Of a stretch of 64,000 nucleotides of DNA, positions 1-64,000 are shown piece after piece (within the stretch, counting starts at the first letter, position 1; each line of letters begins with the position of its first letter). The DNA comes from Aquipuribacter sp. SD81 (GTDB lineage: Bacteria; Actinomycetota; Actinomycetes; Actinomycetales; JBBAYJ01). The notes below the pieces were generated by a model. It made no database searches. It was not told where the DNA came from and saw only the letters and a list, made by a program, of their open reading frames with translations. The position numbers were made by a program, and so were the translations under genes. The DNA is taken from NCBI RefSeq assembly GCF_037153975.1, contig NZ_JBBAYJ010000016.1:1-64000 (forward strand), read 5' to 3'.

Positions 1-159
1 CCCCCTCGCCCCGACCCGCCCCGCGGCTCCGCCCAGCCGACCCGCCGCACCCCTCGCCCGGCCCTCCGCGGCCGCACCCGGCACCGTCCCGCCCCTGCCC
101 ACCCCCCGTCCGATCCCCCCGTCGCCCACCGGCACGACGACCATCCCCGGAGGCCGCTG
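1..159. other. gene-free leader at the window edge
   Basis: I see no credible reading frame here. The stretch is C-rich, and its last 20 bases hold a ribosome binding site (CGGAGG at 148-153, six bases before the ATG) for the receiver gene that follows. Any promoter is hidden by the extreme base composition. Confidence 0.5.
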
Positions 160-555
160 ATGCACGCCCTCGTCGTCGACGACTCGCGCGCGATGCGCCG
201 CATCGTCTCGTCCATCCTCAGCCCGCTCGGCTTCACGCCCGTCGAGGCCGACCACGGCGCCACCGCGCTCGCGGAGCTCGAGCGGCTCACGGCGGACGGG
301 CAGGTGCCGGTGCTCGCGTGCGTCGACTGGAACATGCCGGTCATGGACGGGCTGCAGCTCGTGTCGGCGATCCGCGCCGACCGCCGGTGGCGCGACGTCA
401 CGCTCATGATGGTGACGACGGAGTCCGAGCACTCGCAGATCGTCCGGGCCCTCGCCGCGGGTGCCCACGAGTACCTCATCAAGCCGTTCACCGCCGACGC
501 GATGGCCGACAAGCTCCGCTACCTCGGGCTCGTGCCCGCCGCGGTGGCGTCGTGA
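160..555 (+). CDS. single-domain response regulator (CheY-like)
   Basis: Stand-alone receiver domain of 131 residues, the usual CheY size. Visible residues are the acidic pair Asp7-Asp8, phospho-acceptor Asp56 in VDWNMP, Thr86/Thr87 at the end of beta-4 and Lys108 in LIKPF, so it should accept phosphate from a histidine kinase. There is no output domain, so it probably acts by protein contact, for example on a flagellar motor or a partner kinase. It opens a four-gene operon: its TGA overlaps the GTG of the next gene. The pairing with CheC/CheX-like proteins suggests a chemotaxis-type circuit; the kinase is not in view. Confidence 0.9.
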   Translation: MHALVVDDSRAMRRIVSSILSPLGFTPVEADHGATALAELERLTADGQVPVLACVDWNMPVMDGLQLVSAIRADRRWRDVTLMMVTTESEHSQIVRALAAGAHEYLIKPFTADAMADKLRYLGLVPAAVAS

Positions 556-1079
556 GCACGGCCACGGGCGACCTGCCCGCGCTCGCCGACCACGTCGACC
601 CGGCCGTCGTCGTCGAGCTCACGCAGGCGGTGTGGGCGTCGTTCGTCGACGCCGAGGTCGAGCTGCTCGAGCGCTGGGACGTCCCCGGCGCCGACGAGCT
701 GCCCGACCCGGTCGTCGGGCGCGTCGACATCGTGGGCGCGCTCGACGCCGTCGTCCACGTCGCGCTGGCCGGCGAGGCGGCCCGCGAGCTCGCCGCCCGC
801 ATGCTCGGACTCGGCGCCGACGAGGTCGCGGTCGACGACGTCCTCGACGCGACCGGTGAGATCACCAACATGGTCGGCGGCAACCTCAAGGCCGTCCTCG
901 CCGACGACCACCGGCTCGGTCTGCCCGCCGTCACCGCACCCGGGCTGCTGCCCGGCACGACCTCCGGTGAGGTCGTCGCCGCGCTGCAGTGGGGGGAGCA
1001 CGCCGTCCTCGTGACGGTGTCCCACGCCGAGCCCGTCCACCTGCCCCGCCCCACCGAGCACAAGGACTCCCTGTCATGA
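552..1079 (+). CDS. CheC/CheX-family chemotaxis phosphatase-like protein
   Basis: The 175-residue protein carries the CheC/CheX active-site signature D/E-x3-E-x2-N as D99-ATG-E103-IT-N106, followed by a proline-containing segment as in the family. Known members dephosphorylate CheY-P, using the Glu and Asn to place a water molecule. The start is taken as GTG overlapping the stop of the upstream receiver; a longer upstream frame only shadows that gene. The C-terminus overlaps the next receiver by ATGA. The expected substrate is one or both neighbouring receivers, which is inferred from gene order. Confidence 0.75.
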   Translation: MSTATGDLPALADHVDPAVVVELTQAVWASFVDAEVELLERWDVPGADELPDPVVGRVDIVGALDAVVHVALAGEAARELAARMLGLGADEVAVDDVLDATGEITNMVGGNLKAVLADDHRLGLPAVTAPGLLPGTTSGEVVAALQWGEHAVLVTVSHAEPVHLPRPTEHKDSLS

Positions 1080-1435
1080 AGGTTCTCGTCTGCGACGACT
1101 CCCGCGTCATGCGGCAGATCGTCGTCCGCACCCTCCGCCAGGCCGGCTTCGACGGCGTCGACGTGGTCGAGGCCACGAACGGGGCCGAGGGCCTCGACGT
1201 GGTCGCCGCCGAGCGGCCCGACCTCGTGCTGTCGGACTGGAACATGCCCGAGCTCACGGGCATCGACTTCCTGTCGCACCTGCGCGCCCGCGGGGACGCG
1301 ACGCCGTTCGGCTTCGTCACGAGCGAGGGCTCGACCGAGATGCGCGACCGCGCCGCCGCCGCCGGGGCGCTGTTCCTCATCGCCAAGCCGTTCGACGCCG
1401 ACACGTTCGCGGAGACCCTGGCGGGTGTGCTGTGA
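1076..1435 (+). CDS. single-domain response regulator (CheY-like), second copy
   Basis: Receiver domain of 119 residues with Asp7-Asp8, phospho-acceptor Asp54 in LSDWNMP, Thr82 and Lys104 in IAKPF, so all phosphorylation residues are kept. It is related to the first receiver of the operon but clearly diverged, particularly in the beta-4/alpha-4 switch region that chooses partners. Translationally coupled on both sides (ATGA upstream, GTGA downstream). It probably forms a phosphorylation/dephosphorylation pair with the flanking CheX-like proteins. Confidence 0.9.
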   Translation: MKVLVCDDSRVMRQIVVRTLRQAGFDGVDVVEATNGAEGLDVVAAERPDLVLSDWNMPELTGIDFLSHLRARGDATPFGFVTSEGSTEMRDRAAAAGALFLIAKPFDADTFAETLAGVL

Positions 1436-1944
1436 GCCTCGTCCTCACCCCCAAGGGCCCGGCGCCCGTCCCGGTCCCGCACCTCAAGCCGATCCGCGAC
1501 CTGTTCGCCGACCTCACCGGCCGGGAGATCGAGATCTCCTCGGGTGCGGAGCCGGTGGCGGTCGGCGGCGCCTCGGGTGCCGTCGTCGGGCTCTACGTCG
1601 ACGCCTCGCTCGAGACGCGCGCGATCGTCATGTTCGACCTCGAGCTCGCCGCCTACAGCGGCGCGGCCCTGGGTCTCGTGCCGCCCGCCGTCGCGCAGGA
1701 CGCGGTCGAGGCCCGCGAGCTGCCGCAGACGCTGTACGAGAACTGCTACGAGGTGCTCAACATCTTCGCGTCGCTGTTCAACCTGCCGAACGCCCCGCAC
1801 CTCAAGCTCTACACCGCCTTCGGCCCGGACGACGAGCTGCGCCCCGACGTCCGGGAGCTCGCCGTCCGGACGGCCCCGCGCGACGACATCACCCTCGAGA
1901 TCGGCCGCTACGGCACGGGCCGGCTCAGCATCGTCGTCCGCTGA
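1432..1944 (+). CDS. divergent CheC/CheX-like protein
   Basis: A protein of 170 residues that is poorly conserved overall, but it keeps the CheC/CheX catalytic spacing E103-x3-E107-x2-N110 in the segment YENCYEVLN. On that basis I read it as a second, diverged receiver phosphatase rather than an unknown protein. It ends the operon and is followed by a strong hairpin. The start is the GTG overlapping the TGA of the preceding receiver. Function is inferred from the motif and gene order; the fold should be confirmed by structure prediction. Confidence 0.55.
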   Translation: MSLVLTPKGPAPVPVPHLKPIRDLFADLTGREIEISSGAEPVAVGGASGAVVGLYVDASLETRAIVMFDLELAAYSGAALGLVPPAVAQDAVEARELPQTLYENCYEVLNIFASLFNLPNAPHLKLYTAFGPDDELRPDVRELAVRTAPRDDITLEIGRYGTGRLSIVVR

Positions 1945-1987
1945 CCCGCACGGCCGGACCCCCGCTCCGGCCACGACGACACCTCGG

Positions 1988-2024
1988 ACGGCCCCCGGTG
2001 CGCTCCCATGCCACCGGGGGCCGT
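1988..2024. terminator. bidirectional hairpin terminator between convergent genes
   Basis: A perfect 13-bp stem (ACGGCCCCCGGTG pairs with CACCGGGGGCCGT) with an 11-base loop. It lies between the rightward receiver operon and the leftward OsmC gene. It is followed by a T-rich TCGTTGTGT on the top strand. Confidence 0.75.
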
Positions 2025-2058
2025 TCGTTGTGTCGCTGTGGTCGGTCGCAGAGCCGGC

Positions 2059-2445
2059 TCAGGGGGCGCGACGCACGGGCGCCCCCGCCCGCAGCGCCCG
2101 CGGGATCTCCGCGACCTCGTCGACCCGGGCGAGCAGCCGGGTCACGTCGGCCCCGTCGGCGGGGGAGTCGACGGAGACCGTGAAGGTGACGCCGGTCGAG
2201 GCCCACTGCTCGTCGAAGCCGCCGCCCGCCTCGACGCGGACCCCGGCGAGCGGCACGCCGAGCGCCGCCGCCTCGCGGTAGCAGTCGTTGAGGACGCAGC
2301 CCGCGACGGACAGGTGGAGCAGGTGCGCCCCGGTGAAGTCCGCGACCACCCCGACCCCGCCGTCGGTCCAGCGGTGCGGCAGGCGCACGGTCGCGTCGGG
2401 CGGGGTGAGGCTGCCCGCGCCCGCAACCACGTCGAACGTGTGCAC
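2059..2445 (-). CDS. OsmC family protein
   Basis: A protein of 128 residues from GTG at 2445. The central segment HLLHLSVAGCVLNDC matches the OsmC/Ohr helix that carries the reactive cysteine (Cys50, with Cys55 close by). The family reduces organic hydroperoxides or has related thiol-based roles in the cytoplasm. The usual second, distant cysteine is not evident, so peroxidase activity is less certain than the fold. The gene is monocistronic, convergent with the chemotaxis operon, and flanked by copies of a GGCCACGACGACAC repeat (see findings). A longer start at 2526 would run through that repeat and is less likely. Confidence 0.75.
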   Translation of the reverse strand: MHTFDVVAGAGSLTPPDATVRLPHRWTDGGVGVVADFTGAHLLHLSVAGCVLNDCYREAAALGVPLAGVRVEAGGGFDEQWASTGVTFTVSVDSPADGADVTRLLARVDEVAEIPRALRAGAPVRRAP

Positions 2446-2481
2446 GGGCCGATCCTGGCACCCCGGCGCGGCGCGCGGTAC

Positions 2482-2556
2482 GGCCACGACGACACAACCG
2501 ACGGGCTCCGGCGTCCCTGGGCGCACCTGACCACCGGTGGCTGTGTCGTCGTGGCC
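2482..2556. repeat. 15-bp inverted repeat in the OsmC-moeA gap
   Basis: GGCCACGACGACACA at 2482-2496 is the perfect reverse complement of 2542-2556, with a 45-base spacer that itself contains CCACCGGTGG. A further direct copy of the first 14 bases lies at 1969-1982, on the other side of the OsmC gene. Downstream of moeA it could act as a long-loop terminator; the third copy argues for a repeat element or protein-binding site instead. Confidence 0.6.
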
Positions 2557-2581
2557 GCCATGGGCGTCGCGGGAGGCTGCC

Positions 2582-3808
2582 TCAGGGCAGCAGCAGCAGC
2601 TCGACGTCGTCGCTGCCGCCCGAGGGCACCACCGCGACGGCGTCGGCGCACGCGAGACCCCACAGCTGGGCCGGTCCGGCGGGCCCGGCCGGCTCCACGA
2701 CCCCCGGGGCGCCTGCCCAGCGCACGGGCACGAGGGCCGTCACCGGCCGGCCCGACGGCACCTCACCCGCGAGCGAGGCCCTCGGCCCCGTCGCCGGGGC
2801 CCGTCCCGTCGCGCCCGCGAGCAGCGGGCCGAGCAGCACGAGCAGCGCCGCGACGGCGGCGAGCGGGTTGCCGGGCAGCCCGACGAGCGGGCGGCCGTCG
2901 GGCAGGACGGCCAGCAGCATCGGGTGACCGGGCCGGACGGCCACGCCGTCGACGACGAGCCGCGCCCCGACCCGGCGCAGCCACGGCCGCAGGTGGTCGG
3001 CGGGCCCGGCGCCGGCCATGCCGCACGTCATGACCACGTCGGCCTCGACCGCGAGCAGCGACTCCAGCGCGGGGTGGAGCTGCTCGACGGCGTCGTCGCT
3101 GCGAGAGCGGTGCACGAGCCGGCCGCCGAGGTGGGCGACCAGCCCCGGGAGCGACGGGCCCACGGCGTCGCGCACCTCGCCCGGCGCGGGGACGCCGTGG
3201 GTGACGACCTCGTCGCCGGTGAGGAGCACCGCCACCCTCGTCGGGGTCCGCACCGTCAGCGCGTCGGCGCCCGCGCTCGCGGCGAGGCCAAGGGTCGCCG
3301 GGGCGACCCGGTGCCCGGCGGGCAGCAGCACCGTGCCGGCCGTCACCTGCTCGCCCCGCGCGCGGACGTGCCGGCGCGCCGGCAGGGCCCCCCGCACCGC
3401 GACCCGCCCGCCGTCGGCGTCGACGTCCTCGGCGGGCAGGACCCGCTCGGTGCCCGCAGGCACGACGGCGCCCGTCGCCACCTCCGCGGCGTCGCCGTCG
3501 CCGAGCGGCGCCGACGGCGTGGCGCCCGCGAGCACCCGTGCACGCACACGCCACGACCCGGGCCCCCGCACCGCGAACCCGTCCATGGCGGAGGTGTCGG
3601 CGGCGGGGGCGTCGACGAGCGCGCGCAGCGGCTCCGCGAGCACCGCGCCCAGGCACTCCGCGAGCGGCAGCGTCGTCGCCGGGGCGGCCACCGACCGCCC
3701 CACCTCCGCCGCGGCCCGCCGGGCCCCGGCGACGTCGACGCCGGCGTGGTGCCGCACCGGGCCCGGTCCGGCGGGCTGCCGGGCCGTGTCCGGTGCGGCG
3801 CTCGTCAC
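2582..3808 (-). CDS. moeA: molybdopterin molybdotransferase MoeA
   Basis: A 408-residue protein of normal MoeA length. It shows the N-terminal SAMDGFAVR motif and GLPGNP with the following helix of the MoCF_biosynth domain. MoeA inserts molybdate into adenylylated molybdopterin to make Moco. The start is GTG at 3808, overlapping the stop of the upstream oxidoreductase (GTGA), so the two are co-translated; the cofactor enzyme is made with the enzyme that needs it. The usual TSGGVS-type loop reads MTCGMAGAGPADH here, a little degenerate, and may mean specialisation to its neighbour. Confidence 0.85.
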   Translation of the reverse strand: MTSAAPDTARQPAGPGPVRHHAGVDVAGARRAAAEVGRSVAAPATTLPLAECLGAVLAEPLRALVDAPAADTSAMDGFAVRGPGSWRVRARVLAGATPSAPLGDGDAAEVATGAVVPAGTERVLPAEDVDADGGRVAVRGALPARRHVRARGEQVTAGTVLLPAGHRVAPATLGLAASAGADALTVRTPTRVAVLLTGDEVVTHGVPAPGEVRDAVGPSLPGLVAHLGGRLVHRSRSDDAVEQLHPALESLLAVEADVVMTCGMAGAGPADHLRPWLRRVGARLVVDGVAVRPGHPMLLAVLPDGRPLVGLPGNPLAAVAALLVLLGPLLAGATGRAPATGPRASLAGEVPSGRPVTALVPVRWAGAPGVVEPAGPAGPAQLWGLACADAVAVVPSGGSDDVELLLLP

Positions 3809-6129
3809 GAGCCGACGAGCGTGCCGTCGCCCACGGCGACCGGCGCGGGCTGCCGGGCCTGCAGCCGCACGACGACGGACTTGCTGGCCGGGGTGCGGCT
3901 CACGTCGGCCTTGTGGTCGAGCGGCACGAGCACGTTCGTCTCGGGGTAGTACGCGGCCGCGCAGCCGCGCGCGGTGTCGTAGGAGACGATGCGGAAGTCC
4001 TCCGCGACGCGCTCGCCGTCGGTGTACTCCGACACGATGTCGACGTGCTCGCCGTCGGCGAGCCCGAGCTCGGCGAGGTCGGCCGGGTTGACGAAGACCA
4101 CGCGGCGCCCGCCCTTGATGCCGCGGTAACGGTCGTCGAGGCCGTAGATCGTCGTGTTGAACTGGTCGTGGCTGCGCAGCGTCTGCAGCAGCAGCCGACC
4201 GGCGGGGACGCGCGGGTACTGAAGCTCGTTCGCCGTGAACGTCGCCCGCCCGGACGCGGTGTTCCACCGGCGCTCGCGCGCGGCGTGCGGCAGCACGAAC
4301 CCGCCCGGGTGGGCGATCTTCGCCTCGTAGTCCTCGAAGCCCGGCACCACGCGCTCGATCGCCGCCCGGATGGTCCGGTAGTCGTCCTCGAAGGCCTGCC
4401 AGTCCGCGGCGAGACGGTCGCCGAGCACCTCGCGCGCGAGCCGGCAGACGATGGCGACCTCGCTCAGCAGGTGCCGCGACGCGGGGCGCAGCGTGCCTCG
4501 GCTCGCGTGCACCGCGCTCATCGAGTCCTCGACCGTCACGACCTGCTCGCCCGTGCGCTGCTCGTCCCGCTCGGTCCGGCCGAGGGTCGGCAGGATGATC
4601 GCGGTGTCGCCCACGACGGCGTGGGAGCGGTTGAGCTTCGTCGACACCTGCACGGTGAGGGCGCACGAGCGCAGGGCGCGCTCGGTGACGGCGGAGTCCG
4701 GCGTCGCGCGCACGAAGTTGCCGCCCATCGCCATGAACACCTTCGCCTTGCCGTCGCGCATCGCCTCGATGGCCGCGACCGTGTCGTAGCCGTGCACGCG
4801 CGGGGAGGTGAAGCGGAACTCCTCGTCGATGCGGTCGTGGAACCAGTCCGGCATCCGCTCGAAGATGCCCATCGTGCGGTCGCCCTGCACGTTGCTGTGC
4901 CCGCGCACGGGGCACACACCCGCGCCCGGGCGTCCGATGTTGCCCTGCAGGAGCAGCACGTTGACGACCTCGCGCAGGGTCGCGACCGAGTGCTGGTGCT
5001 GGGTGAGGCCCATCGCCCAGCACACGACGGTCCGCCCGCTCGAGGCGAAGCGCTCGGCGAGCTGCTCGATCTCCGCCCGCGTCAGCCCGGTCGCGGTCAG
5101 CACCTCGTCCCAGTCCAGCGACGCGAGGTGCGCGCGGTAGTCCTCGACGCCGCTCGTGTGCTCCTCGAGGAAGGCGTGGTCCAGGACGCTGCCCGGCTGC
5201 TCGGCCTCCTTCTGCAGCAGCAGCGCCCCGACGGCCTGGAACAGCGCCATGTCGCCGCCGACGCGCACCTGCAGGTAGTCGTCGGCGAGGTCGGTGCCGG
5301 TGAGGACGCCGACGGGCTTCTGCGGGTTGCGGAACTTCAGCAGCCCCGCCTCGGGCAGCGGGTTGACGGCGACGACGACGGCGCCGTTCTCCTTCGCCCT
5401 CTCCAGCGCGCTCAGCATGCGCGGGTGGTTCGTGCCGGGGTTCTGCCCGGCCACCACGACGAGGTCGGCGCCGTGGAGGTCCTCTAGCTGCACCGAGCCC
5501 TTGCCGACGCCGATCGTCTCGCTGAGGGCCGAGCCGGACGACTCGTGGCACATGTTCGAGCAGTCGGGCAGGTTGTTGGTCCCGAAGCCGCGGGCGAAGA
5601 GCTGCCACAGGAAGGCGGCCTCGTTGCTCGTGCGCCCCGACGTGTAGAAGACCGCCTCGTCCGGGTCGTCGAGGGCGCCGAGCGCCGCGCCGATCGCGCG
5701 GAAGGCGTCCTCCCACGAGATCGCCTCGTAGTGCCGGGACCCGCTGCGCTTGACGACGGGGTGGGTGAGGCGCCCCTGCTGGCCGAGCCACCAGTCCGAG
5801 CGCCCCGCCAGGTCGTCGACGTCGTGCTCGGCGAAGAACTCCGGGCCGATGCGGCGGACCGTCGCCTCCTCCGCCACGGCCTTCGCGCCGTTCTCGCAGA
5901 ACTCCGCCGGGGACCGGTGGTCCGGGTCCGGCCACGCGCAGCCGGGGCAGTCGAAGCCCTGCTTCTGGTTGAGCAGGCGCAGGGTGCGGACCGTCCGGGT
6001 CGTGCCCATCTGCTTCCACGACAGCTCGAGGGCGTGGTACACCCCCGGGACGCCGGCCGCCCACGTCTTGGGTGCGCCGACCGCCATGCCGTCGTCGGTG
6101 AAGTCCTCGCGCGGTGCGCTCGTCGCCAC
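3805..6129 (-). CDS. FdhF/YdeP-type molybdopterin oxidoreductase (formate dehydrogenase-like)
   Basis: A 774-residue molybdopterin enzyme of the FdhF/YdeP subgroup. N-terminal cysteines Cys61, Cys64 and Cys78 (CPGC...C) are candidates for an Fe-S ligand set, and Cys194 in NMCHESSG sits where Mo-ligating Cys/Sec occurs in formate dehydrogenases. No in-frame TGA suggests selenocysteine. The C-terminus has the Moco-binding dinucleotide fold. No signal peptide is visible, so it is cytoplasmic. MoeA downstream, an oxalate/formate-type transporter upstream and divergent FdhD point to formate as substrate. Electron-transfer subunits are absent here, so the electron acceptor is unknown. Confidence 0.85.
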   Translation of the reverse strand: MATSAPREDFTDDGMAVGAPKTWAAGVPGVYHALELSWKQMGTTRTVRTLRLLNQKQGFDCPGCAWPDPDHRSPAEFCENGAKAVAEEATVRRIGPEFFAEHDVDDLAGRSDWWLGQQGRLTHPVVKRSGSRHYEAISWEDAFRAIGAALGALDDPDEAVFYTSGRTSNEAAFLWQLFARGFGTNNLPDCSNMCHESSGSALSETIGVGKGSVQLEDLHGADLVVVAGQNPGTNHPRMLSALERAKENGAVVVAVNPLPEAGLLKFRNPQKPVGVLTGTDLADDYLQVRVGGDMALFQAVGALLLQKEAEQPGSVLDHAFLEEHTSGVEDYRAHLASLDWDEVLTATGLTRAEIEQLAERFASSGRTVVCWAMGLTQHQHSVATLREVVNVLLLQGNIGRPGAGVCPVRGHSNVQGDRTMGIFERMPDWFHDRIDEEFRFTSPRVHGYDTVAAIEAMRDGKAKVFMAMGGNFVRATPDSAVTERALRSCALTVQVSTKLNRSHAVVGDTAIILPTLGRTERDEQRTGEQVVTVEDSMSAVHASRGTLRPASRHLLSEVAIVCRLAREVLGDRLAADWQAFEDDYRTIRAAIERVVPGFEDYEAKIAHPGGFVLPHAARERRWNTASGRATFTANELQYPRVPAGRLLLQTLRSHDQFNTTIYGLDDRYRGIKGGRRVVFVNPADLAELGLADGEHVDIVSEYTDGERVAEDFRIVSYDTARGCAAAYYPETNVLVPLDHKADVSRTPASKSVVVRLQARQPAPVAVGDGTLVGS

Positions 6130-6141
6130 GGTCGTCGTCTC

Positions 6142-6291
6142 CTATCCGAAGAGCTGGGTGACCCTGCTGACGGTCTCGGCGACGCCGTACACGAGCCCGG
6201 CGCCGACCACGACCCAGAGGAACACGGCTGCGGTCCGCTCGCCGCTCGACGCGCTGTCCCCGTCGCTCGGCACGCTGTCTCCGTCGCTCAT
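6142..6291 (-). CDS. small membrane partner of OFA-type MFS transporter
   Basis: A 49-residue frame reading MSDGDSVPSDGD... followed by one hydrophobic helix (roughly residues 21-38, AAVFLWVVVGAGLVYGV) and a short C-terminus ending QLFG. It lies between the oxidoreductase and the OFA transporter, on the same strand. Very small one-helix proteins next to OFA transporters are a recognised family, annotated as MFS transporter small subunit, and this matches by size, position and the aromatic/glycine pattern. It is below the usual gene-caller length cutoff. Confidence 0.7.
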   Translation of the reverse strand: MSDGDSVPSDGDSASSGERTAAVFLWVVVGAGLVYGVAETVSRVTQLFG

Positions 6292-6316
6292 GGTGTCTCG
6301 TCCTCTCGTCGTGGGG

Positions 6317-7681
6317 TCAGCGCTCGCCGGCGAGGGCGACGTCGTCGCGCTCGGCGGCTCGCTCGGTGGGCTCGTGGAAGCGGGCGTCGACGGGCCGCAC
6401 GAGCAGGTTCGCGACGAAGCCGACGACCAGCACGCCGACCATGATGTAGAGCGAGAGCAGGTAGAGGTCGGCGCCCTCGGCGCCGCGCGCGGTCTGCACG
6501 TCCTGGATGCCGCTCACGATGTACGGCCCCGCGATACCGGCCGCCGACCACGCCGTGAGGAGCCGGCCGTGGATCGCGCCGACCTGCAGCCCGCCGAAGA
6601 GGTCCTTGAGGTACGCCGGGATGGTCGCGAAGCCGCCGCCGTAGAAGCTGAGGATGACGATCGTCAGCAGCACGAACAGCACGAGCGAGGACGGCCCGAG
6701 CAGCGCGACCCCGAGGTACAGCAGCGCCCCGACGCCGAGGTACATCATGTACGTGTTCTTGCGGCCGATGACGTCGGAGGTCGACGACCACACGATCCGC
6801 CCGGCCATGTTCGCCAGGCTCAGCAGGCTCACGAAGCCGGCGGCGGCCGCGGCCTCGACGCCGGAGAAGGCCTGCACCATCGGCGACGCCTGGGCGAGGA
6901 TGCCGATGCCCGCGGTCACGTTGCAGAACAGCACGACCCACAGCAGCCAGAACTGCGGGGTGCGGATCGCGCTGCGCGCGGTGACGTCGGCGGTGGTGCG
7001 CATGCTCGGCTCCCCCGTCGCCACCGGCGGGGTCCACCCCGCGGGGCGCCAGTCCGCGGCCGGCACGCGGACGACGTAGGCGCCCAGCGCCATGAGCACG
7101 AGGTAGACGACGCCGAGGGTGAGGAAGGTCGGGACGAGGCCGGCCACGAGGTCGCCGTCGCCGTAGGCGTTGAGCAGGCGGCTGCTCAGCGGGCTCGCGA
7201 TGAGCGCGCCGCCGCCGAAGCCCATGATCGCCAGACCGGTCGCGAGACCGGGGCGGTCGGGGAACCACTTGATGAGCGTCGAGACCGGGGAGATGTAGCC
7301 CAGACCGAGCCCGACGCCGCCGAGCACGCCGTAGCCCAGGTACACGAGCCACAGCTGGCCGCTGGCGATGCCGAGCGCGCTCACGAGGAAGCCGAGCACC
7401 CACGCGGCGGCGGAGGCGGCCATGGTCTTCCGGGGGCCGTTGCGCTCGACCCACGTGCCGCCGAACGCGGCGGTGAGGCCGAGCATGACGATCGCGATCG
7501 AGAAGATGGTCGACACCGCCGACGCGCTCGCGTCGAAGCGCTCCTCGAGCGGCGCGTTGAAGACGCTGAAGGCGTAGACCTGGCCGATCGACAGGTGGAC
7601 GGCCAGCGCGGCGGGGGGCACCAGCCAGCGGTTGAAGCCGGGTCCGGCGACCGTCCGGTCGCGGTCGAGCACTCGAAGCAT
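6317..7681 (-). CDS. OFA family MFS transporter (oxalate/formate antiporter-like)
   Basis: A 454-residue, 12-helix major facilitator. The N-terminus (LAVHLSIGQVYAFSVFNAPLEE) and the loop GGTWVERNGPRK are typical of the OFA group, whose founder OxlT exchanges oxalate for formate. It is first in the leftward unit: transporter, small partner, formate dehydrogenase-like enzyme, moeA. Genomic context fits formate or oxalate uptake, but no oxalyl-CoA or formyl-CoA enzymes are in the window, so the substrate remains an inference. Confidence 0.85.
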   Translation of the reverse strand: MLRVLDRDRTVAGPGFNRWLVPPAALAVHLSIGQVYAFSVFNAPLEERFDASASAVSTIFSIAIVMLGLTAAFGGTWVERNGPRKTMAASAAAWVLGFLVSALGIASGQLWLVYLGYGVLGGVGLGLGYISPVSTLIKWFPDRPGLATGLAIMGFGGGALIASPLSSRLLNAYGDGDLVAGLVPTFLTLGVVYLVLMALGAYVVRVPAADWRPAGWTPPVATGEPSMRTTADVTARSAIRTPQFWLLWVVLFCNVTAGIGILAQASPMVQAFSGVEAAAAAGFVSLLSLANMAGRIVWSSTSDVIGRKNTYMMYLGVGALLYLGVALLGPSSLVLFVLLTIVILSFYGGGFATIPAYLKDLFGGLQVGAIHGRLLTAWSAAGIAGPYIVSGIQDVQTARGAEGADLYLLSLYIMVGVLVVGFVANLLVRPVDARFHEPTERAAERDDVALAGER

Positions 7682-7799
7682 CGTCGCTCCTCGGGTCGGG
7701 GGATCAGGTGAACCCTGGTCACAGGCGAGGTGGCTCAGCGTTCAACCGCCGAAGGAATGTCGGAAGCGCCGTGATCGCCAGCCGGACGGTCGTCCGTGC

Positions 7800-7832
7800 G
7801 ACGAACGGTCGTCCTGGCACGACGAACGGTCG
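7800..7832. promoter_or_regulatory. paired direct repeats in the transporter-fdhD divergent promoter
   Basis: GACGAACGGTCG occurs twice without mismatch (7800-7811 and 7821-7832), 21 bp apart, i.e. on the same face of the helix; a degenerate third copy (GGACGGTCG) ends at 7792. The position, between divergent genes of one formate/molybdenum pathway, suggests operator sites for a shared regulator. No regulator gene is adjacent. Confidence 0.45.
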
Positions 7833-7877
7833 GGTCGTGCGGTCCGCGCGACCGCACCGGATACTCGCCGGGTGCCC

Positions 7878-8672
7878 ATGACGGTCCGGCGGCGCGTGGT
7901 CCGCCACGACACCAGCACCGCGACGGTGTCCGCCCGCCCGGACACCCTCGCCGTCGAGGAGCCGCTCGAGGTGCGCCTCGGCGGGCGGCCGTTCAGCGTG
8001 ACGATGCGGACGCCCGGGCACGACGTCGACCTCGCCATCGGGTTCCTCGCGGGGGAGGGTGTCGTCGCCGCGCCCGACGACCTGTCGTCGGTGCAGGCGA
8101 TGGGGGCCGCGGTCGACGTGCGGCTCGCGCCGCACGTGCCGCCGCCGGACCCCTCGCTCGAGCGGCACGTCTTCACGACGTCGGCCTGCGGGGTGTGCGG
8201 CAGCGCCTCCCTCGAGGCCGTCGACAAGGTCGCCCGCTTCGACGTCGCCGCCGACGCGACCGCCGTGCGCGCGGACGTGCTCGCCGGCCTGCCCGACACC
8301 CTGCGCGCCTCGCAGGGGGTGTTCGACCGCACCGGCGGGGTCCACGCCGCCGGGCTGTTCACCGCCGAGGGCACGCTCGTCGTGCTGCGCGAGGACGTCG
8401 GCCGCCACAACGCCGTCGACAAGGTCGTGGGCTGGGCGCTGCGCGAGGGCCGGCTGCCGCTGGCCGGGCACGTGCTGCAGGTGAGCGGTCGGGCCTCGTT
8501 CGAGCTCGTGCAGAAGGCGCGGCTCGCGGGGGTGCCGGTGCTGGCGGCGGTCTCGGCGCCGTCCTCGCTCGCGGTCGAGCTCGCGGAGGACGCGGGCATG
8601 ACGCTCGTCGGCTTCAGCCGGGGCGGGCGCTTCACGGTCTACACCGGTGACAGCCGGGTCACGGCCTCCTGA
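7878..8672 (+). CDS. fdhD: formate dehydrogenase accessory sulfurtransferase FdhD
   Basis: A 264-residue FdhD. It has the catalytic pair Cys104/Cys107 in TSACGVCG and the conserved LREDVGRHNAVDK motif. FdhD passes sulfur from a cysteine desulfurase to the molybdenum cofactor of formate dehydrogenase, and is required for its activity. It is divergent from the transporter/oxidoreductase/moeA unit, which it presumably serves. ATG at 7878 is chosen; GTG at 7872 is in frame and two codons longer, and neither has a clear Shine-Dalgarno. Confidence 0.93.
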   Translation: MTVRRRVVRHDTSTATVSARPDTLAVEEPLEVRLGGRPFSVTMRTPGHDVDLAIGFLAGEGVVAAPDDLSSVQAMGAAVDVRLAPHVPPPDPSLERHVFTTSACGVCGSASLEAVDKVARFDVAADATAVRADVLAGLPDTLRASQGVFDRTGGVHAAGLFTAEGTLVVLREDVGRHNAVDKVVGWALREGRLPLAGHVLQVSGRASFELVQKARLAGVPVLAAVSAPSSLAVELAEDAGMTLVGFSRGGRFTVYTGDSRVTAS

Positions 8673-8702
8673 CCCGCCGCGCCGGGCACGAGATCCTCAC
8701 TG

Positions 8703-8824
8703 CGCGTGACATTCTGCTACCGGGGGCTCAACCTCGGTGCCATGCTGACCGAAGTACGTGGTGACGCCGCCCCTGCGGCCGAAAGACCCGCCTGACGCGA
8801 CCACAGCGGTCGCTCACTACGACC
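8703..8824 (+). ncRNA. candidate structured leader / switch RNA
   Basis: Perfect short stems can be drawn: P1 CGCGT (8703-8707) with ACGCG (8795-8799); P2 GGGGC (8723-8727) with GCCCC (8769-8773); P3 TCGGT with ACCGA (8734-8752); P4 GCGG with CCGC (8775-8791). Downstream, GCGACC (8797-8802) can pair with GGTCGC (8808-8813), which breaks P1; or GGTCG (8808-8812) can pair with CGACC (8820-8824), directly against the GGAGG at 8825. That is a mutually exclusive arrangement. I do not recognise the family; the c-di-GMP-I core is absent. Seen by eye only. Confidence 0.4.
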
Positions 8825-8829
8825 GGAGG
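8825..8829 (+). promoter_or_regulatory. ribosome binding site GGAGG of the 36-residue peptide
   Basis: A strong Shine-Dalgarno seven bases before the ATG at 8837. It touches the 3' side of a possible CGACC hairpin and so could be gated by the leader structure. Confidence 0.7.
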
Positions 8830-8836
8830 TCTCGCC

Positions 8837-8947
8837 ATGAAGAAGTTCACCCTCTCCAAGGACGAGGCGTACGTGCGTCTCGCCGCCGCCACCACGACCG
8901 TCCTCGCCGTCGTCGCCGTCGTCGGCGCGCCGAAGAAGTTCGGCTGA
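8837..8947 (+). CDS. 36-residue single-helix peptide
   Basis: The frame encodes 36 residues with a strong GGAGG seven bases upstream. A charged N-terminus (MKKFTLSKDE) precedes a hydrophobic Ala/Val helix (about residues 14-30), then a short tail ending PKKFG, so the KKF triplet recurs at both ends. It probably lies in the membrane. It sits 27 bases before a membrane GGDEF-EAL gene and behind a structured leader, which suggests either a partner of that enzyme or a translated leader. No family recognised. Confidence 0.6.
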   Translation: MKKFTLSKDEAYVRLAAATTTVLAVVAVVGAPKKFG

Positions 8948-8963
8948 GCCGGACGGCCCCCTG

Positions 8964-8969
8964 AGGGAG
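8964..8969 (+). promoter_or_regulatory. AGGGAG ribosome binding site favouring a CTG start
   Basis: AGGGAG lies five bases before an in-frame CTG at 8975. Starting there would give the GGDEF-EAL protein a basic N-terminus (M-TRLRLTRY) before its first membrane helix. The GTG at 9005 has no such site. Confidence 0.45.
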
Positions 8970-9004
8970 CAGCCCTGACGCGGCTCCGGCTCACCCGCTA
9001 CGCG

Positions 9005-10996
9005 GTGCTGGCCACAGTGACCGCGGTCCTCGGGACCGCGGTCGCTGTCATGTCCGTCCTGTCGCAGGACTGGTCCGCGGTGCTCGTGCACCCGGTCGGG
9101 TTCGCCCTGCTGGCGCTGCTCGTCCTCATCGGCGAGGTCCGTCCGATCGCCGTGTCCCGCGGCGACGACGTCGACCACGTCACGCTGTCGCTGTCCTTCG
9201 TCCTGCCGGTGCTCGCGGTCGGCGGGCTCGGTCTCGCCGTGGTCGTGCTGCTGCTCGCCTCGCTCGTCGACGACGCCATCGCCCGGCGCGACCCGGACCG
9301 GGTCCTCTTCAACGCCGGGCAGTACGTGCTCTCCCTCGCCGGCGCCTGGGTCGCCTTCGCCCTGCTCGCCGGCGTCCCGCTCACCGGTGCGCGCGTGCAG
9401 ATGACGGCCGGGCTCGTCCTGCCGCTGCTCGTCGCCGGTGTCGTGTTCGTCGTCGTCAACCAGTGCCTCGTCGCCGCCGCCGTCGCGACCTCGACCGGCC
9501 AGCCCTACGCCCGCGTCGTGCTGTCGGACATCCGCTTCACCATGACCGTCCAGGTCATGCTCGTCGCCGTCGCGCCGCTCGCCGCGATGGGCCTGCAGGC
9601 CGGCAGCGTGTTCATCGCGCTGCTCGCGGTGCCGGTCGCGGTGCTGCACCGCACGGCCGCGGAGGTCACCCGGCGCGAGCAGGAGGCGCTGCACGACCCG
9701 CTGACCGGGCTCGGCAACCGCGAGCTGCTCCGCACGCGGCTGCAGCGCGCCCTGCACCACGCGAGCGAGGACGGCACCCCCGGGCCGGGGCTCGTGCTCC
9801 TCGACCTCGACCACTTCAAGGACGTCAACGACACGCTCGGGCACCCGGTCGGCGACGAGCTGCTGCGGCAGGTCGCGAACCGGCTGAGCGCGAGCGTCGA
9901 CGACCGCGGCACGGTCGCACGCCTGGGCGGCGACGAGTTCGCCGTCGTCGTGCCCGGCTCGCTCCGCGACGTGGAGGGGGTCACCCGCGCCCTGCTCGAC
10001 GCCTTCGACGAGGCCGTGCTCGTCGGCGACCTCCGCCTGCTCGTGCGCGCGAGCGCCGGCGTCGCCGCGGCGCCGGACCACGGCACGACGCCCGCGGAGC
10101 TCATGAAGAACGCCGACGTCGCGCTGTACGACGCGAAGGCGGAGCGGGGCCGGTGGGCGGTGTACGCCCCCGAGGAGGACGTCAACTCCGTCGACCGGCT
10201 CCAGCTCATCGACGACCTCAGCGTCGCGCTCGACGACGACGCCCTCGACGTCGCCTACCAGCCGCAGGTGCGGGTCGCCGACGGGCGCACCGTCGGGGTG
10301 GAGGCGCTCGTCCGCTGGCACCACGAGCGCCGCGGAGACCTGCCGCCGGACCTGTTCGTCCCGCTCGCGGAGAACGCCGGCATGATGCCGCGGCTCACCG
10401 CCTTCGTGCTCGACGCCGCCCTCGCCGAGCTCGCCGGGTGGCACGCGGCCGGGCACGACGTGCGGGTGGCCGTCAACGTCGCGGCCCGGCAGCTGTCCGA
10501 CCTCGCCCTGCCGCCGCTGGTGCACGAGACGCTGGTGCGGCACGGCGTGCCCGCGAGCGCCCTGGTCATCGAGGTGACGGAGACGGGAATCCTGTCCGAC
10601 CCCGTCCGGGTCGACCGCGTCGTCCGCGAGCTGCGCCGGCTCGGCGTCGCCATCGCCGTCGACGACTACGGCACGGGCCACGCCTCGCTCAGCTACCTCA
10701 AGCGGCTCGACATCGACGAGCTCAAGATCGACCGCTCCTTCGTCGTCGACATGGCGACCAGGCCGGAGGACCTCATCATCGTGCGCTCGACCGTCACCAT
10801 GGCCCGCGAGCTCGGCCTGCGGGTCGTCGCGGAGGGCGTCGAGGACGCCGCCACCAGCGCCGCGCTCGTCGAGCTCGGCTGCGACACCGCGCAGGGCTGG
10901 TTCCACGGCCGCCCGTGCCCCGGCCCGGAGATCCTGCTGCGCCTGGACTCCGAGGCCCGCGCCGGCACCGGCACCGAGGTCGGGGGCGGCGCGTGA
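9005..10996 (+). CDS. membrane GGDEF-EAL cyclic-di-GMP protein
   Basis: At least 663 residues. An N-terminal membrane block of about six helices (residues 1-215) is followed by a GGDEF domain with intact GGDEF at 308-312 and an EAL domain with Glu433 (VEALVRW), DDYGTG and VAEGVE, so both synthesis and breakdown of c-di-GMP are possible on paper. GTG at 9005 is the first conventional start, but CTG at 8975 has a better ribosome binding site and a charged N-terminus. Preceded by a 36-residue peptide and a structured leader; its stop overlaps the next gene (GTGA). Confidence 0.9.
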   Translation: MLATVTAVLGTAVAVMSVLSQDWSAVLVHPVGFALLALLVLIGEVRPIAVSRGDDVDHVTLSLSFVLPVLAVGGLGLAVVVLLLASLVDDAIARRDPDRVLFNAGQYVLSLAGAWVAFALLAGVPLTGARVQMTAGLVLPLLVAGVVFVVVNQCLVAAAVATSTGQPYARVVLSDIRFTMTVQVMLVAVAPLAAMGLQAGSVFIALLAVPVAVLHRTAAEVTRREQEALHDPLTGLGNRELLRTRLQRALHHASEDGTPGPGLVLLDLDHFKDVNDTLGHPVGDELLRQVANRLSASVDDRGTVARLGGDEFAVVVPGSLRDVEGVTRALLDAFDEAVLVGDLRLLVRASAGVAAAPDHGTTPAELMKNADVALYDAKAERGRWAVYAPEEDVNSVDRLQLIDDLSVALDDDALDVAYQPQVRVADGRTVGVEALVRWHHERRGDLPPDLFVPLAENAGMMPRLTAFVLDAALAELAGWHAAGHDVRVAVNVAARQLSDLALPPLVHETLVRHGVPASALVIEVTETGILSDPVRVDRVVRELRRLGVAIAVDDYGTGHASLSYLKRLDIDELKIDRSFVVDMATRPEDLIIVRSTVTMARELGLRVVAEGVEDAATSAALVELGCDTAQGWFHGRPCPGPEILLRLDSEARAGTGTEVGGGA

Positions 10997-11553
10997 TCCT
11001 CGTCGTCGCCGCCCTCCTCGTGCTGCTGTCGCCGCTGGTCGCGCGGCGCATGCCCGCCCTCGTCGACCGTCGCTGGCGCGCGCCGTGGCTCGCCTTCGGG
11101 GCGCTCGCGGCCCAGGTCGTCGTCATCGAGGCGCCCCTCGGCGCCGCGGCCCCCGTGCTCCACGTCGTCACCTACGTCGTCGCGGGGCTGTTCCTGTGGC
11201 TCAACCGCCGCGTGGCCGGGTTGTGGGTCGTGTCGCTCGGTGCCGCGTGCAACGGGGTGACCATCGCGCTCAACGGCGGGGTGCTGCCCGCCTCGCCCGC
11301 CGCGGAGCGCGCCGCGGGCTTCGACCCGGACGTGGAGTTCCTCAACTCCGGCTACGTCGAGGACCCGGTCCTGTGGTGGCTCGGCGACGTCTTCGCGTGG
11401 CCGGAGCCGATGCCCCTGGCCAACACCTTCAGCGTGGGCGACGTGCTGCTCGTCGTCGGGGTCGGTGTCCTCGCGTGGCGCGGCAGCCGACGCCTCGGGC
11501 GCACGAGCGCGGCCGCGGTCGGCGACGACCCCGTCGCGGAGCCCGTCGCCTAG
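10993..11553 (+). CDS. DUF5317 family membrane protein
   Basis: A protein of 186 residues with about four hydrophobic segments and the conserved actinobacterial DUF5317 features NGGVLPASPAA and LGDVFAWP. Function unknown. It is translationally coupled to the GGDEF-EAL gene (GTGA overlap) and so probably shares its regulation. Its end overlaps the end of the convergent oxidoreductase gene by 4 bp. Confidence 0.75.
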   Translation: MILVVAALLVLLSPLVARRMPALVDRRWRAPWLAFGALAAQVVVIEAPLGAAAPVLHVVTYVVAGLFLWLNRRVAGLWVVSLGAACNGVTIALNGGVLPASPAAERAAGFDPDVEFLNSGYVEDPVLWWLGDVFAWPEPMPLANTFSVGDVLLVVGVGVLAWRGSRRLGRTSAAAVGDDPVAEPVA

Positions 11554-13190
11554 TAGAAGCCGTGGCGCGCCAGCGGCTCCACGAGCTGGCGCTCCTCGTA
11601 CGACAGGTGCGACAGCAGCGTGTCGGTGAGCAGGTCGACCGCGTCGGCGAGCCGCTGCGGGCCGTCCGGGTCGGCCACGAAGGCGACGAGCGCGCGGTCC
11701 ACCCGCTCGAGCACGTCGTGGATCGCGTGGTGCTCCTCCTGCAGCCGGTCCAGCACGGGGCCGAGCGCCGTCTCGGCGCGCCGCAGGTGCGGGAAGACGC
11801 TCTCGTCCTCCAGCGTGTGGTGGCCCGTGACGACCCGGCAGTACTGCACGCAGTACGTGCCGACCGTCCAGCGGTTCTGCCGGATCGTCATGGTCGCGAC
11901 GTGGCTGCGCGCCTCACCCGGGTCGACCGCGCCGGTCGTCACCTGGTCGACGAGGTCGCGCAGCTGTGCGAGCTCGCGGCGCAGGTGGTCGTGCACGTCG
12001 ACGAGGTGCTGCCCGGCCGCCTGCTCGTGGGCGGTGTACGCGCGGTCGGGGTCCGGGGCGACGACGGCCGGGCGGGCCGTCTCGTCCCACACCCGCTCCT
12101 CGCTGAGCCGCACGCCGTCGTCCGGGGTCGGGCGCACGCCGAGGCCGCTCGGCAGGTCGGTGGCCGGCGAGCCGGTGGGACCGGTGGGGTCGACCGTCCC
12201 GGGCGCCGGCTCGACCGGGGTGTCCGCCCGGTCCCGTGCGGAGGTGGGCGGTGCGGGCCGCTCGGCGCGCTGCCGGCGCTCGGCGGCCACGAGCTCGCGG
12301 ACACCGGGCGCGACCTCCTCCGCGAACCGGCGGAGGGTGTCCGGCTGGTCGCCCATGACGACGAAGCCGCTCATGCCGTCGACGAGCGCGAGCTCGGCGA
12401 GCTGCTCGACCCACACGTGCGACGGTCCGTCGAGGAAGCCCTCGCCGCGGCCGTGGAAGCCGCCGCCGACGTTGTACAGCCGGCGGACGGCGGCCGGGTC
12501 GCGGCCCGCGGCGACGGCGGCCTCGTCGATGCGCGCGTTCATGTCGGCGAGCTGCTCCGGCGGTGCGTACGGCGCGCTCGGCAGCCAGCCGTCGGCGAGG
12601 CGGCCGACGAGGCCGAGCATGCGCGGCTTGTAGCCGCCGACCCACACCCCGATGTCGTGCGCCGGCGCCGGGCCGGGGTGGGCGCCCGCGAGGCGGTGGT
12701 GCGTGCCGTCGACCCGCGCCGAGCGCGCGCCGGTGTCCCACAGCGCCCGGACGACGCCGATCGCCTCCTCCAGCGCCGTGACGGCCTGACCCGGCGTGAG
12801 CCGCTCGCCGCCCATCGCGACGATCGCGTCCCAGAACGCCCCCGCGCCGAGGCCGAGCTCGACGCGCCCCCCCGTCAGCAGGTCGAGGCTCGCCGCGGAG
12901 CGGGCGAGGACCGCGGGCTGGCGCAGCGGCAGGTTCGCGACGTTCGGCACGAGCGAGACCCGGTCGGTGCGTGCCGCGAGGTACGACAGCAGCGTCCAGG
13001 TGTCGAGGAACCGCGCCTGGTACGGGTGGTCCTGCACGGTCACGAGGTCGAGCCCCAGCTGCTCGCTGAGGGTCGTGAGCGCGAGCACCTGCTCGGGGTT
13101 CTCCGCCGTCGGGGTGAGGAAGGAACCGAAGAGCAGGTCGTGGCCGTAGTCCGTCACGGCCGGTGCAACGCCGTCGGGCCCGCCCGCCAT
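11550..13190 (-). CDS. LLM-class flavin oxidoreductase fused to a hemerythrin domain
   Basis: A 546-residue two-domain protein. Residues 1 to about 320 are a luciferase-like (LLM) flavin/F420 oxidoreductase barrel (TVQDHPYQARFLDTW, GRVELGLGAGAFW, VGGYKPRMLGL). A Pro-rich linker then leads to a C-terminal hemerythrin-type four-helix bundle whose His/Glu ligands are visible in HDHLRRE, HHTLEDE, EEHHAIHD and HLSYEE. A di-iron O2-binding or redox-sensing domain on an F420-type enzyme suggests oxygen or NO sensing, or oxygen delivery. Start is ATG at 13190. Substrate unknown. Confidence 0.85.
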   Translation of the reverse strand: MAGGPDGVAPAVTDYGHDLLFGSFLTPTAENPEQVLALTTLSEQLGLDLVTVQDHPYQARFLDTWTLLSYLAARTDRVSLVPNVANLPLRQPAVLARSAASLDLLTGGRVELGLGAGAFWDAIVAMGGERLTPGQAVTALEEAIGVVRALWDTGARSARVDGTHHRLAGAHPGPAPAHDIGVWVGGYKPRMLGLVGRLADGWLPSAPYAPPEQLADMNARIDEAAVAAGRDPAAVRRLYNVGGGFHGRGEGFLDGPSHVWVEQLAELALVDGMSGFVVMGDQPDTLRRFAEEVAPGVRELVAAERRQRAERPAPPTSARDRADTPVEPAPGTVDPTGPTGSPATDLPSGLGVRPTPDDGVRLSEERVWDETARPAVVAPDPDRAYTAHEQAAGQHLVDVHDHLRRELAQLRDLVDQVTTGAVDPGEARSHVATMTIRQNRWTVGTYCVQYCRVVTGHHTLEDESVFPHLRRAETALGPVLDRLQEEHHAIHDVLERVDRALVAFVADPDGPQRLADAVDLLTDTLLSHLSYEERQLVEPLARHGFY

Positions 13191-13284
13191 CCGCAGCGTC
13201 GAATTGCCGCCTTCGTCCGGTTGGCGTAGACCGTGACGCGTCCGGCCGGTCGGCCGGGCGCACGCGTCGACGAGGGGGTCGACC

Positions 13285-14532
13285 ATGGGGAACCGCAGCG
13301 CACCGGTCGCGCTCGCCGTGCTCGCGCTCGCCGTGTCCGGCTGCGCCGGGTCCGCGGGTCGCACCGAGCTCGTCTTCTTCCAGTTCAAGCCCGAGGCGGT
13401 CGCCTTCTTCGAGGAGGCGGCCGCCGACTTCGAGGCGGCCAACCCGGGCGTCGACGTGGTCGTCGACAACGTGCCGGACGCGGAGACCGCGCTGCGGACG
13501 AGGCTCGTCAAGGGCGACGTGCCCGACGTCATGACGCTCAACGCCAACGGCACGTACGGCGAGCTGGCCTCGGCGGGCATCTTCGCCGACCTCGCGGACA
13601 TGCCGGTCGTGGCCGATGTGACGCCCGGCTACCTCGACGTCGTGCAGGAGCTCGGGCAGAGCGAGCCCGGCGCGGTCGACGGGGTCCCCTTCGCCGCCAA
13701 CGCCAGCGGCGTCCTCTACAACGTCGACCTGTTCGAGGAGCACGACCGCGAGGTGCCGCTCACCTTCGACGAGCTCGTCGAGACGGCCGAGTACTTCGAG
13801 GGGGAGGGCGTCACGCCCTTCTACGGCATGCTCGCCGACGCGTGGACCGCGCAGTCGCCGATGGCGCCGCTGACGGCGCAGACCGCACCGGACGGGTTCT
13901 TCGAGGCGCGCTTCGCGGGCGACACGACCTTCGCCGAGGGCTGGCGGGAGGCGTGGGAGAAGCTCGCGACGCTCTTCGAGTACACCCAGCCCAACGTCGG
14001 CGCCGCGAACTACGTCGACGGCACGCGCGCCTTCGCGGAGGGCGAGTCGGCGATGCTGCTGCTCGGCAGCTACGCCGTGCCGCAGATCCGGTCGTTCGAG
14101 CCCGAATTCCAGATCGGCTCCTTCGCGCTGCCGGGGACCGACGACCCGGCCGAGACGACGCTGGTCTCTGGCGTCGACGTCGTCCTCACCGTCGGGCGCG
14201 ACACCGACGTGCCCGAGGAGGCCCGTGACTTCGTCGCCTTCCTCATGGAGCCCGAGCGGCTCGAGCGCTACGCCGACGAGCAGGTCGCCATCCCCTGCCT
14301 CGAGGGCGTGCAGAACGAGGACCCGGCCCTGCAGGGGGTGCGGGAGTACATCGAGGAGGACCGGCTCGTGGGCTTCACCGACCACCAGTTCATCCCCGCC
14401 GTCCCGCTCACGCAGACGCTGCAGGAGTACCTCGTGACCGGCGACCTCGACGAGGCGCTCGCCACGCTCGACACGACCTGGGACCGGGTCGCGCAGCGCC
14501 GCACCTGGGGCCTCGGGGCGGTGGAGGGCTGA
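13285..14532 (+). CDS. sugar ABC transporter substrate-binding lipoprotein
   Basis: A 415-residue family 1 extracellular solute-binding protein. The signal peptide ends in lipobox LAVSGC with lipidated Cys20. The mature part has the usual two-lobe features (PDVMTLNANGTYGELASAGIF). It would bind an oligosaccharide or related solute outside the membrane and pass it to the two permeases that follow. A GAGGGGG ribosome binding site precedes the ATG. Substrate cannot be told from sequence. Confidence 0.88.
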   Translation: MGNRSAPVALAVLALAVSGCAGSAGRTELVFFQFKPEAVAFFEEAAADFEAANPGVDVVVDNVPDAETALRTRLVKGDVPDVMTLNANGTYGELASAGIFADLADMPVVADVTPGYLDVVQELGQSEPGAVDGVPFAANASGVLYNVDLFEEHDREVPLTFDELVETAEYFEGEGVTPFYGMLADAWTAQSPMAPLTAQTAPDGFFEARFAGDTTFAEGWREAWEKLATLFEYTQPNVGAANYVDGTRAFAEGESAMLLLGSYAVPQIRSFEPEFQIGSFALPGTDDPAETTLVSGVDVVLTVGRDTDVPEEARDFVAFLMEPERLERYADEQVAIPCLEGVQNEDPALQGVREYIEEDRLVGFTDHQFIPAVPLTQTLQEYLVTGDLDEALATLDTTWDRVAQRRTWGLGAVEG

Positions 14533-15485
14533 TGGCCACCGCGACCCGGGGCGCGGGCGGTCGGACCGGCGCAGGCCCGGCCGAGCGCACCGCGGACCCG
14601 CCCGGCACGCGGCCCGGCCGGCGCCGGACGACCGACCGGGCGTACTACTGGATGCTGCTGCCGGCCGTCGTGCTGTTCTTCGTCTTCCACACCCTGCCGG
14701 TGCTGCAGGGCATCTTCTACAGCTTCACCGACTCACCCGGCTACGGCGACTACAGCTGGGTCGGCCTGTCCAACTACGCCGCGCTCGTCACCGACGACCG
14801 GATCCGCTCGGCGTACCTCTTCACGTTCGGCTTCGCGGCCGTCAGCACGGTGCTCGTCAACGCGCTGGCCCTCGCGCTCGCGGTCGGCCTGAACGGCCGC
14901 ATCGCGTTCCGCCGCACGCTGCGGGGGCTGTACTTCGTTCCGAACGTCCTCGCGATCCTCGTGATCGGCTACGTCTTCCAGTACCTGTTCTCGACGTCGC
15001 TGCCGGCCATCGCGACCGCGCTCGGCGTCGACCGGCTGTCGACGTCGATCCTCGCCGACCCGGCGCTGGCGTGGGTCGGCATCGTCGTGCTCGCGGTGTG
15101 GCAGGCGACGGCGTTCAACATCATCATCTACCTGGCCGGGCTGCAGACCGTCGACCCCGACCTGTACGAGGCTGCGGCCATCGACGGCGCCTCGCCGTGG
15201 CGGCGGTTCTGGAGCATCACGTTCCCGCTCATCGCGGGGTTCTTCACCATCAACATGGTCCTCGCCCTCAAGACGTTCCTGCAGGTGTTCGACCACGTCG
15301 TCGCCATGACGGACGGCGGCCCGGGCACCGCGACGGAGTCCGTCGCCCTCGTCATCTACCGCGGGGGCTTCCAGGGCGGCGAGTACGGCTACCAGATCGC
15401 CAACGCGGTCGTCTTCATGATCGTGATCATGGTCTTCGCGGTGGTCCAGCTGCGGGTCCTGCAGCGGCGGGAGGTGGATGCCTGA
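14532..15485 (+). CDS. sugar ABC transporter permease (CUT1, MalF-like)
   Basis: A 317-residue inner-membrane permease with six helices and the EAA loop YEAAAIDGASPWRRFW, which contacts the ATPase. An Arg/Pro-rich cytoplasmic extension of about 40 residues precedes the first helix. Its ATG shares a base with the stop of the binding protein, and its stop with the next start. Part of a three-gene importer without an ATPase. Confidence 0.9.
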   Translation: MATATRGAGGRTGAGPAERTADPPGTRPGRRRTTDRAYYWMLLPAVVLFFVFHTLPVLQGIFYSFTDSPGYGDYSWVGLSNYAALVTDDRIRSAYLFTFGFAAVSTVLVNALALALAVGLNGRIAFRRTLRGLYFVPNVLAILVIGYVFQYLFSTSLPAIATALGVDRLSTSILADPALAWVGIVVLAVWQATAFNIIIYLAGLQTVDPDLYEAAAIDGASPWRRFWSITFPLIAGFFTINMVLALKTFLQVFDHVVAMTDGGPGTATESVALVIYRGGFQGGEYGYQIANAVVFMIVIMVFAVVQLRVLQRREVDA

Positions 15486-16432
15486 TGAGCGCGACCGGGA
15501 CCACGGCCGTCAGCACGAGCGCCGCCGCGGAGGAGAAGGCACCCGGCCTGCGCCGGGACGGGCCCGACCTGCCCGGCCGGCCCGGACGCGCCGCGCGACG
15601 CCGTCGCGGGCGTGGCCCCAGCGGCGTGAGCTGGTGGCTGACGGCGCTGCTCGTCGTGCTCTCGCTCACGATCCTCGTGCCGCTGTACTTCACGGTCGTC
15701 ACGGCGCTCAAGACGCCCGACCAGCTGGGCGGCAGCGGCTTCGGCCTGCCGAGCGAGGTGCGCCTGAGCAACTTCGCCGACGCGTGGACCCTTACCGACT
15801 TCCCGCGGGCGCTGCTCAACTCGGCGTTCATCACGGTCGGCGCGGTGGTGCTCACGCTGCTGACCAACTCGATGGTCGCCTACGCGATCGCCCGCAACCT
15901 GCACCGCCGCCGGTTCAAGGTGCTCTTCTACTACTTCATCTCGGCGCTGTTCGTCCCGTTCCCCATCCTCATGCTGCCGGTGGCCAAGCAGACCGCCGCG
16001 CTCGGGCTGGACAACCAGGTCGGGCTCATCCTGCTGTACACGGTCTACGGGCTGAGCTTCAACGCCTTCCTCTTCGTCGCCTACATCCGCTCGATCCCCA
16101 TCAGCCTCGAGGAGGCGGCGCGCGTCGACGGGGCGGGCACGTGGACCATCTTCTGGCGGGTGGTCTTCCCACTGCTCGCGCCCATGAACGCGACGGTGGG
16201 GATCCTCACGTGCCTGTGGGCGTGGAACGACTTCCTGCTCCCGCTCGTCATCGTGTCCGACCCGGCCGGCGCGACGATCCCGCTGGTTCAGTACGTGTTC
16301 CAGAGCCAGTTCAGCGCCAACTACACCGTCGCCTTCGCGAGCTACCTCATGGCGATGGCGCCGCTGCTGCTCGTGTACGTCCTCGCGCAGCGCTGGGTCA
16401 TCTCGGGGGTGACGCGCGGCGCGGTCAAGTGA
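15485..16432 (+). CDS. sugar ABC transporter permease (CUT1, MalG-like)
   Basis: A 315-residue MalG-type permease with six helices and EAA loop EEAARVDGAGTWTIFW. The N-terminal 45 residues are polar and probably cytoplasmic. No ATP-binding gene follows; in actinomycetes such systems are often powered by a shared MsiK-type ATPase encoded elsewhere, which I infer here. The stop codon lies inside the tandem repeat described next. Confidence 0.9.
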   Translation: MSATGTTAVSTSAAAEEKAPGLRRDGPDLPGRPGRAARRRRGRGPSGVSWWLTALLVVLSLTILVPLYFTVVTALKTPDQLGGSGFGLPSEVRLSNFADAWTLTDFPRALLNSAFITVGAVVLTLLTNSMVAYAIARNLHRRRFKVLFYYFISALFVPFPILMLPVAKQTAALGLDNQVGLILLYTVYGLSFNAFLFVAYIRSIPISLEEAARVDGAGTWTIFWRVVFPLLAPMNATVGILTCLWAWNDFLLPLVIVSDPAGATIPLVQYVFQSQFSANYTVAFASYLMAMAPLLLVYVLAQRWVISGVTRGAVK

Positions 16433-16494
16433 CGGGTCGGTCGTGGGACGGGTCGGTCGCGGGACGCGTCGGTCGTGGGACGGGTCGGTCGTGC
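16431..16494. repeat. four tandem copies of a 16-bp repeat
   Basis: The unit GACGGGTCGGTCGTGG repeats four times end to end with one or two changes per copy, starting on the stop codon of the permease. The last copy runs into GTCGTGCACGAC. Confidence 0.8.
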
Positions 16495-16555
16495 ACGACA
16501 CGGTCGTGCGTGAGCGACCGTCGGAGCACGTCCCCCTCAGGTCGTCGTGCACGAC
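16488..16555. promoter_or_regulatory. pair of identical 12-bp palindromes
   Basis: GTCGTGCACGAC, a perfect palindrome, occurs at 16488-16499 and again at 16544-16555. Two such copies 56 bp apart, some 150 bp before the next gene, look like operator sites for a dimeric regulator. The first could also fold as part of the transporter's 3' end. Confidence 0.4.
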
Positions 16556-16706
16556 CTACCGTGACGCCCGCGCCGGGTCGGCGGCGACGGGCCGCGGCCG
16601 GCTCGGCGGACGGGACGGACGCCACCGGTGAGTTCCCGGCCGGGATGCCGTCTGCCGCACCGTGACGCACGCGAGGGACGCGTGCCGACGAGGAGGACAC
16701 CACCGC

Positions 16707-17261
16707 ATGGGACGCATCAGGGTCCACGAGTTCACGACCGTCGACGGCGTGGTCGACACGCCGATGTGGGCGGTCGACTTCCCGTTCACCGACGGGATGG
16801 AGAAGGCGCTCGGTGAGGTGACGGGTTCGTCGGCCGCGATCCTGCTCGGCCGGCGCACCTACGAGATGTTCGCCCCGGCGTGGTCCACCCGGACCGTCGA
16901 GGACGACCCGGGCGCGCCGTTCTTCAACGACACGCACAAGTACGTCGTCTCGTCCACCCTCGCCGACCCCGGCTGGGGCCCGGCGACCGTGCTGCCGTAC
17001 GACGCCGACCGCATCCGCGCGCTCAAGGACGAGGTCGACGGCGACCTCTACGTGAGCGGCAGCGCGACCCTCGTTCGGGCCCTGCTCGCCGACGGCCTCG
17101 TCGACGAGCTCAACCTCGTGCAGTACCCGGTCGCGCTCGGGGAGGGGATCCGCCTGTTCCCCGAGGGCTCGCCGCGCACGCCGCTGCGTCTGGACGGCGT
17201 CGAGGACTTCGGCAACGGCGTCGTCCTCCTGCGGTACGCCGCGGGCGCGGCGGCAGGCTGA
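16707..17261 (+). CDS. dihydrofolate reductase family protein (RibD C-terminal-like)
   Basis: A 184-residue protein of the RibD_C/DHFR-like fold. Motifs are LLGRRTYEMFAPAW, DLYVSGSATLVRALL and the closing GEGIRLFPEG. Members bind NADPH; most stand-alone ones have no known substrate. ATG at 16707 follows a GAGGAGGA ribosome binding site. It appears monocistronic, between the sugar transporter and the YcaO gene. Confidence 0.8.
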   Translation: MGRIRVHEFTTVDGVVDTPMWAVDFPFTDGMEKALGEVTGSSAAILLGRRTYEMFAPAWSTRTVEDDPGAPFFNDTHKYVVSSTLADPGWGPATVLPYDADRIRALKDEVDGDLYVSGSATLVRALLADGLVDELNLVQYPVALGEGIRLFPEGSPRTPLRLDGVEDFGNGVVLLRYAAGAAAG

Positions 17262-17292
17262 CGACGCCGCGCGGCGGGGCCGGGTACGGGCG

Positions 17293-18879
17293 ATGCTGGC
17301 GCGCGTGCCCGCCCAGCCGCTGCAGCCCGTGCCCGCCCTGCTCGACGACCCCGTCGCCCGCCGCATGCTCGACCTGCTGCCCGACGGCACGCTCGACGAG
17401 GTCGACCTCACCGCTTTCGACCGGATCGGGCTGCCCGTCCGCGCGGCGTCGTCGTACCCGACCTCGCCCGAGGAGCCGCCGGGCGGGGGCATCGGCTACG
17501 GCGCCGACCCGCGCGCCGCACGGCTGTCGGCGCTCGGGGAGCTGACGGAGTCCGCGCAGGTGTCCGGCTGGGTCCGGCGGTCGGACCCGGTCACCGCGAG
17601 CACCCGGGAGATGGTCGCGGCCCGCGGCGCCGAGGCGGTCGTCGACCCCGTCGCGCTGCCCGTCGACGCGGGCGCCGACACCGACCCCGACCGGCCGTTG
17701 CGGTGGCTGCCGGGTCGGCGCTGGCGCGACGGCGCGCTGCACGAGCAGGTGTGGCTGCCCGCGGAGGTCGTCAGCACGTCCGGCGACGACGTGCCCGGTG
17801 GGGCGCCGGCGGGCGGCTGGCTCGTCACGTCCGTCACCAACGGGCTCGGCGCGGGCGACACGCTCGAGCGCGCGGTCGGCCACGGCCTGCTCGAGCTGCT
17901 CCAGCGCGACGGCAACGGGCTGCGATTCCGCGCGCTGGACGCCGGGCACGTGCTCGACGTCGGACCCGGCGGCGGGCTGCTCGACGACCCCGTCACCCGC
18001 TCCGCGCTCGCGGCCTTCGACGCCGCGGGCGTCGACGTCACCGTCAAGCTCGCCTCGCTCGAGAACGACGTCGTCAACGTGTACGCCGTCGGCCGCGACC
18101 GCCTCGAGGACGGCGTCGAGCCGGTCCACCCCCTCGTCGTCACCGCCGCGGGGGAGGGCACCCACCCGGACCGCGAGGTCGCCGTGCGCAAGGCCGTCCT
18201 CGAGCTCGCGGCGTCGCGGGCGCGCAAGGTGTTCACCCACGGACCGGTGGAGACGGTCGACGCGCTCGCCCCCGACGGCTACCGCGCCCGCTGGGAGGCG
18301 CACCACCCGTCGGGCGGGGAGCGCCGGGCCCTCGAGGCGATGCGCGCGTGGTGCGCGCTCGACGCCGCTGCGCTCGCGGACCTGCTCGCGCCGACGTCGT
18401 TCCTCGAGCGCGAGCGGACACCCGTCACCGACCTGCCGGCTCGGCCCGACCTCGCGGGCACCACCGCGTGGCCCCGGGTGACGGCCCTCGTCGCGGACCG
18501 GCTCGCGGGTGCGGGTCTCGACGTGGTCGTCGTCGACGTCACCCCGCCGCAGGACGACGCGCCCCGCGTGCACGCCTGCAAGGTCGTCGTGCCGGGTCTG
18601 GAGGTCGAGAACCTCTCGTACGGGCGCCTCGGGGAGCGCGGGGCTGCGCGGCTCCTCGCGATGCAGGCGACGGGTGACGAGCGAGTGGCCGGCCTCGTCG
18701 GCCTCGGTCCTCCGGACGGCCCGGGCGCCCCGACCGACGCCGTGCCGGTGCGGCTGCACCCGGACGCCGTCGAGCGGCTGGGCGGACCGGTGTGGTTCTC
18801 GCGCGCCCGGGCCGCGGCGCTGCTCGGGCCGCTGTACGCGCTGTACCGCGAGCCCGGTCGCCACCTCGCCGCGCGCTGA
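17293..18879 (+). CDS. YcaO-family protein, stand-alone
   Basis: A 528-residue YcaO-domain protein. The ATP/Mg-binding segments of the family can be recognised: ARLSALGELTE (about residues 76-86), ERAVGHGLLELLQRD (about 193-207) and the GTHPDREVAVRKAVLE helix (about 294-309). YcaO enzymes activate amide bonds with ATP, typically making azoline rings or thioamides in peptides. No dehydrogenase, E1-like partner or precursor peptide is recognisable nearby, so the substrate is unknown. It precedes a sugar-type ABC operon on the same strand, 97 bp away. Confidence 0.75.
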   Translation: MLARVPAQPLQPVPALLDDPVARRMLDLLPDGTLDEVDLTAFDRIGLPVRAASSYPTSPEEPPGGGIGYGADPRAARLSALGELTESAQVSGWVRRSDPVTASTREMVAARGAEAVVDPVALPVDAGADTDPDRPLRWLPGRRWRDGALHEQVWLPAEVVSTSGDDVPGGAPAGGWLVTSVTNGLGAGDTLERAVGHGLLELLQRDGNGLRFRALDAGHVLDVGPGGGLLDDPVTRSALAAFDAAGVDVTVKLASLENDVVNVYAVGRDRLEDGVEPVHPLVVTAAGEGTHPDREVAVRKAVLELAASRARKVFTHGPVETVDALAPDGYRARWEAHHPSGGERRALEAMRAWCALDAAALADLLAPTSFLERERTPVTDLPARPDLAGTTAWPRVTALVADRLAGAGLDVVVVDVTPPQDDAPRVHACKVVVPGLEVENLSYGRLGERGAARLLAMQATGDERVAGLVGLGPPDGPGAPTDAVPVRLHPDAVERLGGPVWFSRARAAALLGPLYALYREPGRHLAAR

Positions 18880-18976
18880 GGCCCTCGTCCGAGATGTCGG
18901 CCTCGGGGCCGCGGGTTACGGTGCGCCGACGGCGCCGCGGGACAGGCCTGGCGGGGCGTCCACCGGAGGGACGACG

Positions 18977-20311
18977 ATGACGGTCAGCAGGCGCACGTTC
19001 GTACGGGGGCTCGGCTACGGGGCGACCATCGGCGCGGTCGGGGCGGGCCTGGCGGCCTGCAGCTCGGACACCCCGGCCCCGGCCGGCAGCGCGGGCGGCA
19101 GCGCCGCGGCGGGCGGCTCCGGCGAGCTCACCCTCACCACGTGGGGCAGCGACGCCGAGATCGCCGCGTTCCAGACGATCGCCGACCGCTTCGCCGAGGC
19201 CGAGGGCGTGACGGTCACGATCGAGAACCTGCCGTACGACCAGATCCGGACCGTCGTCGACCGCCGGCTGCAGGCCGGGCAGGCGCCCGACCTGTTCCGC
19301 GTCTCCTACACCGACGTCGGCGGCTACGCCTCGCGCGGCGTCCTCGCAGACCTGTCCGGGACGCTCGACGCCTCCTACGGCGAGGAGTTCCTGCCCGCGC
19401 TGTGGGCGGCCGTGCAGTCCGACGGCGTCCCGGTCGGCGTGCCCCACCACACCGACACCTCCGCGCTCGCGTTCAACGTCGAGCACCTCGAGGCCGCGGG
19501 CGTCACGTCGGTGCCGCAGAGCCTGGAGGAGGCGTGGACGTGGGAGGAGCTCGTCGAGGTCCTCACCATGCTCCGCGAGTCCGACATCCCCGGTGCTCCC
19601 TTCGCCTTCAACTACCAGGCCTTCGGGGCCTTCCGCTGGTTCAACACCCTGTACCAGGCGGGCGGGCAGGTGCTCGACGGCGACACCGCCGCGCTCGGGT
19701 CGCCCGAGGCGCGCAAGGCCCTGGAGTGGACGAAGGGCCTCTACACCGACGGCCTGCACGAGCCGAGCGTCCTCGTGCGCCGCCCGACCTACCCCGACGA
19801 GATCTTCCCGACCGGCCAGATCTCCATGATCCAGACCGGGGACTTCCTCGTCCCGAGCCTCGAGGCCGCCATCGACGGCCGCTTCGAGTGGGGCGTCACC
19901 TACCTGCCGCAGGACGTCGCGGCCGCCGCCGACCTCGGCGGCAACGCCGTCGTCGTCACCGAGCAGTCCCGGGACCCGCAGGCCGCGGCCGCCTTCGCCC
20001 GCTTCCTCGGCGAGGCCGAGCAGATGCAGTACTTCTGCGAGCAGACGACCGTGCTGCCCGTCCGCAACGACCTCGCCGAGGCCGAGCTCGCCTTCGGCGT
20101 CCGGCCCGACCTGCTGCCGGTGTTCCAGCAGCAGGCGACCACCTTCCCCGAGGACCTCGTCCTCACCACGGTGTCGCCGGCGTTCCCGGGCATCAACCAG
20201 GCGCTCGTCGACAACCTCGACCAGTACCTCGGGTCGGAGGACAGCTCCACCGACGAGGTCGTCGAGGTGCTGAACGCCGACATCGAGGCCGCGGTCGCCG
20301 CGCAGGCGTGA
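18977..20311 (+). CDS. sugar ABC transporter substrate-binding lipoprotein (Tat-type signal)
   Basis: A 444-residue family 1 solute-binding protein. The N-terminus VSRRTFVRGLG is a twin-arginine signal, and the segment ends in lipobox LAAC, so it is likely a Tat-exported lipoprotein. ATG at 18977 has GGAGGG seven bases upstream. It heads a five-gene operon with two permeases, a small unknown protein and a deacetylase-like protein, consistent with uptake of a carbohydrate released outside the cell. Confidence 0.88.
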   Translation: MTVSRRTFVRGLGYGATIGAVGAGLAACSSDTPAPAGSAGGSAAAGGSGELTLTTWGSDAEIAAFQTIADRFAEAEGVTVTIENLPYDQIRTVVDRRLQAGQAPDLFRVSYTDVGGYASRGVLADLSGTLDASYGEEFLPALWAAVQSDGVPVGVPHHTDTSALAFNVEHLEAAGVTSVPQSLEEAWTWEELVEVLTMLRESDIPGAPFAFNYQAFGAFRWFNTLYQAGGQVLDGDTAALGSPEARKALEWTKGLYTDGLHEPSVLVRRPTYPDEIFPTGQISMIQTGDFLVPSLEAAIDGRFEWGVTYLPQDVAAAADLGGNAVVVTEQSRDPQAAAAFARFLGEAEQMQYFCEQTTVLPVRNDLAEAELAFGVRPDLLPVFQQQATTFPEDLVLTTVSPAFPGINQALVDNLDQYLGSEDSSTDEVVEVLNADIEAAVAAQA

Positions 20312-21264
20312 CGACCCCCACGGCGGCGCTGCTGCCGCAGGGACCCCGTGGGCCGCAGGTGCGGCCCACGGGCCGGCGCGGCGTCCTGCGCCCGACCGCG
20401 CGACGGGCCGAGGCGGTCGCAGGCGCGCTGCTCGCGGCCCCGGCGACGCTCGTCTTCGTCGTCTTCATGTTCGTGCCGCTCGCGCTCACGCTGTGGTTCA
20501 GCCTCCACGAGTGGGGCGGCTTCGGCCCCATGACGTGGGTCGGGGGCGAGAACTACACGGAGATCGCGGGCGACCCCGTCTTCTGGAAGGCGTTCGGCAA
20601 CACGATCGTCTTCACGGTCCTGACGGTCCCGCTCGGCATGGCCCTCGGCCTGCTCGCGGCCGTCCTGCTCAACCGCGCGCTGCCCGCGCGCGGGCTGCTG
20701 CGGGCCCTCGTGTACGTGCCCGTCGTCGTGTCCGGCGTCGCGGCCGGCGTGATCTTCCTCCGCCTGTTCGACCCCATCCGCGGCGTCGTCAACCAGGTCG
20801 CCGGGACGCTCGGCCTGCCGCAGGTCGACTGGCAGTCCAGCGGCACGGCGGCGCTCGCGAGCGTCGTCGTGGTCGTCACGTGGCAGGGCGTCGGGTTCGC
20901 CATGGTCGTCTACCTCGCCGCGCTCCAGGGCGTCCCGCGCGAGGTCTACGAGGCGGCGGCGGTCGACGGCGCCGGCCCCGGCCGCACCTTCCGCAGCATC
21001 ACGTGGCCGCTGCTCGCGCCGACGACCTGGTTCCTCGTCGTGTACAGCGTCATCCTCAGCTTCCAGGCCTTCGACGTCGTCTACGTGCTCACGCGCGGCG
21101 GGCCCGGCACGTCGACGACGTTCCTCGTGCAGTACGCCTACGACCAGGGCTTCACGCAGCTGCGGCAGGGCTACGCCGCCGCGCTCGGCGTCATCATCTA
21201 CGTCGTCGTGCTCGCGCTGACGGTCGTGCAGTGGCGGGTCTCCCGCCGGGGGGGCGACGCGTGA
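20308..21264 (+). CDS. sugar ABC transporter permease (CUT1, MalF-like)
   Basis: A 318-residue permease with six helices and EAA loop YEAAAVDGAGPGRTF. The start is the GTG overlapping the stop of the binding protein (GTGA). A longer upstream frame exists but overlaps the binding-protein gene and is a shadow. Arg/Pro-rich cytoplasmic N-terminus of about 38 residues. Confidence 0.9.
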   Translation: MTTPTAALLPQGPRGPQVRPTGRRGVLRPTARRAEAVAGALLAAPATLVFVVFMFVPLALTLWFSLHEWGGFGPMTWVGGENYTEIAGDPVFWKAFGNTIVFTVLTVPLGMALGLLAAVLLNRALPARGLLRALVYVPVVVSGVAAGVIFLRLFDPIRGVVNQVAGTLGLPQVDWQSSGTAALASVVVVVTWQGVGFAMVVYLAALQGVPREVYEAAAVDGAGPGRTFRSITWPLLAPTTWFLVVYSVILSFQAFDVVYVLTRGGPGTSTTFLVQYAYDQGFTQLRQGYAAALGVIIYVVVLALTVVQWRVSRRGGDA

Positions 21265-22127
21265 GCGCGGGCCTGCGGCCCGCGGCCGCCGTGCGCCGCC
21301 CCGGTCGCGGCCCCGCGCGGCAGCGGCCGTGGCTGCGCCTCGTGCTCGCGCTCGTCCTCGTCGCGCTCCTCATGTTCCCCATGTACTGGATGCTGCGCGT
21401 CTCGGTCGCGAGCACCGCGGAGCTGTCGCAGACCCCGGTGCCGCTGTGGCCGCTGTCGTGGGACCTCGCGAACTACCTCGACCCGTGGTCGCAGTACCCC
21501 TTCGCCCGGTGGCTCACCAACAGCGTCGTCGTCGCGGTGGTGTCGGTCGCGCTGACGGTCGCGCTCAACCTCGCCGCCGGCTACGCCTTCGCCAAGCTGC
21601 GCTTCCCCGGCCGGGACCTGCTGTTCCTGCTCATCATCAGCACGCTCATGGTCCCGGTGCAGGTGATCATGATCCCGCAGTTCCAGGTCGTCATCACCCT
21701 CGGCCTGCTCGACGACCCGATGGGCGTCGTGCTCCCGCGGCTCGCGGAGGCCTTCGGGCTGTTCCTCGCCCGGCAGTTCTTCCTCGCCATCCCCGACGAG
21801 CTCCTCGACGCCGCCCGCGTCGACGGGGCCGGGCACATCCGCGCGTTCTGGTCGGTCGCGCTGCCGCTGTCCGGCCCGCTCGTCGCCGTGCTCGTGATCT
21901 TCACGTTCATGTGGCGGTGGAACGAGTTCGTGTGGCCGCTCATCGTGCTCACGACACCGGACAGCTACACCCTGCCGGTCGGGCTGCAGTACCTCGTGCA
22001 GCAGTTCGGCAGCGACTACGGCCCCCTGCTCGCGATGTCGACGCTGTCGATCCTGCCCATGCTGCTCGTCTTCGCCGTGTTCCAGCGCTTCTTCGTCGAG
22101 GGCGTCGCCCGCTCGGGGCTGCGGTGA
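21261..22127 (+). CDS. sugar ABC transporter permease (CUT1, MalG-like)
   Basis: A 288-residue permease with six helices and EAA loop LDAARVDGAGHIRAFW. GTG start overlaps the previous stop by four bases. As with the first importer, no ATPase gene is present, so a shared ATPase encoded elsewhere is likely. Confidence 0.9.
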   Translation: MSAGLRPAAAVRRPGRGPARQRPWLRLVLALVLVALLMFPMYWMLRVSVASTAELSQTPVPLWPLSWDLANYLDPWSQYPFARWLTNSVVVAVVSVALTVALNLAAGYAFAKLRFPGRDLLFLLIISTLMVPVQVIMIPQFQVVITLGLLDDPMGVVLPRLAEAFGLFLARQFFLAIPDELLDAARVDGAGHIRAFWSVALPLSGPLVAVLVIFTFMWRWNEFVWPLIVLTTPDSYTLPVGLQYLVQQFGSDYGPLLAMSTLSILPMLLVFAVFQRFFVEGVARSGLR

Positions 22128-22468
22128 GCGCGCTCGGCCGGCCGCCGGCGGAGGACCCCCTCGCGGTCCACGCCGCGTGCAGCGCCCGGGCGCTGGAGCG
22201 CGAGGGCATCCCCATGGTCCTCGTCGTGCGCGACGCGCGGGCCGGGGCGCCCGACGTGCTGCCCGTCGCCGACGAGCGCGAGCGGGCCGACGGGGCCGTG
22301 CTCGCGGGCCTGCTCGCCCGCTACGACGACGCGCTCGCGCCGCTGCGCGAGGGGAGCGCGGACGTCCCTGACGGCCCGTCGGCGCCGGCCCCGGACCGCA
22401 CGGGCGGGGCCCGGCTCATCCCGAGCCTCGTCGTGCTCGCCGACGGCCACCTGCGGGAGGACGGGTGA
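22124..22468 (+). CDS. hypothetical protein in sugar-transport operon
   Basis: A protein of 114 residues, coupled by GTGA overlaps to the permease before it and the deacetylase-like gene after it. No membrane segment or signal. The only patterned parts are a beta-like stretch PMVLVVRDARAG and a C-terminal LIPSLVVLADG. I do not recognise a family. Its place in the operon suggests an accessory role in handling the transported compound. Confidence 0.6.
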   Translation: MSALGRPPAEDPLAVHAACSARALEREGIPMVLVVRDARAGAPDVLPVADERERADGAVLAGLLARYDDALAPLREGSADVPDGPSAPAPDRTGGARLIPSLVVLADGHLREDG

Positions 22469-23160
22469 GCGGCCCGGCCAGCCCCGTCACCGACCCCGCC
22501 TACGCCGGTCGGGCGCTGGCGGCCGGGGCGTTCCTGCGCGTCGTCAACTGGCACAACACGCCGGAGTCCGGCCGCGACGCGCTGCGCGCACAGCTCGCCG
22601 CCTACGCGCGCGAGTACGTGTGCGTCGGGCCGGACGACCTCGACCGCGTGGTCGCGACCGGTCGTTGGGACCTGCCGAAGCCGGGCATCGTGCTCGCGTT
22701 CTTCGACGGCTACGCGAACAACGCGACCGTCGCGGCGCCGCTCGTCGACGAGCTCGGGCTGCGCGCGTGGTTCCACCCGCCCACCTCGTTCCTCGACGTG
22801 CCGCCCGAGCAGCAGGTCGCCTACGCCGACGCGCACGACATCGACCTGCTCGCCGAGGAGCGCCGCGCCGACCGCGTCGCGATGACGTGGGACGAGCTCG
22901 CCGACATCGCGACCCGCCACGTCGTGTGCGCGCACACCGCGAACCACGTCGCCCTCGACGAGGTGCTCGACGAGGACGCCGTGGAGCGCGAGGTGCGCGA
23001 GCCGGTGCGCCGGCTCACCGCGCTGACGGGACGGGTGCCGCCCTCCTTCGCGTTCCTGTACGGGCGGCCCTTCGACGCGGCCTCGCCCGCCTGGCGGGCG
23101 GCCGCCGGGCTGGGCGTGCGGTACGCGCTCAGCAACACGGGCGTGGAGCGCATCGCCTGA
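22465..23160 (+). CDS. polysaccharide deacetylase-like (NodB/CE4) protein, variant motif
   Basis: A 231-residue protein with the NodB fold pattern. The metal-binding TFDDGY motif reads AFFDGYANN (one Asp replaced by Phe), while the HxxxH motif is kept as HTANH. Loss of one aspartate, the usual general base, makes ordinary deacetylation doubtful; it may bind or act on carbohydrate differently. No signal peptide, so it is cytoplasmic. It ends the ABC operon and may act on the imported sugar. Confidence 0.65.
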   Translation: MSGPASPVTDPAYAGRALAAGAFLRVVNWHNTPESGRDALRAQLAAYAREYVCVGPDDLDRVVATGRWDLPKPGIVLAFFDGYANNATVAAPLVDELGLRAWFHPPTSFLDVPPEQQVAYADAHDIDLLAEERRADRVAMTWDELADIATRHVVCAHTANHVALDEVLDEDAVEREVREPVRRLTALTGRVPPSFAFLYGRPFDAASPAWRAAAGLGVRYALSNTGVERIA

Positions 23161-23174
23161 GCCGGCGGTCGCGG

Positions 23175-23193
23175 CTCATCCGCGACGGGCGAG
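23175..23193. promoter_or_regulatory. operator copy 1 (CTCATCC-GCGAC-GGGCGAG)
   Basis: An imperfect palindrome ending 34 bases before the GTG of the SulP gene. It belongs to a five-copy family in this window with consensus TCACCC-N5-GGGTGA, most often with GCGRC in the centre. Confidence 0.5.
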
Positions 23194-23227
23194 GCGCACC
23201 CCGACGGCAGCGGGGCACGGTTCCCCC

Positions 23228-24940
23228 GTGCCCGCCCGCCGACCGCCGTCCCGGCCGCGGGGGCCGGGACGACGGTGGCTCCCCGACCTCGCCGCAGGGC
23301 TCACGGTCTGGGCGGTCCTCGTCCCGGAGTCGCTGGCCTACGCGACCATCGCGGGGGTGCCCCCGGCGGTCGGGCTGTACGCGGCCCCGGCGGCCCTCGT
23401 GCTCTACGCCCTCCTCGGCACGTCGCGGGCGCTCGTCGTCGGCCCGATGTCCGCCACGGCGGCCCTGTCGGCCGTCGCCGTCGGCCCCGCCGTCGCCGCG
23501 GGGGCCGACCCCGTCGCGGTGACGGCGACGCTCGCGCTCCTGGTCGGTGCGGTGGCCGCGGTCGCGGGGCTCCTGCGCCTCGGCTTCGTCGCGGGGCTCA
23601 TCAGCGAGCCCGTGCTCAAGGGGTTCGTCGTCGGCGTCGCGCTCACCATCGTCGTCGGCCAGCTGCCGGCGCTGCTCGGGGTGGACACCGACGCCGACGG
23701 GTTCGTGCGCGAGCTGCTCGCCCTGCTGCGGGCGCTGCCGCAGGTGTCGTGGCTGCCCCTCGCGGTCGGGCTGGGGTCGCTCGTGCTGCTCGTCGCCCTC
23801 GAACGGGCCGTCCCGCGCCTGCCCGCCCCGCTCGTCGTCGTCGCGGCCGCGGTCGCGCTGTCGGCGGCCCTCGACCTGTCCGGGCGCGGGGTCGAGGTGG
23901 TGGGCCGGATCGAGCGGGGGTTCGGCCCGGTGGGGCCGCCCGGCCTCGGCCTCGCGGTGTACGGCGACCTGCTGGCGGCGGCCGTCGGCATCGTGCTCGT
24001 CGGCTTCGTCGAGGGCCTCGGCGCGGCCAAGGCCTCCCCCGGCGCCCGCGACGTCGACGCGAACCGGGAGCTCCTCGCGCTCGGGGCGGCGAACGCCGGC
24101 GCCGGCCTCTGCGGCGGCATGGTGGTGAACGGGTCGCTGTCGAAGACGGCCGTCGCCACGGCCGCGGGGGTCCGCACCCGGGCCGGCGGGCTCGTGGCCG
24201 GCGTCCTCACCCTGCTCACCGTCGTCCTCCTCGCGCCGGTGTTCGGGCCGCTGCCGGAGCCCACCCTCGCCGCCGTCGTCGTGGTCGCGGTGTGGCGGCT
24301 CGTCGACGTCCGCGGGGTGGCGCGGCTGTCGCGCTACTGGGCGCGCCACCTCGGCGGGCGGCGCTCCCCGCTCGCGCACCCCGACCTCGCGGCCGCCGTC
24401 GCCACCCTCGCCGGCGTCCTGCTCCTCGACACGCTGGCCGGGCTGCTCGTCGGCGTCGTCGTCTCCGCGGTGCTGCTCCTCCTGCGGGCCGGTCGGCCCC
24501 GCGTCGCCGAGCTCGGCGCGCTGCGGCTGCCCGGCGGGGGCACGCGGTGGCTCGACGTCGACCGCCACCCGGCGGCGCGACCGGTGCCCGGGACCACCGT
24601 CCTGCGGCTGGAGGGGGCGCTCTGGTACGCGGTGAGCGACGGGGTGCGGGACCGGCTCGAGGCCACGGAGGCCGACCTCGTGGTGCTGGACGCGGCCGCC
24701 GTCCCCTTCGTCGACGTGCAGGGGGCCGTCATGCTCACCGACGTGGCGCGGGACCTCGCGTCCAGGGGACGGCGGCTGGTGGTCGCGGGCGCGACCGGCC
24801 AGGTCCGTGACGCCCTGCGGGCCGCGGGCGAGGAGACGGGCGTCGGGCTGCCGCTCGGCCGCGACGTCGAGGACGTGGTCGCGCCCGGCGGATCACCCGT
24901 CACGAGCGAACCGGCGACCGGCGCCGGGCGGCCGCCGTGA
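23228..24940 (+). CDS. SulP family anion transporter with STAS domain
   Basis: A 570-residue SulP transporter. The signature near the first helices (WAVLVPESLAYATIAGVPPAVGLYAA) is followed by ten or more membrane segments to about residue 420 and a cytoplasmic STAS domain at about 450-560 (VVLDAAAVPFVDVQGAVML). SulP proteins carry sulfate, bicarbonate or dicarboxylates; the substrate here is not determinable. A conserved palindrome lies 34 bases upstream. It is coupled by GTGA to the BASS transporter that follows. Confidence 0.88.
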   Translation: MPARRPPSRPRGPGRRWLPDLAAGLTVWAVLVPESLAYATIAGVPPAVGLYAAPAALVLYALLGTSRALVVGPMSATAALSAVAVGPAVAAGADPVAVTATLALLVGAVAAVAGLLRLGFVAGLISEPVLKGFVVGVALTIVVGQLPALLGVDTDADGFVRELLALLRALPQVSWLPLAVGLGSLVLLVALERAVPRLPAPLVVVAAAVALSAALDLSGRGVEVVGRIERGFGPVGPPGLGLAVYGDLLAAAVGIVLVGFVEGLGAAKASPGARDVDANRELLALGAANAGAGLCGGMVVNGSLSKTAVATAAGVRTRAGGLVAGVLTLLTVVLLAPVFGPLPEPTLAAVVVVAVWRLVDVRGVARLSRYWARHLGGRRSPLAHPDLAAAVATLAGVLLLDTLAGLLVGVVVSAVLLLLRAGRPRVAELGALRLPGGGTRWLDVDRHPAARPVPGTTVLRLEGALWYAVSDGVRDRLEATEADLVVLDAAAVPFVDVQGAVMLTDVARDLASRGRRLVVAGATGQVRDALRAAGEETGVGLPLGRDVEDVVAPGGSPVTSEPATGAGRPP

Positions 24941-25821
24941 CCGGGCCCGGGCTCCTCGTCGACGTCGCGCAGGCGGCCCTGCTCGGCTTCGTCGTCGCGA
25001 GCATGCTCGCCACCGGCCTCGCGCTCGAGCCGGGGCCGGTGCTGCGGCCGCTGCGCGACGGGCGCCTCGTCGCCGCGCTGCTGCTCGTCAACTTCGTGCT
25101 CGTTCCGCTCGTGGGTGCGGGCCTCGTGCTCGTGCTCCCGCTCGACGACGCCGACGCCGCGGCCGTCGTCCTCCTCGGCTGCTGCGCCGGGGCGCCGTTC
25201 CTGCCGAGGCTCGCGCAGCTGGCGCACGGCGACCTCGCGCTCGCCGCCGCGTCGATGGTGCTGCTCATGGGCGCCACCGTCGTGTACGCGCCGCTCGTGG
25301 TGCCGCTGCTCCTGCCGGGCGCCGCGGTGTCCGCGGCGGGGATCGCGGGGTCCCTCGTCGTGACGATGCTCCTGCCGCTGGCCGTCGGGGTGCTCGTCCG
25401 GTCCCGGTGGCCGCGCCTGGCCGGCGTGCTCGTGGGCCCGCTGGGGCAGGCGAGCAGCAGCGCCCTCCTCGTCGGCGTCGGCGCGGGTCTGCTCGTGACG
25501 TGGCGGGACGTGCTCGGGTCGGTCGGCAGCTTCCTGTTCCTCGCGTGCGGCCTGCTGCTCGCCCTGTCGCTGGTGGCCGGAGCGCTCCTCGTGCCCGCCT
25601 CGCGTGCCGGGCAGCGGGCGGTCCTCGGTCTGGCGGCGGCGCAGCGCAACATCGCCGCGGCCCTCGTCGTCGCCCCGTCGCTCGGCGGTGACGCCCTCGT
25701 GTCGACGCTCGTGGCCGCCCTCGTGGTCCCGGTGGCGCTGCTCGCCACGGCCGCCGAGCTCGGCCGCCGCCGCGAGCGCCGGGCGGGTGCGGCCGGCGCG
25801 CCCGGTCCCCGACCGGCCTGA
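24937..25821 (+). CDS. bile acid:sodium symporter (BASS) family protein
   Basis: A 294-residue, roughly ten-helix membrane protein with the BASS pattern: GLALEPGPVLRPLRDGRL near the start, a crossover region GCCAGAPFLPRLAQLA and the AAQRNIAAALVVA segment. The family imports organic acids with sodium or exports arsenite-like anions. It is co-translated with the SulP transporter (GTGA), so the two probably serve one anion-balance function under the same operator. Confidence 0.8.
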   Translation: MTGPGLLVDVAQAALLGFVVASMLATGLALEPGPVLRPLRDGRLVAALLLVNFVLVPLVGAGLVLVLPLDDADAAAVVLLGCCAGAPFLPRLAQLAHGDLALAAASMVLLMGATVVYAPLVVPLLLPGAAVSAAGIAGSLVVTMLLPLAVGVLVRSRWPRLAGVLVGPLGQASSSALLVGVGAGLLVTWRDVLGSVGSFLFLACGLLLALSLVAGALLVPASRAGQRAVLGLAAAQRNIAAALVVAPSLGGDALVSTLVAALVVPVALLATAAELGRRRERRAGAAGAPGPRPA

Positions 25822-25830
25822 CCCCTCGGC

Positions 25831-26046
25831 TCAGTCGGGCAGCTGCCGGACCTCGACCACCCGGACGGCGAGAGACGCGAAGCGCTGGAGCAGTCCGCTC
25901 AGCTCCGACTCGTCGCGGACCGGTCCGTACAGCACGGTCCCCCCGGCGGGGCCGCGGGTCGCCTGCAGCGACGGGAACGCCTGGAGCACGGACTCGGACA
26001 GCTCCCCGGGGACCAGGAACTCGTACCGCGTCGCCGTGCCTGCCAC
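25831..26046 (-). CDS. small hypothetical protein, 71 residues
   Basis: Starting at GTG 26046 the protein is 71 residues with pattern RYEFLVPG...GGTVLYGPV...VVEVRQLPD, probably a small alpha/beta fold. I chose this start because the conserved operator then ends 34 bases upstream, the same distance as at two other genes; a GTG at 26085 would place the operator over the start codon. Function unknown; shares the operator family with stress-type membrane proteins nearby. Confidence 0.6.
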   Translation of the reverse strand: MAGTATRYEFLVPGELSESVLQAFPSLQATRGPAGGTVLYGPVRDESELSGLLQRFASLAVRVVEVRQLPD

Positions 26047-26080
26047 CGGCCCAGCGTGCTCGGGGTGCGCGACGGCGCGC

Positions 26081-26099
26081 CTCACCCGCGGCAGATGAA
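26081..26099. promoter_or_regulatory. operator copy 2 (CTCACCC-GCGGC-AGATGAA)
   Basis: Member of the five-copy palindrome family. It faces the leftward 71-residue gene, with 34 bases between it and the GTG at 26046, and lies just beyond the 3' end of the LuxR regulator gene. Confidence 0.5.
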
Positions 26100-26103
26100 C
26101 GGC

Positions 26104-28830
26104 TCAGACCAGCCCGTGACGGCGGGCGGCGGTGACGGCGTCGCGCCGGGAGGACACCCCGAGCTTGCGGTACAGGGTGCGGACGTGGCTCTTGACCGTG
26201 TTGACGCTCACCTGGTGCCGCTCGGCGATCTCGTCCAGCTGCAGCAGGCTCGGCAGCTCCCGCAGCATGTCCCGCTCGCGCTGGGTGAGGGCGGGCGGCT
26301 CCGCGCCCGCCTCCTCGGCGCCGAGGGAGGCGAGTACGGCGCCGAGGGTGCTTTCCTGCGCTCCGGCCCGGCCGGCCAGGGGCACGAGGACGTCGCGCAC
26401 GTCGCGGCGCAGGTCGACGAAGGGCCGCACGCAGCCGGTGCGCGCCGTCAGCTCCACGCCGTCGAGCACGGCCGCCTCCGCGGCGGCCGTGCGACCCTGC
26501 CGGTGCGCGGCGACGGCCTCGACGAGGTGTGCCGTCAGCCGGCACGTGACGGTCACGAGGGCGGTCCCCTCGTGCAGCGCTTCCCGCACGCGCCGGTGCG
26601 CGTCGTCCGTCCGCCCGCAGGCGAGGTCGAGGACGGCGGCCAGCACGGCCGCGTCCCCGTCCGCCCCGAGCCGGGACCCGGACCGGCGGACGACCTCCGC
26701 GGCCCGGTCCACCGCTCCCGACCGCAGGCAGGCGTGCAGCTCGCCGAGACCGGCGAGCGCGACGAGCGCACGGCTGACGTCGAGGCCCTCGGCCGCGACC
26801 CACCACCGCCGCAGGTCGTCCAGCGCCGCGCGACGCCCCGACGGGGCGTCGGCGCGGACCACGGCCTCCACGCAGCGGGCCGCGCCGTCGACCTCCGGGT
26901 CGACCCCGGGGCGCAGGACCGCGACCGCCCGCCCGGCGAGGCGGCGGGCCTCCTCCGGCTGCGCGCCGAGGTGGCACCCCCACGCCGCCAGGCCGTAGGC
27001 GTACGCCAGCCGGGGCGAGGACGACCAGCCGCGGCGCTCCGCCACGGCGATGGCGGCGGTCGCCCACGACCGCGTCCCCTCGAGGTCGCTCGCGGCGGCG
27101 GCGGCACCGGCCAGCCGGTTGAGGCACTCCAGCTCGAGGTAGGCGTTCCCGGCGGCTCTCGCGTGGTCGAGCGCCGCGCCGAGGACGCGCCGGGCCTCGG
27201 CCGTCGCGTCGAGGCCCACGAGCAGCGGGCCGACCTGGAGCGCCGTGAGCGCGGCGAGGTCGGGCTCGAGCCCGGCGTCCAGGTGCGCGAGCAGCGCCTG
27301 CGGCGTGAGCGCGGACAGGTCGCCGTCCACGCGGCGACGCCACAGCCCGGCCGTCACCCGCAGGTGCGCGTCGGAGCGCACCGGCGCGGCCGGGTCGTCG
27401 TCCGCCGCGCCCCGGCCGTCGTCGCCCGCGTCCTGCGCCTCCTCGGCGAGCAGCGCGTGGGCCCGGGCGGTCTCGCCGGCGTCGAGGGCGAGCAGCGCCC
27501 GCAGCAGCCGCGCCGTCGCCGACCTCGCGGCCGGTGGTGGGAGGGCCTCGAGGGCCCGCGCCACGACGGCGCCGTCTCCGGTCACGAACAGGTGGACGCC
27601 CGTGCGCCGCAGCTGCTCCAGCGCCGCCCCGGGGTCGCGGGAGGCGACGGCGTGCCGCAGCGCGGCCGCCGGCTGGCCGTCGTCCTCGTACCAGCGCGCG
27701 GCCCGCAGGTGCAGCTGTCGGTGCCCGTCGGGGTCCTGCACCCGTAGGTCCGCCTCGAGGTACTCCCGCAGCATGGAGTGGTAGCGGTACCAGCGGCCCT
27801 GCCGCCCGAGCCGCACGACGAGGGCGTTGCGGCGCTCGAGGTGGTGAAGGCGCGCCGCGGACCGCGAGGAGCCGGTGACGGCGTCGGCGAGGTCCGCGGT
27901 CACCTCCGTGAGGATGCTCGTGCGGCGCAGGAAGCGGTGCTCGTCCTCGGGCAGCCGCGCGAGCACGCTCGACATGAGGTAGTCCGCCACGATCCTCGTG
28001 TCGGCCGTGAAGCGCAGGACCGCCTCGTCGGGGTCGGGCTCGTGCTCCAGGCACAGCGACGCCAGGCGCAGGCCCGCCGGCCAGCCCTCCGTCCGCTCGT
28101 GCAGCAGGTCCGTGCTGCCCGCCGAGAGCGTGCGGCCGTAGGCCCCGAGCAGCCGGGCGCTCTCCTCGCGGGTGCACGCGAGGTCCGCGGCGCGCAGCTC
28201 CACGAGGCGCCCTGACAGGCGCAGGCCGTGCACGTCGACCAGGGGGTCGTGGCGACCCACGAGGACGAGGCGCAGGGCGGGCGGCCGGACGCTCAGCAGG
28301 TCGTCGACCGCCGTCCGGACGGCCGGGTCCTCGACGGCGTGGACGTCGTCGAGGACGAGCACGGCGGGGCGCCCGTCGACCGTGAGCCGGTCGAGGACCT
28401 CGGCGACGAAGGCCGCCTCCACCTCCCCCGGCGGGGGGACGAGGTCGCCCCACCACCGCGCGTCGTCGGCGTCCTGCTCCGGCACGGCCGAGCGGGCGAC
28501 GCCCACGGCCACGGCGGCGACCACCGTGGCCCACCAGCCGCGGACGTCGTCGCGCGCGTCGCACGACACCCACGCGACGACGTGCCCGGCGCGGCGGAGG
28601 CCCCCCGCCCACTCGCTGACGAGCGTCGTCTTGCCGTAGCCGACGGGGGCGCACACGAGCGCGCTGTCACGGGGCAGCCCCGCGTCCTCGCCGAGGCGCG
28701 CCTCGAGCCGGGGGCGCGGGACCGAGAACGACGGCACCCGGGGCAGCGAGACCCGCGCCGCCGGGATCGACCGCACGGCCGTCACGCCCCGGAGGTCGCG
28801 CCGGCCGTCCCCCTGACGGGCCGAGGCCAT
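26104..28830 (-). CDS. MalT-like LuxR family transcriptional regulator (LAL-type ATPase)
   Basis: A 908-residue large LuxR regulator. It has an ATPase of the STAND class with Walker A APVGYGKTT (Lys67), a Walker B around VLVLDDVH, an arginine-rich nucleotide-binding region, a long helical repeat region and a C-terminal LuxR helix-turn-helix (LTQRERDMLREL...VNTVKSHVRTLYRKLGV). Such proteins activate transcription on ligand and ATP binding. It sits among genes preceded by the TCACCC-N5-GGGTGA palindrome and is the obvious candidate to bind it, which is inference. ATG at 28830. Confidence 0.88.
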   Translation of the reverse strand: MASARQGDGRRDLRGVTAVRSIPAARVSLPRVPSFSVPRPRLEARLGEDAGLPRDSALVCAPVGYGKTTLVSEWAGGLRRAGHVVAWVSCDARDDVRGWWATVVAAVAVGVARSAVPEQDADDARWWGDLVPPPGEVEAAFVAEVLDRLTVDGRPAVLVLDDVHAVEDPAVRTAVDDLLSVRPPALRLVLVGRHDPLVDVHGLRLSGRLVELRAADLACTREESARLLGAYGRTLSAGSTDLLHERTEGWPAGLRLASLCLEHEPDPDEAVLRFTADTRIVADYLMSSVLARLPEDEHRFLRRTSILTEVTADLADAVTGSSRSAARLHHLERRNALVVRLGRQGRWYRYHSMLREYLEADLRVQDPDGHRQLHLRAARWYEDDGQPAAALRHAVASRDPGAALEQLRRTGVHLFVTGDGAVVARALEALPPPAARSATARLLRALLALDAGETARAHALLAEEAQDAGDDGRGAADDDPAAPVRSDAHLRVTAGLWRRRVDGDLSALTPQALLAHLDAGLEPDLAALTALQVGPLLVGLDATAEARRVLGAALDHARAAGNAYLELECLNRLAGAAAAASDLEGTRSWATAAIAVAERRGWSSSPRLAYAYGLAAWGCHLGAQPEEARRLAGRAVAVLRPGVDPEVDGAARCVEAVVRADAPSGRRAALDDLRRWWVAAEGLDVSRALVALAGLGELHACLRSGAVDRAAEVVRRSGSRLGADGDAAVLAAVLDLACGRTDDAHRRVREALHEGTALVTVTCRLTAHLVEAVAAHRQGRTAAAEAAVLDGVELTARTGCVRPFVDLRRDVRDVLVPLAGRAGAQESTLGAVLASLGAEEAGAEPPALTQRERDMLRELPSLLQLDEIAERHQVSVNTVKSHVRTLYRKLGVSSRRDAVTAARRHGLV

Positions 28831-28881
28831 GGGTGATCGTAAGCACACGAAGGGCTGACGGGAAGGGGTCGACCGGGCCGC

Positions 28882-29949
28882 CTACGACGCCGCGACCTGC
28901 CCGTCCCGCCACGTCCGCAGCCGCGCCACGACCCGTCGCACGGCGGCGACGACCGGCACCGCGAGCGACGCGCCCAGCACGCCGGCCACCGCCGCGCCGA
29001 CGATCGTCGCGGAGAACGTGACGACCGGGTGCAGGTCGAGGGCGGCGCCGGTGAGCTTCGCCTGGACCACGGACTGCACGACGTTCTGCACGGCGAGCAC
29101 GACGAGGAGCAGCACGAGCGCCTCGGTCGGGCCGGCGGCCCCCCACGCGACGAGCACGGCGAAGGCACCCGACGCGATGGCGCCGAGGTACGGCACGTAC
29201 GACGTCACGAAGGTGACGACACCGATCGCGAGGGCGAGCGGCACCCCCAGCAGCCACGCCGCGAGCGCGATGACGACCGAGACGATCGCGCTGGAGAGCG
29301 TGAGGGCCACGTAGTAGCTGCGCAGCGGCGCGAGGACGTCCTCGACCACGCCCGCCCCCACGTCCGCGGGCAGCCACAGCCGCTGCGACAGCCAGCCGAC
29401 GAGCCGCGGCCAGTCGGTGAGGAGCAGGAAGAGGAGGAACAGCGCGATCCCCGTCCCGACGAGGAACGCGGTCGCGGACGCGAGCGCGCCCGCGACCGCG
29501 CTCGTCGGCCCGGCCGCGAGGCCGCCGAGGAAGCCGAGGCCGAGGCGGAGCAGGGCGACCGGCGAGGCGACCTCCACGCCGCGCTCCTCCAGCCACGCGG
29601 AGAAGGCGCGCAGCCCGTCGCCGAGGTCGGCGGTGACCACCGACCACTGCGAGACCACCGCGGCGACGGAGAGCGCGGCGACGAGCACGACGACGAGGAG
29701 GAACCCGGCGAGGACGAGCAGCGCCCCGGCGACGCGCGGCACCCCGCGGCGCTCGAGCGCGTCGACGAGCGGCACGAGGAGGGCCGCGACGACGACCGCG
29801 ACGACGAAGGGGACGACGAGCCCCGCGACGGCCGACAGCGCGAGGACGACGACCGCGGCGAGCGCGAGGATGCCGAGCCACGACCACGACGCGACCCCCA
29901 GGCGCCGCAGCACGGACCGCTCGGACGGCAGCGCGCCGGGCGTGCTCAT
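28882..29949 (-). CDS. AI-2E family transporter
   Basis: A 355-residue membrane protein of the AI-2E (PerM/TqsA) family. It has about eight helices in the usual arrangement, and the family pattern GVPLALAIGVVTFVTSYVPYLGAI is followed by GPTEALVLLLVVLAVQ. Members export small molecules or exchange ions; the name does not imply autoinducer transport. It is divergent from the DUF1269 gene, and the shared operator lies 36 bases from its ATG. Confidence 0.88.
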   Translation of the reverse strand: MSTPGALPSERSVLRRLGVASWSWLGILALAAVVVLALSAVAGLVVPFVVAVVVAALLVPLVDALERRGVPRVAGALLVLAGFLLVVVLVAALSVAAVVSQWSVVTADLGDGLRAFSAWLEERGVEVASPVALLRLGLGFLGGLAAGPTSAVAGALASATAFLVGTGIALFLLFLLLTDWPRLVGWLSQRLWLPADVGAGVVEDVLAPLRSYYVALTLSSAIVSVVIALAAWLLGVPLALAIGVVTFVTSYVPYLGAIASGAFAVLVAWGAAGPTEALVLLLVVLAVQNVVQSVVQAKLTGAALDLHPVVTFSATIVGAAVAGVLGASLAVPVVAAVRRVVARLRTWRDGQVAAS

Positions 29950-29985
29950 GGGCAGCGACGCTAGGTGCCGCGCCCCCGTAGGGCG

Positions 29986-30004
29986 ATCACCCGCGACGGG
30001 TGAG
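29986..30004. promoter_or_regulatory. operator copy 3 (ATCACCC-GCGAC-GGGTGAG)
   Basis: The most symmetrical copy: TCACCC and GGGTGA are perfect complements around five bases. It lies between divergent genes, 36 bases from the leftward start and 34 bases from the rightward start, so one site may serve both. Confidence 0.6.
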
Positions 30005-30038
30005 GCGTCCCGGACGACGGCTGGGGTGGGGTGCGGGC

Positions 30039-30533
30039 ATGGCCACTCTCACCGCATGGAAGTTCGACTCCGCCGACGGCGCCCGCAACGCGAGCGCCAC
30101 GCTCAGGGACCTGCAGAGCCAGGGCCTCATCCAGGTGCACGACGCCGCGGTCGTGTCGTGGGAGGAGGGCAAGAAGAAGCCGAGGACGGCGCAGCTCCAC
30201 GACCTCGCCGGGGCCGGCGCGCTCGGCGGCATGTTCTGGGGCATGTTGTTCGGGCTCATCTTCTTCATCCCGCTGCTCGGGGCGGCGATGGGGGCGGCCG
30301 TCGGGGCGCTGTCGGGCTCGCTGACCGACGTCGGCATCGACGACGGCTTCATCCGCCGGGTCCGCGAGGAGGTCACGCCGGGCACGTCGGCGCTGTTCCT
30401 CCTCAGCTCCGACGCGGTCCAGGACCGCGTCAAGGAGGCCTTCACCGGCCAGCGCATGGAGCTGCTCCACACCAACCTCGACGGCGACCAGGAGGCCCGG
30501 CTGCGCGAGGTCTTCGAGGACAGCCAGGCCTGA
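30039..30533 (+). CDS. DUF1269 domain membrane protein
   Basis: A 164-residue protein with an N-terminal soluble part (LTAWKFDSADGARNASATL), a Gly-rich membrane hairpin at about 62-98 (GALGGMFWGMLFGLIFFIP) and a C-terminal soluble part ending near the GQRMELLHTNL segment. This is the DUF1269 layout, often found among stress and acid-response genes. ATG at 30039 fits the operator spacing; the earlier in-frame GTG does not. It is followed after 9 bases by a HerA-like ATPase gene. Confidence 0.78.
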   Translation: MATLTAWKFDSADGARNASATLRDLQSQGLIQVHDAAVVSWEEGKKKPRTAQLHDLAGAGALGGMFWGMLFGLIFFIPLLGAAMGAAVGALSGSLTDVGIDDGFIRRVREEVTPGTSALFLLSSDAVQDRVKEAFTGQRMELLHTNLDGDQEARLREVFEDSQA

Positions 30534-30542
30534 GGCGGCCCG

Positions 30543-32150
30543 GTGTCGGACGCCCCGGCCGGGAGCGGCGCGCTCCCGGCGGCCGAGACGCTGCGCCGGC
30601 GCCTCGTCGAGCGCATGCGGCTGTCGCCGACGGCGTGGTCGGTCGACGGCGCCGTGTTCGCCTTCCGCGCCTCCCACGGTGACGACCTGCCGACCGGCGG
30701 CTACGTCGTCATCGACGTCGGGACGGACGCGGGAGCCGGGGTCGGCCGCGCCCGCCGGCGCGTCGTCGGGCAGGTGCACGAGCGGCACGAGGAGCGGGCG
30801 CCGGTCGGCACGTTCTCCCTGGACTGGGGGGCGCTCGGCGAGGCCGGTGACGAGCTCGCGGGCGTCGTGCAGGGGGTGGAGGTCGCGCTGCCGGTCCGGG
30901 TGGTGTCCGGGGCCGGGACGGTGCTCGCCGCCGTGGCCGAGGACGGCACGGTCGACCCGCGCCCGCCCGCGGTGGGCTTCGCCGACGCCGACCTCGCCCC
31001 CGCACCCGACGACCTCGTCGAGCAGGTGCTCGCGGCCCGGCGCGGCGGGGCGCCGACGCTCGCCCTCGGGCGGCTCGTGACGGCCCCGGAGCGCGAGGCG
31101 CCGCTGCGCGCGAAGGGCATCACGCGGCACACGTTCCTGTGCGGGCAGTCCGGGTCGGGCAAGACGTACGCGACCGGCGTCCTCCTCGAGCGCGTCCTGC
31201 TCCAGACCGACCTGCCGCTGCTCGTGCTCGACCCGAACTCCGACCACGTCCACCTCGGCCGGCTGCGCGACGACGCCCCCGCCGACGACGCCGAGCGCGC
31301 GCGGCACGGCCGCGAGGCGGGCCGGGTGCGAGTCGCCTCGCGCGGCGGGTCGCCGCCGCTGCGCGGCTGGTTCAGCGACCTCGCGCCCACCGAGCAGGCG
31401 CTCGTGCTCGGCCTGGACCCGGTCGGCGACCTCGAGGAGCACCACGCGCTCCTGCAGGTGGTCGCCGGGCTGCCGTCGCGCCACGGCGTCAGCGACGTCC
31501 GCGAGGCGGCGGTCGCGTCGGCGACCGAGGAGGGCCGGCGCCTCGCGCTGCGCATCGACAACCTCGGCCTCGCCGGCTGGTCGCTGTGGGCCGACCCGGC
31601 CGACGACCCGCTCGCCGGGCTCGACGACGACCGGCGCGCCCTCGTCCTCGACCTCGGCAGCCTCGCGGAGCCCCGGGAGCGCGCGGTCGCGGCCCTCATG
31701 GTGCTCGGGCGGCTGCGGCGGCGCCCCGAGCGCCGGCCGGTGCTCGTCGTCGTCGACGAGGCGCACACGTTCTGCCCGCCCACGAGCCCGGACCCCGTCG
31801 TCGCCGCCACCACGAGCCACCTCGTGTGGCTGGCCGGGGAGGGCCGCAAGTACGGCCTGCACCTGCTCGTGGTGTCCCAGCGGCCGGCCAAGGTCCACCC
31901 GGACGTCGTGTCCCAGTGCGACAACCTCGTGCTCATGCGCCTCAACGGGGAGCGCGACGCCGCGGCCCTGCTGGAGTCCTTCAGCCACGTGCCGGCCGGG
32001 CTCGTGGCCCTCGCGCCGAGCCTGCGCCAGGGCCAGGCGGTCGTCGCGGGGCCGCTCGCGGGCGACCCGCTGCTGCTGCAGGTGAGGGACCGGCTCACCC
32101 CGGAGGGGGGCGCGGACCTGCCGACCGACTGGCTGCGCCCGGGCCCGTGA
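30543..32150 (+). CDS. HerA/DUF87-like ATPase
   Basis: A 535-residue FtsK/HerA-superfamily ATPase. After about 190 residues of beta-rich N-terminal domain comes Walker A GQSGSGKT at 201-208, then LVLDPNSDH, Walker B VLVVVDEAHTFCPP and the sensor region LLVVSQRPAKVHPDVVSQCDN. HerA-like motors act on DNA or large complexes; here the context is membrane and stress proteins and no NurA nuclease is adjacent. Likely co-transcribed with the DUF1269 gene and coupled by GTGA to the next. Confidence 0.82.
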   Translation: MSDAPAGSGALPAAETLRRRLVERMRLSPTAWSVDGAVFAFRASHGDDLPTGGYVVIDVGTDAGAGVGRARRRVVGQVHERHEERAPVGTFSLDWGALGEAGDELAGVVQGVEVALPVRVVSGAGTVLAAVAEDGTVDPRPPAVGFADADLAPAPDDLVEQVLAARRGGAPTLALGRLVTAPEREAPLRAKGITRHTFLCGQSGSGKTYATGVLLERVLLQTDLPLLVLDPNSDHVHLGRLRDDAPADDAERARHGREAGRVRVASRGGSPPLRGWFSDLAPTEQALVLGLDPVGDLEEHHALLQVVAGLPSRHGVSDVREAAVASATEEGRRLALRIDNLGLAGWSLWADPADDPLAGLDDDRRALVLDLGSLAEPRERAVAALMVLGRLRRRPERRPVLVVVDEAHTFCPPTSPDPVVAATTSHLVWLAGEGRKYGLHLLVVSQRPAKVHPDVVSQCDNLVLMRLNGERDAAALLESFSHVPAGLVALAPSLRQGQAVVAGPLAGDPLLLQVRDRLTPEGGADLPTDWLRPGP

Positions 32151-32782
32151 GCGAGCCCGCGCCCGCGCTCGACCCCCGCCGCGCTCGGCTGGAGCTCGTC
32201 GCCGTCGTCGTCCTGTCGCTCACGACGATCCTCACCGCGTGGTCGGCGTTCCAGTCGAGCAAGTGGGGCGGCGCCATGTCGATCGCCTTCAGCGAGGCGT
32301 CGTCCGCGCGCATCGAGGCGACCCGCGTCGACGCCACCGCCAACGTGCGGACCTCCAACCACATCGGGCTCTGGACCGAGTGGGTGGCCGCCGAGGGGGC
32401 CGGGCAGGACGACGTCGCCGACTTCCTCGTCGCTCGCTTCCCGCCCGAGCTCACGTCGGCGCACGAGGAGTGGCTCGCCGCGGGCGGGGTCGACGCCGAC
32501 GCGGAGTCGCCGTTCGCGCTGGCGTCCTACGAGCTGCCGGAGCGGGTCGAGGCCGAGCGGCTGCGCGAGCGCGCGGCGGAGCGCTTCGCGACCGCGCTGG
32601 CGAACAACCAGCGCGGCGACAACTACACCGTCCTGACGGTCCTCTTCGCGGCCGTGCTGTTCTTCGTCGCGATGTCCGGCCGGGTCACGACGCTGCGGGC
32701 CCAGCAGCTGCTCATGGGGCTCGGCCTCGCGCTCGGCGTCGTGGGGCTCGTGATGCTCCTCGTCTTCCCCAAGCTCGTCTGA
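32147..32782 (+). CDS. DUF4337-like membrane protein
   Basis: A 211-residue protein. One helix near the N-terminus (LVAVVVLSLTTILTAWSAFQSSKWGG) is followed by a helical soluble middle rich in Glu/Ala, then two closely spaced C-terminal helices. This layout resembles DUF4337-type proteins of unknown function; I am not certain of the family. GTG start overlaps the stop of the HerA-like gene, so the ATPase and this membrane protein are probably made as partners. Confidence 0.6.
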   Translation: MSEPAPALDPRRARLELVAVVVLSLTTILTAWSAFQSSKWGGAMSIAFSEASSARIEATRVDATANVRTSNHIGLWTEWVAAEGAGQDDVADFLVARFPPELTSAHEEWLAAGGVDADAESPFALASYELPERVEAERLRERAAERFATALANNQRGDNYTVLTVLFAAVLFFVAMSGRVTTLRAQQLLMGLGLALGVVGLVMLLVFPKLV

Positions 32783-32822
32783 GACCGTCCGTCCGGTCGC
32801 CCCGCGCAGCGGCGCCGACCGG

Positions 32823-32841
32823 CTCACCCGCGGCGGATGAG
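32823..32841. promoter_or_regulatory. operator copy 4 (CTCACCC-GCGGC-GGATGAG)
   Basis: Near-perfect member of the palindrome family, ending 26 bases before the ATG at 32868. It implies a separate promoter for the DUF6325/SHOCT pair, although the genes upstream run in the same direction. Confidence 0.5.
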
Positions 32842-32867
32842 GCCGCCCCGGGGCGGGGGTCCGCACG

Positions 32868-33356
32868 ATGGGCCGTCCGCAGCGCGGCGAGAGCAGCAGC
32901 CAGGTGAGCGAGCAGCAGGTCCGCGACCGGTCGCCGGTCGACGTCGACGGACCCGTCGACGTCGCGGTCATCGTCTTCGACCGGCCCCGTCCGGACCCGG
33001 ACGTCGCCCCCGCGCTCGCGCGCCTGCAGGAGGACGGCACGGTGCGCCTGCTCGACGGGGCGTTCGTGTCGAAGGACGCCGACGGCCGCGCCGGCTTCGC
33101 CGAGCTCGCCGACAGCGACGACGGGCAGGCGTACACGGGGCTGTGGCGCGACCGGGTGGACCTGCTCAACGACACCGACCTCGCCGAGGTCGCCGACGGC
33201 CTCGACGCGGGCACGTCGGGCCTCGTGCTCGTGTGGGAGAACGTGTGGGCCGCCCGCTTCGCGGAGACCGTCCGGGGCTCCGCCGGACGGCTCGCGGCGT
33301 TCCACCGCATCCCGCACGACCGGCTCGCCGCGGCGCTGCAGGCGGGTGCGTTCTGA
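32868..33356 (+). CDS. DUF6325-like hypothetical protein
   Basis: A soluble protein of 162 residues. The pattern VDVAVIVFDRP, GTVRLLDGAFVSKDADG and SGLVLVWENVWAARFAETVR matches the DUF1269/DUF6325-related proteins that lack the membrane hairpin; it resembles a soluble version of the DUF1269 neighbour. It is followed with ATGA-type overlap by the SHOCT protein, and an operator copy lies upstream. Function unknown; the family repeatedly co-occurs with SHOCT proteins. Confidence 0.65.
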   Translation: MGRPQRGESSSQVSEQQVRDRSPVDVDGPVDVAVIVFDRPRPDPDVAPALARLQEDGTVRLLDGAFVSKDADGRAGFAELADSDDGQAYTGLWRDRVDLLNDTDLAEVADGLDAGTSGLVLVWENVWAARFAETVRGSAGRLAAFHRIPHDRLAAALQAGAF

Positions 33357-33679
33357 TGCGCGGCGGACGACCCGGCCTCCTCGGCACCATGGCCCGCACG
33401 GCCGTCATCAGCGGCACGGCCACCCGCGTGAGCAGCGGCGTGGCGCACCGGCAGGCGCAGCGCTTCGCGGCCGAGCAGGCGGCGGCCCAGCCGCCGCCCG
33501 CGCCCGCCGGCTACGCGCCCGCGTACGCGCCGCCGCCCGTCCCGCCGCCGCCGGCCGCGGCCCCGGCGTCGACGGAGGACCGGCTCCAGCAGCTGGAGCG
33601 GCTGGCCGCGCTGCGCTCGAGCGGCATCCTCACCGACCAGGAGTTCGCCGCCGAGAAGGCGCGCATCCTCGGCTCCTGA
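33356..33679 (+). CDS. SHOCT domain protein
   Basis: A 107-residue protein. The N-terminal 40 residues are Ala/Gly/Arg-rich (RTAVISGTATRVSSGVAHRQAQRFA), then a Pro/Ala linker, then a C-terminal SHOCT domain (LQQLERLAALRSSGILTDQEFAAEKARIL). SHOCT domains mediate oligomerisation at the ends of stress-related proteins. ATG shares a base with the stop of the DUF6325-like gene. A strong terminator follows directly. Confidence 0.85.
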   Translation: MRGGRPGLLGTMARTAVISGTATRVSSGVAHRQAQRFAAEQAAAQPPPAPAGYAPAYAPPPVPPPPAAAPASTEDRLQQLERLAALRSSGILTDQEFAAEKARILGS

Positions 33680-33684
33680 CCACC

Positions 33685-33730
33685 GTCCGCCCGTGGTCCC
33701 GCCAGCCTGCCGGCGGGACCACGGGCGGAC
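33685..33730. terminator. bidirectional terminator with 19-bp stem
   Basis: GTCCGCCCGTGGTCCCGCC (33685-33703) is perfectly complementary to 33712-33730, with an 8-base loop. It separates the rightward SHOCT gene from the leftward desaturase gene, ending a few bases from each stop codon. Confidence 0.85.
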
Positions 33731-33732
33731 GC

Positions 33733-35025
33733 TCAGGCGGCGGGCTGCAGCGCGGGGGAGACGGGGCCGGGAGCCGGGGCCCCGGCCTGCGGCGTGCGGG
33801 AGGCGCCGGTCCGGCGCCGCACGGCCGCCCCCACGCGGGAGCGCACCGAGCGGGCCGCGCCCTTCGCGAGCATCGCGGCGGTCTGCGCGGCGCTCGTGTC
33901 GTTGGGCAGCGACATGCGGAACACCTCGCGCCACGCGGAGGCGACCTGCTGCGGCAGCGTGCCGGTCACGTAGGAGATGCCGTAGCGCTCGCAGATGTCG
34001 CGGATCTGCGGGGCGATCGTGTGGTACCGGTTGCTCGGCATGTCCGGGAAGAGGTGGTGCTCGATCTGGTGCGACAGGTTGCCGGTCGCGATGTGCATGG
34101 CCTTGGAGCCGCGGATGTTCGCCGAGCCGAGCATCTGGCGCAGGTACCACTCGCCGCGCGTCTCGCCGTCGATCGACTCCTTGGCGAAGGTCTCGACGCC
34201 CTCGGGGAAGTGACCGCACATGATCACGGAGTGGGTCCACAGGTTGCGGACGAGGTTCGCGACGCCGTTCGCCGCGAGGGTGTGGAGGAACGACGGGCCG
34301 CTCAGCAGCGGGTGGACGACGTAGTCCTTCGTCATCTGCCGGCGGATCTTGTGCAGGACGGCCTTCGTGTTCTTGCGGAAGGTCGGGTCGTCCGTCGTCT
34401 TGTTGTGCAGGTGCTTGCCGAGCTCGAGGTCGTACGCCGCGATGCCGTACTCGAAGAAGCACGCGTTGAGGAAGTTCCACAGCGGCTGCAGGACGAACGA
34501 CGGGTACCACTTCTGGTCCTCGTCGACGCGCATGATCCCGTAGCCCAGGTCGTTGTCGCGGCCGAGCACGTTGGTGAACGTGTGGTGCAGCTCGTTGTGG
34601 CTGTGCTTCCACAGGTCCGACGGGGAGGCGTTGTCCCACTCCCACGCCGTCGAGTGGATCTTCGGGTCGCGCATCCAGTCCCACTGGCCGTGCATGACGT
34701 TGTGCCCGATCTCCATGTTCTCGAGGATCTTCGCCACGCTCAGGCCGGCGGTGCCGACTATCCACGCCGGCGGGAACAGCGAGAACAGCAGCACGGCGCG
34801 GCTGCCGAGCTCGAGCGCGCGCTGCGCCGTGATGACGCGGCGGATGTAGGCGGCGTCGGCCTCCCCGCGCGAGTCGAACACCTCCTGTCGCAGCGCGTCG
34901 AGCTCGCGGCCCAGGGCCTCGACCTGCTCGGCGGACAGGTGCGCGGTGGGGTCGGGCTTGCCCGACGGCTTCGGCACGAAGGTGCGCTCGGTGGTGACGG
35001 TGGACAGCCGGGTGCTCGTGGCCAC
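33733..35025 (-). CDS. membrane fatty acid desaturase (DesA3-like)
   Basis: A 430-residue acyl desaturase. Its three histidine clusters are intact: HNVMH (108-112), HNELHH (143-148) and HQIEHH (319-324), which bind the di-iron site. Two hydrophobic membrane blocks lie between them. It would introduce a double bond into acyl-CoA or lipid-bound acyl chains, using electrons from the ferredoxin-reductase encoded just upstream. GTG at 35025 has AGGAG eight bases upstream. The basic Ala-rich tail after residue 390 is variable. Confidence 0.9.
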   Translation of the reverse strand: MATSTRLSTVTTERTFVPKPSGKPDPTAHLSAEQVEALGRELDALRQEVFDSRGEADAAYIRRVITAQRALELGSRAVLLFSLFPPAWIVGTAGLSVAKILENMEIGHNVMHGQWDWMRDPKIHSTAWEWDNASPSDLWKHSHNELHHTFTNVLGRDNDLGYGIMRVDEDQKWYPSFVLQPLWNFLNACFFEYGIAAYDLELGKHLHNKTTDDPTFRKNTKAVLHKIRRQMTKDYVVHPLLSGPSFLHTLAANGVANLVRNLWTHSVIMCGHFPEGVETFAKESIDGETRGEWYLRQMLGSANIRGSKAMHIATGNLSHQIEHHLFPDMPSNRYHTIAPQIRDICERYGISYVTGTLPQQVASAWREVFRMSLPNDTSAAQTAAMLAKGAARSVRSRVGAAVRRRTGASRTPQAGAPAPGPVSPALQPAA

Positions 35026-35049
35026 GGTGTTCTCCTGGGGTCTCGGTGG

Positions 35050-35079
35050 TGCAGGTCTCAGAGGTGCAGGTCTCAGAGG
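35050..35079. repeat. 15-bp perfect tandem duplication over a stop codon
   Basis: TGCAGGTCTCAGAGG occurs twice in a row and covers the stop of the reductase gene and part of the 47-bp gap to the desaturase. In the transcript it also repeats a CTCTGAGACC motif. Confidence 0.8.
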
Positions 35080-36209
35080 TCGATCTCGCACGGCCCGGCG
35101 GCGGCCGAGACGCAGGTCTGGATGCGGATGCCGTCCTCGGGGACGGCCGTGGTGAGCTCGCCGTCGCGCAGGTCGCGGACCGCGCCGGAGCGCAGCCCGG
35201 CCACGCAGCCGAAGCAGATGCCCATGCGGCAGCCGGACGGCATCAGGACGCCCGCCTCCTCGCCGGTGTCGAGCAGGGTCGAGGCACCGTCGGCGTCGAC
35301 GGTCGTGCCGCTGCGCGTGAAGGTGACGGTGCCGCCCTCGCCCGCCGCCACGACCGTCGGGCGGAAGCGCTCCGTGTGCAGGCGCCCGGCCACGCCGGCC
35401 GCCTCGAAGTGGGCCTCCGCGTCGTCGAGCAGCGCGGTCGGCCCGCACGCCCACGTCTCGCGCTGGCGCCAGTCAGGCACGACGTCGTCGAGCTCGGTCG
35501 GGCGGAGGATGCCGTCGGTCGCGGTGTGGCGCTCCACGAGGCGCAGCCGGCCCTCGGCGTGCCACGCGCGTAGCTGCGGGCCGAACACGACGTCGGCCGC
35601 CGTGGGCGCGGAGTGCACGACGACGACGTCGTCGAGCTCGGCGAGGTGGTTGCGCAGCATGCCCATGACCGGGGTGACGCCGGAGCCCGCGGTGAGGAAC
35701 AGCGTCGGGCCGCGGTGCGCGCCGAGGGTGAACTCGCCCGTCGCCTGGTCGAGGTGGACGAGCGCCCCGGGGCGCAGCCCGTCGCGCACGTGGCCGCTCA
35801 CGAGGCCGTCCGGGATCGCCTTCACGGTGATCGAGACGAGCCCGTCCGGGGCGTCGACGAGCGAGGTGAGGGAGTAGGCGCGCCAGCGGCGGACGCCGTC
35901 GACGTCCATGCCGATCCGCACGTACTGCCCGGGCACGTGGCCGGCCCAGTCGCGCCCGGGGCGCAGCCGCACCGTCGTGGCGTCGGGGGTCTCGCGGACG
36001 AGGTCGACGACCCGGGCCCGGAGCGGGGCGCCGGAGCGCAGCGGGGCGACGAGGTCGAGGTAGTCGTCCGGGACCAGCGGGGTGAGCGCGGCACCGGCGA
36101 CGCGCCGGGCGAGGGTGACGAGCCGCTGCCCGGAGGTCGCGACGCCGGCGGGCCGGCGGCTCTGCCGACGGGCCGGCCGGGGGTCCGGCGAGGTTCGGAG
36201 GAGTGCCAT
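35073..36209 (-). CDS. ferredoxin-NADP-type reductase with 2Fe-2S domain, desaturase partner
   Basis: A 378-residue oxidoreductase with a flavin-binding barrel (GQYVRIGMDVDGVRRWRAYSLTS), an NAD(P)-binding domain (LFLTAGSGVTPVMGML) and a C-terminal plant-type 2Fe-2S domain with CRMGICFGC and a late Cys in IQTCVS. It should pass electrons from NAD(P)H to the desaturase downstream. Start ATG 36209 is favoured over 36221, because 36221 abuts the operator and TATGGT lies seven bases before 36209 as a possible -10 of a leaderless transcript. The operator upstream suggests fatty-acid control. Confidence 0.88.
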   Translation of the reverse strand: MALLRTSPDPRPARRQSRRPAGVATSGQRLVTLARRVAGAALTPLVPDDYLDLVAPLRSGAPLRARVVDLVRETPDATTVRLRPGRDWAGHVPGQYVRIGMDVDGVRRWRAYSLTSLVDAPDGLVSITVKAIPDGLVSGHVRDGLRPGALVHLDQATGEFTLGAHRGPTLFLTAGSGVTPVMGMLRNHLAELDDVVVVHSAPTAADVVFGPQLRAWHAEGRLRLVERHTATDGILRPTELDDVVPDWRQRETWACGPTALLDDAEAHFEAAGVAGRLHTERFRPTVVAAGEGGTVTFTRSGTTVDADGASTLLDTGEEAGVLMPSGCRMGICFGCVAGLRSGAVRDLRDGELTTAVPEDGIRIQTCVSAAAGPCEIDL

Positions 36210-36221
36210 TGGTTCGACCAT

Positions 36222-36256
36222 AACCTACGGATGCGTAGGTTACGAGGTCGTAGGTT
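36222..36256. promoter_or_regulatory. CGTAGGTT operator upstream of the reductase/desaturase operon
   Basis: AACCTACG (36222-36229) and CGTAGGTT (36234-36241) form a perfect inverted repeat around GATG, and a third half-site CGTAGGTT lies at 36249-36256. This is the size and layout of a TetR-type site, as used by regulators of desaturase genes. It overlaps the probable promoter, so repression is likely. No regulator is encoded next to it. Confidence 0.6.
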
Positions 36257-36438
36257 GAAGTCCTGCTGTGGGACACCTCACCCCGACGGGGGCTCAAGGT
36301 CCGTGTCGTCCGGGCAGGCGGCGACCGGCCTCCTCTGCGCGTGGTGCTCCGTGCGGGTGAGCGCCACCTCCGCCGGTGTGCTCCCGCCCCGCCGCTGCCG
36401 ACCTGTGGGGTGAACCGGCCGCGCCCTGCGGTCCACGG

Positions 36439-39177
36439 ATGGTGACGGGGGTCGGAGTGGCGGCAGCGCGCGGCGGGAGCACCACCCGCCCCGTGAGGGA
36501 CCGGCCCGCGGGTCTGCCCGCCGGTCCGCATCCAGATCGACCCGTCCGTCCAGGCGTGCGTCTGCTCGAGGTGGGCCTCGCACTCGGCTGGCTCGGTGTC
36601 GCCGCGGTGCTCCTGCTGCGGCCGCTGCCCCCTGCGTCCGGCGCGGTCGTGTCGTACGTCGTGCAGTGCGCGACGGTGCTGGCCGCGGCCGCCGTGATGG
36701 CCGTCCGCGCCCGGCAGGCGCGCGGCGCGTTCCGGAGGGCGCGTGCGCTGCTGGCGGCGTGCCTCGTCGTGACCGCGGCTGCGGGCGTGCTCGCGACGGT
36801 CATCCGGCTCGCGCACGACGGTGACCCGCCGGTGCCGTCGCTGGCGGACGTCGTGCACTTCGCCTTCCTGCCCCTGTGCGTCGCCGGGCTGCTCTGCTAC
36901 CCGCTGCGGGACGACGACGAGGGGTCGTGGACACGCGTCCTGCTCGACGGGGTCGTCGCGGCGAGCGCGCTGTGGTTCGTGCTGTGGACGGTGCTCCTCG
37001 AGCCGGCCGGGGTCGGCGGGCTGCCGCTCGCCACCCTCGTGACCGCCGTCGGGTACCCCGCGACCGACGTGCTCGTCGCCGCGACGGCCGCCGGCATGAT
37101 GCTGCGGGTCGCGCCGCGTGCGCGGCGCGAGCTCACCCTCATCGCGGCCGGCGTCACCGCCTACGGCGTCTCCGACGTCGCGTACACCGTGCTGACGGTG
37201 CAGGGGGCCTACCGGCCCGACAGCTGGGTCGGCGTGCTGGCCGAGGGCGGCATCCTGCTCCTGCTGCTCGCCGCCGTGCGGGCCGACGCGTCGCCGCGCG
37301 CCGTCGCCGACGGCGGGGAGGGGTCCGCGTGGTGGGCGTGCGTGCCGTACCTCGCGGTGCTGGCCGCCATCGTGACGGGCTCGTCGGCCGCCGTGGTCCG
37401 TGGGCAGCTCGACGCCTCGGCCGTCCTGCTCGCCGCCGTGCTCGTGACCGCCATGCTCGCCCGACAGCTGGTCGCGCACCGGGACCGGGGCGGCGCGCTG
37501 CGCCGCGTGCGCGAGAGCCGGGCGCTGTTCCGCTCCCTCGTCGTGAGCTCCAGCGACCTCATCACCCTGCACGACGTCGACGGCACGATCCGCTGGTCGA
37601 GCCCGGCGGTCACCACCCTCACCGGTCTCGACCTCGAGGACCTGCGGCGCACGCACCCGCGCGAGCTGCTGCACCCCGACGACGTCGCCGTCGTGAGGGA
37701 CCTGCGCCGTGCGCTCACCGCGGACCCCGGCGAGCCCGGCCGCGTGCACGTGCGGCTGCGAGCCGCCGACGGGTCGTGGCGCTGGTGCGAGTCGGTCGTG
37801 CGCAACCTGCTCGACGAGCCGGGCGTCGCCGGCGTGGTGTGCAACACCCGCGACGTCCACGAGTCGTACGTGCTGGCCGAGCGGTTGCGGCACGACGCCT
37901 CCCACGACTCCCTCACGGGCCTGCCGAACCTGGCCGCCGCGCGTGCGGAGCTGCGCCGCGTCCACGAGGCGGGCGCCGACCCGGTGCCGGTGGTCGCGAT
38001 GGTCGACCTCGACGGGTTCAAGGAGGTCAACGACACGTTCGGCCACCTCGTCGGTGACCGGCTGCTCGTCGCGGTCGCCGGCGCCGTGCGCGGCTGCGTG
38101 CGCGCGCCGGACCTCGTGGCGCGGGTCGGCGGTGACGAGTTCGTGCTCGTGCTGCACGACGCGGCCGCCGCGGAGGGCGTCGCCCGACGGGTGCTCGAGG
38201 CGCTGCGGCGGCCGATGAGCGTGGCCGGGCGCCCGCTGGCGGTGCGGGCGAGCATCGGGCTCGCGCCGCTGCACGCGGACGGGCCCGAGGCGACGCTGCG
38301 CGACGCCGACCTCGCGATGTACGCGGCCAAGGAGGCCGGCCGGGACCGGCTGGTGTGGGCGCACCCGTCCATGCACGAGGCTGCCGCCGCACGGGCCGAG
38401 ATCGTCGCCGAGCTCCGGCAGGTGCTCGACGCCGGCGGGCTGACGCTGCACTACCAGCCGATCGTCGACCTGGCGGACGGTTCGCTGTCGGGCGTCGAGG
38501 CGCTGCTGCGCTGGTTCCGCGAGGACGGCTCGGCAGTGCCGCCCGACGTGTTCGTGCCCGTCGCGGAGGCGACGGGGCTCATGACGGCCGTCGACGAGTG
38601 GGTGCTCGACCACGCGTGCGCGGACCTCGCCGCCTGGCGGCGCGGTGGGGCGGACGTGCCGCAGGTGAGCGTCAACGTGTCCCGGCGCCACCTGACCGTC
38701 GGGCTGCCCGCCCTGGTGGCTGCTTCGCTCGCCCGGCACGGCCTGACGGGGGCGGACCTGTGCCTGGAGGTGACGGAGAGTGCGGTCGCGCCGGACCCTG
38801 CGACGGCGGTGGCCGTGCTCGAGGCCGTGCGCGCGACGGGCGTGCGGGTCGCGCTCGACGACTTCGGCACGGGCCAGTCGTCGCTGTCGCAGCTGGCGGA
38901 CCTGCCCGTCGACGTCGTGAAGATCGACAAGTCGTTCGTCGCGAGGTCGGAGGCCGAGGGCGGTCGGCAGCTGCTGCGCTCGGTGCTCGCGATGTGCCGG
39001 GCGCTCGGGCTGCGCGTGGTGGTCGAGGGCGTCGAGGACCTCGCGACGCTGCCGGCGCTGCGGGCCGACGGCTGCCACCTCGGTCAGGGGTATGCGCTCG
39101 GGCGGCCGAGCCCCGCGCACGTCGTGGCCGGTCGGGCCCGAGCCGACGACGGCGTCGCCGTAGCCCCGCTCGGCTGA
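36439..39177 (+). CDS. membrane PAS-GGDEF-EAL cyclic-di-GMP protein
   Basis: About 912 residues from ATG 36439, with no clear ribosome binding site; GTG 36442 and ATG-like starts upstream are alternatives. The first 350 residues hold about nine or ten membrane helices. They are followed by a PAS domain (SLVVSSSDLITLHDVDGTIRW), a GGDEF domain intact at 564-568 and an EAL domain with Glu687 (VEALLRW), LDDFGTG and VVEGVE. Both catalytic motifs are preserved. It is divergent from the desaturase operon and makes the second c-di-GMP enzyme of this window, distinct in its sensor part. Confidence 0.9.
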   Translation: MVTGVGVAAARGGSTTRPVRDRPAGLPAGPHPDRPVRPGVRLLEVGLALGWLGVAAVLLLRPLPPASGAVVSYVVQCATVLAAAAVMAVRARQARGAFRRARALLAACLVVTAAAGVLATVIRLAHDGDPPVPSLADVVHFAFLPLCVAGLLCYPLRDDDEGSWTRVLLDGVVAASALWFVLWTVLLEPAGVGGLPLATLVTAVGYPATDVLVAATAAGMMLRVAPRARRELTLIAAGVTAYGVSDVAYTVLTVQGAYRPDSWVGVLAEGGILLLLLAAVRADASPRAVADGGEGSAWWACVPYLAVLAAIVTGSSAAVVRGQLDASAVLLAAVLVTAMLARQLVAHRDRGGALRRVRESRALFRSLVVSSSDLITLHDVDGTIRWSSPAVTTLTGLDLEDLRRTHPRELLHPDDVAVVRDLRRALTADPGEPGRVHVRLRAADGSWRWCESVVRNLLDEPGVAGVVCNTRDVHESYVLAERLRHDASHDSLTGLPNLAAARAELRRVHEAGADPVPVVAMVDLDGFKEVNDTFGHLVGDRLLVAVAGAVRGCVRAPDLVARVGGDEFVLVLHDAAAAEGVARRVLEALRRPMSVAGRPLAVRASIGLAPLHADGPEATLRDADLAMYAAKEAGRDRLVWAHPSMHEAAAARAEIVAELRQVLDAGGLTLHYQPIVDLADGSLSGVEALLRWFREDGSAVPPDVFVPVAEATGLMTAVDEWVLDHACADLAAWRRGGADVPQVSVNVSRRHLTVGLPALVAASLARHGLTGADLCLEVTESAVAPDPATAVAVLEAVRATGVRVALDDFGTGQSSLSQLADLPVDVVKIDKSFVARSEAEGGRQLLRSVLAMCRALGLRVVVEGVEDLATLPALRADGCHLGQGYALGRPSPAHVVAGRARADDGVAVAPLG

Positions 39178-39223
39178 GTCGCCCCCGGTCGACCAGGACC
39201 GGTGCTCTGCTCGCGGAGAACGG

Positions 39224-39242
39224 TTCACCTACGAGGGGTGAG
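39224..39242. promoter_or_regulatory. operator copy 5 (TTCACCT-ACGAG-GGGTGAG)
   Basis: Last and most divergent copy of the palindrome family, ending 60 bases before the LapA-like gene. The longer spacing leaves room for a leader with the GAGGAGG ribosome binding site. Confidence 0.4.
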
Positions 39243-39302
39243 GTGAGGTCCGCGACATCCTGAGGACACTCTGTCGCGACCCCGCCCTTGAGGAGGTCTG
39301 CG

Positions 39303-39599
39303 ATGAGCGCACCGGACGTCGTTCCGCCTACACCGTCGGACGGGCCGCCGGCTGCGGGGCGGGCCGGGCTCAGCGGCGGCACGATCGCGACGGGGGGAGG
39401 CGTCGCCGGGCTGGTCGTGTTCATGGCGCAGAACCGCGACGACGCGACGCTGACGTTCCTGCTGTGGAGCTTCACGTGGCCGCTGTGGCTGCTCGTGCTC
39501 GTCTCTGCCGTGCTCGGGTCGCTGGTCTGGATCGGGCTCGGGGTGCTGCGCCGCCACCGGCGCCGGGTCGCGCGCCGAGCCGCGCGTCGCGGCAGCTGA
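39303..39599 (+). CDS. LapA (DUF1049) family membrane protein
   Basis: A 98-residue protein with two membrane helices: the first holds VVFMAQNRDDATLTFLLWSF, the LapA signature of FxxQN followed by V/T-x-F, and the second PLWLLVLVSAVLGSLVWIGLG. A basic tail RRHRRRVARR ends it. LapA proteins support membrane assembly steps in enterobacteria; the role in actinomycetes is unknown. GAGGAGG seven bases upstream of ATG 39303 fixes the start. Confidence 0.82.
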   Translation: MSAPDVVPPTPSDGPPAAGRAGLSGGTIATGGGVAGLVVFMAQNRDDATLTFLLWSFTWPLWLLVLVSAVLGSLVWIGLGVLRRHRRRVARRAARRGS

Positions 39600-39664
39600 G
39601 CGACGGCCGTTCCCTACGCGCACGTGGCCTGGTCCTCAGACGGTCCGGCACACTGGGGTGCCCA

Positions 39665-39757
39665 GGAGGGCTGTCCGAGTGGCCGATGGAGACGGTCTTG
39701 AAAACCGTTGGGCGGGTACCCACTCCCGTCTCGTGGGTTCGAATCCCACGCCCTCCG
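39665..39757 (+). tRNA. tRNA-Ser (anticodon TGA)
   Basis: A 93-base class II tRNA. The acceptor stem GGAGGGC pairs with GCCCTCC, the anticodon loop CTTGAAA gives TGA, a long variable arm follows, and the T arm is GTGGGTTCGAATCCCAC. The discriminator is G and CCA is not encoded. The base composition changes downstream, so its 3' end is a likely integration site, though no second copy of that end is present in the window. Confidence 0.93.
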
Positions 39758-40193
39758 CACCTGGGGTTTTGTGGGTCTGACCTGCAACGATGCGGATTCG
39801 CTTGGCCTTCGGGTCGCGCGCTACTGGTCCGGCTGTGTCCGGCCGTGAGCAGCCGTATACGGCTGGCTGTGCCCTATGAGTGCCCTCGGGAGGTCGTCCC
39901 GTTAGAGCGGGACTTGGCAGCGCCTGAGGTGGCGCACAGCGAACTGTCGGTTCGCCACGGGCGCTGCCAGAGCCCCGTCAGAGCGGGACGACGCGCCTGA
40001 GGTGATGCACGGGGAAGCGTCGGTTCACCACGGGGCCGTGAGAGACCCAGCGAAGACTTGGCAGACCTCGCCAGTACACGACGCGGGGCCTCACACCTCG
40101 GCGCTCGCGGACGAAGATCGCAGGCGGCCTGGACGCATGAAGCTTCTTGCGACTTGCACTACGCCGGCGGGTCTCACCTCGGAAGGGCCGCCC
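39758..40193. other. 436-bp gene-free stretch with palindromes and a duplicated hairpin
   Basis: No convincing gene. It contains a perfect 14-bp palindrome AGCCGTATACGGCT at 39851-39864 and a duplicated block at 39904-40033 (separate entry). It lies between the tRNA-Ser 3' end and the 3' end of the leftward metallo-beta-lactamase gene. It could hold integrase arm sites or a non-coding RNA; I cannot tell which. Confidence 0.5.
39904..40033. repeat. two-copy diverged repeat with internal hairpin
   Basis: Two copies of about 55 bp (39904-39960 and 39980-40033) share AGAGCGGGAC, GCGCCTGAGGTG and GTCGGTTC-CCACGG blocks. In each, the GTGGCG/GTGATG stretch faces CGCCAC/CACCAC and can form a stem; one pair differs by a compensating change. 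Copy 1 is also enclosed by TGGCAGCGCC and GGGCGCTGCCA, which can pair. Confidence 0.65.
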
Positions 40194-41051
40194 TCAGACG
40201 ACGGTCGGCTTGAGCGTGTGGCGGAGCGTGAACACTTGCATGAGCAACGAAGACCCGCAGTAGGTGTGACCACTCGCCGGACATCCGCTGCATCCCGACG
40301 TCCGTTGCGTGCAGGCAACCTCAGAAACGCTTGCTGCGGCAGAAATCACCCCGAGGTGAGGGTGCGCGTAAGTGTTTTCGGCCCCAACTGAGACAATCGT
40401 GGCGTCCGGATTGGTGCTCGATAGTAGTTTCTTGGCGATTGACAGAGTTGGGTCGCCGTGCAATTCGGCTCCGTGATGGGGCCACCGCAACACGGACGCT
40501 TGCCCCAGTCCGCTCGACAAAAGGCGCGACCAAGTGGACGCGACAGCATCGCCGCCGATGAGAATGCGAACGTTGCCCACCAGCACTTCTACGACTGCGG
40601 ACGCCTCATTCCGCCTCCCCTTCACGTAGGCGGAAGATATTTCGGCGTGGGTCGGCGCCAGCAGACGCCACTTGATGCTGCCAACCGACCCACTCGCAGG
40701 GTATGCAGCTGGATTGAGGGAGCCTGGTGGAAGATTAAGAAACGTTTTCAGCGTACTTCTGATGCCGCTGCGCCCGTAAGGAGGCTCGGGAAACAGCGTG
40801 TCGTGGTTGTAGAAGACCTGCGGCGGCAGGAAACTTCTGGCGAGCCGAGCGACCCCGCCGTAGTGATCACGATCCCAATGGGTTACCAGTACAGCCGCCA
40901 AATGCAGATTGTTCGTTCTCAGAAAGGCAGCAATTCGGTTCGCCGCATGGCTCGGGCAGTCCACGATTAGCGCTGCTCTAGACAGTGAGTCGACCATCAA
41001 GGTGCAGTCCCCCTGGCCAACGTCGATGAAGTACAATTCGGCGAGTGTCAT
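40194..41051 (-). CDS. ComEC/Rec2-like metallo-beta-lactamase fold hydrolase
   Basis: A 285-residue MBL-fold protein of the type found at the C-terminus of ComEC. It starts ELYFIDVGQGDCTLM and carries metal ligands in THWDRDHYGG (His58, Asp60, Asp62, His63), then ILIGGDA and the PHHG site, ending near NTYAHPH. There is no membrane part, so it is a cytoplasmic hydrolase, probably on nucleic acid. The C-terminal Cys-rich tail (CTQRTSGCSGC) may bind zinc. CAGGAG 11 bases before ATG 41051 lies inside the end of the methylase gene: a two-gene operon. Confidence 0.8.
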   Translation of the reverse strand: MTLAELYFIDVGQGDCTLMVDSLSRAALIVDCPSHAANRIAAFLRTNNLHLAAVLVTHWDRDHYGGVARLARSFLPPQVFYNHDTLFPEPPYGRSGIRSTLKTFLNLPPGSLNPAAYPASGSVGSIKWRLLAPTHAEISSAYVKGRRNEASAVVEVLVGNVRILIGGDAVASTWSRLLSSGLGQASVLRWPHHGAELHGDPTLSIAKKLLSSTNPDATIVSVGAENTYAHPHLGVISAAASVSEVACTQRTSGCSGCPASGHTYCGSSLLMQVFTLRHTLKPTVV

Positions 41052-41059
41052 CGACTTCT

Positions 41060-43684
41060 CTACTCCTGGAGCTCGGATGTTGATACCTCGCTTGGGAGAC
41101 GCCACTCTGAGGGGTGCAGACTGAATATCGCCTTCTCGATCCCTGTGCCATAGGGCTGCACGGAGAAATCCTGCCCCTGTGCCATGAGCCAGCCGTGGGC
41201 TCGCTTCGGCACGGCGATCCATTCACCCTCGTCTGCAGTCATGCCCGAGACCCATACTCGGAGGCCCATATTCGGCGAGACCTCGAGCACCTCACCGAAA
41301 GTAGGCAGCTCAGTGGTCTCATCGTAGAAGACAGAGAGGCTTGGGGCAGGAAAGCGTTCGGTCCCTTCTGGAGCGATGGACCCGCCGAGAATGGATTTCA
41401 TCTCTTCTTGTATGCCAGCTGGCACCTGGTAGATATCCGCAACAAGAGCTTCGAGCTCCGAACAGAGACGTGACATCTCGTCGTCAGAACCGCTCTGAGC
41501 GACTCCAAGCAGTGCCTTCCCCATGTTCGCCAGTCGGTGCCATCCGTCGGCCGGTGGAAGAGGGAGAGAGTCGAAACTTCGTGGACTGAGGTTTCGTCCC
41601 CTCGAGTGCTCTCCCACCCAGCAGTTGGCCAGCGCCGAGCCGAGAAGTGCCATTAGCGCAGGAAGGCGATCCGTGGCGGGAAGGTCGCCCCAGCGATGGT
41701 CGTCTTTCGGGACAATCAGGTGGAAAGTCTCGCGGAGCACCGCGCCGGAGTCATCGAAACCAACCTTGAACCGCCATGGGTCACCTGTGGACCACCGCTT
41801 TGCAGTGACCACGAGCTTGGGTGGTTGCACGTACTTTGCCCAAGCCGGACCCGTGTTATCGAAGTCTTCGGGGAAGCGGACTGGAGTCTTTGCGATGGCC
41901 CTGCCGAAAGCTGGTAGGTCGCGGAGTGACGTCAATTCCCAATGACTCGCATCATTAGCCGTTCGGCGCGGCCGGCCGGGCTTGTGAGGGCGGCCATTAC
42001 GAACCACGGCGATATTCGCAATGGATCCGGCCGTCAAGCCTCGCTGCGTGAGGAAACTGGTGATCGGCCCCTGTAGTAGCGCATCCGCTGACTCATTTGC
42101 GTCCACCAATATCGCAGACTCGGGGGTGCCGAGTTCGTAGAATGAGGCCAAGTTCTCGGCTCGGCGCACGGTCTTGATGAGAGTTGGCCGCCGGATTGTG
42201 TGGCGTGACTTTTGCGCCACTACGACAATCGGTGCAATCGCATCGCTCACGGTCGGAAAAACCTCTGTTGGTAGATACCACAAATCCAGCAACCGGGCTT
42301 GAGCCAGCAACTCTTGGCGAGCGCTGCGATTGGACGCGGCCTCGGCCCAGCCGAGAGGCAACACGCACGCCACGTAGCCGCCCGGGCGCACAGCCTCGAG
42401 CATCCAACTCACGAAGAGGTTAGCCCTCTCGACTCTGTAGCCTTGGGCTCGAGTTTGAGACCAGGGCGGATTGCTTATAATCATGGAGGGCGCGCCAGCA
42501 TTGTCAGGCGGCATGGACAGCACGTCAGCAGTCTGTACTCGCCAACTGTTCCCCGCCGGGAGTGCGGCTAGGAGGAGCGACAATTTTGAGATCTCAACAG
42601 CAAAAGGGTCGTTGTCGAAGCCCGCCAAGTGACCAGTCACGTACTGATGCGCGGAAGCTATGTCGCTTGTGGCGCTGTCCGCGAGCAGCGCATGGCGTAG
42701 CCGCTCGGCTCCAGCCAGGAGCATAGTGCCCGACCCACACGTCGGGTCCAGGATGTGTCTCTCCGCTGGGGGGAATGATTCGACAGGTAGCGCTGCCGCC
42801 ATCTGTCTAGCTAGTCCTGGTGGGGTATAGAACGTGCCCTGGACTCGGCGCTGAGTAGGCGATACTAATGCCTCTTCGTAAACGTCACTGACCATGGCGG
42901 GCTCGAGGCCCGCAAAGGATAGAGAGGAGGCCAGTTGGTCCACGAGCGCATTGAATAGCTCGAACTCATGCGACGGCATGGCGACTGTCCAGTCAAAGTA
43001 TCCGGGGAAGCGCTGGATTGCCGCGTCAATCAGCGCACCGCCAGTCTGCGCTTCAGGGAGTATCCGCTTATCGCGGAGCATAGAGACAGCTATGGCTGCA
43101 AGGGCGAGTCGGGTTATTGACGTTGGAACGGCATCGGGCAGAAGCGATGCAGCTGACGCAACCAAGTCCTCTACCGCTGAAGTGAGTATCTCTCTGCTCT
43201 TGCGACGAGACACATGCATCAGTTCGCCTGCGTCTAACGGAAACAACGCCGCTTGACTAAGGCCGTGATCCTTGGGTCGTCGAAGTACTTCGCGGCCGTA
43301 TGCCGACCGGCGATCGCTTAACTGCCCGACCTCACCAATCGGCACTTGCTCCAGACGCTGCAATGCGTTGACGTCTGCTCGAATTGCCCACACTGAGACA
43401 TTCGAATGGTCGACAGTCAGGGCGAGGGGAGCGGCAAGCATGGTAGCCATGGAGTGGAGGAGCGACAATTCATTGCGGCGCGTGGTGTCGGAAAACTCAG
43501 CAATCAGTGTAGCGGTGGACGCGTCGTGAATCTTCGAGTCGGTGAATGCGACCACATCGGCTACCCTCTGCTCGCGAACAGATAGGTTGACGGGAAACTC
43601 GCGCTCGATATAGCTCGACGAGTAGCCCCACTGATCCAGCAGCGCGCCAAGCACTGCAACTCGTCCTTCAATGTCGCCTTGCAC
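41060..43684 (-). CDS. N6-adenine DNA methylase with restriction-like N-terminus
   Basis: An 874-residue protein. Residues 20-75 resemble the N-terminal nuclease-like domain of type I R subunits (EREFPVN...ADVVAF...LIAEFSD), but the catalytic Lys of the ExK motif is replaced (EFS). Then GTFYTPPGLA (283-292), SAM motif I DPTCGSGT (313-320) and catalytic NPPW (405-408) define a gamma-type N6-adenine methylase; the last 350 residues would be target recognition. GTG at 43684 follows GGGAG by nine bases. Its base composition is AT-richer than the chromosome. Paired with the MBL gene, it suggests a defence system. Confidence 0.82.
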   Translation of the reverse strand: MQGDIEGRVAVLGALLDQWGYSSSYIEREFPVNLSVREQRVADVVAFTDSKIHDASTATLIAEFSDTTRRNELSLLHSMATMLAAPLALTVDHSNVSVWAIRADVNALQRLEQVPIGEVGQLSDRRSAYGREVLRRPKDHGLSQAALFPLDAGELMHVSRRKSREILTSAVEDLVASAASLLPDAVPTSITRLALAAIAVSMLRDKRILPEAQTGGALIDAAIQRFPGYFDWTVAMPSHEFELFNALVDQLASSLSFAGLEPAMVSDVYEEALVSPTQRRVQGTFYTPPGLARQMAAALPVESFPPAERHILDPTCGSGTMLLAGAERLRHALLADSATSDIASAHQYVTGHLAGFDNDPFAVEISKLSLLLAALPAGNSWRVQTADVLSMPPDNAGAPSMIISNPPWSQTRAQGYRVERANLFVSWMLEAVRPGGYVACVLPLGWAEAASNRSARQELLAQARLLDLWYLPTEVFPTVSDAIAPIVVVAQKSRHTIRRPTLIKTVRRAENLASFYELGTPESAILVDANESADALLQGPITSFLTQRGLTAGSIANIAVVRNGRPHKPGRPRRTANDASHWELTSLRDLPAFGRAIAKTPVRFPEDFDNTGPAWAKYVQPPKLVVTAKRWSTGDPWRFKVGFDDSGAVLRETFHLIVPKDDHRWGDLPATDRLPALMALLGSALANCWVGEHSRGRNLSPRSFDSLPLPPADGWHRLANMGKALLGVAQSGSDDEMSRLCSELEALVADIYQVPAGIQEEMKSILGGSIAPEGTERFPAPSLSVFYDETTELPTFGEVLEVSPNMGLRVWVSGMTADEGEWIAVPKRAHGWLMAQGQDFSVQPYGTGIEKAIFSLHPSEWRLPSEVSTSELQE

Positions 43685-43984
43685 CCGACGAGTCTCCCAG
43701 TCTGCCGATGAACCACACGACACGTGAGTGGCGTGTCCCGCACTTCTCCTCGGCACACTGCCGGAGAGGCAGGACACAACCGTCAATCGCGCGCTGCATG
43801 GTCGGGAGCCGGTAGCACGGACTCTCAGTGCAGGGCTCAAAGGACCGAAGAGGGCGCACTGGTCGCTCCCCTTCCGGTGGGCAGGCGCAGGTGTGTCGCC
43901 GATGCCCGCCTGGCGGCACGCCCGCGGAAGCAGCAGTCGCTGGGAGCGCGTTCGCATCACGAAGCCCCGGATACCGTGTTGTTC
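43685..43984. other. 300-bp divergent intergenic region
   Basis: No gene seen. It separates the leftward methylase from the rightward HD gene and must hold both promoters. A hyphenated palindrome GACACG-TGAGTGG-CGTGTC at 43719-43737, 35 bases upstream of the methylase start, is a possible operator. Confidence 0.5.
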
Positions 43985-44551
43985 ATGATGCAGCCGGTCG
44001 GCGACGCACGCGAGCTCGCTGCACGATGGCTGGACGTGGCGAGCAACCGTTGGCGACATGTGCAGTCGGTGGGGCGGCGGGCAGAGCGCTTGGTCCGCGA
44101 AGCCGACAACGTCTCCTCGGCGCTCGTGCGCGCCGCGTGGCTGCATGACGTCGGCTACGCGCCCGAGCTCGCTGCCACAGGCTTCCATCCCCTAGACGGC
44201 GCTCGGTACCTAGCCGAGCAGGGCGAGAGCGACGAGGTCGTGGCCCTGGTGGCCCATCACTCGGGGGCGCGGTACGAGGCCGAAGAGCGCGGGCTGGCCC
44301 ACGAGCTCGCCGCACTGCCGAAGCCTGCCGCCGACGACCTCGACATGTTGACCTTTCTCGACCTCACCACGAGTCCTCAGGGGCGGGTTGTGACCGTCAA
44401 GGAGAGGCTGTCCGAGATCCTGTCGCGGTATGAAGCGGACGACCCCGTCTACCGAGCGGTCACGCGTTCGAGTGGCGAGTTGGTGGCCTCGGTCGAGCGT
44501 GCGCAGGCAGCCTTGCGGTCAGCCGATGTGCGGGCGGCCGCCGACCTCTAG
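43985..44551 (+). CDS. HD domain protein
   Basis: A 188-residue HD-superfamily phosphohydrolase-like protein with His25 in RHVQSVG, the HD pair His54-Asp55 in WLHDVGY, and later His and Asp residues (VAHHSG, DLDMLTFLD). Such proteins cleave phosphate esters of nucleotides. They are common cargo of actinobacterial integrative elements, beside NUDIX genes as here. Its last 33 bp overlap the 3' end of the convergent NUDIX gene. ATG 43985 or 43988. Confidence 0.8.
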   Translation: MMQPVGDARELAARWLDVASNRWRHVQSVGRRAERLVREADNVSSALVRAAWLHDVGYAPELAATGFHPLDGARYLAEQGESDEVVALVAHHSGARYEAEERGLAHELAALPKPAADDLDMLTFLDLTTSPQGRVVTVKERLSEILSRYEADDPVYRAVTRSSGELVASVERAQAALRSADVRAAADL

Positions 44552-44989
44552 CGCGTGAGCCACGCGCTGGCGCATGGACGGGTGCATGGGCAGCTCGTCG
44601 ACGCGCGAGACGTCGACCCACTCGACGGCCTTGCTTTCGCTGCTCGTTCGCGCCTGACCGCCGACGAGTTTGGCGCGGAAGCAGATGGAGAACTGCTGGC
44701 GGACCTCGCCGTCGTCGTAAGCCATGACGTGCCGGGGGTTCGTGTACGTGCCGACGATGTCGGTCACCTCGACGTCGTAGCCGGTCTCTTCCTTGACCTC
44801 GCGGACGACTGTGTCGCTGATGGACTCGCCGACCTCGTGTCCGCCGCCCGGCAGGGCCCAGAGGTCGTTGTCAGTCTTGTGGATGAGGAGGAGCCGGCCC
44901 TGCTCGTCGGTCACCGCCGCAACGACAGACGGCACGACGCTGTTCGCCGCGGGGGCGTCGGGATCGTCGATGTAGTCGACACGGGCCAT
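44519..44989 (-). CDS. NUDIX hydrolase
   Basis: A 156-residue NUDIX protein with a complete box GGGHEVGESISDTVVREVKE... and downstream EETGYDV, so a pyrophosphohydrolase of nucleoside-diphosphate derivatives. It lies between an HD gene and an XRE repressor, a combination often seen in actinomycete integrative elements. It overlaps the HD gene tail to tail by 33 bp, so the two messages are antisense there. Substrate unknown. Confidence 0.88.
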   Translation of the reverse strand: MARVDYIDDPDAPAANSVVPSVVAAVTDEQGRLLLIHKTDNDLWALPGGGHEVGESISDTVVREVKEETGYDVEVTDIVGTYTNPRHVMAYDDGEVRQQFSICFRAKLVGGQARTSSESKAVEWVDVSRVDELPMHPSMRQRVAHALEVGGRPHIG

Positions 44990-45023
44990 GGACCGAGGGT
45001 AGGGGCGGCGAGGGCTCGACCTG

Positions 45024-45785
45024 CTAATCAGCGGTCACGCCTGTTGCCTGCTCCCAGGCTCGGTCGAACGACTTCATGTACGTGGTGAAGAGCCGTCCAC
45101 CCGGCAGCCGCCGAAGGTGAAGCACCGGAGACTGGCTCGCCGCTGCGCCGTACGTGTGCGGGTTGGCCAGCAACGTCTCGTCGAAGCGGAAGATCGACGC
45201 GTACAGGGTGGTGTTGTGCTGGCGAGCCGACAGCCCGGGCGTGCCAAGGACGCTCTGCAGGTAGTTCCAGGTGAGGCGGCACCGGGCGGAGAGGAGGTCC
45301 CCGATGCGTTCCTCGGCGCCTCTGCGCTCGACTGCGTCGCCCTCGGGGTCGCCGAAGAGCAGGCGTACCTGCGCGCCGCGTCGAGCCGCTGATGTGATGC
45401 GCTCGTCGAACTCCGGGATGGCGTCATGGAGAAAGCTGCCGGCGAAGGCGAGCACGTCGATCGCCTCCGTCGCGTTGTCGATGAGTGACGCCCAGGTGTC
45501 GATGCTGACCGAGCCTCGGTTCGGGTAGAGCGCGACGAACTCCGCCTGACTGGCGGACTCGGCCCGCTGGCTCGTCGCCGTCTCCGGCCAAAGGAAGAGA
45601 TCGTCCTCGCCGAGAAGCCGGGCGACGGCGAGACGGTGCCGCTGATGCGGGACCCGACCGGCGCTTAGCCAGCGCTCGACCGTCTTGCGGTCCACGCCAA
45701 CCGCTTCGGAGACGCTCGCCAGAGACAGCCCACTCCCGGTGATGGCTGCGCGCAAACGCTCGTTGCTATCGGACCGGGACCCCAT
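45024..45785 (-). CDS. XRE family regulator with DUF5919-like C-terminus
   Basis: A 253-residue protein. An N-terminal helix-turn-helix (about 8-55, LSLASVSEAVGVDRKTVERWL) is followed by a phospholipase-D-like domain without clear HKD motifs (AIDVLAFAGSFLHDAIPEF, GAQVRLLFGDPEG), as in DUF5919 proteins. Likely the repressor that keeps the element quiet. Start ATG 45785 seems leaderless: TATAAA lies six bases upstream on the coding strand. GGGACG-type half-sites around the promoter suggest autoregulation. Divergent from the rep/xis/int operon. Confidence 0.8.
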   Translation of the reverse strand: MGSRSDSNERLRAAITGSGLSLASVSEAVGVDRKTVERWLSAGRVPHQRHRLAVARLLGEDDLFLWPETATSQRAESASQAEFVALYPNRGSVSIDTWASLIDNATEAIDVLAFAGSFLHDAIPEFDERITSAARRGAQVRLLFGDPEGDAVERRGAEERIGDLLSARCRLTWNYLQSVLGTPGLSARQHNTTLYASIFRFDETLLANPHTYGAAASQSPVLHLRRLPGGRLFTTYMKSFDRAWEQATGVTAD

Positions 45786-45786
45786 A

Positions 45787-45845
45787 GGACGTTTATAGCG
45801 CAGAAGGACGTCCCAAAGCGTCCCGCCGCGGGGTGTCGACGTCCC
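45787..45845. promoter_or_regulatory. cluster of GACGTCC half-sites at the XRE promoter
   Basis: GGACGT at 45787, the palindrome GGACGTCC at 45806-45813, GCGTCCC near 45819 and GACGTCCC at 45838-45845 crowd 59 bp upstream of the leaderless XRE start, one of them between TATAAA and the ATG. Good candidates for repressor operators controlling both directions. Confidence 0.5.
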
Positions 45846-45953
45846 ATTCTTCACCGATGTCATGGCTGTCCGGCGGTCATCGAGCAAAGCGAGAGGACCA
45901 CGGCCAGCGACGGACACATCGATCCGCGCGGGAGGCGATCGGGGGAGGCGACC

Positions 45954-46085
45954 ATGCAGCAGCCGGCGAGGGTCAGGCCCGCACTCGTGCGTCACAACCA
46001 TGACTGCGCGGCGAGGTGCCAACGCGCCACCTCAGCCGTGCGTCGCTGCGCAGGCTGCTCACGGCCTAGGAGTGCCGGAGCATGA
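45954..46085 (+). CDS. 43-residue Cys-rich small protein
   Basis: A frame of 43 residues with a strong GGGGGAGG five bases before its ATG, ending in an ATGA overlap with the next gene. Arg/Ala-rich with CxxxC and CxxC pairs (DCAARC, RCAGC), a spacing that could bind zinc. The ribosome binding site and coupling argue for a real gene at the head of the rep/xis/int operon. No homologue recognised; it could be a leader peptide instead. Confidence 0.5.
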   Translation: MQQPARVRPALVRHNHDCAARCQRATSAVRRCAGCSRPRSAGA

Positions 46086-46456
46086 GCACGACGGCCAGGG
46101 TGGCCGACGCGGCCCTGGGCGACTGCTCCGCGTGGCGAGCCCCTCGTACTCCCCCCATCGCCGCAGGTGAGCTCGACAGCGTCGAGCTGCTCCGTTTCGA
46201 GACGAGCGACGCCATCACGCTGGCCGAAGACGTGCTGGACAAGGCGCGCGCCCTGCAGACCTGGCTGCGCTCGCTCGCGGAACGGCACGCGTCGGCGGAT
46301 CTGCCGGGACCACCCATCGACGATGAGGTGCGCGCCGTGGCCGGCGCCGATCTCTCGACCGACGCCGTCGAGGGGCTCCTGCTCGCTCTCGACGAGCTGG
46401 CGGGCCGCCTTGAGGCCGAGTCGCAGCCACTCACCAACAAGGGCGGACGGTCGTGA
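46082..46456 (+). CDS. hypothetical ICE protein
   Basis: A 124-residue, acidic, largely helical protein (AEDVLDKARALQTWLRSLAERHA; AVEGLLLALDELAGRLE). AGGAG lies nine bases before ATG 46082. Coupled to the following Cys-rich gene by GTGA and to the preceding small frame by ATGA. Not recognised; its position just before the replication initiator suggests a regulatory or copy-control role. Confidence 0.6.
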   Translation: MSTTARVADAALGDCSAWRAPRTPPIAAGELDSVELLRFETSDAITLAEDVLDKARALQTWLRSLAERHASADLPGPPIDDEVRAVAGADLSTDAVEGLLLALDELAGRLEAESQPLTNKGGRS

Positions 46457-46719
46457 CGGCGCCGGTCATGGTTCCGGCGTGGCTGTACAGATGCGGCTCC
46501 TGTGGCCGACCGATCTCGACCCCGTCCCAGTGCCGTGCGTGCGGACCGCACCTCGGTGTGTCGATCGTCGGCTGCACCGAGTGTCGACGCTGCCGCACGT
46601 TCGCCACCGAGGTGGCGGATGTGGTCGCCCAGAAGCACGAGCGGGCCCGGGGGCACCGGACGTGGGTCGTGCTGGACCAGAGCCTGCTGGCGCCGTACCC
46701 GAAGGTGCCTGCATCGTGA
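46453..46719 (+). CDS. small zinc-ribbon-like ICE protein
   Basis: An 88-residue protein with CGSCG, CRAC and CTECRRC motifs in the first 50 residues: two pairs of CxxC-type knuckles, likely a zinc ribbon. The tail has helix DVVAQKHERARGH and VVLDQSLL. GTG start overlaps the preceding stop. Probably binds nucleic acid or protein in the element's replication control; function not known. Confidence 0.6.
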   Translation: MTAPVMVPAWLYRCGSCGRPISTPSQCRACGPHLGVSIVGCTECRRCRTFATEVADVVAQKHERARGHRTWVVLDQSLLAPYPKVPAS

Positions 46720-46729
46720 GGCGGCAGCC

Positions 46730-47584
46730 GTGGCCATCCGCCTGATGACAGCCGTCTGGGACGACGAGTCGCTTCCCAGAGGCGACGTGCTCCTCATGCT
46801 CGCTCTGGCTGACCACGCCAACGACGAAGGCGCCTGCTTCCCGTCGATCAACCGGCTGGCCCGTCGGACCCGCTCATCACCGAGCACCGTGCGCCGGCAC
46901 CTGAGGTCGCTTCGCGAGGCCGGCCGGGTGACCGTCGACGCACGTGAAGGGACGTCGAACGTCTACCGCATCGTGCTCCGCGGCGCGGGCTGGGCGTACG
47001 GCAACGGGGCGGCCGGCGCCCCCTGCCAGTCCGACACCCTCCTGCAGAACGATACCCCCCGCGGACTGACACCCCTGTCGCCTCGCGACCGGGGTACCCC
47101 TGCCACGGCTGTGGCAGGCCGGGGTGTCAGAGCCGTGGCACCCGAACCGTCCCGAAGCCCCAGTGGAACCGACCGGTACGCGGTCGAGCAGCCGTCCGTC
47201 GACCTCACGCCCGAGACGTCGGTTGGTGCGATCGGTGCAAGCCAAGCCCCAGGCACATCTCGGCCCCTGGCCGCGCCGGAGTCGGCCGCGTGGGCGGCGA
47301 CGAAGGCGGAGCTCGTCTCCCGGTTTCCGGACGTCGCCTGGCGGGGCTGGTCCGACCGCCACGACGCCGAAGCGGAACGCCACCTAGCTCGCCTCGGCGC
47401 CGACGTCCTCATCCGCGTCGCCGGCCGGCCGAAACGTCCAGACCTGTCGCTCGCCTGGCTGAAGCGCTGGGAGCACGAGCCGGCGACCAGAGCCTCGCGA
47501 CCGACGCAGCGCTGCCTGGACCACCACGTCACCCACCACGGCACCTGCCCGGGTTGCCGCGCCGACCAGCTAGCCGCTCGATGA
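46730..47584 (+). CDS. helix-turn-helix replication-initiator-like protein
   Basis: A 284-residue protein. The N-terminus contains a winged helix like those of plasmid initiators and helix_turn_helix_36 proteins (LMLALADHANDEGACFPSINRLARRT...STVRRHLRSLREAGRVTV). A low-complexity Pro/Ala linker follows, then a C-terminal motif ending HHVTHHGTCPGCRAD. It lies directly before excisionase and integrase, the place of Rep in actinomycete integrative elements. GTG 46730 (after GAGGCGG) or ATG 46745 may be the start. Confidence 0.65.
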   Translation: MAIRLMTAVWDDESLPRGDVLLMLALADHANDEGACFPSINRLARRTRSSPSTVRRHLRSLREAGRVTVDAREGTSNVYRIVLRGAGWAYGNGAAGAPCQSDTLLQNDTPRGLTPLSPRDRGTPATAVAGRGVRAVAPEPSRSPSGTDRYAVEQPSVDLTPETSVGAIGASQAPGTSRPLAAPESAAWAATKAELVSRFPDVAWRGWSDRHDAEAERHLARLGADVLIRVAGRPKRPDLSLAWLKRWEHEPATRASRPTQRCLDHHVTHHGTCPGCRADQLAAR

Positions 47585-47613
47585 CCGCGCATGCGGCCAC
47601 GGAAGGACGACCC

Positions 47614-47796
47614 ATGAGCCGAACCACGCACCTGTCCATCGCCGATGTGTGCGCCGAGCTCGGCGTGTCGCGCTCGACCTACTACGACTGGCGCGCGAAG
47701 GGGCGCGGTCCTCGCTCGCTCAAGCTGCCGAACGGTGAGATCCGCATCCGCCGCCACGACTTCGAGCAGTGGCTCGCCAGCTGCGATGAGTCGTGA
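47614..47796 (+). CDS. xis: excisionase (AlpA/MerR-like helix-turn-helix)
   Basis: A 60-residue DNA-binding protein: LSIADVCAELGVSRSTYYDWRAKGRGPRSLKL then EIRIRRHDFEQWL, the standard helix_turn_helix_17 excisionase layout. GGAAGGA lies seven bases before ATG 47614. Its stop overlaps the integrase start (GTGA), as in many actinomycete elements. It should bend attachment-site DNA to favour excision. Confidence 0.88.
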   Translation: MSRTTHLSIADVCAELGVSRSTYYDWRAKGRGPRSLKLPNGEIRIRRHDFEQWLASCDES

Positions 47797-49178
47797 TGTC
47801 TGGCATTGAGGGTGACGAGTCCGTCGTCGCGTACGACGTCCGCGTCTTCTCCATCTCGCGCGTCAAGGGCAAGACGGTGACGACGTACAGGCTCCGTTGG
47901 GAGGTCGGCAATCGGCGGCACTCACGGTCGTTCTCGACCAGGGCGCTCGCCGACAGCACGCGTTCCATGCTCGTCGCGGCGAGCAAGAAGGGGGACCCGT
48001 TCGACGTCGAGACCGGGCTTCCGCAGGCGCAGGTCGCCAGAGAGCTGAGCCTCACCTGGTGGGCGTGGTCGTTGACGTACGTCGACCTGAAGTGGCCGGC
48101 CCTTGCGCCCATCTCTCGCCGCTCCCTCGCGGAGGCGTTGGTCGACATCACGTTGCACCTCAGCCGCTCGACGCCGGACCGTCCTCCGACGACTAACCTT
48201 CGCCAGGCGATGTTCGCGTGGGCCTACCACTCGCAGAACCGAGAGGCGGGGGAGGTGCCTGCGGAACTCGGCATGGCGGTGCGGTGGCTGGAGCGCACGT
48301 CGCCCGCCATGGCGGTTCTCGAGGAGCCCTCAACGGTCCGTGAACTGCTGCAGGCGCTGGCGCGCCGGCAGGACGGCCGGCCCGCCGCCGCCACGACAGT
48401 GGCGCGGAAGCGCGCCATCCTGAACAACGCCCTCGAGGTCGCGGTGGAGCACCGGCGCCTCAGCAGCAACCCGCTTACGAAGACGAGCTGGAAGGCGCCT
48501 CGGGTGGACGACACGATCGACGCTCGGTCGGTGCTCAGCCCACAGCAGGCCCGCGCACTGCTCGACGCGGTCGACGCTCAGGGGCCGCGGGGGCGTCGCC
48601 TGACCGCGTTCTTCGCCCTCATGTACTACGCGGCCCTACGGCCCAGCGAAGCAACGGCGTTGACCGTCGACGACCTTGAGCTGCCGGAGAGCGGCTGGGG
48701 ACGACTGCACCTCTCGCGGAGCGACGCGGAGGTCTCCGGCAGGTGGTCCGACTCTGGGCAGCGGTCGAGCCGCCCGCTGAAGCACCGCGCGCAGGGTCAC
48801 GTGCGGCTCGTACCGCTCGCCCCGCAGCTCGTCGAACACCTGCGCAACCACGTCGAGGAGTTCCACGTCCGGCCGGGTCAGAGGCTCTTCCGCGGGCCGC
48901 ACGGCGGCACGGTCAACGCCAAGACCTACACCGACGTGTGGCAGCGAGCGAGACGTGCCGCCCTGACGCCAACCGAGCAGGCAGGTTCGCTCGCCCGGCG
49001 CCCGTACGACCTCCGCCACACCGCGGTGTCGACGTGGCTCGCTGCCGGCGTCGACTCCGCCCAGGTTGCCGCGTGGGCCGGCCACAGCGTCGCCGTGTTG
49101 CACCGGGTGTACGCGCACGTCGTCGAAGGGCGGTCGGACATCGCTCGGCTGCGCATCGAGGCGATGCTCAAGGAGTAG
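47793..49178 (+). CDS. int: tyrosine-family site-specific integrase
   Basis: A 461-residue tyrosine recombinase. An N-terminal arm-type DNA-binding region and SAM-like core-binding domain precede the catalytic domain with Arg283 (ALRPSE), Arg408 in PYDLRHT (the usual first His of HxxR is Tyr405), His431 (AGHS) and nucleophile Tyr440 (RVYAHV). It is the integration and excision enzyme of this element. GTG 47793 is followed at once by ATG 47796; either may start. The 74 bp downstream shows no tRNA-like attachment sequence, which is unusual. Confidence 0.92.
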   Translation: MMSGIEGDESVVAYDVRVFSISRVKGKTVTTYRLRWEVGNRRHSRSFSTRALADSTRSMLVAASKKGDPFDVETGLPQAQVARELSLTWWAWSLTYVDLKWPALAPISRRSLAEALVDITLHLSRSTPDRPPTTNLRQAMFAWAYHSQNREAGEVPAELGMAVRWLERTSPAMAVLEEPSTVRELLQALARRQDGRPAAATTVARKRAILNNALEVAVEHRRLSSNPLTKTSWKAPRVDDTIDARSVLSPQQARALLDAVDAQGPRGRRLTAFFALMYYAALRPSEATALTVDDLELPESGWGRLHLSRSDAEVSGRWSDSGQRSSRPLKHRAQGHVRLVPLAPQLVEHLRNHVEEFHVRPGQRLFRGPHGGTVNAKTYTDVWQRARRAALTPTEQAGSLARRPYDLRHTAVSTWLAAGVDSAQVAAWAGHSVAVLHRVYAHVVEGRSDIARLRIEAMLKE

Positions 49179-49252
49179 GCCGGGCCGTTCGGTTGCCTTA
49201 GAGCTGCGCCGAATACGACCGGCCCCGCGCAGCGCCTTGCGGTCGAACGCCC

Positions 49253-50692
49253 TCAGCGTCCGAGCATGCCTGCAGCACGGACGGCGACCGAGCCCGGGCT
49301 CGAGGGACGGTCCAGCGCCCGCTGCGTCAAGCGGCTCACGACGATCGCGCGCGGAGGTTGCCCGATCCGGGCGAGAGTCAGGGCGGCCCCCGCCTCTCCG
49401 GCCGGGAAAGGGTTGTGCCCGGCCGCCGCCTCGACGCCATGGGCCGTATGGCGCGTGTCCCGAAGTCGCATCACCACGTCGGGGACCTCCGCGGTGGCCG
49501 ACGGCGCGCGCACCACCCACAGCACGCTCGTCGCCCGCTCGTTCGGATTGGGCACGAGCCACGAGCCGGAGCCGAGCTGCCGGAGCGCCGTGCGTTCAAG
49601 AGCGTCGACCAGCGCTGGCTGACTCCTCGCGAGCGCGGCCGCGACCTCACCGGCGTGCTTGTGCGACGGCGGCATCGCAGACACGAACGACAGGACGGCC
49701 TGGCTCTGCAGGAGCGCGCGGGTGTCGCTGCGCGGCTCGACGGTCGCCAAGGCGCGTGGGACCACACGGCTGAGTGCGTCGAGGTGCGACTTCGCGGCGT
49801 CGGCAACAGCCGGGTCGTCGGTGAGGCGGGCGACGTGCTGCATGAGCCGTGCCTGGGCGTGGACGGCCAGCACGAAGTCGCGCGGGCTGATGACGTTGGC
49901 GCGGGCGAGCAGTTCCGCGATCGCGGCTTGTGCGTCCGGCACGTGCGCGGGATGGCGCAGCGGGGCCGGCCGCGTGACCGGCTGCCGCAGTGGGCCGACG
50001 TCCGGCAGTGGGCCCTGCTGGGCCATGGAGAGGACGCGCTCGCCCGCAGCACGGAGCCCCTCTACTGCGGCCGTCGCGTAACGATCGGACAGCTCGGCGG
50101 GCGACACGGCGAGGCGCTCCTGCAATGCGCTCGACATACGGCTGGCCGCGTGCGAGATGTCGAGGTCGAGCAGGGCGGCCGCCTGGCTGAGCGCCGCCAC
50201 GTCGGCCATCACGGACCACGCCTGGTGCTGCTGCGGGCGGGATTCCGGATCCGCCGAGCGCCAGGCGTGCCCGGCCACGGTCGCCGCCTTGACGAGGGAC
50301 TGCCAGGCGGCCGACGTACCCGGTGCCGCTCGTGTCGCCATGACGTTGGAGACGGCAATTCCACCGGAGACGGTGTGCCTTTCGAGGGCGTCGCCGAGCG
50401 CACGGACCGGGTTCCGCTCCAGCAGCTCGATCGACGGTGCCGCCGGCAGCCGCTCGCGCTCGCGCTGTGGCCGCGCGGTCAGGTCACGGTGGACCTCGCG
50501 CAACAGCCGGATGAGCGCTCCATGGCCAGCCAGCGTCAGCTCAAGGTGCTTGGGCGTGCCCGGCTCCTTGGCGGCCAGGAGTCGCGCGACGTGGTGGCCC
50601 ACGGCGTGCCACGACTCGCTCCACTGCTGGGCGTTCATCGCGGGGCCAGGACCCAGCGGTCGCCCGCCTGTCGTCGAGCTCTCATTGGCCAC
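49253..50692 (-). CDS. hypothetical ICE protein, helical
   Basis: A 479-residue protein, Ala-rich and predicted mostly helical, without membrane segments, signal or recognisable motifs. The last 100 residues (GSWLVPNPNERATSVLWVV...TLARIGQPPRAIVVSRL) look like a separate beta-containing domain. GTG 50692 is chosen from GGAGA five bases upstream, 13 bases after the stop of the preceding gene. Third gene of a leftward operon divergent from mobC/relaxase, so a conjugation-related role is likely but unproven. Confidence 0.6.
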   Translation of the reverse strand: MANESSTTGGRPLGPGPAMNAQQWSESWHAVGHHVARLLAAKEPGTPKHLELTLAGHGALIRLLREVHRDLTARPQRERERLPAAPSIELLERNPVRALGDALERHTVSGGIAVSNVMATRAAPGTSAAWQSLVKAATVAGHAWRSADPESRPQQHQAWSVMADVAALSQAAALLDLDISHAASRMSSALQERLAVSPAELSDRYATAAVEGLRAAGERVLSMAQQGPLPDVGPLRQPVTRPAPLRHPAHVPDAQAAIAELLARANVISPRDFVLAVHAQARLMQHVARLTDDPAVADAAKSHLDALSRVVPRALATVEPRSDTRALLQSQAVLSFVSAMPPSHKHAGEVAAALARSQPALVDALERTALRQLGSGSWLVPNPNERATSVLWVVRAPSATAEVPDVVMRLRDTRHTAHGVEAAAGHNPFPAGEAGAALTLARIGQPPRAIVVSRLTQRALDRPSSPGSVAVRAAGMLGR

Positions 50693-50705
50693 GACCGTCT
50701 CCGAC

Positions 50706-51047
50706 TTATCCCTCGCTCGATGAGGACGGCGGGGCAGTCTCCCGCAGGGTTCGAGCCGCCATGCCCCATGGCACCAAACGCGACGGTGAGGACCCGGCTT
50801 CCTGCTCGATGAGGCGCTCAAGGGCCTCAGCGGCGTCGCGCGTTGCCCGCTGCCACGTGCCGCTGCGGACGTCCCGCGGCTCGATAGGTGCGTACGGAGG
50901 CGCGACGTCGAGCAGTGCGCCGTAGACGTCGGCGATCACGAGACGTGCCTCGCTCGGGACGTCGTCTCGTTGCAGGACACCGTCGAGGAGGGCCACTGCC
51001 TCTCGCAGCTCACGCGGTGCCTCCTGCGAGTCGCCCGTCGTGCTCAC
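50706..51047 (-). CDS. hypothetical ICE protein, 113 residues
   Basis: A small acidic helical protein (LREAVALLDGVLQRDDVPSEARLVIADVY; ATRDAAEALERLIEQEAG). Middle gene of the leftward three-gene operon; its ATG overlaps the preceding stop (ATGA). No family recognised. Confidence 0.6.
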   Translation of the reverse strand: MSTTGDSQEAPRELREAVALLDGVLQRDDVPSEARLVIADVYGALLDVAPPYAPIEPRDVRSGTWQRATRDAAEALERLIEQEAGSSPSRLVPWGMAARTLRETAPPSSSSEG

Positions 51048-51370
51048 TGCTCGTTCTCGCTCTCGGGCGTGCGGTCGTCGGCGGCATCGGGTCCACGGCC
51101 GGTTTTCGCGGGTGCTGACGCCGCAGCTCTGGTGCGCGGCCGTCCGGGCAGGCGGACCTTCGGCACGTCCAGGCCCACCCGCTTGAGCTCGTCCTCCGTC
51201 CAGCCGGCCCGCAGTGCAGCGGCCCAGGCGCCGGCGTCCTCGCGCTCAGCCACCGCAAGCGCAGCGCTGGCGTCGAGGCGCCGCTGTCGTGCCTGCGCGA
51301 GCAGGCGCACCGCGGCGACCTTCTCGTCCAGCAGCGCACGCGCCGCCTTCTCGACGTGAGCGGTGTCCAT
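51044..51370 (-). CDS. hypothetical ICE protein near oriT
   Basis: A 108-residue protein. It has a coiled-coil-like N-terminal helix (VEKAARALLDEKVAAVRLLAQARQRRLDA), GWTEDELKRVGL, and a basic C-terminal tail (RLPGRPRTRAA) that could bind DNA. GAGGG nine bases before ATG 51370 favours it over ATG 51385. First gene of the leftward operon facing mobC across the probable origin of transfer, which suggests a relaxosome accessory role. Confidence 0.6.
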   Translation of the reverse strand: MDTAHVEKAARALLDEKVAAVRLLAQARQRRLDASAALAVAEREDAGAWAAALRAGWTEDELKRVGLDVPKVRLPGRPRTRAAASAPAKTGRGPDAADDRTPESENEQ

Positions 51371-51385
51371 CGTCGCTGCCCTCAT

Positions 51386-51619
51386 GACGGACAGCCTACG
51401 TAAACTGTTATCCACAGCGCCAGTCCGTGTCGACTGTTGTGAACAACTCCGCCGGGCGCCCACCCTGGACAGAACGCACAGCCAGGAGGGAGCGGAGCAA
51501 GCTATGCACTTGCGTGCCGTAAGCGGTCGAGGCGCTGACGCCAGCCTCGCCCGAGGCGTGCCAGGGGGCACGGTCCCCGTGGCCGGGGTCGCTGCGCTGG
51601 GCCTGAGGGAGCACGTCGG
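51386..51619. promoter_or_regulatory. probable origin of transfer with DnaA-box-like sites
   Basis: The divergent gap before mobC holds TTATCCACA (51408-51416) and, inverted, TGTGAACAA (51438-51446), both one change from the actinobacterial DnaA box TTGTCCACA. GCAAG-N7-CTTGC (51497-51513) is followed by GTGCCGTAAGCGG, resembling a hairpin plus nic region of mobilisable plasmids. Further hairpins CCTCG/CGAGG and GTGCC/GGCAC lie to the right. Position and structure fit oriT; the nick site is inferred only. Confidence 0.55.
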
Positions 51620-52015
51620 ATGACCGGCGGGACGTCTCGTGCCGGTGCGTTGCGCCGCCGGCGTCGCGCCAACGTGCCGGGTGGCCGGCACCACTCCCAT
51701 CGGGTGCTGGTGACACCGGAGGAGGAGGCAGTCCTCGTCCGGCTCGCGGAGGCCTCGAGGGTGACGGTGCCGAGGCTGCTTATCGAGGCGGCGATGAGCG
51801 GCGGCGGTGAGACGCCGACGGAGCGCCGCGACGCCGTCGCGGGCCTCTACTCGGTCCGGCGGCTGCTTGCCGCTGTCAGTAACAACGTGAACCAGCTCGC
51901 GCGTCACGCCAACTCGGGCTTCGGCTTCCCCGATGAAGCCGCGGCGACGCTGGTGGCCGTGCGGCGGGTCGTCGTGCGGATCGACGCGGTCGTCGAGGCG
52001 TTGAGCGAGCCGTGA
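51620..52015 (+). CDS. MobC-like relaxosome accessory protein
   Basis: A 131-residue protein. A basic N-terminus (LRRRRRANVPGG) precedes a ribbon-helix-helix-like part (HRVLVTPEEEAVLVRLAEASRVTVPRLLIEAA) and the MobC signature AVSNNVNQLARHAN. MobC proteins help the relaxase open DNA at oriT. Coupled by GTGA to the relaxase, with oriT-like DNA upstream. Confidence 0.85.
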   Translation: MTGGTSRAGALRRRRRANVPGGRHHSHRVLVTPEEEAVLVRLAEASRVTVPRLLIEAAMSGGGETPTERRDAVAGLYSVRRLLAAVSNNVNQLARHANSGFGFPDEAAATLVAVRRVVVRIDAVVEALSEP

Positions 52016-53640
52016 TGCCGAACATCACCCGCGGCAGCCGCATGGGTGGGTTGTTGGCGTACCTGCAGGGCCCGGGGCGAGCGAACGAGCACACGGACCC
52101 GCACCTGGTTGCCGGCGACGTGTCCGTCATGACGTTGCACGGCAATGCCGTCCTCGACCGCCCCACGGCGCTTGCCATCGCCGCGCAGCTCGACCAGCCG
52201 CGTCGCGCCTTCGGCGTCGAGGTCGCAGGAGGGTCGGTCTGGCATTGCTCGCTCAGTCTTCGCGCGGACGAGGGCCAGTTGAGTGATGAGCAGTGGGCAG
52301 AGATCGCGCGCGACTTCGTCGAGGGGATGGGCTTCTCGGACGAGACCCGCACCGACGAGGACGGTCAGGTCGTGGGACGAGCCGGGTGCCGGTGGGTGGC
52401 CGTTCGGCACGGGGTGTCCGCCAACGGCAACGACCACGTGCACCTCGCTGTGTCGCTGGTGCGAGAGGACGGCACGAAGGCGTCCGTGTGGAACGACCGG
52501 CGCACTGCCCAACGGATCGCCGGCGAGCTCGAGGCCCGGCACGGGCTGCAGGTGTTGGAGTCCCGCGCGGTCGGTCGAGGGGGACGTGGGTACAAGCCGG
52601 CGGAGCTCGCGACGGCGCAGCGTCGCGGCGACGTCGAGCCGGCCCGCGCGGCGCTCGCCCGCGCGGTGCGGGCCCACGCCGGTGCCGCAGCGGACGAGGC
52701 CGAATTTGTGCGTCGGCTTCGCCGCGGAGGGCTGCTCGTGCGACCTCGCTTCGCCACGGGTCGGGACGACGTCGTGGTGGGGTACTCGGTCGCCCTACGC
52801 CCGCCCGGGGGTGCGAAGGGGACGGCGGCCGAACGTCCCGTCTGGTACGGCGGCGGCCACCTGGACAAGGACCTCAGCCTGCCCCGACTCCGGCGGGAGT
52901 GGCCGGACACTCCGACCGGCGCGAGCGAGGCGGTGGCGGAGTGGAACGCCGCTCGCCGCGGCGCCCGCCTGGTGAGGCCGGGGCGGGAGGAACAGGAGCC
53001 TGCTCCGCGACTGTGGCAGGAGTACGGACGCGACATCGCGGCGCTTCGGGAGCGGCTTCGGCAGGTGCCCGTGACGGAGCGCGCGACGTGGGCGCACGTT
53101 GCGCATGAGACTGCGGGCGCGCTCGCCGCGTGGTCACTGCGTGTCGAGCAGCCCCCCGGTCCGCTCGCCGAAGCCGCTGACGCGCTGGCTCGGTCGGCGC
53201 ATGTCAGGGCGGCCGACGTACCCGCGTCGCGCCTTTCCGACGTCTCGGCGGTGAAGGGCGCGACGCTGCTCCTTGCGTCGCTCTCGCGCGGCGGACGAGG
53301 GACGGTCGCGCAGGCGATCCTGCTGCGGCAGCTGATGAACCTCGCCAAGGCGATTCACGACGCTCATGTGGCCGTTGGCGAGGCCACGCGCGCGGCACAG
53401 GTCGCCGCGGCGGCGCGTCAGCAGTTGCGCCAGGTCCAGTTGGGCCTGCCGGTGGTGCGCGTGCATCCGGACGTTCAGGTCGGCAAGCCAGCGGCCAGAC
53501 CGGGGCGGGCTACGCGCGTCAGCCCGACCGAGGGGGCGAGCGCCGCGGTCGGTCTCCTGGGCTCGGACCCAAGGAGCATCAAGCACCGGCGTGTCACGCC
53601 CCGACCGTCTGCTGTGGCCGACGTCGAGGTCGGGAGGTAG
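52012..53640 (+). CDS. MobA/VirD2-family relaxase
   Basis: A 542-residue relaxase. The metal-binding motif III is HVH at 142-144 in ANGNDHVHLAVSLVRED; an N-terminal Tyr16 (LLAYLQG) is the likely nucleophile. The region after residue 200 is helical and probably contacts the transfer machinery. It would nick oriT and pilot the strand to the coupling protein encoded at the right end of the window. GTG 52012 overlaps the mobC stop. Confidence 0.85.
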   Translation: MMPNITRGSRMGGLLAYLQGPGRANEHTDPHLVAGDVSVMTLHGNAVLDRPTALAIAAQLDQPRRAFGVEVAGGSVWHCSLSLRADEGQLSDEQWAEIARDFVEGMGFSDETRTDEDGQVVGRAGCRWVAVRHGVSANGNDHVHLAVSLVREDGTKASVWNDRRTAQRIAGELEARHGLQVLESRAVGRGGRGYKPAELATAQRRGDVEPARAALARAVRAHAGAAADEAEFVRRLRRGGLLVRPRFATGRDDVVVGYSVALRPPGGAKGTAAERPVWYGGGHLDKDLSLPRLRREWPDTPTGASEAVAEWNAARRGARLVRPGREEQEPAPRLWQEYGRDIAALRERLRQVPVTERATWAHVAHETAGALAAWSLRVEQPPGPLAEAADALARSAHVRAADVPASRLSDVSAVKGATLLLASLSRGGRGTVAQAILLRQLMNLAKAIHDAHVAVGEATRAAQVAAAARQQLRQVQLGLPVVRVHPDVQVGKPAARPGRATRVSPTEGASAAVGLLGSDPRSIKHRRVTPRPSAVADVEVGR

Positions 53641-53706
53641 CCCGCCTTGGCAGTGCTGGAAAAGGAAGCCGGGCACGTCCGACGCGTTCACGATGGAGGA
53701 ACAGGG

Positions 53707-54426
53707 ATGTCTCAAGACAGCGACGGCGTCAATGACGCACTGGACGCCGCGGTACGCATCGCGCTGACGCTGGCCAGCCAGATGGCGGCGAGGCTAGCCC
53801 GGGAGCGCGAGCGTGCCGCCCGGGAGGCCCGCGGTGTTGCTGACGCCGAAGCGCGCGAGATCCAAGCGCGCTCCGCGGCGGAGCGTGCAGCCGCGCGCGC
53901 CCAGCTCGCGCCGGTCGAGCGCGACGCATGGTGGGAGACCGCCACGAAGAAGCAGGTGGCGCAGGCGCTGCAGACGGCCGTGACCTGGCAGGCCGTCGAC
54001 GTCCGGGCAGCGGCCGCGGTCGAGACGATCTACCGCCGAGTGCAGCTGCGACACGGTGTCAGCACGGACCAATGGCTTCGGCAGCCAGACCGCTCTGTGG
54101 CCGGCCCTTCCGCGGCTGCTCAGCGGACAGCCGCCGCCGATACCAGTGCGCAGCTGGCGGAGGCCAGGCGCACTCCGGCGGACAGCGAGAACAGCGAGGC
54201 CGCCGTCGCCATGCGTGACCGGCGCAGCTTCGACAGCCCCGACCGACGGCGAGAGCGTGCGAATCGCCTGCGAGCACGCGGTCACGATGCGGTGACTGTC
54301 GCCGCCGTGCTGTCCGCGGACGTATCCCAGGCGCGGCCCGCGATCGAAGCTGCCGTGCCCGCCGCTGCGACCGCGAGCCGCCTCGCCGCGCCCGCGGGGC
54401 TGCAGCAGCTGGAGCTTCGGCGGTAG
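53707..54426 (+). CDS. hypothetical ICE protein with coiled coil
   Basis: A 239-residue protein. Residues 20-60 form a highly charged Ala/Arg/Glu coiled coil (ARLARERERAAREARGVADAEAR); next comes WWETATKKQVAQALQTAVTW, and the C-terminal part includes RERANRLRARGHDAVTVAAVLSADV, possibly a small DNA-binding helix pair. GGAGGA six bases before ATG 53707 fixes the start over a TTG at 53647. Probably co-transcribed with the relaxase. No family recognised. Confidence 0.65.
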   Translation: MSQDSDGVNDALDAAVRIALTLASQMAARLARERERAAREARGVADAEAREIQARSAAERAAARAQLAPVERDAWWETATKKQVAQALQTAVTWQAVDVRAAAAVETIYRRVQLRHGVSTDQWLRQPDRSVAGPSAAAQRTAAADTSAQLAEARRTPADSENSEAAVAMRDRRSFDSPDRRRERANRLRARGHDAVTVAAVLSADVSQARPAIEAAVPAAATASRLAAPAGLQQLELRR

Positions 54427-54622
54427 GTGAGCGACGACGAACCAGTTGGGGCACCCGCACGGGACGCCCGTCCGATCGGGTCATGCGGGACGGTGCCGTC
54501 CAGGTGCTTGAAGGTCGAGCGGCTGAACAGCATCTTCCCGTTGATGGGTCGGCTGCTGGGATGAGTGCCGATGAGCCCTTTGGCCGTTGTCGGGCGACGG
54601 ACGTCGGCGCGACACTTCATCC

Positions 54623-55000
54623 ATGGGGAGCAAACGTCGCGTCTCGGGACCGACCTTCGCCGAGGTTGTGAGCCAGCTACCCGAGCCTTCCGGTGCCCGT
54701 GAGGTGCGGCTGGTCAGGCTCGCGCAGGAGGAGGCGTTCACGGACGCCGACGGCGTTCGGTGGCAGATGCGCGAGGGCGTGGTCGAGGGCAGGGCGCTGC
54801 GCAAGGTGCTGTTCGACGAAGCGGTGCGCGTTCTCCACGACGATGCGGGAGAGGTCGCCGTCATCGCGCCCGAAGGCAGGGAGCGGTTCTGGGTGACGCT
54901 GCAGGAGCGCATGGAGGCATGGCCGCACGCGACGTTCTACGGCGCTACCTTCCGCAACGACCGACACGAGAGCCTGTTGGTCGTCAACGAAGACTGCTGA
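54623..55000 (+). CDS. hypothetical ICE cargo protein
   Basis: A 125-residue alpha/beta protein (FAEVVSQLPEP...VRLVRLAQEEAFTDADGVRWQMREGVVEGRALRKVLFDEAVRVL...FYGATFRND). It carries its own 196-bp upstream gap, in which I see no gene. No ribosome binding site is evident at ATG 54623, so the start is uncertain. Family not recognised. Confidence 0.55.
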   Translation: MGSKRRVSGPTFAEVVSQLPEPSGAREVRLVRLAQEEAFTDADGVRWQMREGVVEGRALRKVLFDEAVRVLHDDAGEVAVIAPEGRERFWVTLQERMEAWPHATFYGATFRNDRHESLLVVNEDC

Positions 55001-55180
55001 ACGTCCGCTCGCCGAGCCAGACTGCCCAGGGCTCAGCCCAGCCGGCGTCGACTTTCGGGTCAGCCGCAGAGGCAGGACGACCCGTTCAGCCGTTGCGCCG
55101 ATGCTGCGCGGCGGCGAGGGTGTTCTGCTGGGTTCGGCAGCGGTAATAGCGCTGGTCCAAGCTGAGGGGAGGAGAGACGG

Positions 55181-55573
55181 GTGGCGGTGTCATTTCAGGT
55201 GTCCCCTCATCAGGTGGTCGTGGACCCCCGTGGGGCTACCTGGCGGGTGTCGATGCTGCGGGGGAACGTCTGGCCGGGCTGGTCATGGACCTACCGGGTG
55301 TCGCTGTCGTCGGGGCGCGCGACGCCGACCATAGAAAACCCCGTGCTGGAGGGCCCGCTTTTCGCCTTGCCGGCGCTGAACGGGCCGCCGGCCTTGTGGC
55401 GGTGGCTGATGTATCGGCTTCGTCGGCGTGAGGATCACCGGGTCGTGGTGCGGAGAGCCGAGCAGGCGAGCATTCGCGGCGCGCGACTTGACGTGTCGTT
55501 CTCGACCAAGGCGGAGGCTGCAGCCGCGGCTGCGTCGATCGCCGCCGGCCTCGAGCGTGATGGCACCTGCTGA
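55181..55573 (+). CDS. hypothetical ICE protein, copy A of a diverged pair
   Basis: A 130-residue protein with pattern DPRGATWRVSMLRGNVWPGW, a short hydrophobic stretch LWRWLMYRLRRRED and HRVVVRRAEQ. The same pattern recurs in the convergent gene ending at 55645 (LWQVRLVRGNDWRGW; LWLWAVYHLQRRTDWRVVVR), so the two are paralogues placed tail to tail. GTG 55181 follows GAGGGGAGGAGA. Function unknown; the Trp-rich hydrophobic segment suggests membrane contact. Confidence 0.6.
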   Translation: MAVSFQVSPHQVVVDPRGATWRVSMLRGNVWPGWSWTYRVSLSSGRATPTIENPVLEGPLFALPALNGPPALWRWLMYRLRRREDHRVVVRRAEQASIRGARLDVSFSTKAEAAAAAASIAAGLERDGTC

Positions 55574-55644
55574 TCGGTCGCGCCGTCGAGACGTCACCGT
55601 CTGAGGATCGCAGACTGGTGATCGCTATGCGGGAACAGCGCCGT

Positions 55645-56040
55645 TCAGGAGTGCTCTCGGAGCGGAGGACGCCAACGTCCATTTCGGAGGGCCTCCGTGA
55701 GTTCCGTCGCTCGTCCGGCGGCTGCGTCCTTGGTCTCGTGACGCTCTTCGTGGGCGGCTTCTCGGTCAGATTGCGCGTCGCCGAGGCGCACGACGACTCG
55801 CCAGTCGGTGCGCCGCTGGAGGTGGTAGACGGCCCACAGCCACAGTCGGACGGGCACGCTGTAGGCGAGCAGCAGCATGCTCAAGTTGGCGTTGGCCGGG
55901 TCCATGGGATTCCTCTTGGTCAGTACTCGGCGCTGCCCTGGCCATCCTCGCCAGTCGTTGCCGCGCACCAACCGGACCTGCCAGAGCACCCCGTCAGGGG
56001 TGGTCGCTTCACGCGAGGGGTTGGCCAGGAACGACGCCAT
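55645..56040 (-). CDS. hypothetical ICE protein, copy B of a diverged pair
   Basis: A 131-residue paralogue of the 130-residue protein opposite (shared WxVxxxRGNxWxGW and LWxWxxYxLxRRxDxRVVVR). ATG 56040 is chosen because it gives an N-terminus of the same length as the paralogue; a GTG at 56067 would overlap the end of the upstream DivIVA-like gene. The C-terminal 40 residues are charged and unlike copy A. Confidence 0.55.
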   Translation of the reverse strand: MASFLANPSREATTPDGVLWQVRLVRGNDWRGWPGQRRVLTKRNPMDPANANLSMLLLAYSVPVRLWLWAVYHLQRRTDWRVVVRLGDAQSDREAAHEERHETKDAAAGRATELTEALRNGRWRPPLREHS

Positions 56041-56047
56041 GGTTCGA

Positions 56048-56230
56048 TCATCGGCCCTGGCCGGCACCCACGTGAGCTGCTCGACCAGGTTCGCTCCGTC
56101 GCTGTTCGCCAGCAGGTCGACTCACTGTGGGCCAATGGACCGGTTGACGATCCACTTCGCGCTGGTCGTAGCCCTCATGGAACTTGGTCACCGCGAACCG
56201 CTTGGCCCGTACATCCGCCGCTGTCAACAC
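56048..56230 (-). CDS. small DivIVA-domain protein
   Basis: A 60-residue frame from GTG 56230, with AGGAGG six bases upstream. The first 28 residues (LTAADVRAKRFAVTKFHEGYDQREVD) match the N-terminal DivIVA domain, which binds curved membrane in cell-division proteins. The rest is a short polar tail without coiled coil, so this is a minimal or truncated DivIVA-type protein. It lies directly upstream of copy B of the paralogous pair and may be made with it. Confidence 0.6.
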   Translation of the reverse strand: MLTAADVRAKRFAVTKFHEGYDQREVDRQPVHWPTVSRPAGEQRRSEPGRAAHVGAGQGR

Positions 56231-56366
56231 TTCACGCCTCCTGTCGCAGCGAGGCAAGTCCGTCCGCCCCCGCCCATCATCGACGGCCGCCGTGACTCCT
56301 TGAGCAACATCGCGTCCTCGGCGGCTCGAAACTCGCCGTGCCGTGAGCGCGAATTGACGGACAGGT

Positions 56367-57122
56367 TCACAGCCCTGCACGACGCCGTGCGGTCGCCTTC
56401 TTCGCCGCGACCCGCGCCAGCACGGTCTCCACGGTCTCCGGCTCAGGCGCGTTGTGCCGGTCCCATCGCTCGGCCCAGGTCGTGGCGTACCACTCGTCCC
56501 GCACGAAAAACAGCAGGCCCGCGCCCAGACCGACGACCAGGGCGATGCTCCACGGCCAGGTCCACAACTGCCCGGCAGTCTCGATGGGGTGAGGGAAGAC
56601 GTAGTCGGGTCCCACGTCGGTGCGCAGCACCCGGATGACGTCACCGACGACGTCCCCCTCACCGAGGGCGCACCTCGCCTCCCAGAACTCGTCCGGGTAG
56701 CCCTGGCGGGGCGTCAGCGTCCGGTAGGTGACGATCTCGGCTGGCTCCTCGTATAGGCCCAGCCGGTCGCAGGTCACTGTGACCGTCTCGGAGATCTCGA
56801 TGGACACCACCTCGGCGTCCTCGACAGGCACGTCCTGGTAGCCGAAGTAGTCCAGGCTCGACATGCCCACCAGGAACAGCCACGCCACCATCCCCCAGAA
56901 GGCACCGCGGACCCAGAACAGGTCAGACGCGTCCGCCACACGCCACCAGGCCCTGCGAAGCGCATCCGGCTCACCGAACACGCCCAGGCGACGCTCCCGA
57001 CGCTTCGTCTCCAGGAGCGCCCGCTTCCGAGCGCGGTGCAGCGACCAGCGACCCACGCCACCACCAGGCTCCGACGCAGAGGCGCCGGGCAGCGCGGAGT
57101 CGCTGTCGTCCATGGCGCTCAT
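56367..57122 (-). CDS. two-helix membrane protein, hypothetical
   Basis: A 251-residue protein with a membrane helix at about 75-90 (GMVAWLFLVGMSSLDYF) and another at about 190-207 (WSIALVVGLGAGLLFFV), joined by an extracytoplasmic domain of about 100 residues with two Cys (VTCDRLG, ARCALGEG). The layout resembles small actinobacterial DUF3592-like proteins, but I am not sure. AGGAGG four bases before ATG 57122. Probably first gene of the leftward group with the DivIVA-like and copy B genes. Confidence 0.6.
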   Translation of the reverse strand: MSAMDDSDSALPGASASEPGGGVGRWSLHRARKRALLETKRRERRLGVFGEPDALRRAWWRVADASDLFWVRGAFWGMVAWLFLVGMSSLDYFGYQDVPVEDAEVVSIEISETVTVTCDRLGLYEEPAEIVTYRTLTPRQGYPDEFWEARCALGEGDVVGDVIRVLRTDVGPDYVFPHPIETAGQLWTWPWSIALVVGLGAGLLFFVRDEWYATTWAERWDRHNAPEPETVETVLARVAAKKATARRRAGL

Positions 57123-57274
57123 GGTGCCTCCTCAGCGCTCAACGGCACCGCTGTTCAGCGCGAGAACCTCCCGCCGGCAGCCCCTCGGGGGCAGCGACGG
57201 CTCCGCCTGCCGCTCACGATCAGGGTGGCGTGCAGCGCCGACCAGTGGCCCGCAAACGGCCCGTCACCGGACAC

Positions 57275-57288
57275 CGATCGGCTACTGG
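57275..57288 (+). promoter_or_regulatory. 14-bp promoter motif CGATCGGCTACTGG, copy 1
   Basis: The identical 14 bases recur at 58482-58495. Each copy ends 50-60 bases before a rightward gene start (57340 and 58553), so it may be a shared promoter or operator element. Confidence 0.45.
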
Positions 57289-57339
57289 ACACCGAGGCGG
57301 GTCGTTGTGCCAGGCGCTGGGGTCCGGCAGGTTCGAGCC

Positions 57340-58094
57340 GTGGTGAAGCGGGTGGCGGTCCTGCCCGACGTGCACGGAGTGCTTCCGGTGCTCGAGGCGG
57401 TGCTGGCCGAACCGGAGGTCGCAAAGGCAGACCTGGTCGTGGTGACCGGGGACCATGCGTCCGGTCCGCAGCCGGTTGAGGTCCTGGACCGGCTGACCGC
57501 CCTGGGAGACCGCCTTGTGCTGGTCCGCGGCAACGCCGACCGCGAGCTCGTGGCGTTGGCCCGCGGAGAAGCGCTCCACCCGCCGGACGAGGGGTGTCAC
57601 CGTGGGCGGCCGCGCAGCTCACCGACAAGCACGTCGCTCTGCTGGCGGCGCTACCGCACCCGGTCACCATCGAGGTGGACGGGCTCGGTCCGGTTCTGTT
57701 CTGCCACGGCACGCCGCGGGACGACGAGGAGGTCGTGCTCGTCGACAGCGGGCTGCAGCGCTGGGCGGAGGTCTTGGCCGACCTCCCGGCGGAGGTGAGG
57801 ACCGTGGTGTGCGGACACACCCACATGCCGTTCGTGCGCCTGGTCGACCGTCGAATGGTGGTCAATCCGGGCAGCATCCACATGCCATACGGGCGTGCCG
57901 GTGGCGCGTGGGCGCTGCTGCACGACGGGGCCGTCACGCTGCAGCACACGCCCGTCGACGTCAACGCCGCGGTGGCCCGCGTCGTCCGGGAGTCGCGCTA
58001 CCCCGACCGGCAGGAGTGGGCCGACTACTTCCTGCGCGCAGCAGCCAGCGACACCGACGCCCTGGCCGCCTTCGGACCCCGCGACGGCCGCTGA
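57340..58094 (+). pseudogene. metallophosphoesterase broken by a frameshift
   Basis: Two frames together form one calcineurin-like phosphoesterase. The first (from GTG 57340) gives VAVLPDVHG, VVVTGDHASGP and LVRGNADRE; the second (in frame from 57594) gives VLFCHGTPRDDEE and TVVCGHTHMPF...NPGSI. The switch falls at the run GAGGGGTGTC near 57590; one extra G would join them as DEGVSPW. So this is either a recent one-base deletion or a sequencing error in a G-run. The intact enzyme would be a YfcE/MPE-type phosphodiesterase. Confidence 0.8.
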
Positions 58095-58179
58095 CCTTTG
58101 ACGGAGCGCCCTCGATGCGTGTCCGGTGACCGATCGACAACCGGACGCCGGGGCGGCTGTGCCGCCAACTCCCCGCCGC

Positions 58180-58434
58180 CTACCGTCTCCTTCTGAGCCA
58201 CTTATGGCGCTCGGGACGGCAGGTGTCCGTCTCAGGTGCCAAGTGCTGCGTGCCGAACTCAAGAGCAAGTGCCTTCGTCTGGCCGTCGTCGAAGTCGATC
58301 CAGACCGTGGGGATGTCCTTGTAGTGGCCGACGTGACCGATCGCCCCTGGGCCGAAGGTGGCGTGCACGACCCTCGCACCTGTCACCATCCAAGGCGGCG
58401 GCTCTATCGACAGGTCTGGCTCCCACTTAGGCAC
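58180..58434 (-). CDS. small Tudor/KOW-like protein
   Basis: An 84-residue protein whose core (GARVVHATFGPGAIGHVGHYKDIPTV...IDFDDGQTKAL) matches the small beta-barrel found at the C-terminus of UvrD/PcrA helicases, a domain that contacts RNA polymerase. Here it stands alone, with a basic tail KWLRRRR. GTG start. It may bind RNA polymerase or nucleic acid; function not known. Confidence 0.65.
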   Translation of the reverse strand: MPKWEPDLSIEPPPWMVTGARVVHATFGPGAIGHVGHYKDIPTVWIDFDDGQTKALALEFGTQHLAPETDTCRPERHKWLRRRR

Positions 58435-58481
58435 AGCAGAAGTATCTCCAGTGCGGGATCCCTCTGCTCGCGTCCCGCGAA

Positions 58482-58495
58482 CGATCGGCTACTGG
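58482..58495 (+). promoter_or_regulatory. 14-bp promoter motif CGATCGGCTACTGG, copy 2
   Basis: Identical to 57275-57288; ends 57 bases before the GTG at 58553. Confidence 0.45.
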
Positions 58496-58552
58496 GGCCG
58501 TCCTGGCGCGATCGGTGGACCACTAGTCCGTCGACAACGGAACATCGGGTTC

Positions 58553-59002
58553 GTGAGCAAGACCCGTGACGCCGTCCTGATGCAACGGGTGCGTCCCCCC
58601 GAGGTCCTGTGGTTCGCGTTCGCTGTGCTCGTCTTCGTCGGCCTAGGAACGACCCTGGGCGCGGTCGTCTACCTCACGATCGTCACGCTCGCGCTCGTCG
58701 CGGGTGACGCCTCGCTGCAATGGGAGGCTTTCCCCTTCGGCATCAGCTTGCTCGCTCTGGGCATCGGGGCGCTGCTGGGTGCGCGAGCCCTGTGGCGCCA
58801 GCGCAGACGAGCTCGAATGGTTGCCCTCGTCGTGCTGCCTCTGATCATCGCGGTAGGAGCCGTGGGCCGCCTTGTCGTGAACGACGACGGGGGCCTACAA
58901 CTGAACCTCTTCGTCGCGTTGTCCCTCCTCTTCCCGCTGTTGGCGTGGGCGATCTTCTTCCTCCCCTCGGTTCGCAGCTACTACGAGCGTCTTCTCGGGT
59001 AG
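58553..59002 (+). CDS. four-helix membrane protein, hypothetical
   Basis: A 149-residue protein with about four membrane helices (VLWFAFAVLVFVGLGTTLGAVVYL; FGISLLALGIGALLGA; MVALVVLPLIIAVGAVG; FVALSLLFPLLAWAIFFL). GTG 58553 is taken as start; the ribosome binding site is weak. Preceded by the repeated CGATCGGCTACTGG motif. Family not recognised. Confidence 0.6.
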   Translation: MSKTRDAVLMQRVRPPEVLWFAFAVLVFVGLGTTLGAVVYLTIVTLALVAGDASLQWEAFPFGISLLALGIGALLGARALWRQRRRARMVALVVLPLIIAVGAVGRLVVNDDGGLQLNLFVALSLLFPLLAWAIFFLPSVRSYYERLLG

Positions 59003-59041
59003 CCGGCATCCAACTGGGATCGGCTCTTGGGACGGGGTCGC

Positions 59042-59611
59042 TCACGTGTCGTACTCGAGGCCGTCCCACGGTTCGTAGTAGGCGATGAAGTTGCCCGGCT
59101 CGATGTTGATGAAGTACTCGCCGCCGTTGTACTGCCCGATCCGCCAGCCGAAGTCGACGCCGTCCACCTGCTCGATGAAGGGCTCGACCTCGATCTCCTC
59201 GAGGACGTAGTCGCCGAGCTCAGCCAGCCGAGCCTGCACAAGCGCATCGGCACCGGCGGGGCCGGCCTGCCCCGGCGGCAGCGCGTCCGGACGCGGCACT
59301 GGATCGACACGGACCTCGTCGAAGGTTCCGTCTGGGTGCCAGAGGAACAGGCCGACATAGGAGTCCCTGGCAAACAGCTCCTGGCTGAGGAAGAACTTGC
59401 GGCCATCCTCCGCGGTCCCCGCGAAGGGCACGTGGTAATCGTCCGGGGCGATGGTGAAGCGCTCGGGTTTCTCTGCTGCTGTCACGGCAACCTCTTCTTC
59501 GTCGGCTGACGATGCCCCGCAGGCCGTGACAGGCACGAGCAGCATCGCTGTTGCGGCCAGCAGAAAGGGCTGCGCCCCCTGACGACCCCCCGGGCGACGT
59601 GAGCACCGCAC
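59042..59611 (-). CDS. hypothetical lipoprotein
   Basis: A 189-residue secreted protein with a basic signal peptide and a lipobox LLVPVTAC (Cys31). The mature domain is acidic and aromatic-rich (FTIAPDDYHVPFAG, YVGLFLWHPDGTFDEV, EYFINIEPGNFIAYYEP). Surface lipoproteins within conjugative elements often serve entry exclusion or cell contact, but nothing in the sequence proves that here. GTG start. Confidence 0.65.
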   Translation of the reverse strand: MRCSRRPGGRQGAQPFLLAATAMLLVPVTACGASSADEEEVAVTAAEKPERFTIAPDDYHVPFAGTAEDGRKFFLSQELFARDSYVGLFLWHPDGTFDEVRVDPVPRPDALPPGQAGPAGADALVQARLAELGDYVLEEIEVEPFIEQVDGVDFGWRIGQYNGGEYFINIEPGNFIAYYEPWDGLEYDT

Positions 59612-59695
59612 GGGGTGAGGCTAAATCCGATCTGCGGGCCTCGTCGGTGAGATCGCCGACGTCAGCTGCTTGGACGCAGAACCCGCCCGGCCCCG

Positions 59696-59725
59696 ATCGT
59701 CAGCAACGGATCCCCTGCTGACGAT
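59696..59725. promoter_or_regulatory. 10-bp inverted repeat between divergent genes
   Basis: ATCGTCAGCA and TGCTGACGAT are perfect complements 10 bp apart, in the gap between the leftward lipoprotein and the rightward methyltransferase. An operator is more likely than a terminator at this place. Confidence 0.45.
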
Positions 59726-59790
59726 GCTCTTCGAGCACCCGCCGGCAGGGGCCCGCCTCATGAGCCGGCGTCGCGACTAGCGTCGACCAG

Positions 59791-60447
59791 ATGCAGCAGC
59801 CCGCCGATCTCGACGAAGTGCGCGCCTCCTACGACCGGGTGGCTGACGCCTACGTCGATCTCGCGGTGGGACGCCTGGAGGACGAGCCTTGGCTGCGGGC
59901 GGCCCTGGACGCCTTCGCCGAAGACGTCGCCGGGCTGGGTCCCGTCCTGGACGTCGGCTGCGGGCCAGGGCATGTCACCGCCCACCTGTCCGCACGGGGA
60001 CTCGACGCGCGTGGGGTCGACCTGTCGCCCCGGATGGTCGAGCACGCCAGGCGCCGATACCCGGCTCTGCGGTTCGACGTGGCCAGCGCCACCGACCTCG
60101 ACCTGGCGCCGAGATCACTGGGGGGCGTGCTCGGGTGGTGGTCGCTGTTCAACCTGCCCCGCGAGGTGCTGCCCGAGGTCCTCGTCGACTTCGCCCAGGC
60201 CCTGGTGCCCGGAGGCCAGGTGCTGATGGGGACACACGTCGGAGATCACGACGTCCCTCGTCGGCAGGCCTACGGCGGTGTGCCGGTGACGTGGACGACA
60301 CACCGCTGGCTGCCCGAGCAGCTGGTCGACATGCTCACTGGCGCAGGACTCGAAGCGGTCGCGGAGGTGCGATTCCCCGCCTCCGGTGACCAGCCACCTC
60401 AGGTCGTTCTGGCCGCCCGACGCCCGCGACCGCCCTTGCCCGGTTGA
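59791..60447 (+). CDS. class I SAM-dependent methyltransferase
   Basis: A 218-residue methyltransferase of the Methyltransf_11/25 type: YDRVADAYVDL, SAM motif I VLDVGCGPGHVT, acidic loop VDLSPRMVEHAR and the late motif LVPGGQVLMGTHVGDHD. It is a small-molecule or lipid methylase by family; substrate unknown. Monocistronic cargo of the element; ATG 59791. Confidence 0.82.
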   Translation: MQQPADLDEVRASYDRVADAYVDLAVGRLEDEPWLRAALDAFAEDVAGLGPVLDVGCGPGHVTAHLSARGLDARGVDLSPRMVEHARRRYPALRFDVASATDLDLAPRSLGGVLGWWSLFNLPREVLPEVLVDFAQALVPGGQVLMGTHVGDHDVPRRQAYGGVPVTWTTHRWLPEQLVDMLTGAGLEAVAEVRFPASGDQPPQVVLAARRPRPPLPG

Positions 60448-60478
60448 CGATCCGAGTGCGGACGAGCTGCAGCTTCGA

Positions 60479-60937
60479 TCAATCGAAGAGGCCGACCGGA
60501 GCCGCCGAGACGGGCAACGGGGCTGACCGAGGCTGGTGGCCACGCTCGGTACCGCACCCCTTGAACGGGCCGTCCGGGGCCAGGAGGGCCGCCATGTGAG
60601 GGTCCGCGTGGTCGCGCCACCAGACGCTCATGCCGGTGGCTGGCTCCAGTCGCAGGTGCTCCCAGGCGCGCCAGAGCGCCTCCAGCCGGTTGATCGCCTC
60701 GGCGTGGCGCCACCACTGGAGGCACCACACCCGCTGCGTCCCTTCCAGGGACCGGCAGTAGGTCGGGGCGAGGTACTCGAGAACGAACACCTCGACGTTG
60801 GGGAAGTAGAGCTGCGGTTCTTGGCTGTCGAGGCCCGCCGGGTCGCTGCCCTCAGGTGCATCGTCGTCCCATTCGTCACGCGGCAGGTCGAACATGTCGG
60901 TAGCGCTGACGTCAGGACGTTCCGGAGCGCCCGACAT
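60479..60937 (-). CDS. DUF4913 domain protein
   Basis: A 152-residue protein with the DUF4913 core: RVWCLQWWRHAEAINRLEAL, AWEHLRLEPATGMSVWW and PDGPFKGC with final GHQ. The family is restricted largely to actinomycete conjugative elements and normally follows the coupling-protein gene, as here (TGATG overlap). Function unknown; it probably belongs to the transfer apparatus. ATG 60937. Confidence 0.82.
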   Translation of the reverse strand: MSGAPERPDVSATDMFDLPRDEWDDDAPEGSDPAGLDSQEPQLYFPNVEVFVLEYLAPTYCRSLEGTQRVWCLQWWRHAEAINRLEALWRAWEHLRLEPATGMSVWWRDHADPHMAALLAPDGPFKGCGTERGHQPRSAPLPVSAAPVGLFD

Positions 60938-62712
60938 CAGCTCGTCGCTTCCATGCGCACACGGGCGCTCGGGTCGTGAGCAGCGATCGACGCTCGGACC
61001 GCCGGCGCGTGCGGTCCTGTCATCCACGGCGCGGTCCTGATGAGCGTCGGAGCCACGCCGGAGGCGAAGAGCAGCGCGCGCCCTCGGGGCAGCGAGCCGA
61101 GGTCGGCAACGTCGAGCACCCGCTCGCGGCGCACGGAGCGGCTGGTGGAGCGGCCGCCCCTGCCATGCGAGGTCGAGACCGACCGCACGTCGTACTCACC
61201 GATGAGCTGCGACAGCTCGGACAGGAACTCGACCTCACTGACGCCGCCGCCGTACACCTTGACGTTGGCCGCGGACCAGAGTTTGCGCATGCCGTCGCGG
61301 CCCCACACCTCGACTCCTTGAGACCAGGACTGCAGGACCGTCATCATCACGATGCCGCGGGACCCGTAGTGGCTGTAGAGGTTGGGCAGCTCGCGCCAGC
61401 GGCACACGTTGGCCGCCTCGTCGAGCACCGCGACCAGCGGCACCGGCAGACGGCCGGCGGCGGATCGGATCGCCAGCTGTTCGGCGGCCTCGGTCACGGC
61501 GACGGTGAGGGCGGCGACGAGCGGGCCCGCGGAGCCGCGCCCTTCCCTGGACAGGGAGTACAGGGTGCCGGTGGTCCGGACGAATTCCTCCGTCGAGAAC
61601 TGACGCCGCGCCCGGCCGTTCGGCACGCCGCCGAGGACCGGTGTGGCTACACCGGCGCCAACAGGACCATCGGTGACCCAGGCCATCGCCTGGCGGTTCG
61701 TCATGAACGACGCCTGCTGCTGGGCGGTGCCGTAGACACCCGCCCGCTGCTTGTCGGGAGCGTTCACGACCCCGGACACCGCCGAGGCCGGCAATGGGTA
61801 GCCCGCCTCGCGCAGTAGGGCAACCGGCTCGTCGTCAGTGGGGTCGGTGAGCCACAGGTAGACCTGCGTGAGTGGCCGGCGGGCGACGGCGGCCGCGAGA
61901 AGTAAGCCGGCCATGAGCTCGCGGGCGGCGGCGTCGAAGTACGCGTCGGAGCGAGCGCCAGGCTCCCGGGCTGCGGTGGCGAAAAGGTCCGCGAGGATCG
62001 CGGCCTTTACCTCGTCGGTGACGTACGTCAGCGGGTTCCACCACCAGCTCGGCTCCTCCCCGGCGACGCCTTGCGGGTCGAAGACCCACACCGGCCCGAG
62101 TGCTGCTCGCGGGTCGCGGGTGGCGTCAACGAGGTCCCGCTTGTTCGAGGTCGCCAATACGGCTCCGGGAGCGGCGAGGACGGCGGGGATCGCGCGAGCA
62201 GTCGTCTTGCCGGTCCGCGGACCCCAGATGTCGACGGCGTTGTCCTCCCACGAGGAGAACAGCTCCTGCCCGGTCAGCGACCGGCCCAGCGGCAGCCCGG
62301 GTGAGCCCTCGACGCCGAGCCGGACCGCGGTCGCTGTCGACCCCCGACGACTCACGGGACGCAGCGCCGAGCCGCGCGTCAGGTGCGGAGCGGCTCGGTC
62401 GACGGCTACACCGCTGGCGCCGCGCCGCCACCACAACATGGCGACGAGCGTGCCCACCGCCGCAAGGCTGGCCGCCAGACCGCAGGCGATGCAAGTCGCC
62501 GACGACGTCCAGGGCAGGCTTCCGTCCAGTACGCCGATGACGACGGAGAAGGGGTTGCGAGGCAGCTCGACCCCGGTGCCGTCGAGGCGGTGCCCGACGT
62601 GCGCGGCTCCGGCCACGACACCCGTCACGAAGGCAGCGCCGACTACGCCGACCCACAGCAGGGCCGTCTCGCCGGCGACGGCGGTCGACGGCCGCTTCGT
62701 CGTCGCGCTCAT
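60937..62712 (-). CDS. TraG/VirD4-type conjugative coupling protein
   Basis: A 591-residue coupling protein. Two N-terminal membrane helices (about 17-40 and 70-95) precede the RecA-like motor with Walker A GPRTGKTT (164-171) and Walker B VPLVAVLDEAANV. It would bring the relaxase-DNA complex to the type IV secretion channel. ATG 62712 overlaps the stop of the VirB4-like gene (ATGA), and its own stop overlaps the DUF4913 start, so the three are translationally coupled. Confidence 0.9.
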   Translation of the reverse strand: MSATTKRPSTAVAGETALLWVGVVGAAFVTGVVAGAAHVGHRLDGTGVELPRNPFSVVIGVLDGSLPWTSSATCIACGLAASLAAVGTLVAMLWWRRGASGVAVDRAAPHLTRGSALRPVSRRGSTATAVRLGVEGSPGLPLGRSLTGQELFSSWEDNAVDIWGPRTGKTTARAIPAVLAAPGAVLATSNKRDLVDATRDPRAALGPVWVFDPQGVAGEEPSWWWNPLTYVTDEVKAAILADLFATAAREPGARSDAYFDAAARELMAGLLLAAAVARRPLTQVYLWLTDPTDDEPVALLREAGYPLPASAVSGVVNAPDKQRAGVYGTAQQQASFMTNRQAMAWVTDGPVGAGVATPVLGGVPNGRARRQFSTEEFVRTTGTLYSLSREGRGSAGPLVAALTVAVTEAAEQLAIRSAAGRLPVPLVAVLDEAANVCRWRELPNLYSHYGSRGIVMMTVLQSWSQGVEVWGRDGMRKLWSAANVKVYGGGVSEVEFLSELSQLIGEYDVRSVSTSHGRGGRSTSRSVRRERVLDVADLGSLPRGRALLFASGVAPTLIRTAPWMTGPHAPAVRASIAAHDPSARVRMEATS

Positions 62713-64000
62713 GCCGACACGTCCGCAGAGGCAGGCGACGCCGTCTCCGCGTCGGACTCGTCCAACGACTGCGCGAGCTGGTCGCGCGCCGCGAGGTCGA
62801 TCGCTTCGAGGGACTCGACAGGGTTGGTGACGGCGTCCAGGTTGATGCGCTCCGCCGCAGCGACGCCCCCGCCGTCGGGGGCGTCTGCGCCACGGATGGT
62901 GGCGGGGTCGACGGCGCGCCACTTCTTGTTCGTGTCGTTCAAGCTCCCCTCGACCGACGTGAGCGTCACCTGCACGGGGATGCCCGGACGTCCGCCGACC
63001 TTGATGAGGAACTTGCCCTGCCCCGGTGGCGCGGTGGCGTCGCCGACCGCCGAGTCCCACGACGGGGGAGTGGTCCAGCTCGTCACGAGGTCCCGCTCGG
63101 CGCGCGACATGCCCACCGCGGAGGTGAGCATCGGGATCTCGGCCGACGGCAGCCCGCCGCAGATGACCATGCCGGCCCGCTCGACGAAGCCGCGTGCCTT
63201 CATCCGGTCCTCCTCGCTCGGCAGCGCGAGCAGGTCGCTCATGGTGTGCGACACCATCGCCATCCCGACGCCGCGCTGCCGATTCAGTCGAGTGAGGGCG
63301 TCGACGCGGTCGACGATGCCTCGCCCCGCACGCAGGGCGCGCCAGAGCTCGTCGAGGACGACGAAGTAGTGCCGTCTCGGCTCGAGGCCGGCGTCGGCCA
63401 GGGCGTGCGCGACGTTGATCGCGCCGAATCCGGTCGACCAGCACGCGAGCAGGACGGCGGCCTGCAGGTCGGTCTCCCCGTCGCCGATCGCGCTGACGTC
63501 GAAGGCGACCGGACGGTCGCGGCGCATCGGCGCGGTCGTCGGCGCGGCGAAGATCCGCCCGAAGCGGCCGCCCTCGACGAGGGCGACGAGCGACGCCTCG
63601 AGCCCTTCGGTGACCGCTCGGTACCGGTCGATGTCGCCTCGGTCGAGCGCGACCTGTCGCACGTCCGCCGGCGCGGAGCGCAGCACCTCGACGAGGTCAC
63701 CCAGCACGGGCACGGCGCCACGGTCGACCGTCCGGTCGTCGAGGACGCGCAGTGCGCGGTCGAGGATCGCCTCCTCGCGGTCGCTGGGGGGAGCGGCGCG
63801 CGCGATGGTCAGCAGGGCGCTCACGGTGGTGAGCCGACGGCCATGGGCGTCGGCGAGCACCTCCTCCCGCGCTCGGCCCGTGAGGCGGCGTGCCGCCGCG
63901 GTCGACTCGCCGGGGTCGAGGACGTTGAGGTGCCCGCGGCCACGCCCGAGGGGCAGCACGTCGCCGCCCATGGCGGTGATGAGGTCGAGGTAGTCGGGCT
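62709..64000 (-). CDS. VirB4-like type IV secretion ATPase, 5' end beyond window
   Basis: The visible 429 residues are the C-terminal motor half of a VirB4/TraC-type ATPase: DYLDLITAMGGDVLPLG, LNVLDPG, AFDVSAI, Walker B HYFVVLDELWRAL and MAMVSHTMSDL. The reading frame continues past the window edge, so Walker A is missing only because of truncation. It energises assembly of the conjugation channel. Same leftward operon as the coupling protein and DUF4913. Confidence 0.85.
   Translation of the reverse strand, partial: PDYLDLITAMGGDVLPLGRGRGHLNVLDPGESTAAARRLTGRAREEVLADAHGRRLTTVSALLTIARAAPPSDREEAILDRALRVLDDRTVDRGAVPVLGDLVEVLRSAPADVRQVALDRGDIDRYRAVTEGLEASLVALVEGGRFGRIFAAPTTAPMRRDRPVAFDVSAIGDGETDLQAAVLLACWSTGFGAINVAHALADAGLEPRRHYFVVLDELWRALRAGRGIVDRVDALTRLNRQRGVGMAMVSHTMSDLLALPSEEDRMKARGFVERAGMVICGGLPSAEIPMLTSAVGMSRAERDLVTSWTTPPSWDSAVGDATAPPGQGKFLIKVGGRPGIPVQVTLTSVEGSLNDTNKKWRAVDPATIRGADAPDGGGVAAAERINLDAVTNPVESLEAIDLAARDQLAQSLDESDAETASPASADVSA

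What the first reader, a model, noticed from the sequence alone, without database searches (positions are those of the whole stretch)
40194..43684. Candidate undescribed defence unit: N6-adenine methylase plus ComEC-like MBL hydrolase
Two overlapping-context genes in AT-richer DNA beside a tRNA: a large methylase with DPTCGSGT, NPPW, a long recognition region and an N-terminal restriction-type domain whose ExK lysine is lost; and a separate MBL-fold hydrolase with complete HxDxDH site and a Cys-rich tail, whose ribosome binding site lies inside the methylase gene. The MBL protein could supply the nuclease activity that the degenerate N-terminus lacks, giving a modification/restriction pair. 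This is not a layout I can assign to type I, IIG, BREX, DISARM or Pgl.
Basis: partly seen in the sequence, partly recalled or inferred. Interest (0 to 1): 0.72.

Follow-up and report, generated by a model that had tools for sequence, protein, structure and literature searches.

The report
DNA methylase paired with exchangeable toxic effector
Two neighbouring bacterial genes, a DNA-marking enzyme and a probable DNA-cutting enzyme, form a small mobile unit that recurs in distant bacteria, where the cutter can be replaced by other toxin-like proteins; it looks like an undescribed kind of anti-virus alarm, though no function has been tested.

Summary
The two genes are real: an 874-aa N6-adenine-type DNA methylase (41060-43684, -) and, 8 nt downstream, a 285-aa ComEC-like MBL hydrolase (40194-41051, -). 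They are the only convincing genes in a ~4.1-kb, lower-GC insertion beside tRNA-Ser; one congener has 83 bp there, another 4.4 kb of different cargo. The pair recurs: methylase relatives in a cyanobacterial plasmid and in two genomes of the Chloroflexi set are followed, with 4-bp overlap, by an MBL with the same C-terminal CT-x(5)-C motif. But the same methylase family is elsewhere followed by a PIN (3 loci), RES (1) or HEPN-like (1, by eye) protein: nine intact loci, four effector types. The family is a clade among the methylases compared (92/92; 100/99 without two long branches). Best reading: the methylase marks self DNA and controls an exchangeable toxic effector, released on infection or methylase inhibition; here the effector is a DNase. 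Simple restriction-modification is the main rival. The pair matches no PADLOC or NCBIfam system and was not found in eight literature searches of the open library. Nothing has been tested functionally, and the sample is small.

The parts
41060..43684 (-). N6-adenine-type DNA methylase, 874 aa, GTG start; N-terminal region, methylase core, long recognition region, C-terminal 'GEVLEVS..EGEWI.VP' segment shared with the Pseudanabaena relative
   Evidence: family alignments with the window start at residue 14-20 in several rows, which fits the GTG start
42461..42472 (-). methylase catalytic motif NPPW (residues 405-408)
   Evidence: NPP[WF] in 10 of 10 family methylases
42728..42748 (-). SAM-binding motif DPTCGSG (residues 313-319)
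   Evidence: a motif of this loose pattern in 9 of 10 family methylases (the Sinorhizobium row gave none)
40194..41051 (-). ComEC-like MBL-fold hydrolase, 285 aa, probable DNase effector
   Evidence: closest solved structure 9ic4, ComEC MBL domain, TM 0.72/0.77; model mean pLDDT 74.7
40863..40880 (-). metal-binding HWDRDH motif of the MBL
   Evidence: H59, D63, H64 invariant in the 5 Cys-tail MBLs aligned
40257..40313 (-). Cys-rich tail CTQRTSGC...C of the MBL, shared with MBLs of L066, L115, L116 and L125
   Evidence: C248, T249, C255, C266 invariant in 5 of 5
39890..43983 (.). inserted cargo segment of about 4.1 kb (approximate edges from alignment ends)
   Evidence: G002 has 83 bp and G001 4418 bp of other sequence between the same flanks
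39665..39758 (+). tRNA-Ser (TGA) flanking the insertion
   Evidence: also in L042 and L043
43985..44551 (+). HD-domain gene, right-hand flank shared with both congeners

Best explanation
A two-gene mobile defence-type module. The methylase marks specific host DNA sites and controls its partner; the partner is a toxic effector, here a ComEC-like MBL DNase, kept idle in a healthy marked cell. When the methylase meets unmarked foreign DNA, or is blocked by a phage inhibitor, the effector is released or activated and degrades DNA, stopping phage growth, probably at the cost of the cell. Shown: both genes, conserved methylase motifs and MBL metal-site motifs, insertion at a variable site, recurrence of the pair, and replacement of the MBL by PIN, RES or HEPN-like proteins in the same methylase family. 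Inferred: methylation activity, DNase activity, control of effector by methylase, the trigger, and defence as the function.
For: Nine intact family loci, each with an effector gene immediately downstream on the same strand: gap -4 bp in 5, 0 to 8 bp in 4. Effectors: MBL in window, L066, L115, L116; PIN in L124, L128, L129 (PF01850 8e-12 to 2.7e-9); RES in L065 (1.5e-16); HEPN-like in L117, by eye only (Pfam gave only a weak WH2_Lhr at 0.029; no PADLOC or PDB match). In L065 the methylase carries a C-terminal Xre/MbcA/ParS toxin-binding match (1.5e-4, below cut-off), and its residues from about 803 on match plasmid proteins annotated as Xre/MbcA/ParS antitoxins at 31-37% (rows listed), linking methylase and toxin control. 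The family is one side of a branch against nine other methylases that I picked from the hits (92/92; 100/99 with eight of them and without the long Pseudanabaena row). MBL loci with the truncated G174 gene form one subclade (91/94; 98/97), PIN/RES/HEPN-like loci the other (100/100; 100/99). Tail motif: CT-x(5)-C in the 5 MBLs aligned, absent from 32 of 32 recognised MBL frames in 33 viral loci, and found in 1 of 17 recognised frames of 21 MBL-hit loci from 296 genomes of the window's phylum; none of those 21 loci had an NPP-motif frame over 200 aa within the ~1.5 kb held on either side. In a separate methylase-GHKL-receiver operon the tailed MBL (Hymenobacter plasmid L125) stands where an HNH-like nuclease stands in L019, as expected if it is a nuclease. 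HamM, an MBL of defence loci, is an indiscriminate DNase when activated (PMC12799240 passages). Mobility: insertion at tRNA-Ser, low GC. The Agrobacterium relative lies beside a Shedu-annotated gene and a ResIII/DEAD helicase.
Against: No activity is measured. Only nine intact loci; 0 of 75 and 0 of 76 genomes in two further phylum sets matched at 1e-40, without a positive control in those sets, and only the window's own genome of 394 in the class at 1e-20. The window's MBL is divergent (23-30% identity to the others) and scores weakly to defence MBL profiles (RTasMBL 1.5e-5). L066 and L115 MBLs score better (4.3e-16 to 6.8e-7 for RTasMBL, the profile named LmuA and Avs1a), but RTasMBL also rings in B. 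subtilis and L. lactis and on frames of ComEC size, so these matches are not specific. The tailed MBL is not exclusive to this methylase family: the Hymenobacter one lies in another operon and lacks the last His of the site (H231). The window locus lacks the small HTH-type gene seen upstream in four of the nine loci. How the MBL would be kept idle is open. Control: 0 of 10 stretches holding other methylases had an MBL frame, but they are few and one of them (L065) also holds a family member.
Confidence: 0.5

Rival explanations
1. Plain restriction-modification: the methylase protects its own sites and guides the MBL, as a separate restriction subunit, to cut unmodified DNA.
For: Methylase motifs, a long recognition region and no recognisable nuclease of its own; MBL-type loci are a subclade, so this branch could work differently from the PIN/RES branch; HNH/MBL interchange in the GHKL operons.
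Against: Sister loci use PIN, RES and HEPN-like partners, expected from family knowledge to act on RNA or NAD+; the published MBL HamM cuts DNA indiscriminately.
Confidence: 0.26
2. Addiction module: the methylase acts as antitoxin by binding the effector, serving only the upkeep of the mobile segment, not phage defence.
For: Xre/MbcA/ParS-like tail next to RES in L065; loci on plasmids and at a tRNA.
Against: A full methylase with the NPP motif in 10 of 10 is more than an antitoxin needs; variable cargo site and Shedu neighbour suggest defence.
Confidence: 0.16
3. Two neighbours without a common function: an orphan methylase and an unrelated MBL enzyme.
For: MBL-fold enzymes are common and varied; the window gap is 8 nt rather than an overlap.
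Against: The pair recurs in three further loci with 4-bp overlaps and the same MBL tail motif.
Confidence: 0.07

Closest known systems
MADS (MAD2 methylase)
   Same: Best PADLOC match of the window methylase (1.4e-20, core only); an N6 methylase of a defence system
   Different: NCBIfam MAD2 score 56.9 against a cut-off of 720; no further convincing gene in the insertion
Trypsin-MBL module of Hachiman, AVAST, Lamassu and DRT (HamM, Avs1a and kin)
   Same: ComEC-like MBL beside a control gene; L066 and L115 MBLs match the RTasMBL, LmuA-named and Avs1a profiles, though RTasMBL is not specific
   Different: No protease gene in the insertion; partner is a methylase; the words methyltransferase and methylase do not occur in the held text of PMC12799240
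Type IIG / type II restriction-modification
   Same: Single-chain methylase with recognition region plus a likely nuclease
   Different: No detectable PD-(D/E)XK nuclease; effector is a separate gene and varies
PrrC with EcoPrrI (toxin guarding a type I system)
   Same: A toxin kept silent beside a modification system and set free when that system is inhibited would be the same principle (PMC12707154, passage seen)
   Different: There the guarded system is type IC R-M and the toxin an anticodon nuclease; here a single methylase with varied effectors
BREX and BREX-related (BR) systems with auxiliary nucleases
   Same: N6 methylases with auxiliary HNH, PIN and HEPN nucleases nearby (PMC12839542, passages seen)
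   Different: Those have BrxC or DUF499 ATPases and more; the window insertion has two convincing genes; BREX_2 PglX score 39.5 against 400

Membership tests
Type II/IIG restriction-modification | DNA methylase with catalytic motif | tested here: met
   N6_Mtase 2.4e-14, NPPW, DPTCGSG; specificity itself not measured
Type II/IIG restriction-modification | fused PD-(D/E)XK nuclease with ExK | tested here: not met
   HSDR_N_2 19.5 bits vs cut-off 25; pattern [EQ]xK absent from the first 170 residues of 8 of 10 family members, the window included (exceptions L116 and L124); hhalign to intact domains 0.1%
Type II/IIG restriction-modification | cleavage of unmodified sites | not testable with these tools
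   needs enzyme assay
MADS | MAD2 methylase above curated cut-off | tested here: not met
   56.9 bits vs 720
MADS | further mad genes in the operon | tested here: not met
   ORF listing and GC-bias gene call show only methylase and MBL as convincing genes in the insertion; flanks not scanned with mad profiles
BREX / Pgl | PglX above cut-off with BrxC/PglY and PglZ | tested here: not met
   BREX_2 PglX 39.5 vs 400; no room for the others in the insertion
DISARM | methylase with helicase, PLD and DUF1998 genes (recalled) | tested here: not met
   two convincing genes in the insertion
Trypsin-MBL module | ComEC-like MBL with metal-site motifs | tested here: met
   (window MBL only 1.5e-5 to RTasMBL)
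Trypsin-MBL module | adjacent trypsin-like protease fused to a defence enzyme | tested here: not met
   no third convincing gene in the insertion; methylase gave no protease match in Pfam. Not scanned with a protease profile in L066, L115, L116
Trypsin-MBL module | inhibitory insertions with conserved isoleucine cut sites | not tested
   no reference sequence at hand
Guarded toxin / toxin-antitoxin | toxin-type gene coupled to a control gene | tested here: met
   PIN and RES partners by Pfam in relatives; gaps of -4 to 8 bp in 9 of 9 loci
Guarded toxin / toxin-antitoxin | toxicity alone, neutralised by partner | not testable with these tools
   needs expression tests

The most novel reading that the evidence does not exclude
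A new class of immune module in which one DNA methylase serves as epigenetic self-marker, sensor and antitoxin at once, with a plug-in toxic effector that has been swapped at least among MBL DNase, PIN RNase, HEPN-like RNase and RES NAD+-degrading enzyme; loss of marking or inhibition of the methylase is the alarm.
Probability: 0.4. Interest if true: 0.85.

Novelty: new variant of a known kind. Interest (0 to 1): 0.7.

Why it matters
Retrons, CBASS and Avs systems are known to combine one sensor with exchangeable effectors (recalled). A methylase doing the same would join restriction-modification and abortive infection in two genes and would show directly how modification enzymes can guard toxins. 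It also adds an apparently protease-free setting for ComEC-like MBL nucleases, so that their activation can be compared across systems. The unit is small enough to test on one plasmid.

Tried and rejected
Close orthologues by exact peptide patterns: none for the window methylase in genome contigs or viral contigs; the alignment scan of genome contigs gave four distant methylases; the Pseudanabaena methylase gave none in viral contigs. tblastn of the window methylase in the phage collection: none. Viral MBL relatives (33 loci; one more): 32 had a recognised MBL frame, none with the tail motif by strict or loose pattern; four of the 33 loci had an NPP-type frame somewhere in the held stretch, which I did not follow. 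MBL search of 394 class genomes at 1e-20: own genome only. MBL search of 296 phylum genomes at 1e-12: 21 others, 10 in short frames (297-400 aa) and 11 in longer ones; no NPP frame over 200 aa near any of the 21. RTasMBL profile over 51 genomes of the Chloroflexi set: 13 genomes hit, 10 in frames of 781 aa or more and three short ones (L139-L141) without the tail motif; it did not recover the paired MBL of G792 at 1e-8, so it is no reciprocal test. Hits seen and not counted as family: L002-L010 and L012-L017 (core matches; the stretches of L012-L016 were fetched wider, L017 was not), G844 (a type I-like locus by eye), G990, G971, G996, G976 (partial, not followed), L103-L110 (not followed), plasmid hits H3, H4, H8, H111, H112 (looked at) and H5-H7, H9, H113-H119 (not looked at). 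The idea that the N-terminus is a dead type I/IIG nuclease: not supported by profile comparison and not settled by folding the window methylase alone (mean pLDDT 35). Literature: searches of the open PMC library listed no paper that I could recognise as describing this pair; I saw listings, and passages only of PMC12799240, PMC13092281, PMC12839542, PMC11090510, PMC10853773 and PMC12707154. Subscription papers and most preprints are not held.
Full report
Observation. The methylase frame is 41060-43684 (-), 874 aa, GTG; the MBL frame is 40194-41051 (-), 285 aa, ATG, 8 nt after the methylase stop, with a GGAG inside the methylase's last codons. Pfam gives N6_Mtase 2.4e-14 and Lactamase_B 1.7e-9; HSDR_N_2 at the methylase N-terminus is below its cut-off. 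The best named profiles are ComEC/Rec2 for the MBL (2e-17; 62.6 bits against 190 for a full ComEC) and, for the methylase core, MAD2, far below its cut-off. A model of the MBL built with 28 viral relatives (mean pLDDT 74.7; the tail poorly modelled) matches the ComEC MBL domain 9ic4 best, TM 0.72/0.77. The methylase folded alone gave no usable model.

Setting. GC of the two genes is 59.5% and 59.4% against 72.8% for the window. Two genomes of the same genus share both flanks. In G002 the aligned flanks are separated by 83 bp; in G001 by 4418 bp of different sequence that includes frames of 340 and 160 aa without Pfam match and a DUF4279 protein. So about 39890-43983 is cargo in a variable site between tRNA-Ser and an HD-domain gene; that it is recent is inferred from the low GC. 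A tyrosine integrase, MobC and a relaxase lie further right.

Relatives of the methylase. Within 396 genomes of the window's phylum, eight had a match at 1e-12, one of them the window's own; only G174 (36% over 473 aa) is a close relative, and its frame is short (529 aa) and followed by a transposase-like frame (transposase by recall, not scanned). In 394 genomes of the class only the window's own genome matched at 1e-20. Plasmids (72,556 records) gave nine records, of which Rhizobium sp. Q54 and Pseudanabaena galeata proved to be family. A profile then found four matches at 1e-22 among 141 genomes of the Chloroflexi set, three of them family, and another profile five at 1e-25 among 109 of the Planctomycetes set, one of them family and four partial and not followed. 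Two more came from plasmids of Agrobacterium and Sinorhizobium. None matched at 1e-40 in 75 genomes of the Bacteroidetes set and 76 of the set around a Syntrophomonadaceae genome; there was no positive control in those sets. Best alignments with the window span 641 to 804 aa for five of the intact relatives (L115, L116, L117, L124, L128) and 337 to 410 aa for three (L065, L066, L129); eight of the nine comparison methylases match, over 147 to 355 aa. The Pseudanabaena row is the most distant (74 bits), close to the best comparison row (77 bits), so its place rests also on the shared C-terminal segment, the MBL partner and the tree.

Partners. All nine intact loci have an effector gene directly downstream: MBL in the window, L066, L115 and L116; PIN in L124, L128 and L129; RES in L065; a 127-aa HEPN-like protein in L117, named by eye only. 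Gaps are -4 bp in five loci and 0 to 8 bp in four. Four loci (L065, L066, L128, L129) also have a small HTH-type gene just upstream: MerR_1 matches at 5.1e-5 (above cut-off) in L066 and 4.1e-4 (just below) in L129; the three rhizobial ones are alike. The window has none. In L065 the methylase ends in a segment like Xre/MbcA/ParS antitoxins.

MBL details. The four paired MBLs and the Hymenobacter one share H59, D63, H64, D169, H193, H194 and the tail residues C248, T249, C255, C266; the last site residue H231 is shared by the four paired ones but not by Hymenobacter. The tail pattern CT-x(5)-C was absent from 32 of 32 recognised MBL frames of 33 viral loci and present in 1 of 17 recognised frames among 21 MBL-hit loci of the window's phylum; no NPP-motif frame over 200 aa lay in any of those 21 short loci. 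In the Hymenobacter plasmid the MBL is the fourth gene of a methylase-GHKL-receiver-like operon; in genome G067 the like operon ends with an HNH-like gene (HNH 0.0013, just below cut-off). That exchange supports a nuclease role for the tailed MBL, by position only. Matches of L066 and L115 MBLs to defence MBL profiles carry little weight, since RTasMBL also rings on ComEC-size frames and in two control genomes.

Tree. With nine comparison methylases picked from the hits, the ten family methylases are one side of a branch (92/92), and the MBL loci plus the truncated G174 gene another (91/94, not starred); the Pseudanabaena row is a long branch. Without it and one other long row the values are 100/99 and 98/97. 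RES and HEPN-like partners lie inside the PIN branch (100/100 and 100/99; the forks that join HEPN-like and RES rows to PIN rows have 94/94 and 90/92, 80/76 and 81/80), so effectors have probably been exchanged there.

Mechanism. A mechanism common to the family must suit effectors that are expected, from family knowledge, to hit RNA (PIN, HEPN) or NAD+ (RES) as well as DNA (MBL). A methylase that marks self sites and restrains a toxin until foreign DNA or an inhibitor appears meets this; site-directed restriction meets it only for MBL. The published MBL HamM is an indiscriminate DNase once activated, likely killing or arresting the cell (PMC12799240; passages). PrrC shows that a toxin can guard a modification system (PMC12707154; passage). 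Every functional step here remains inferred.

Novelty. No PADLOC or NCBIfam entry reached describes the pair, and eight literature searches of the open library listed nothing that I could recognise as it. PMC12839542 (passages) reports HNH, PIN and HEPN nucleases as auxiliaries of BREX loci, which is the nearest printed idea seen. I rate it a new variant of a known kind, with a real chance of a new class.

Noticed in passing
window 39690-39760 and G000:C16:84352-84420, 93188-93258 (L025): The 3' three quarters of tRNA-Ser is repeated as 69-71-bp copies (86% and 99%) further along the contig, with at least seven such places in G001 contig 5 and four in G002 contig 1 (one search lists at most 25 matches a genome); ARAGORN calls no tRNA in L024 or L025. 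They look like attachment sites of repeated integrase-borne elements.
   Followed up: partly
window 47793-53640: Tyrosine integrase (47793-49178), MobC (51620-52015) and MobA/VirD2-type relaxase (52012-53640): body or remains of a mobilisable integrative element.
   Followed up: partly
L042 3506-7923: The same site in a congener holds other cargo: frames of 340 and 160 aa without Pfam match and a DUF4279 protein. The site behaves as a cargo hotspot.
   Followed up: partly
L065 5465-9368: Rhizobium sp. Q54 plasmid: HTH-like gene, methylase with Xre/MbcA/ParS-like tail, RES toxin, beside a type IIG-like enzyme with intact EVK.
   Followed up: yes
L125 1880-7014 and L019 844-6354: Separate operon type: methylase, GHKL ATPase, receiver-like protein, then tailed MBL (Hymenobacter plasmid) or HNH-like protein (G067). 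Looks like a further methylase-linked system.
   Followed up: partly
L115 10630-12309: A caspase-domain protein (PF00656, 1.7e-14) lies near the G792 methylase-MBL pair on the other strand.
   Followed up: no
L066 9721-10428: A prokaryotic E2 family D gene (8.6e-27) lies close to the Pseudanabaena pair on the other strand.
   Followed up: no
G000:C16:73828-74487 (L009, L024): A further methylase, matching the core only, lies about 30 kb to the right of the pair in the same contig.
   Followed up: no
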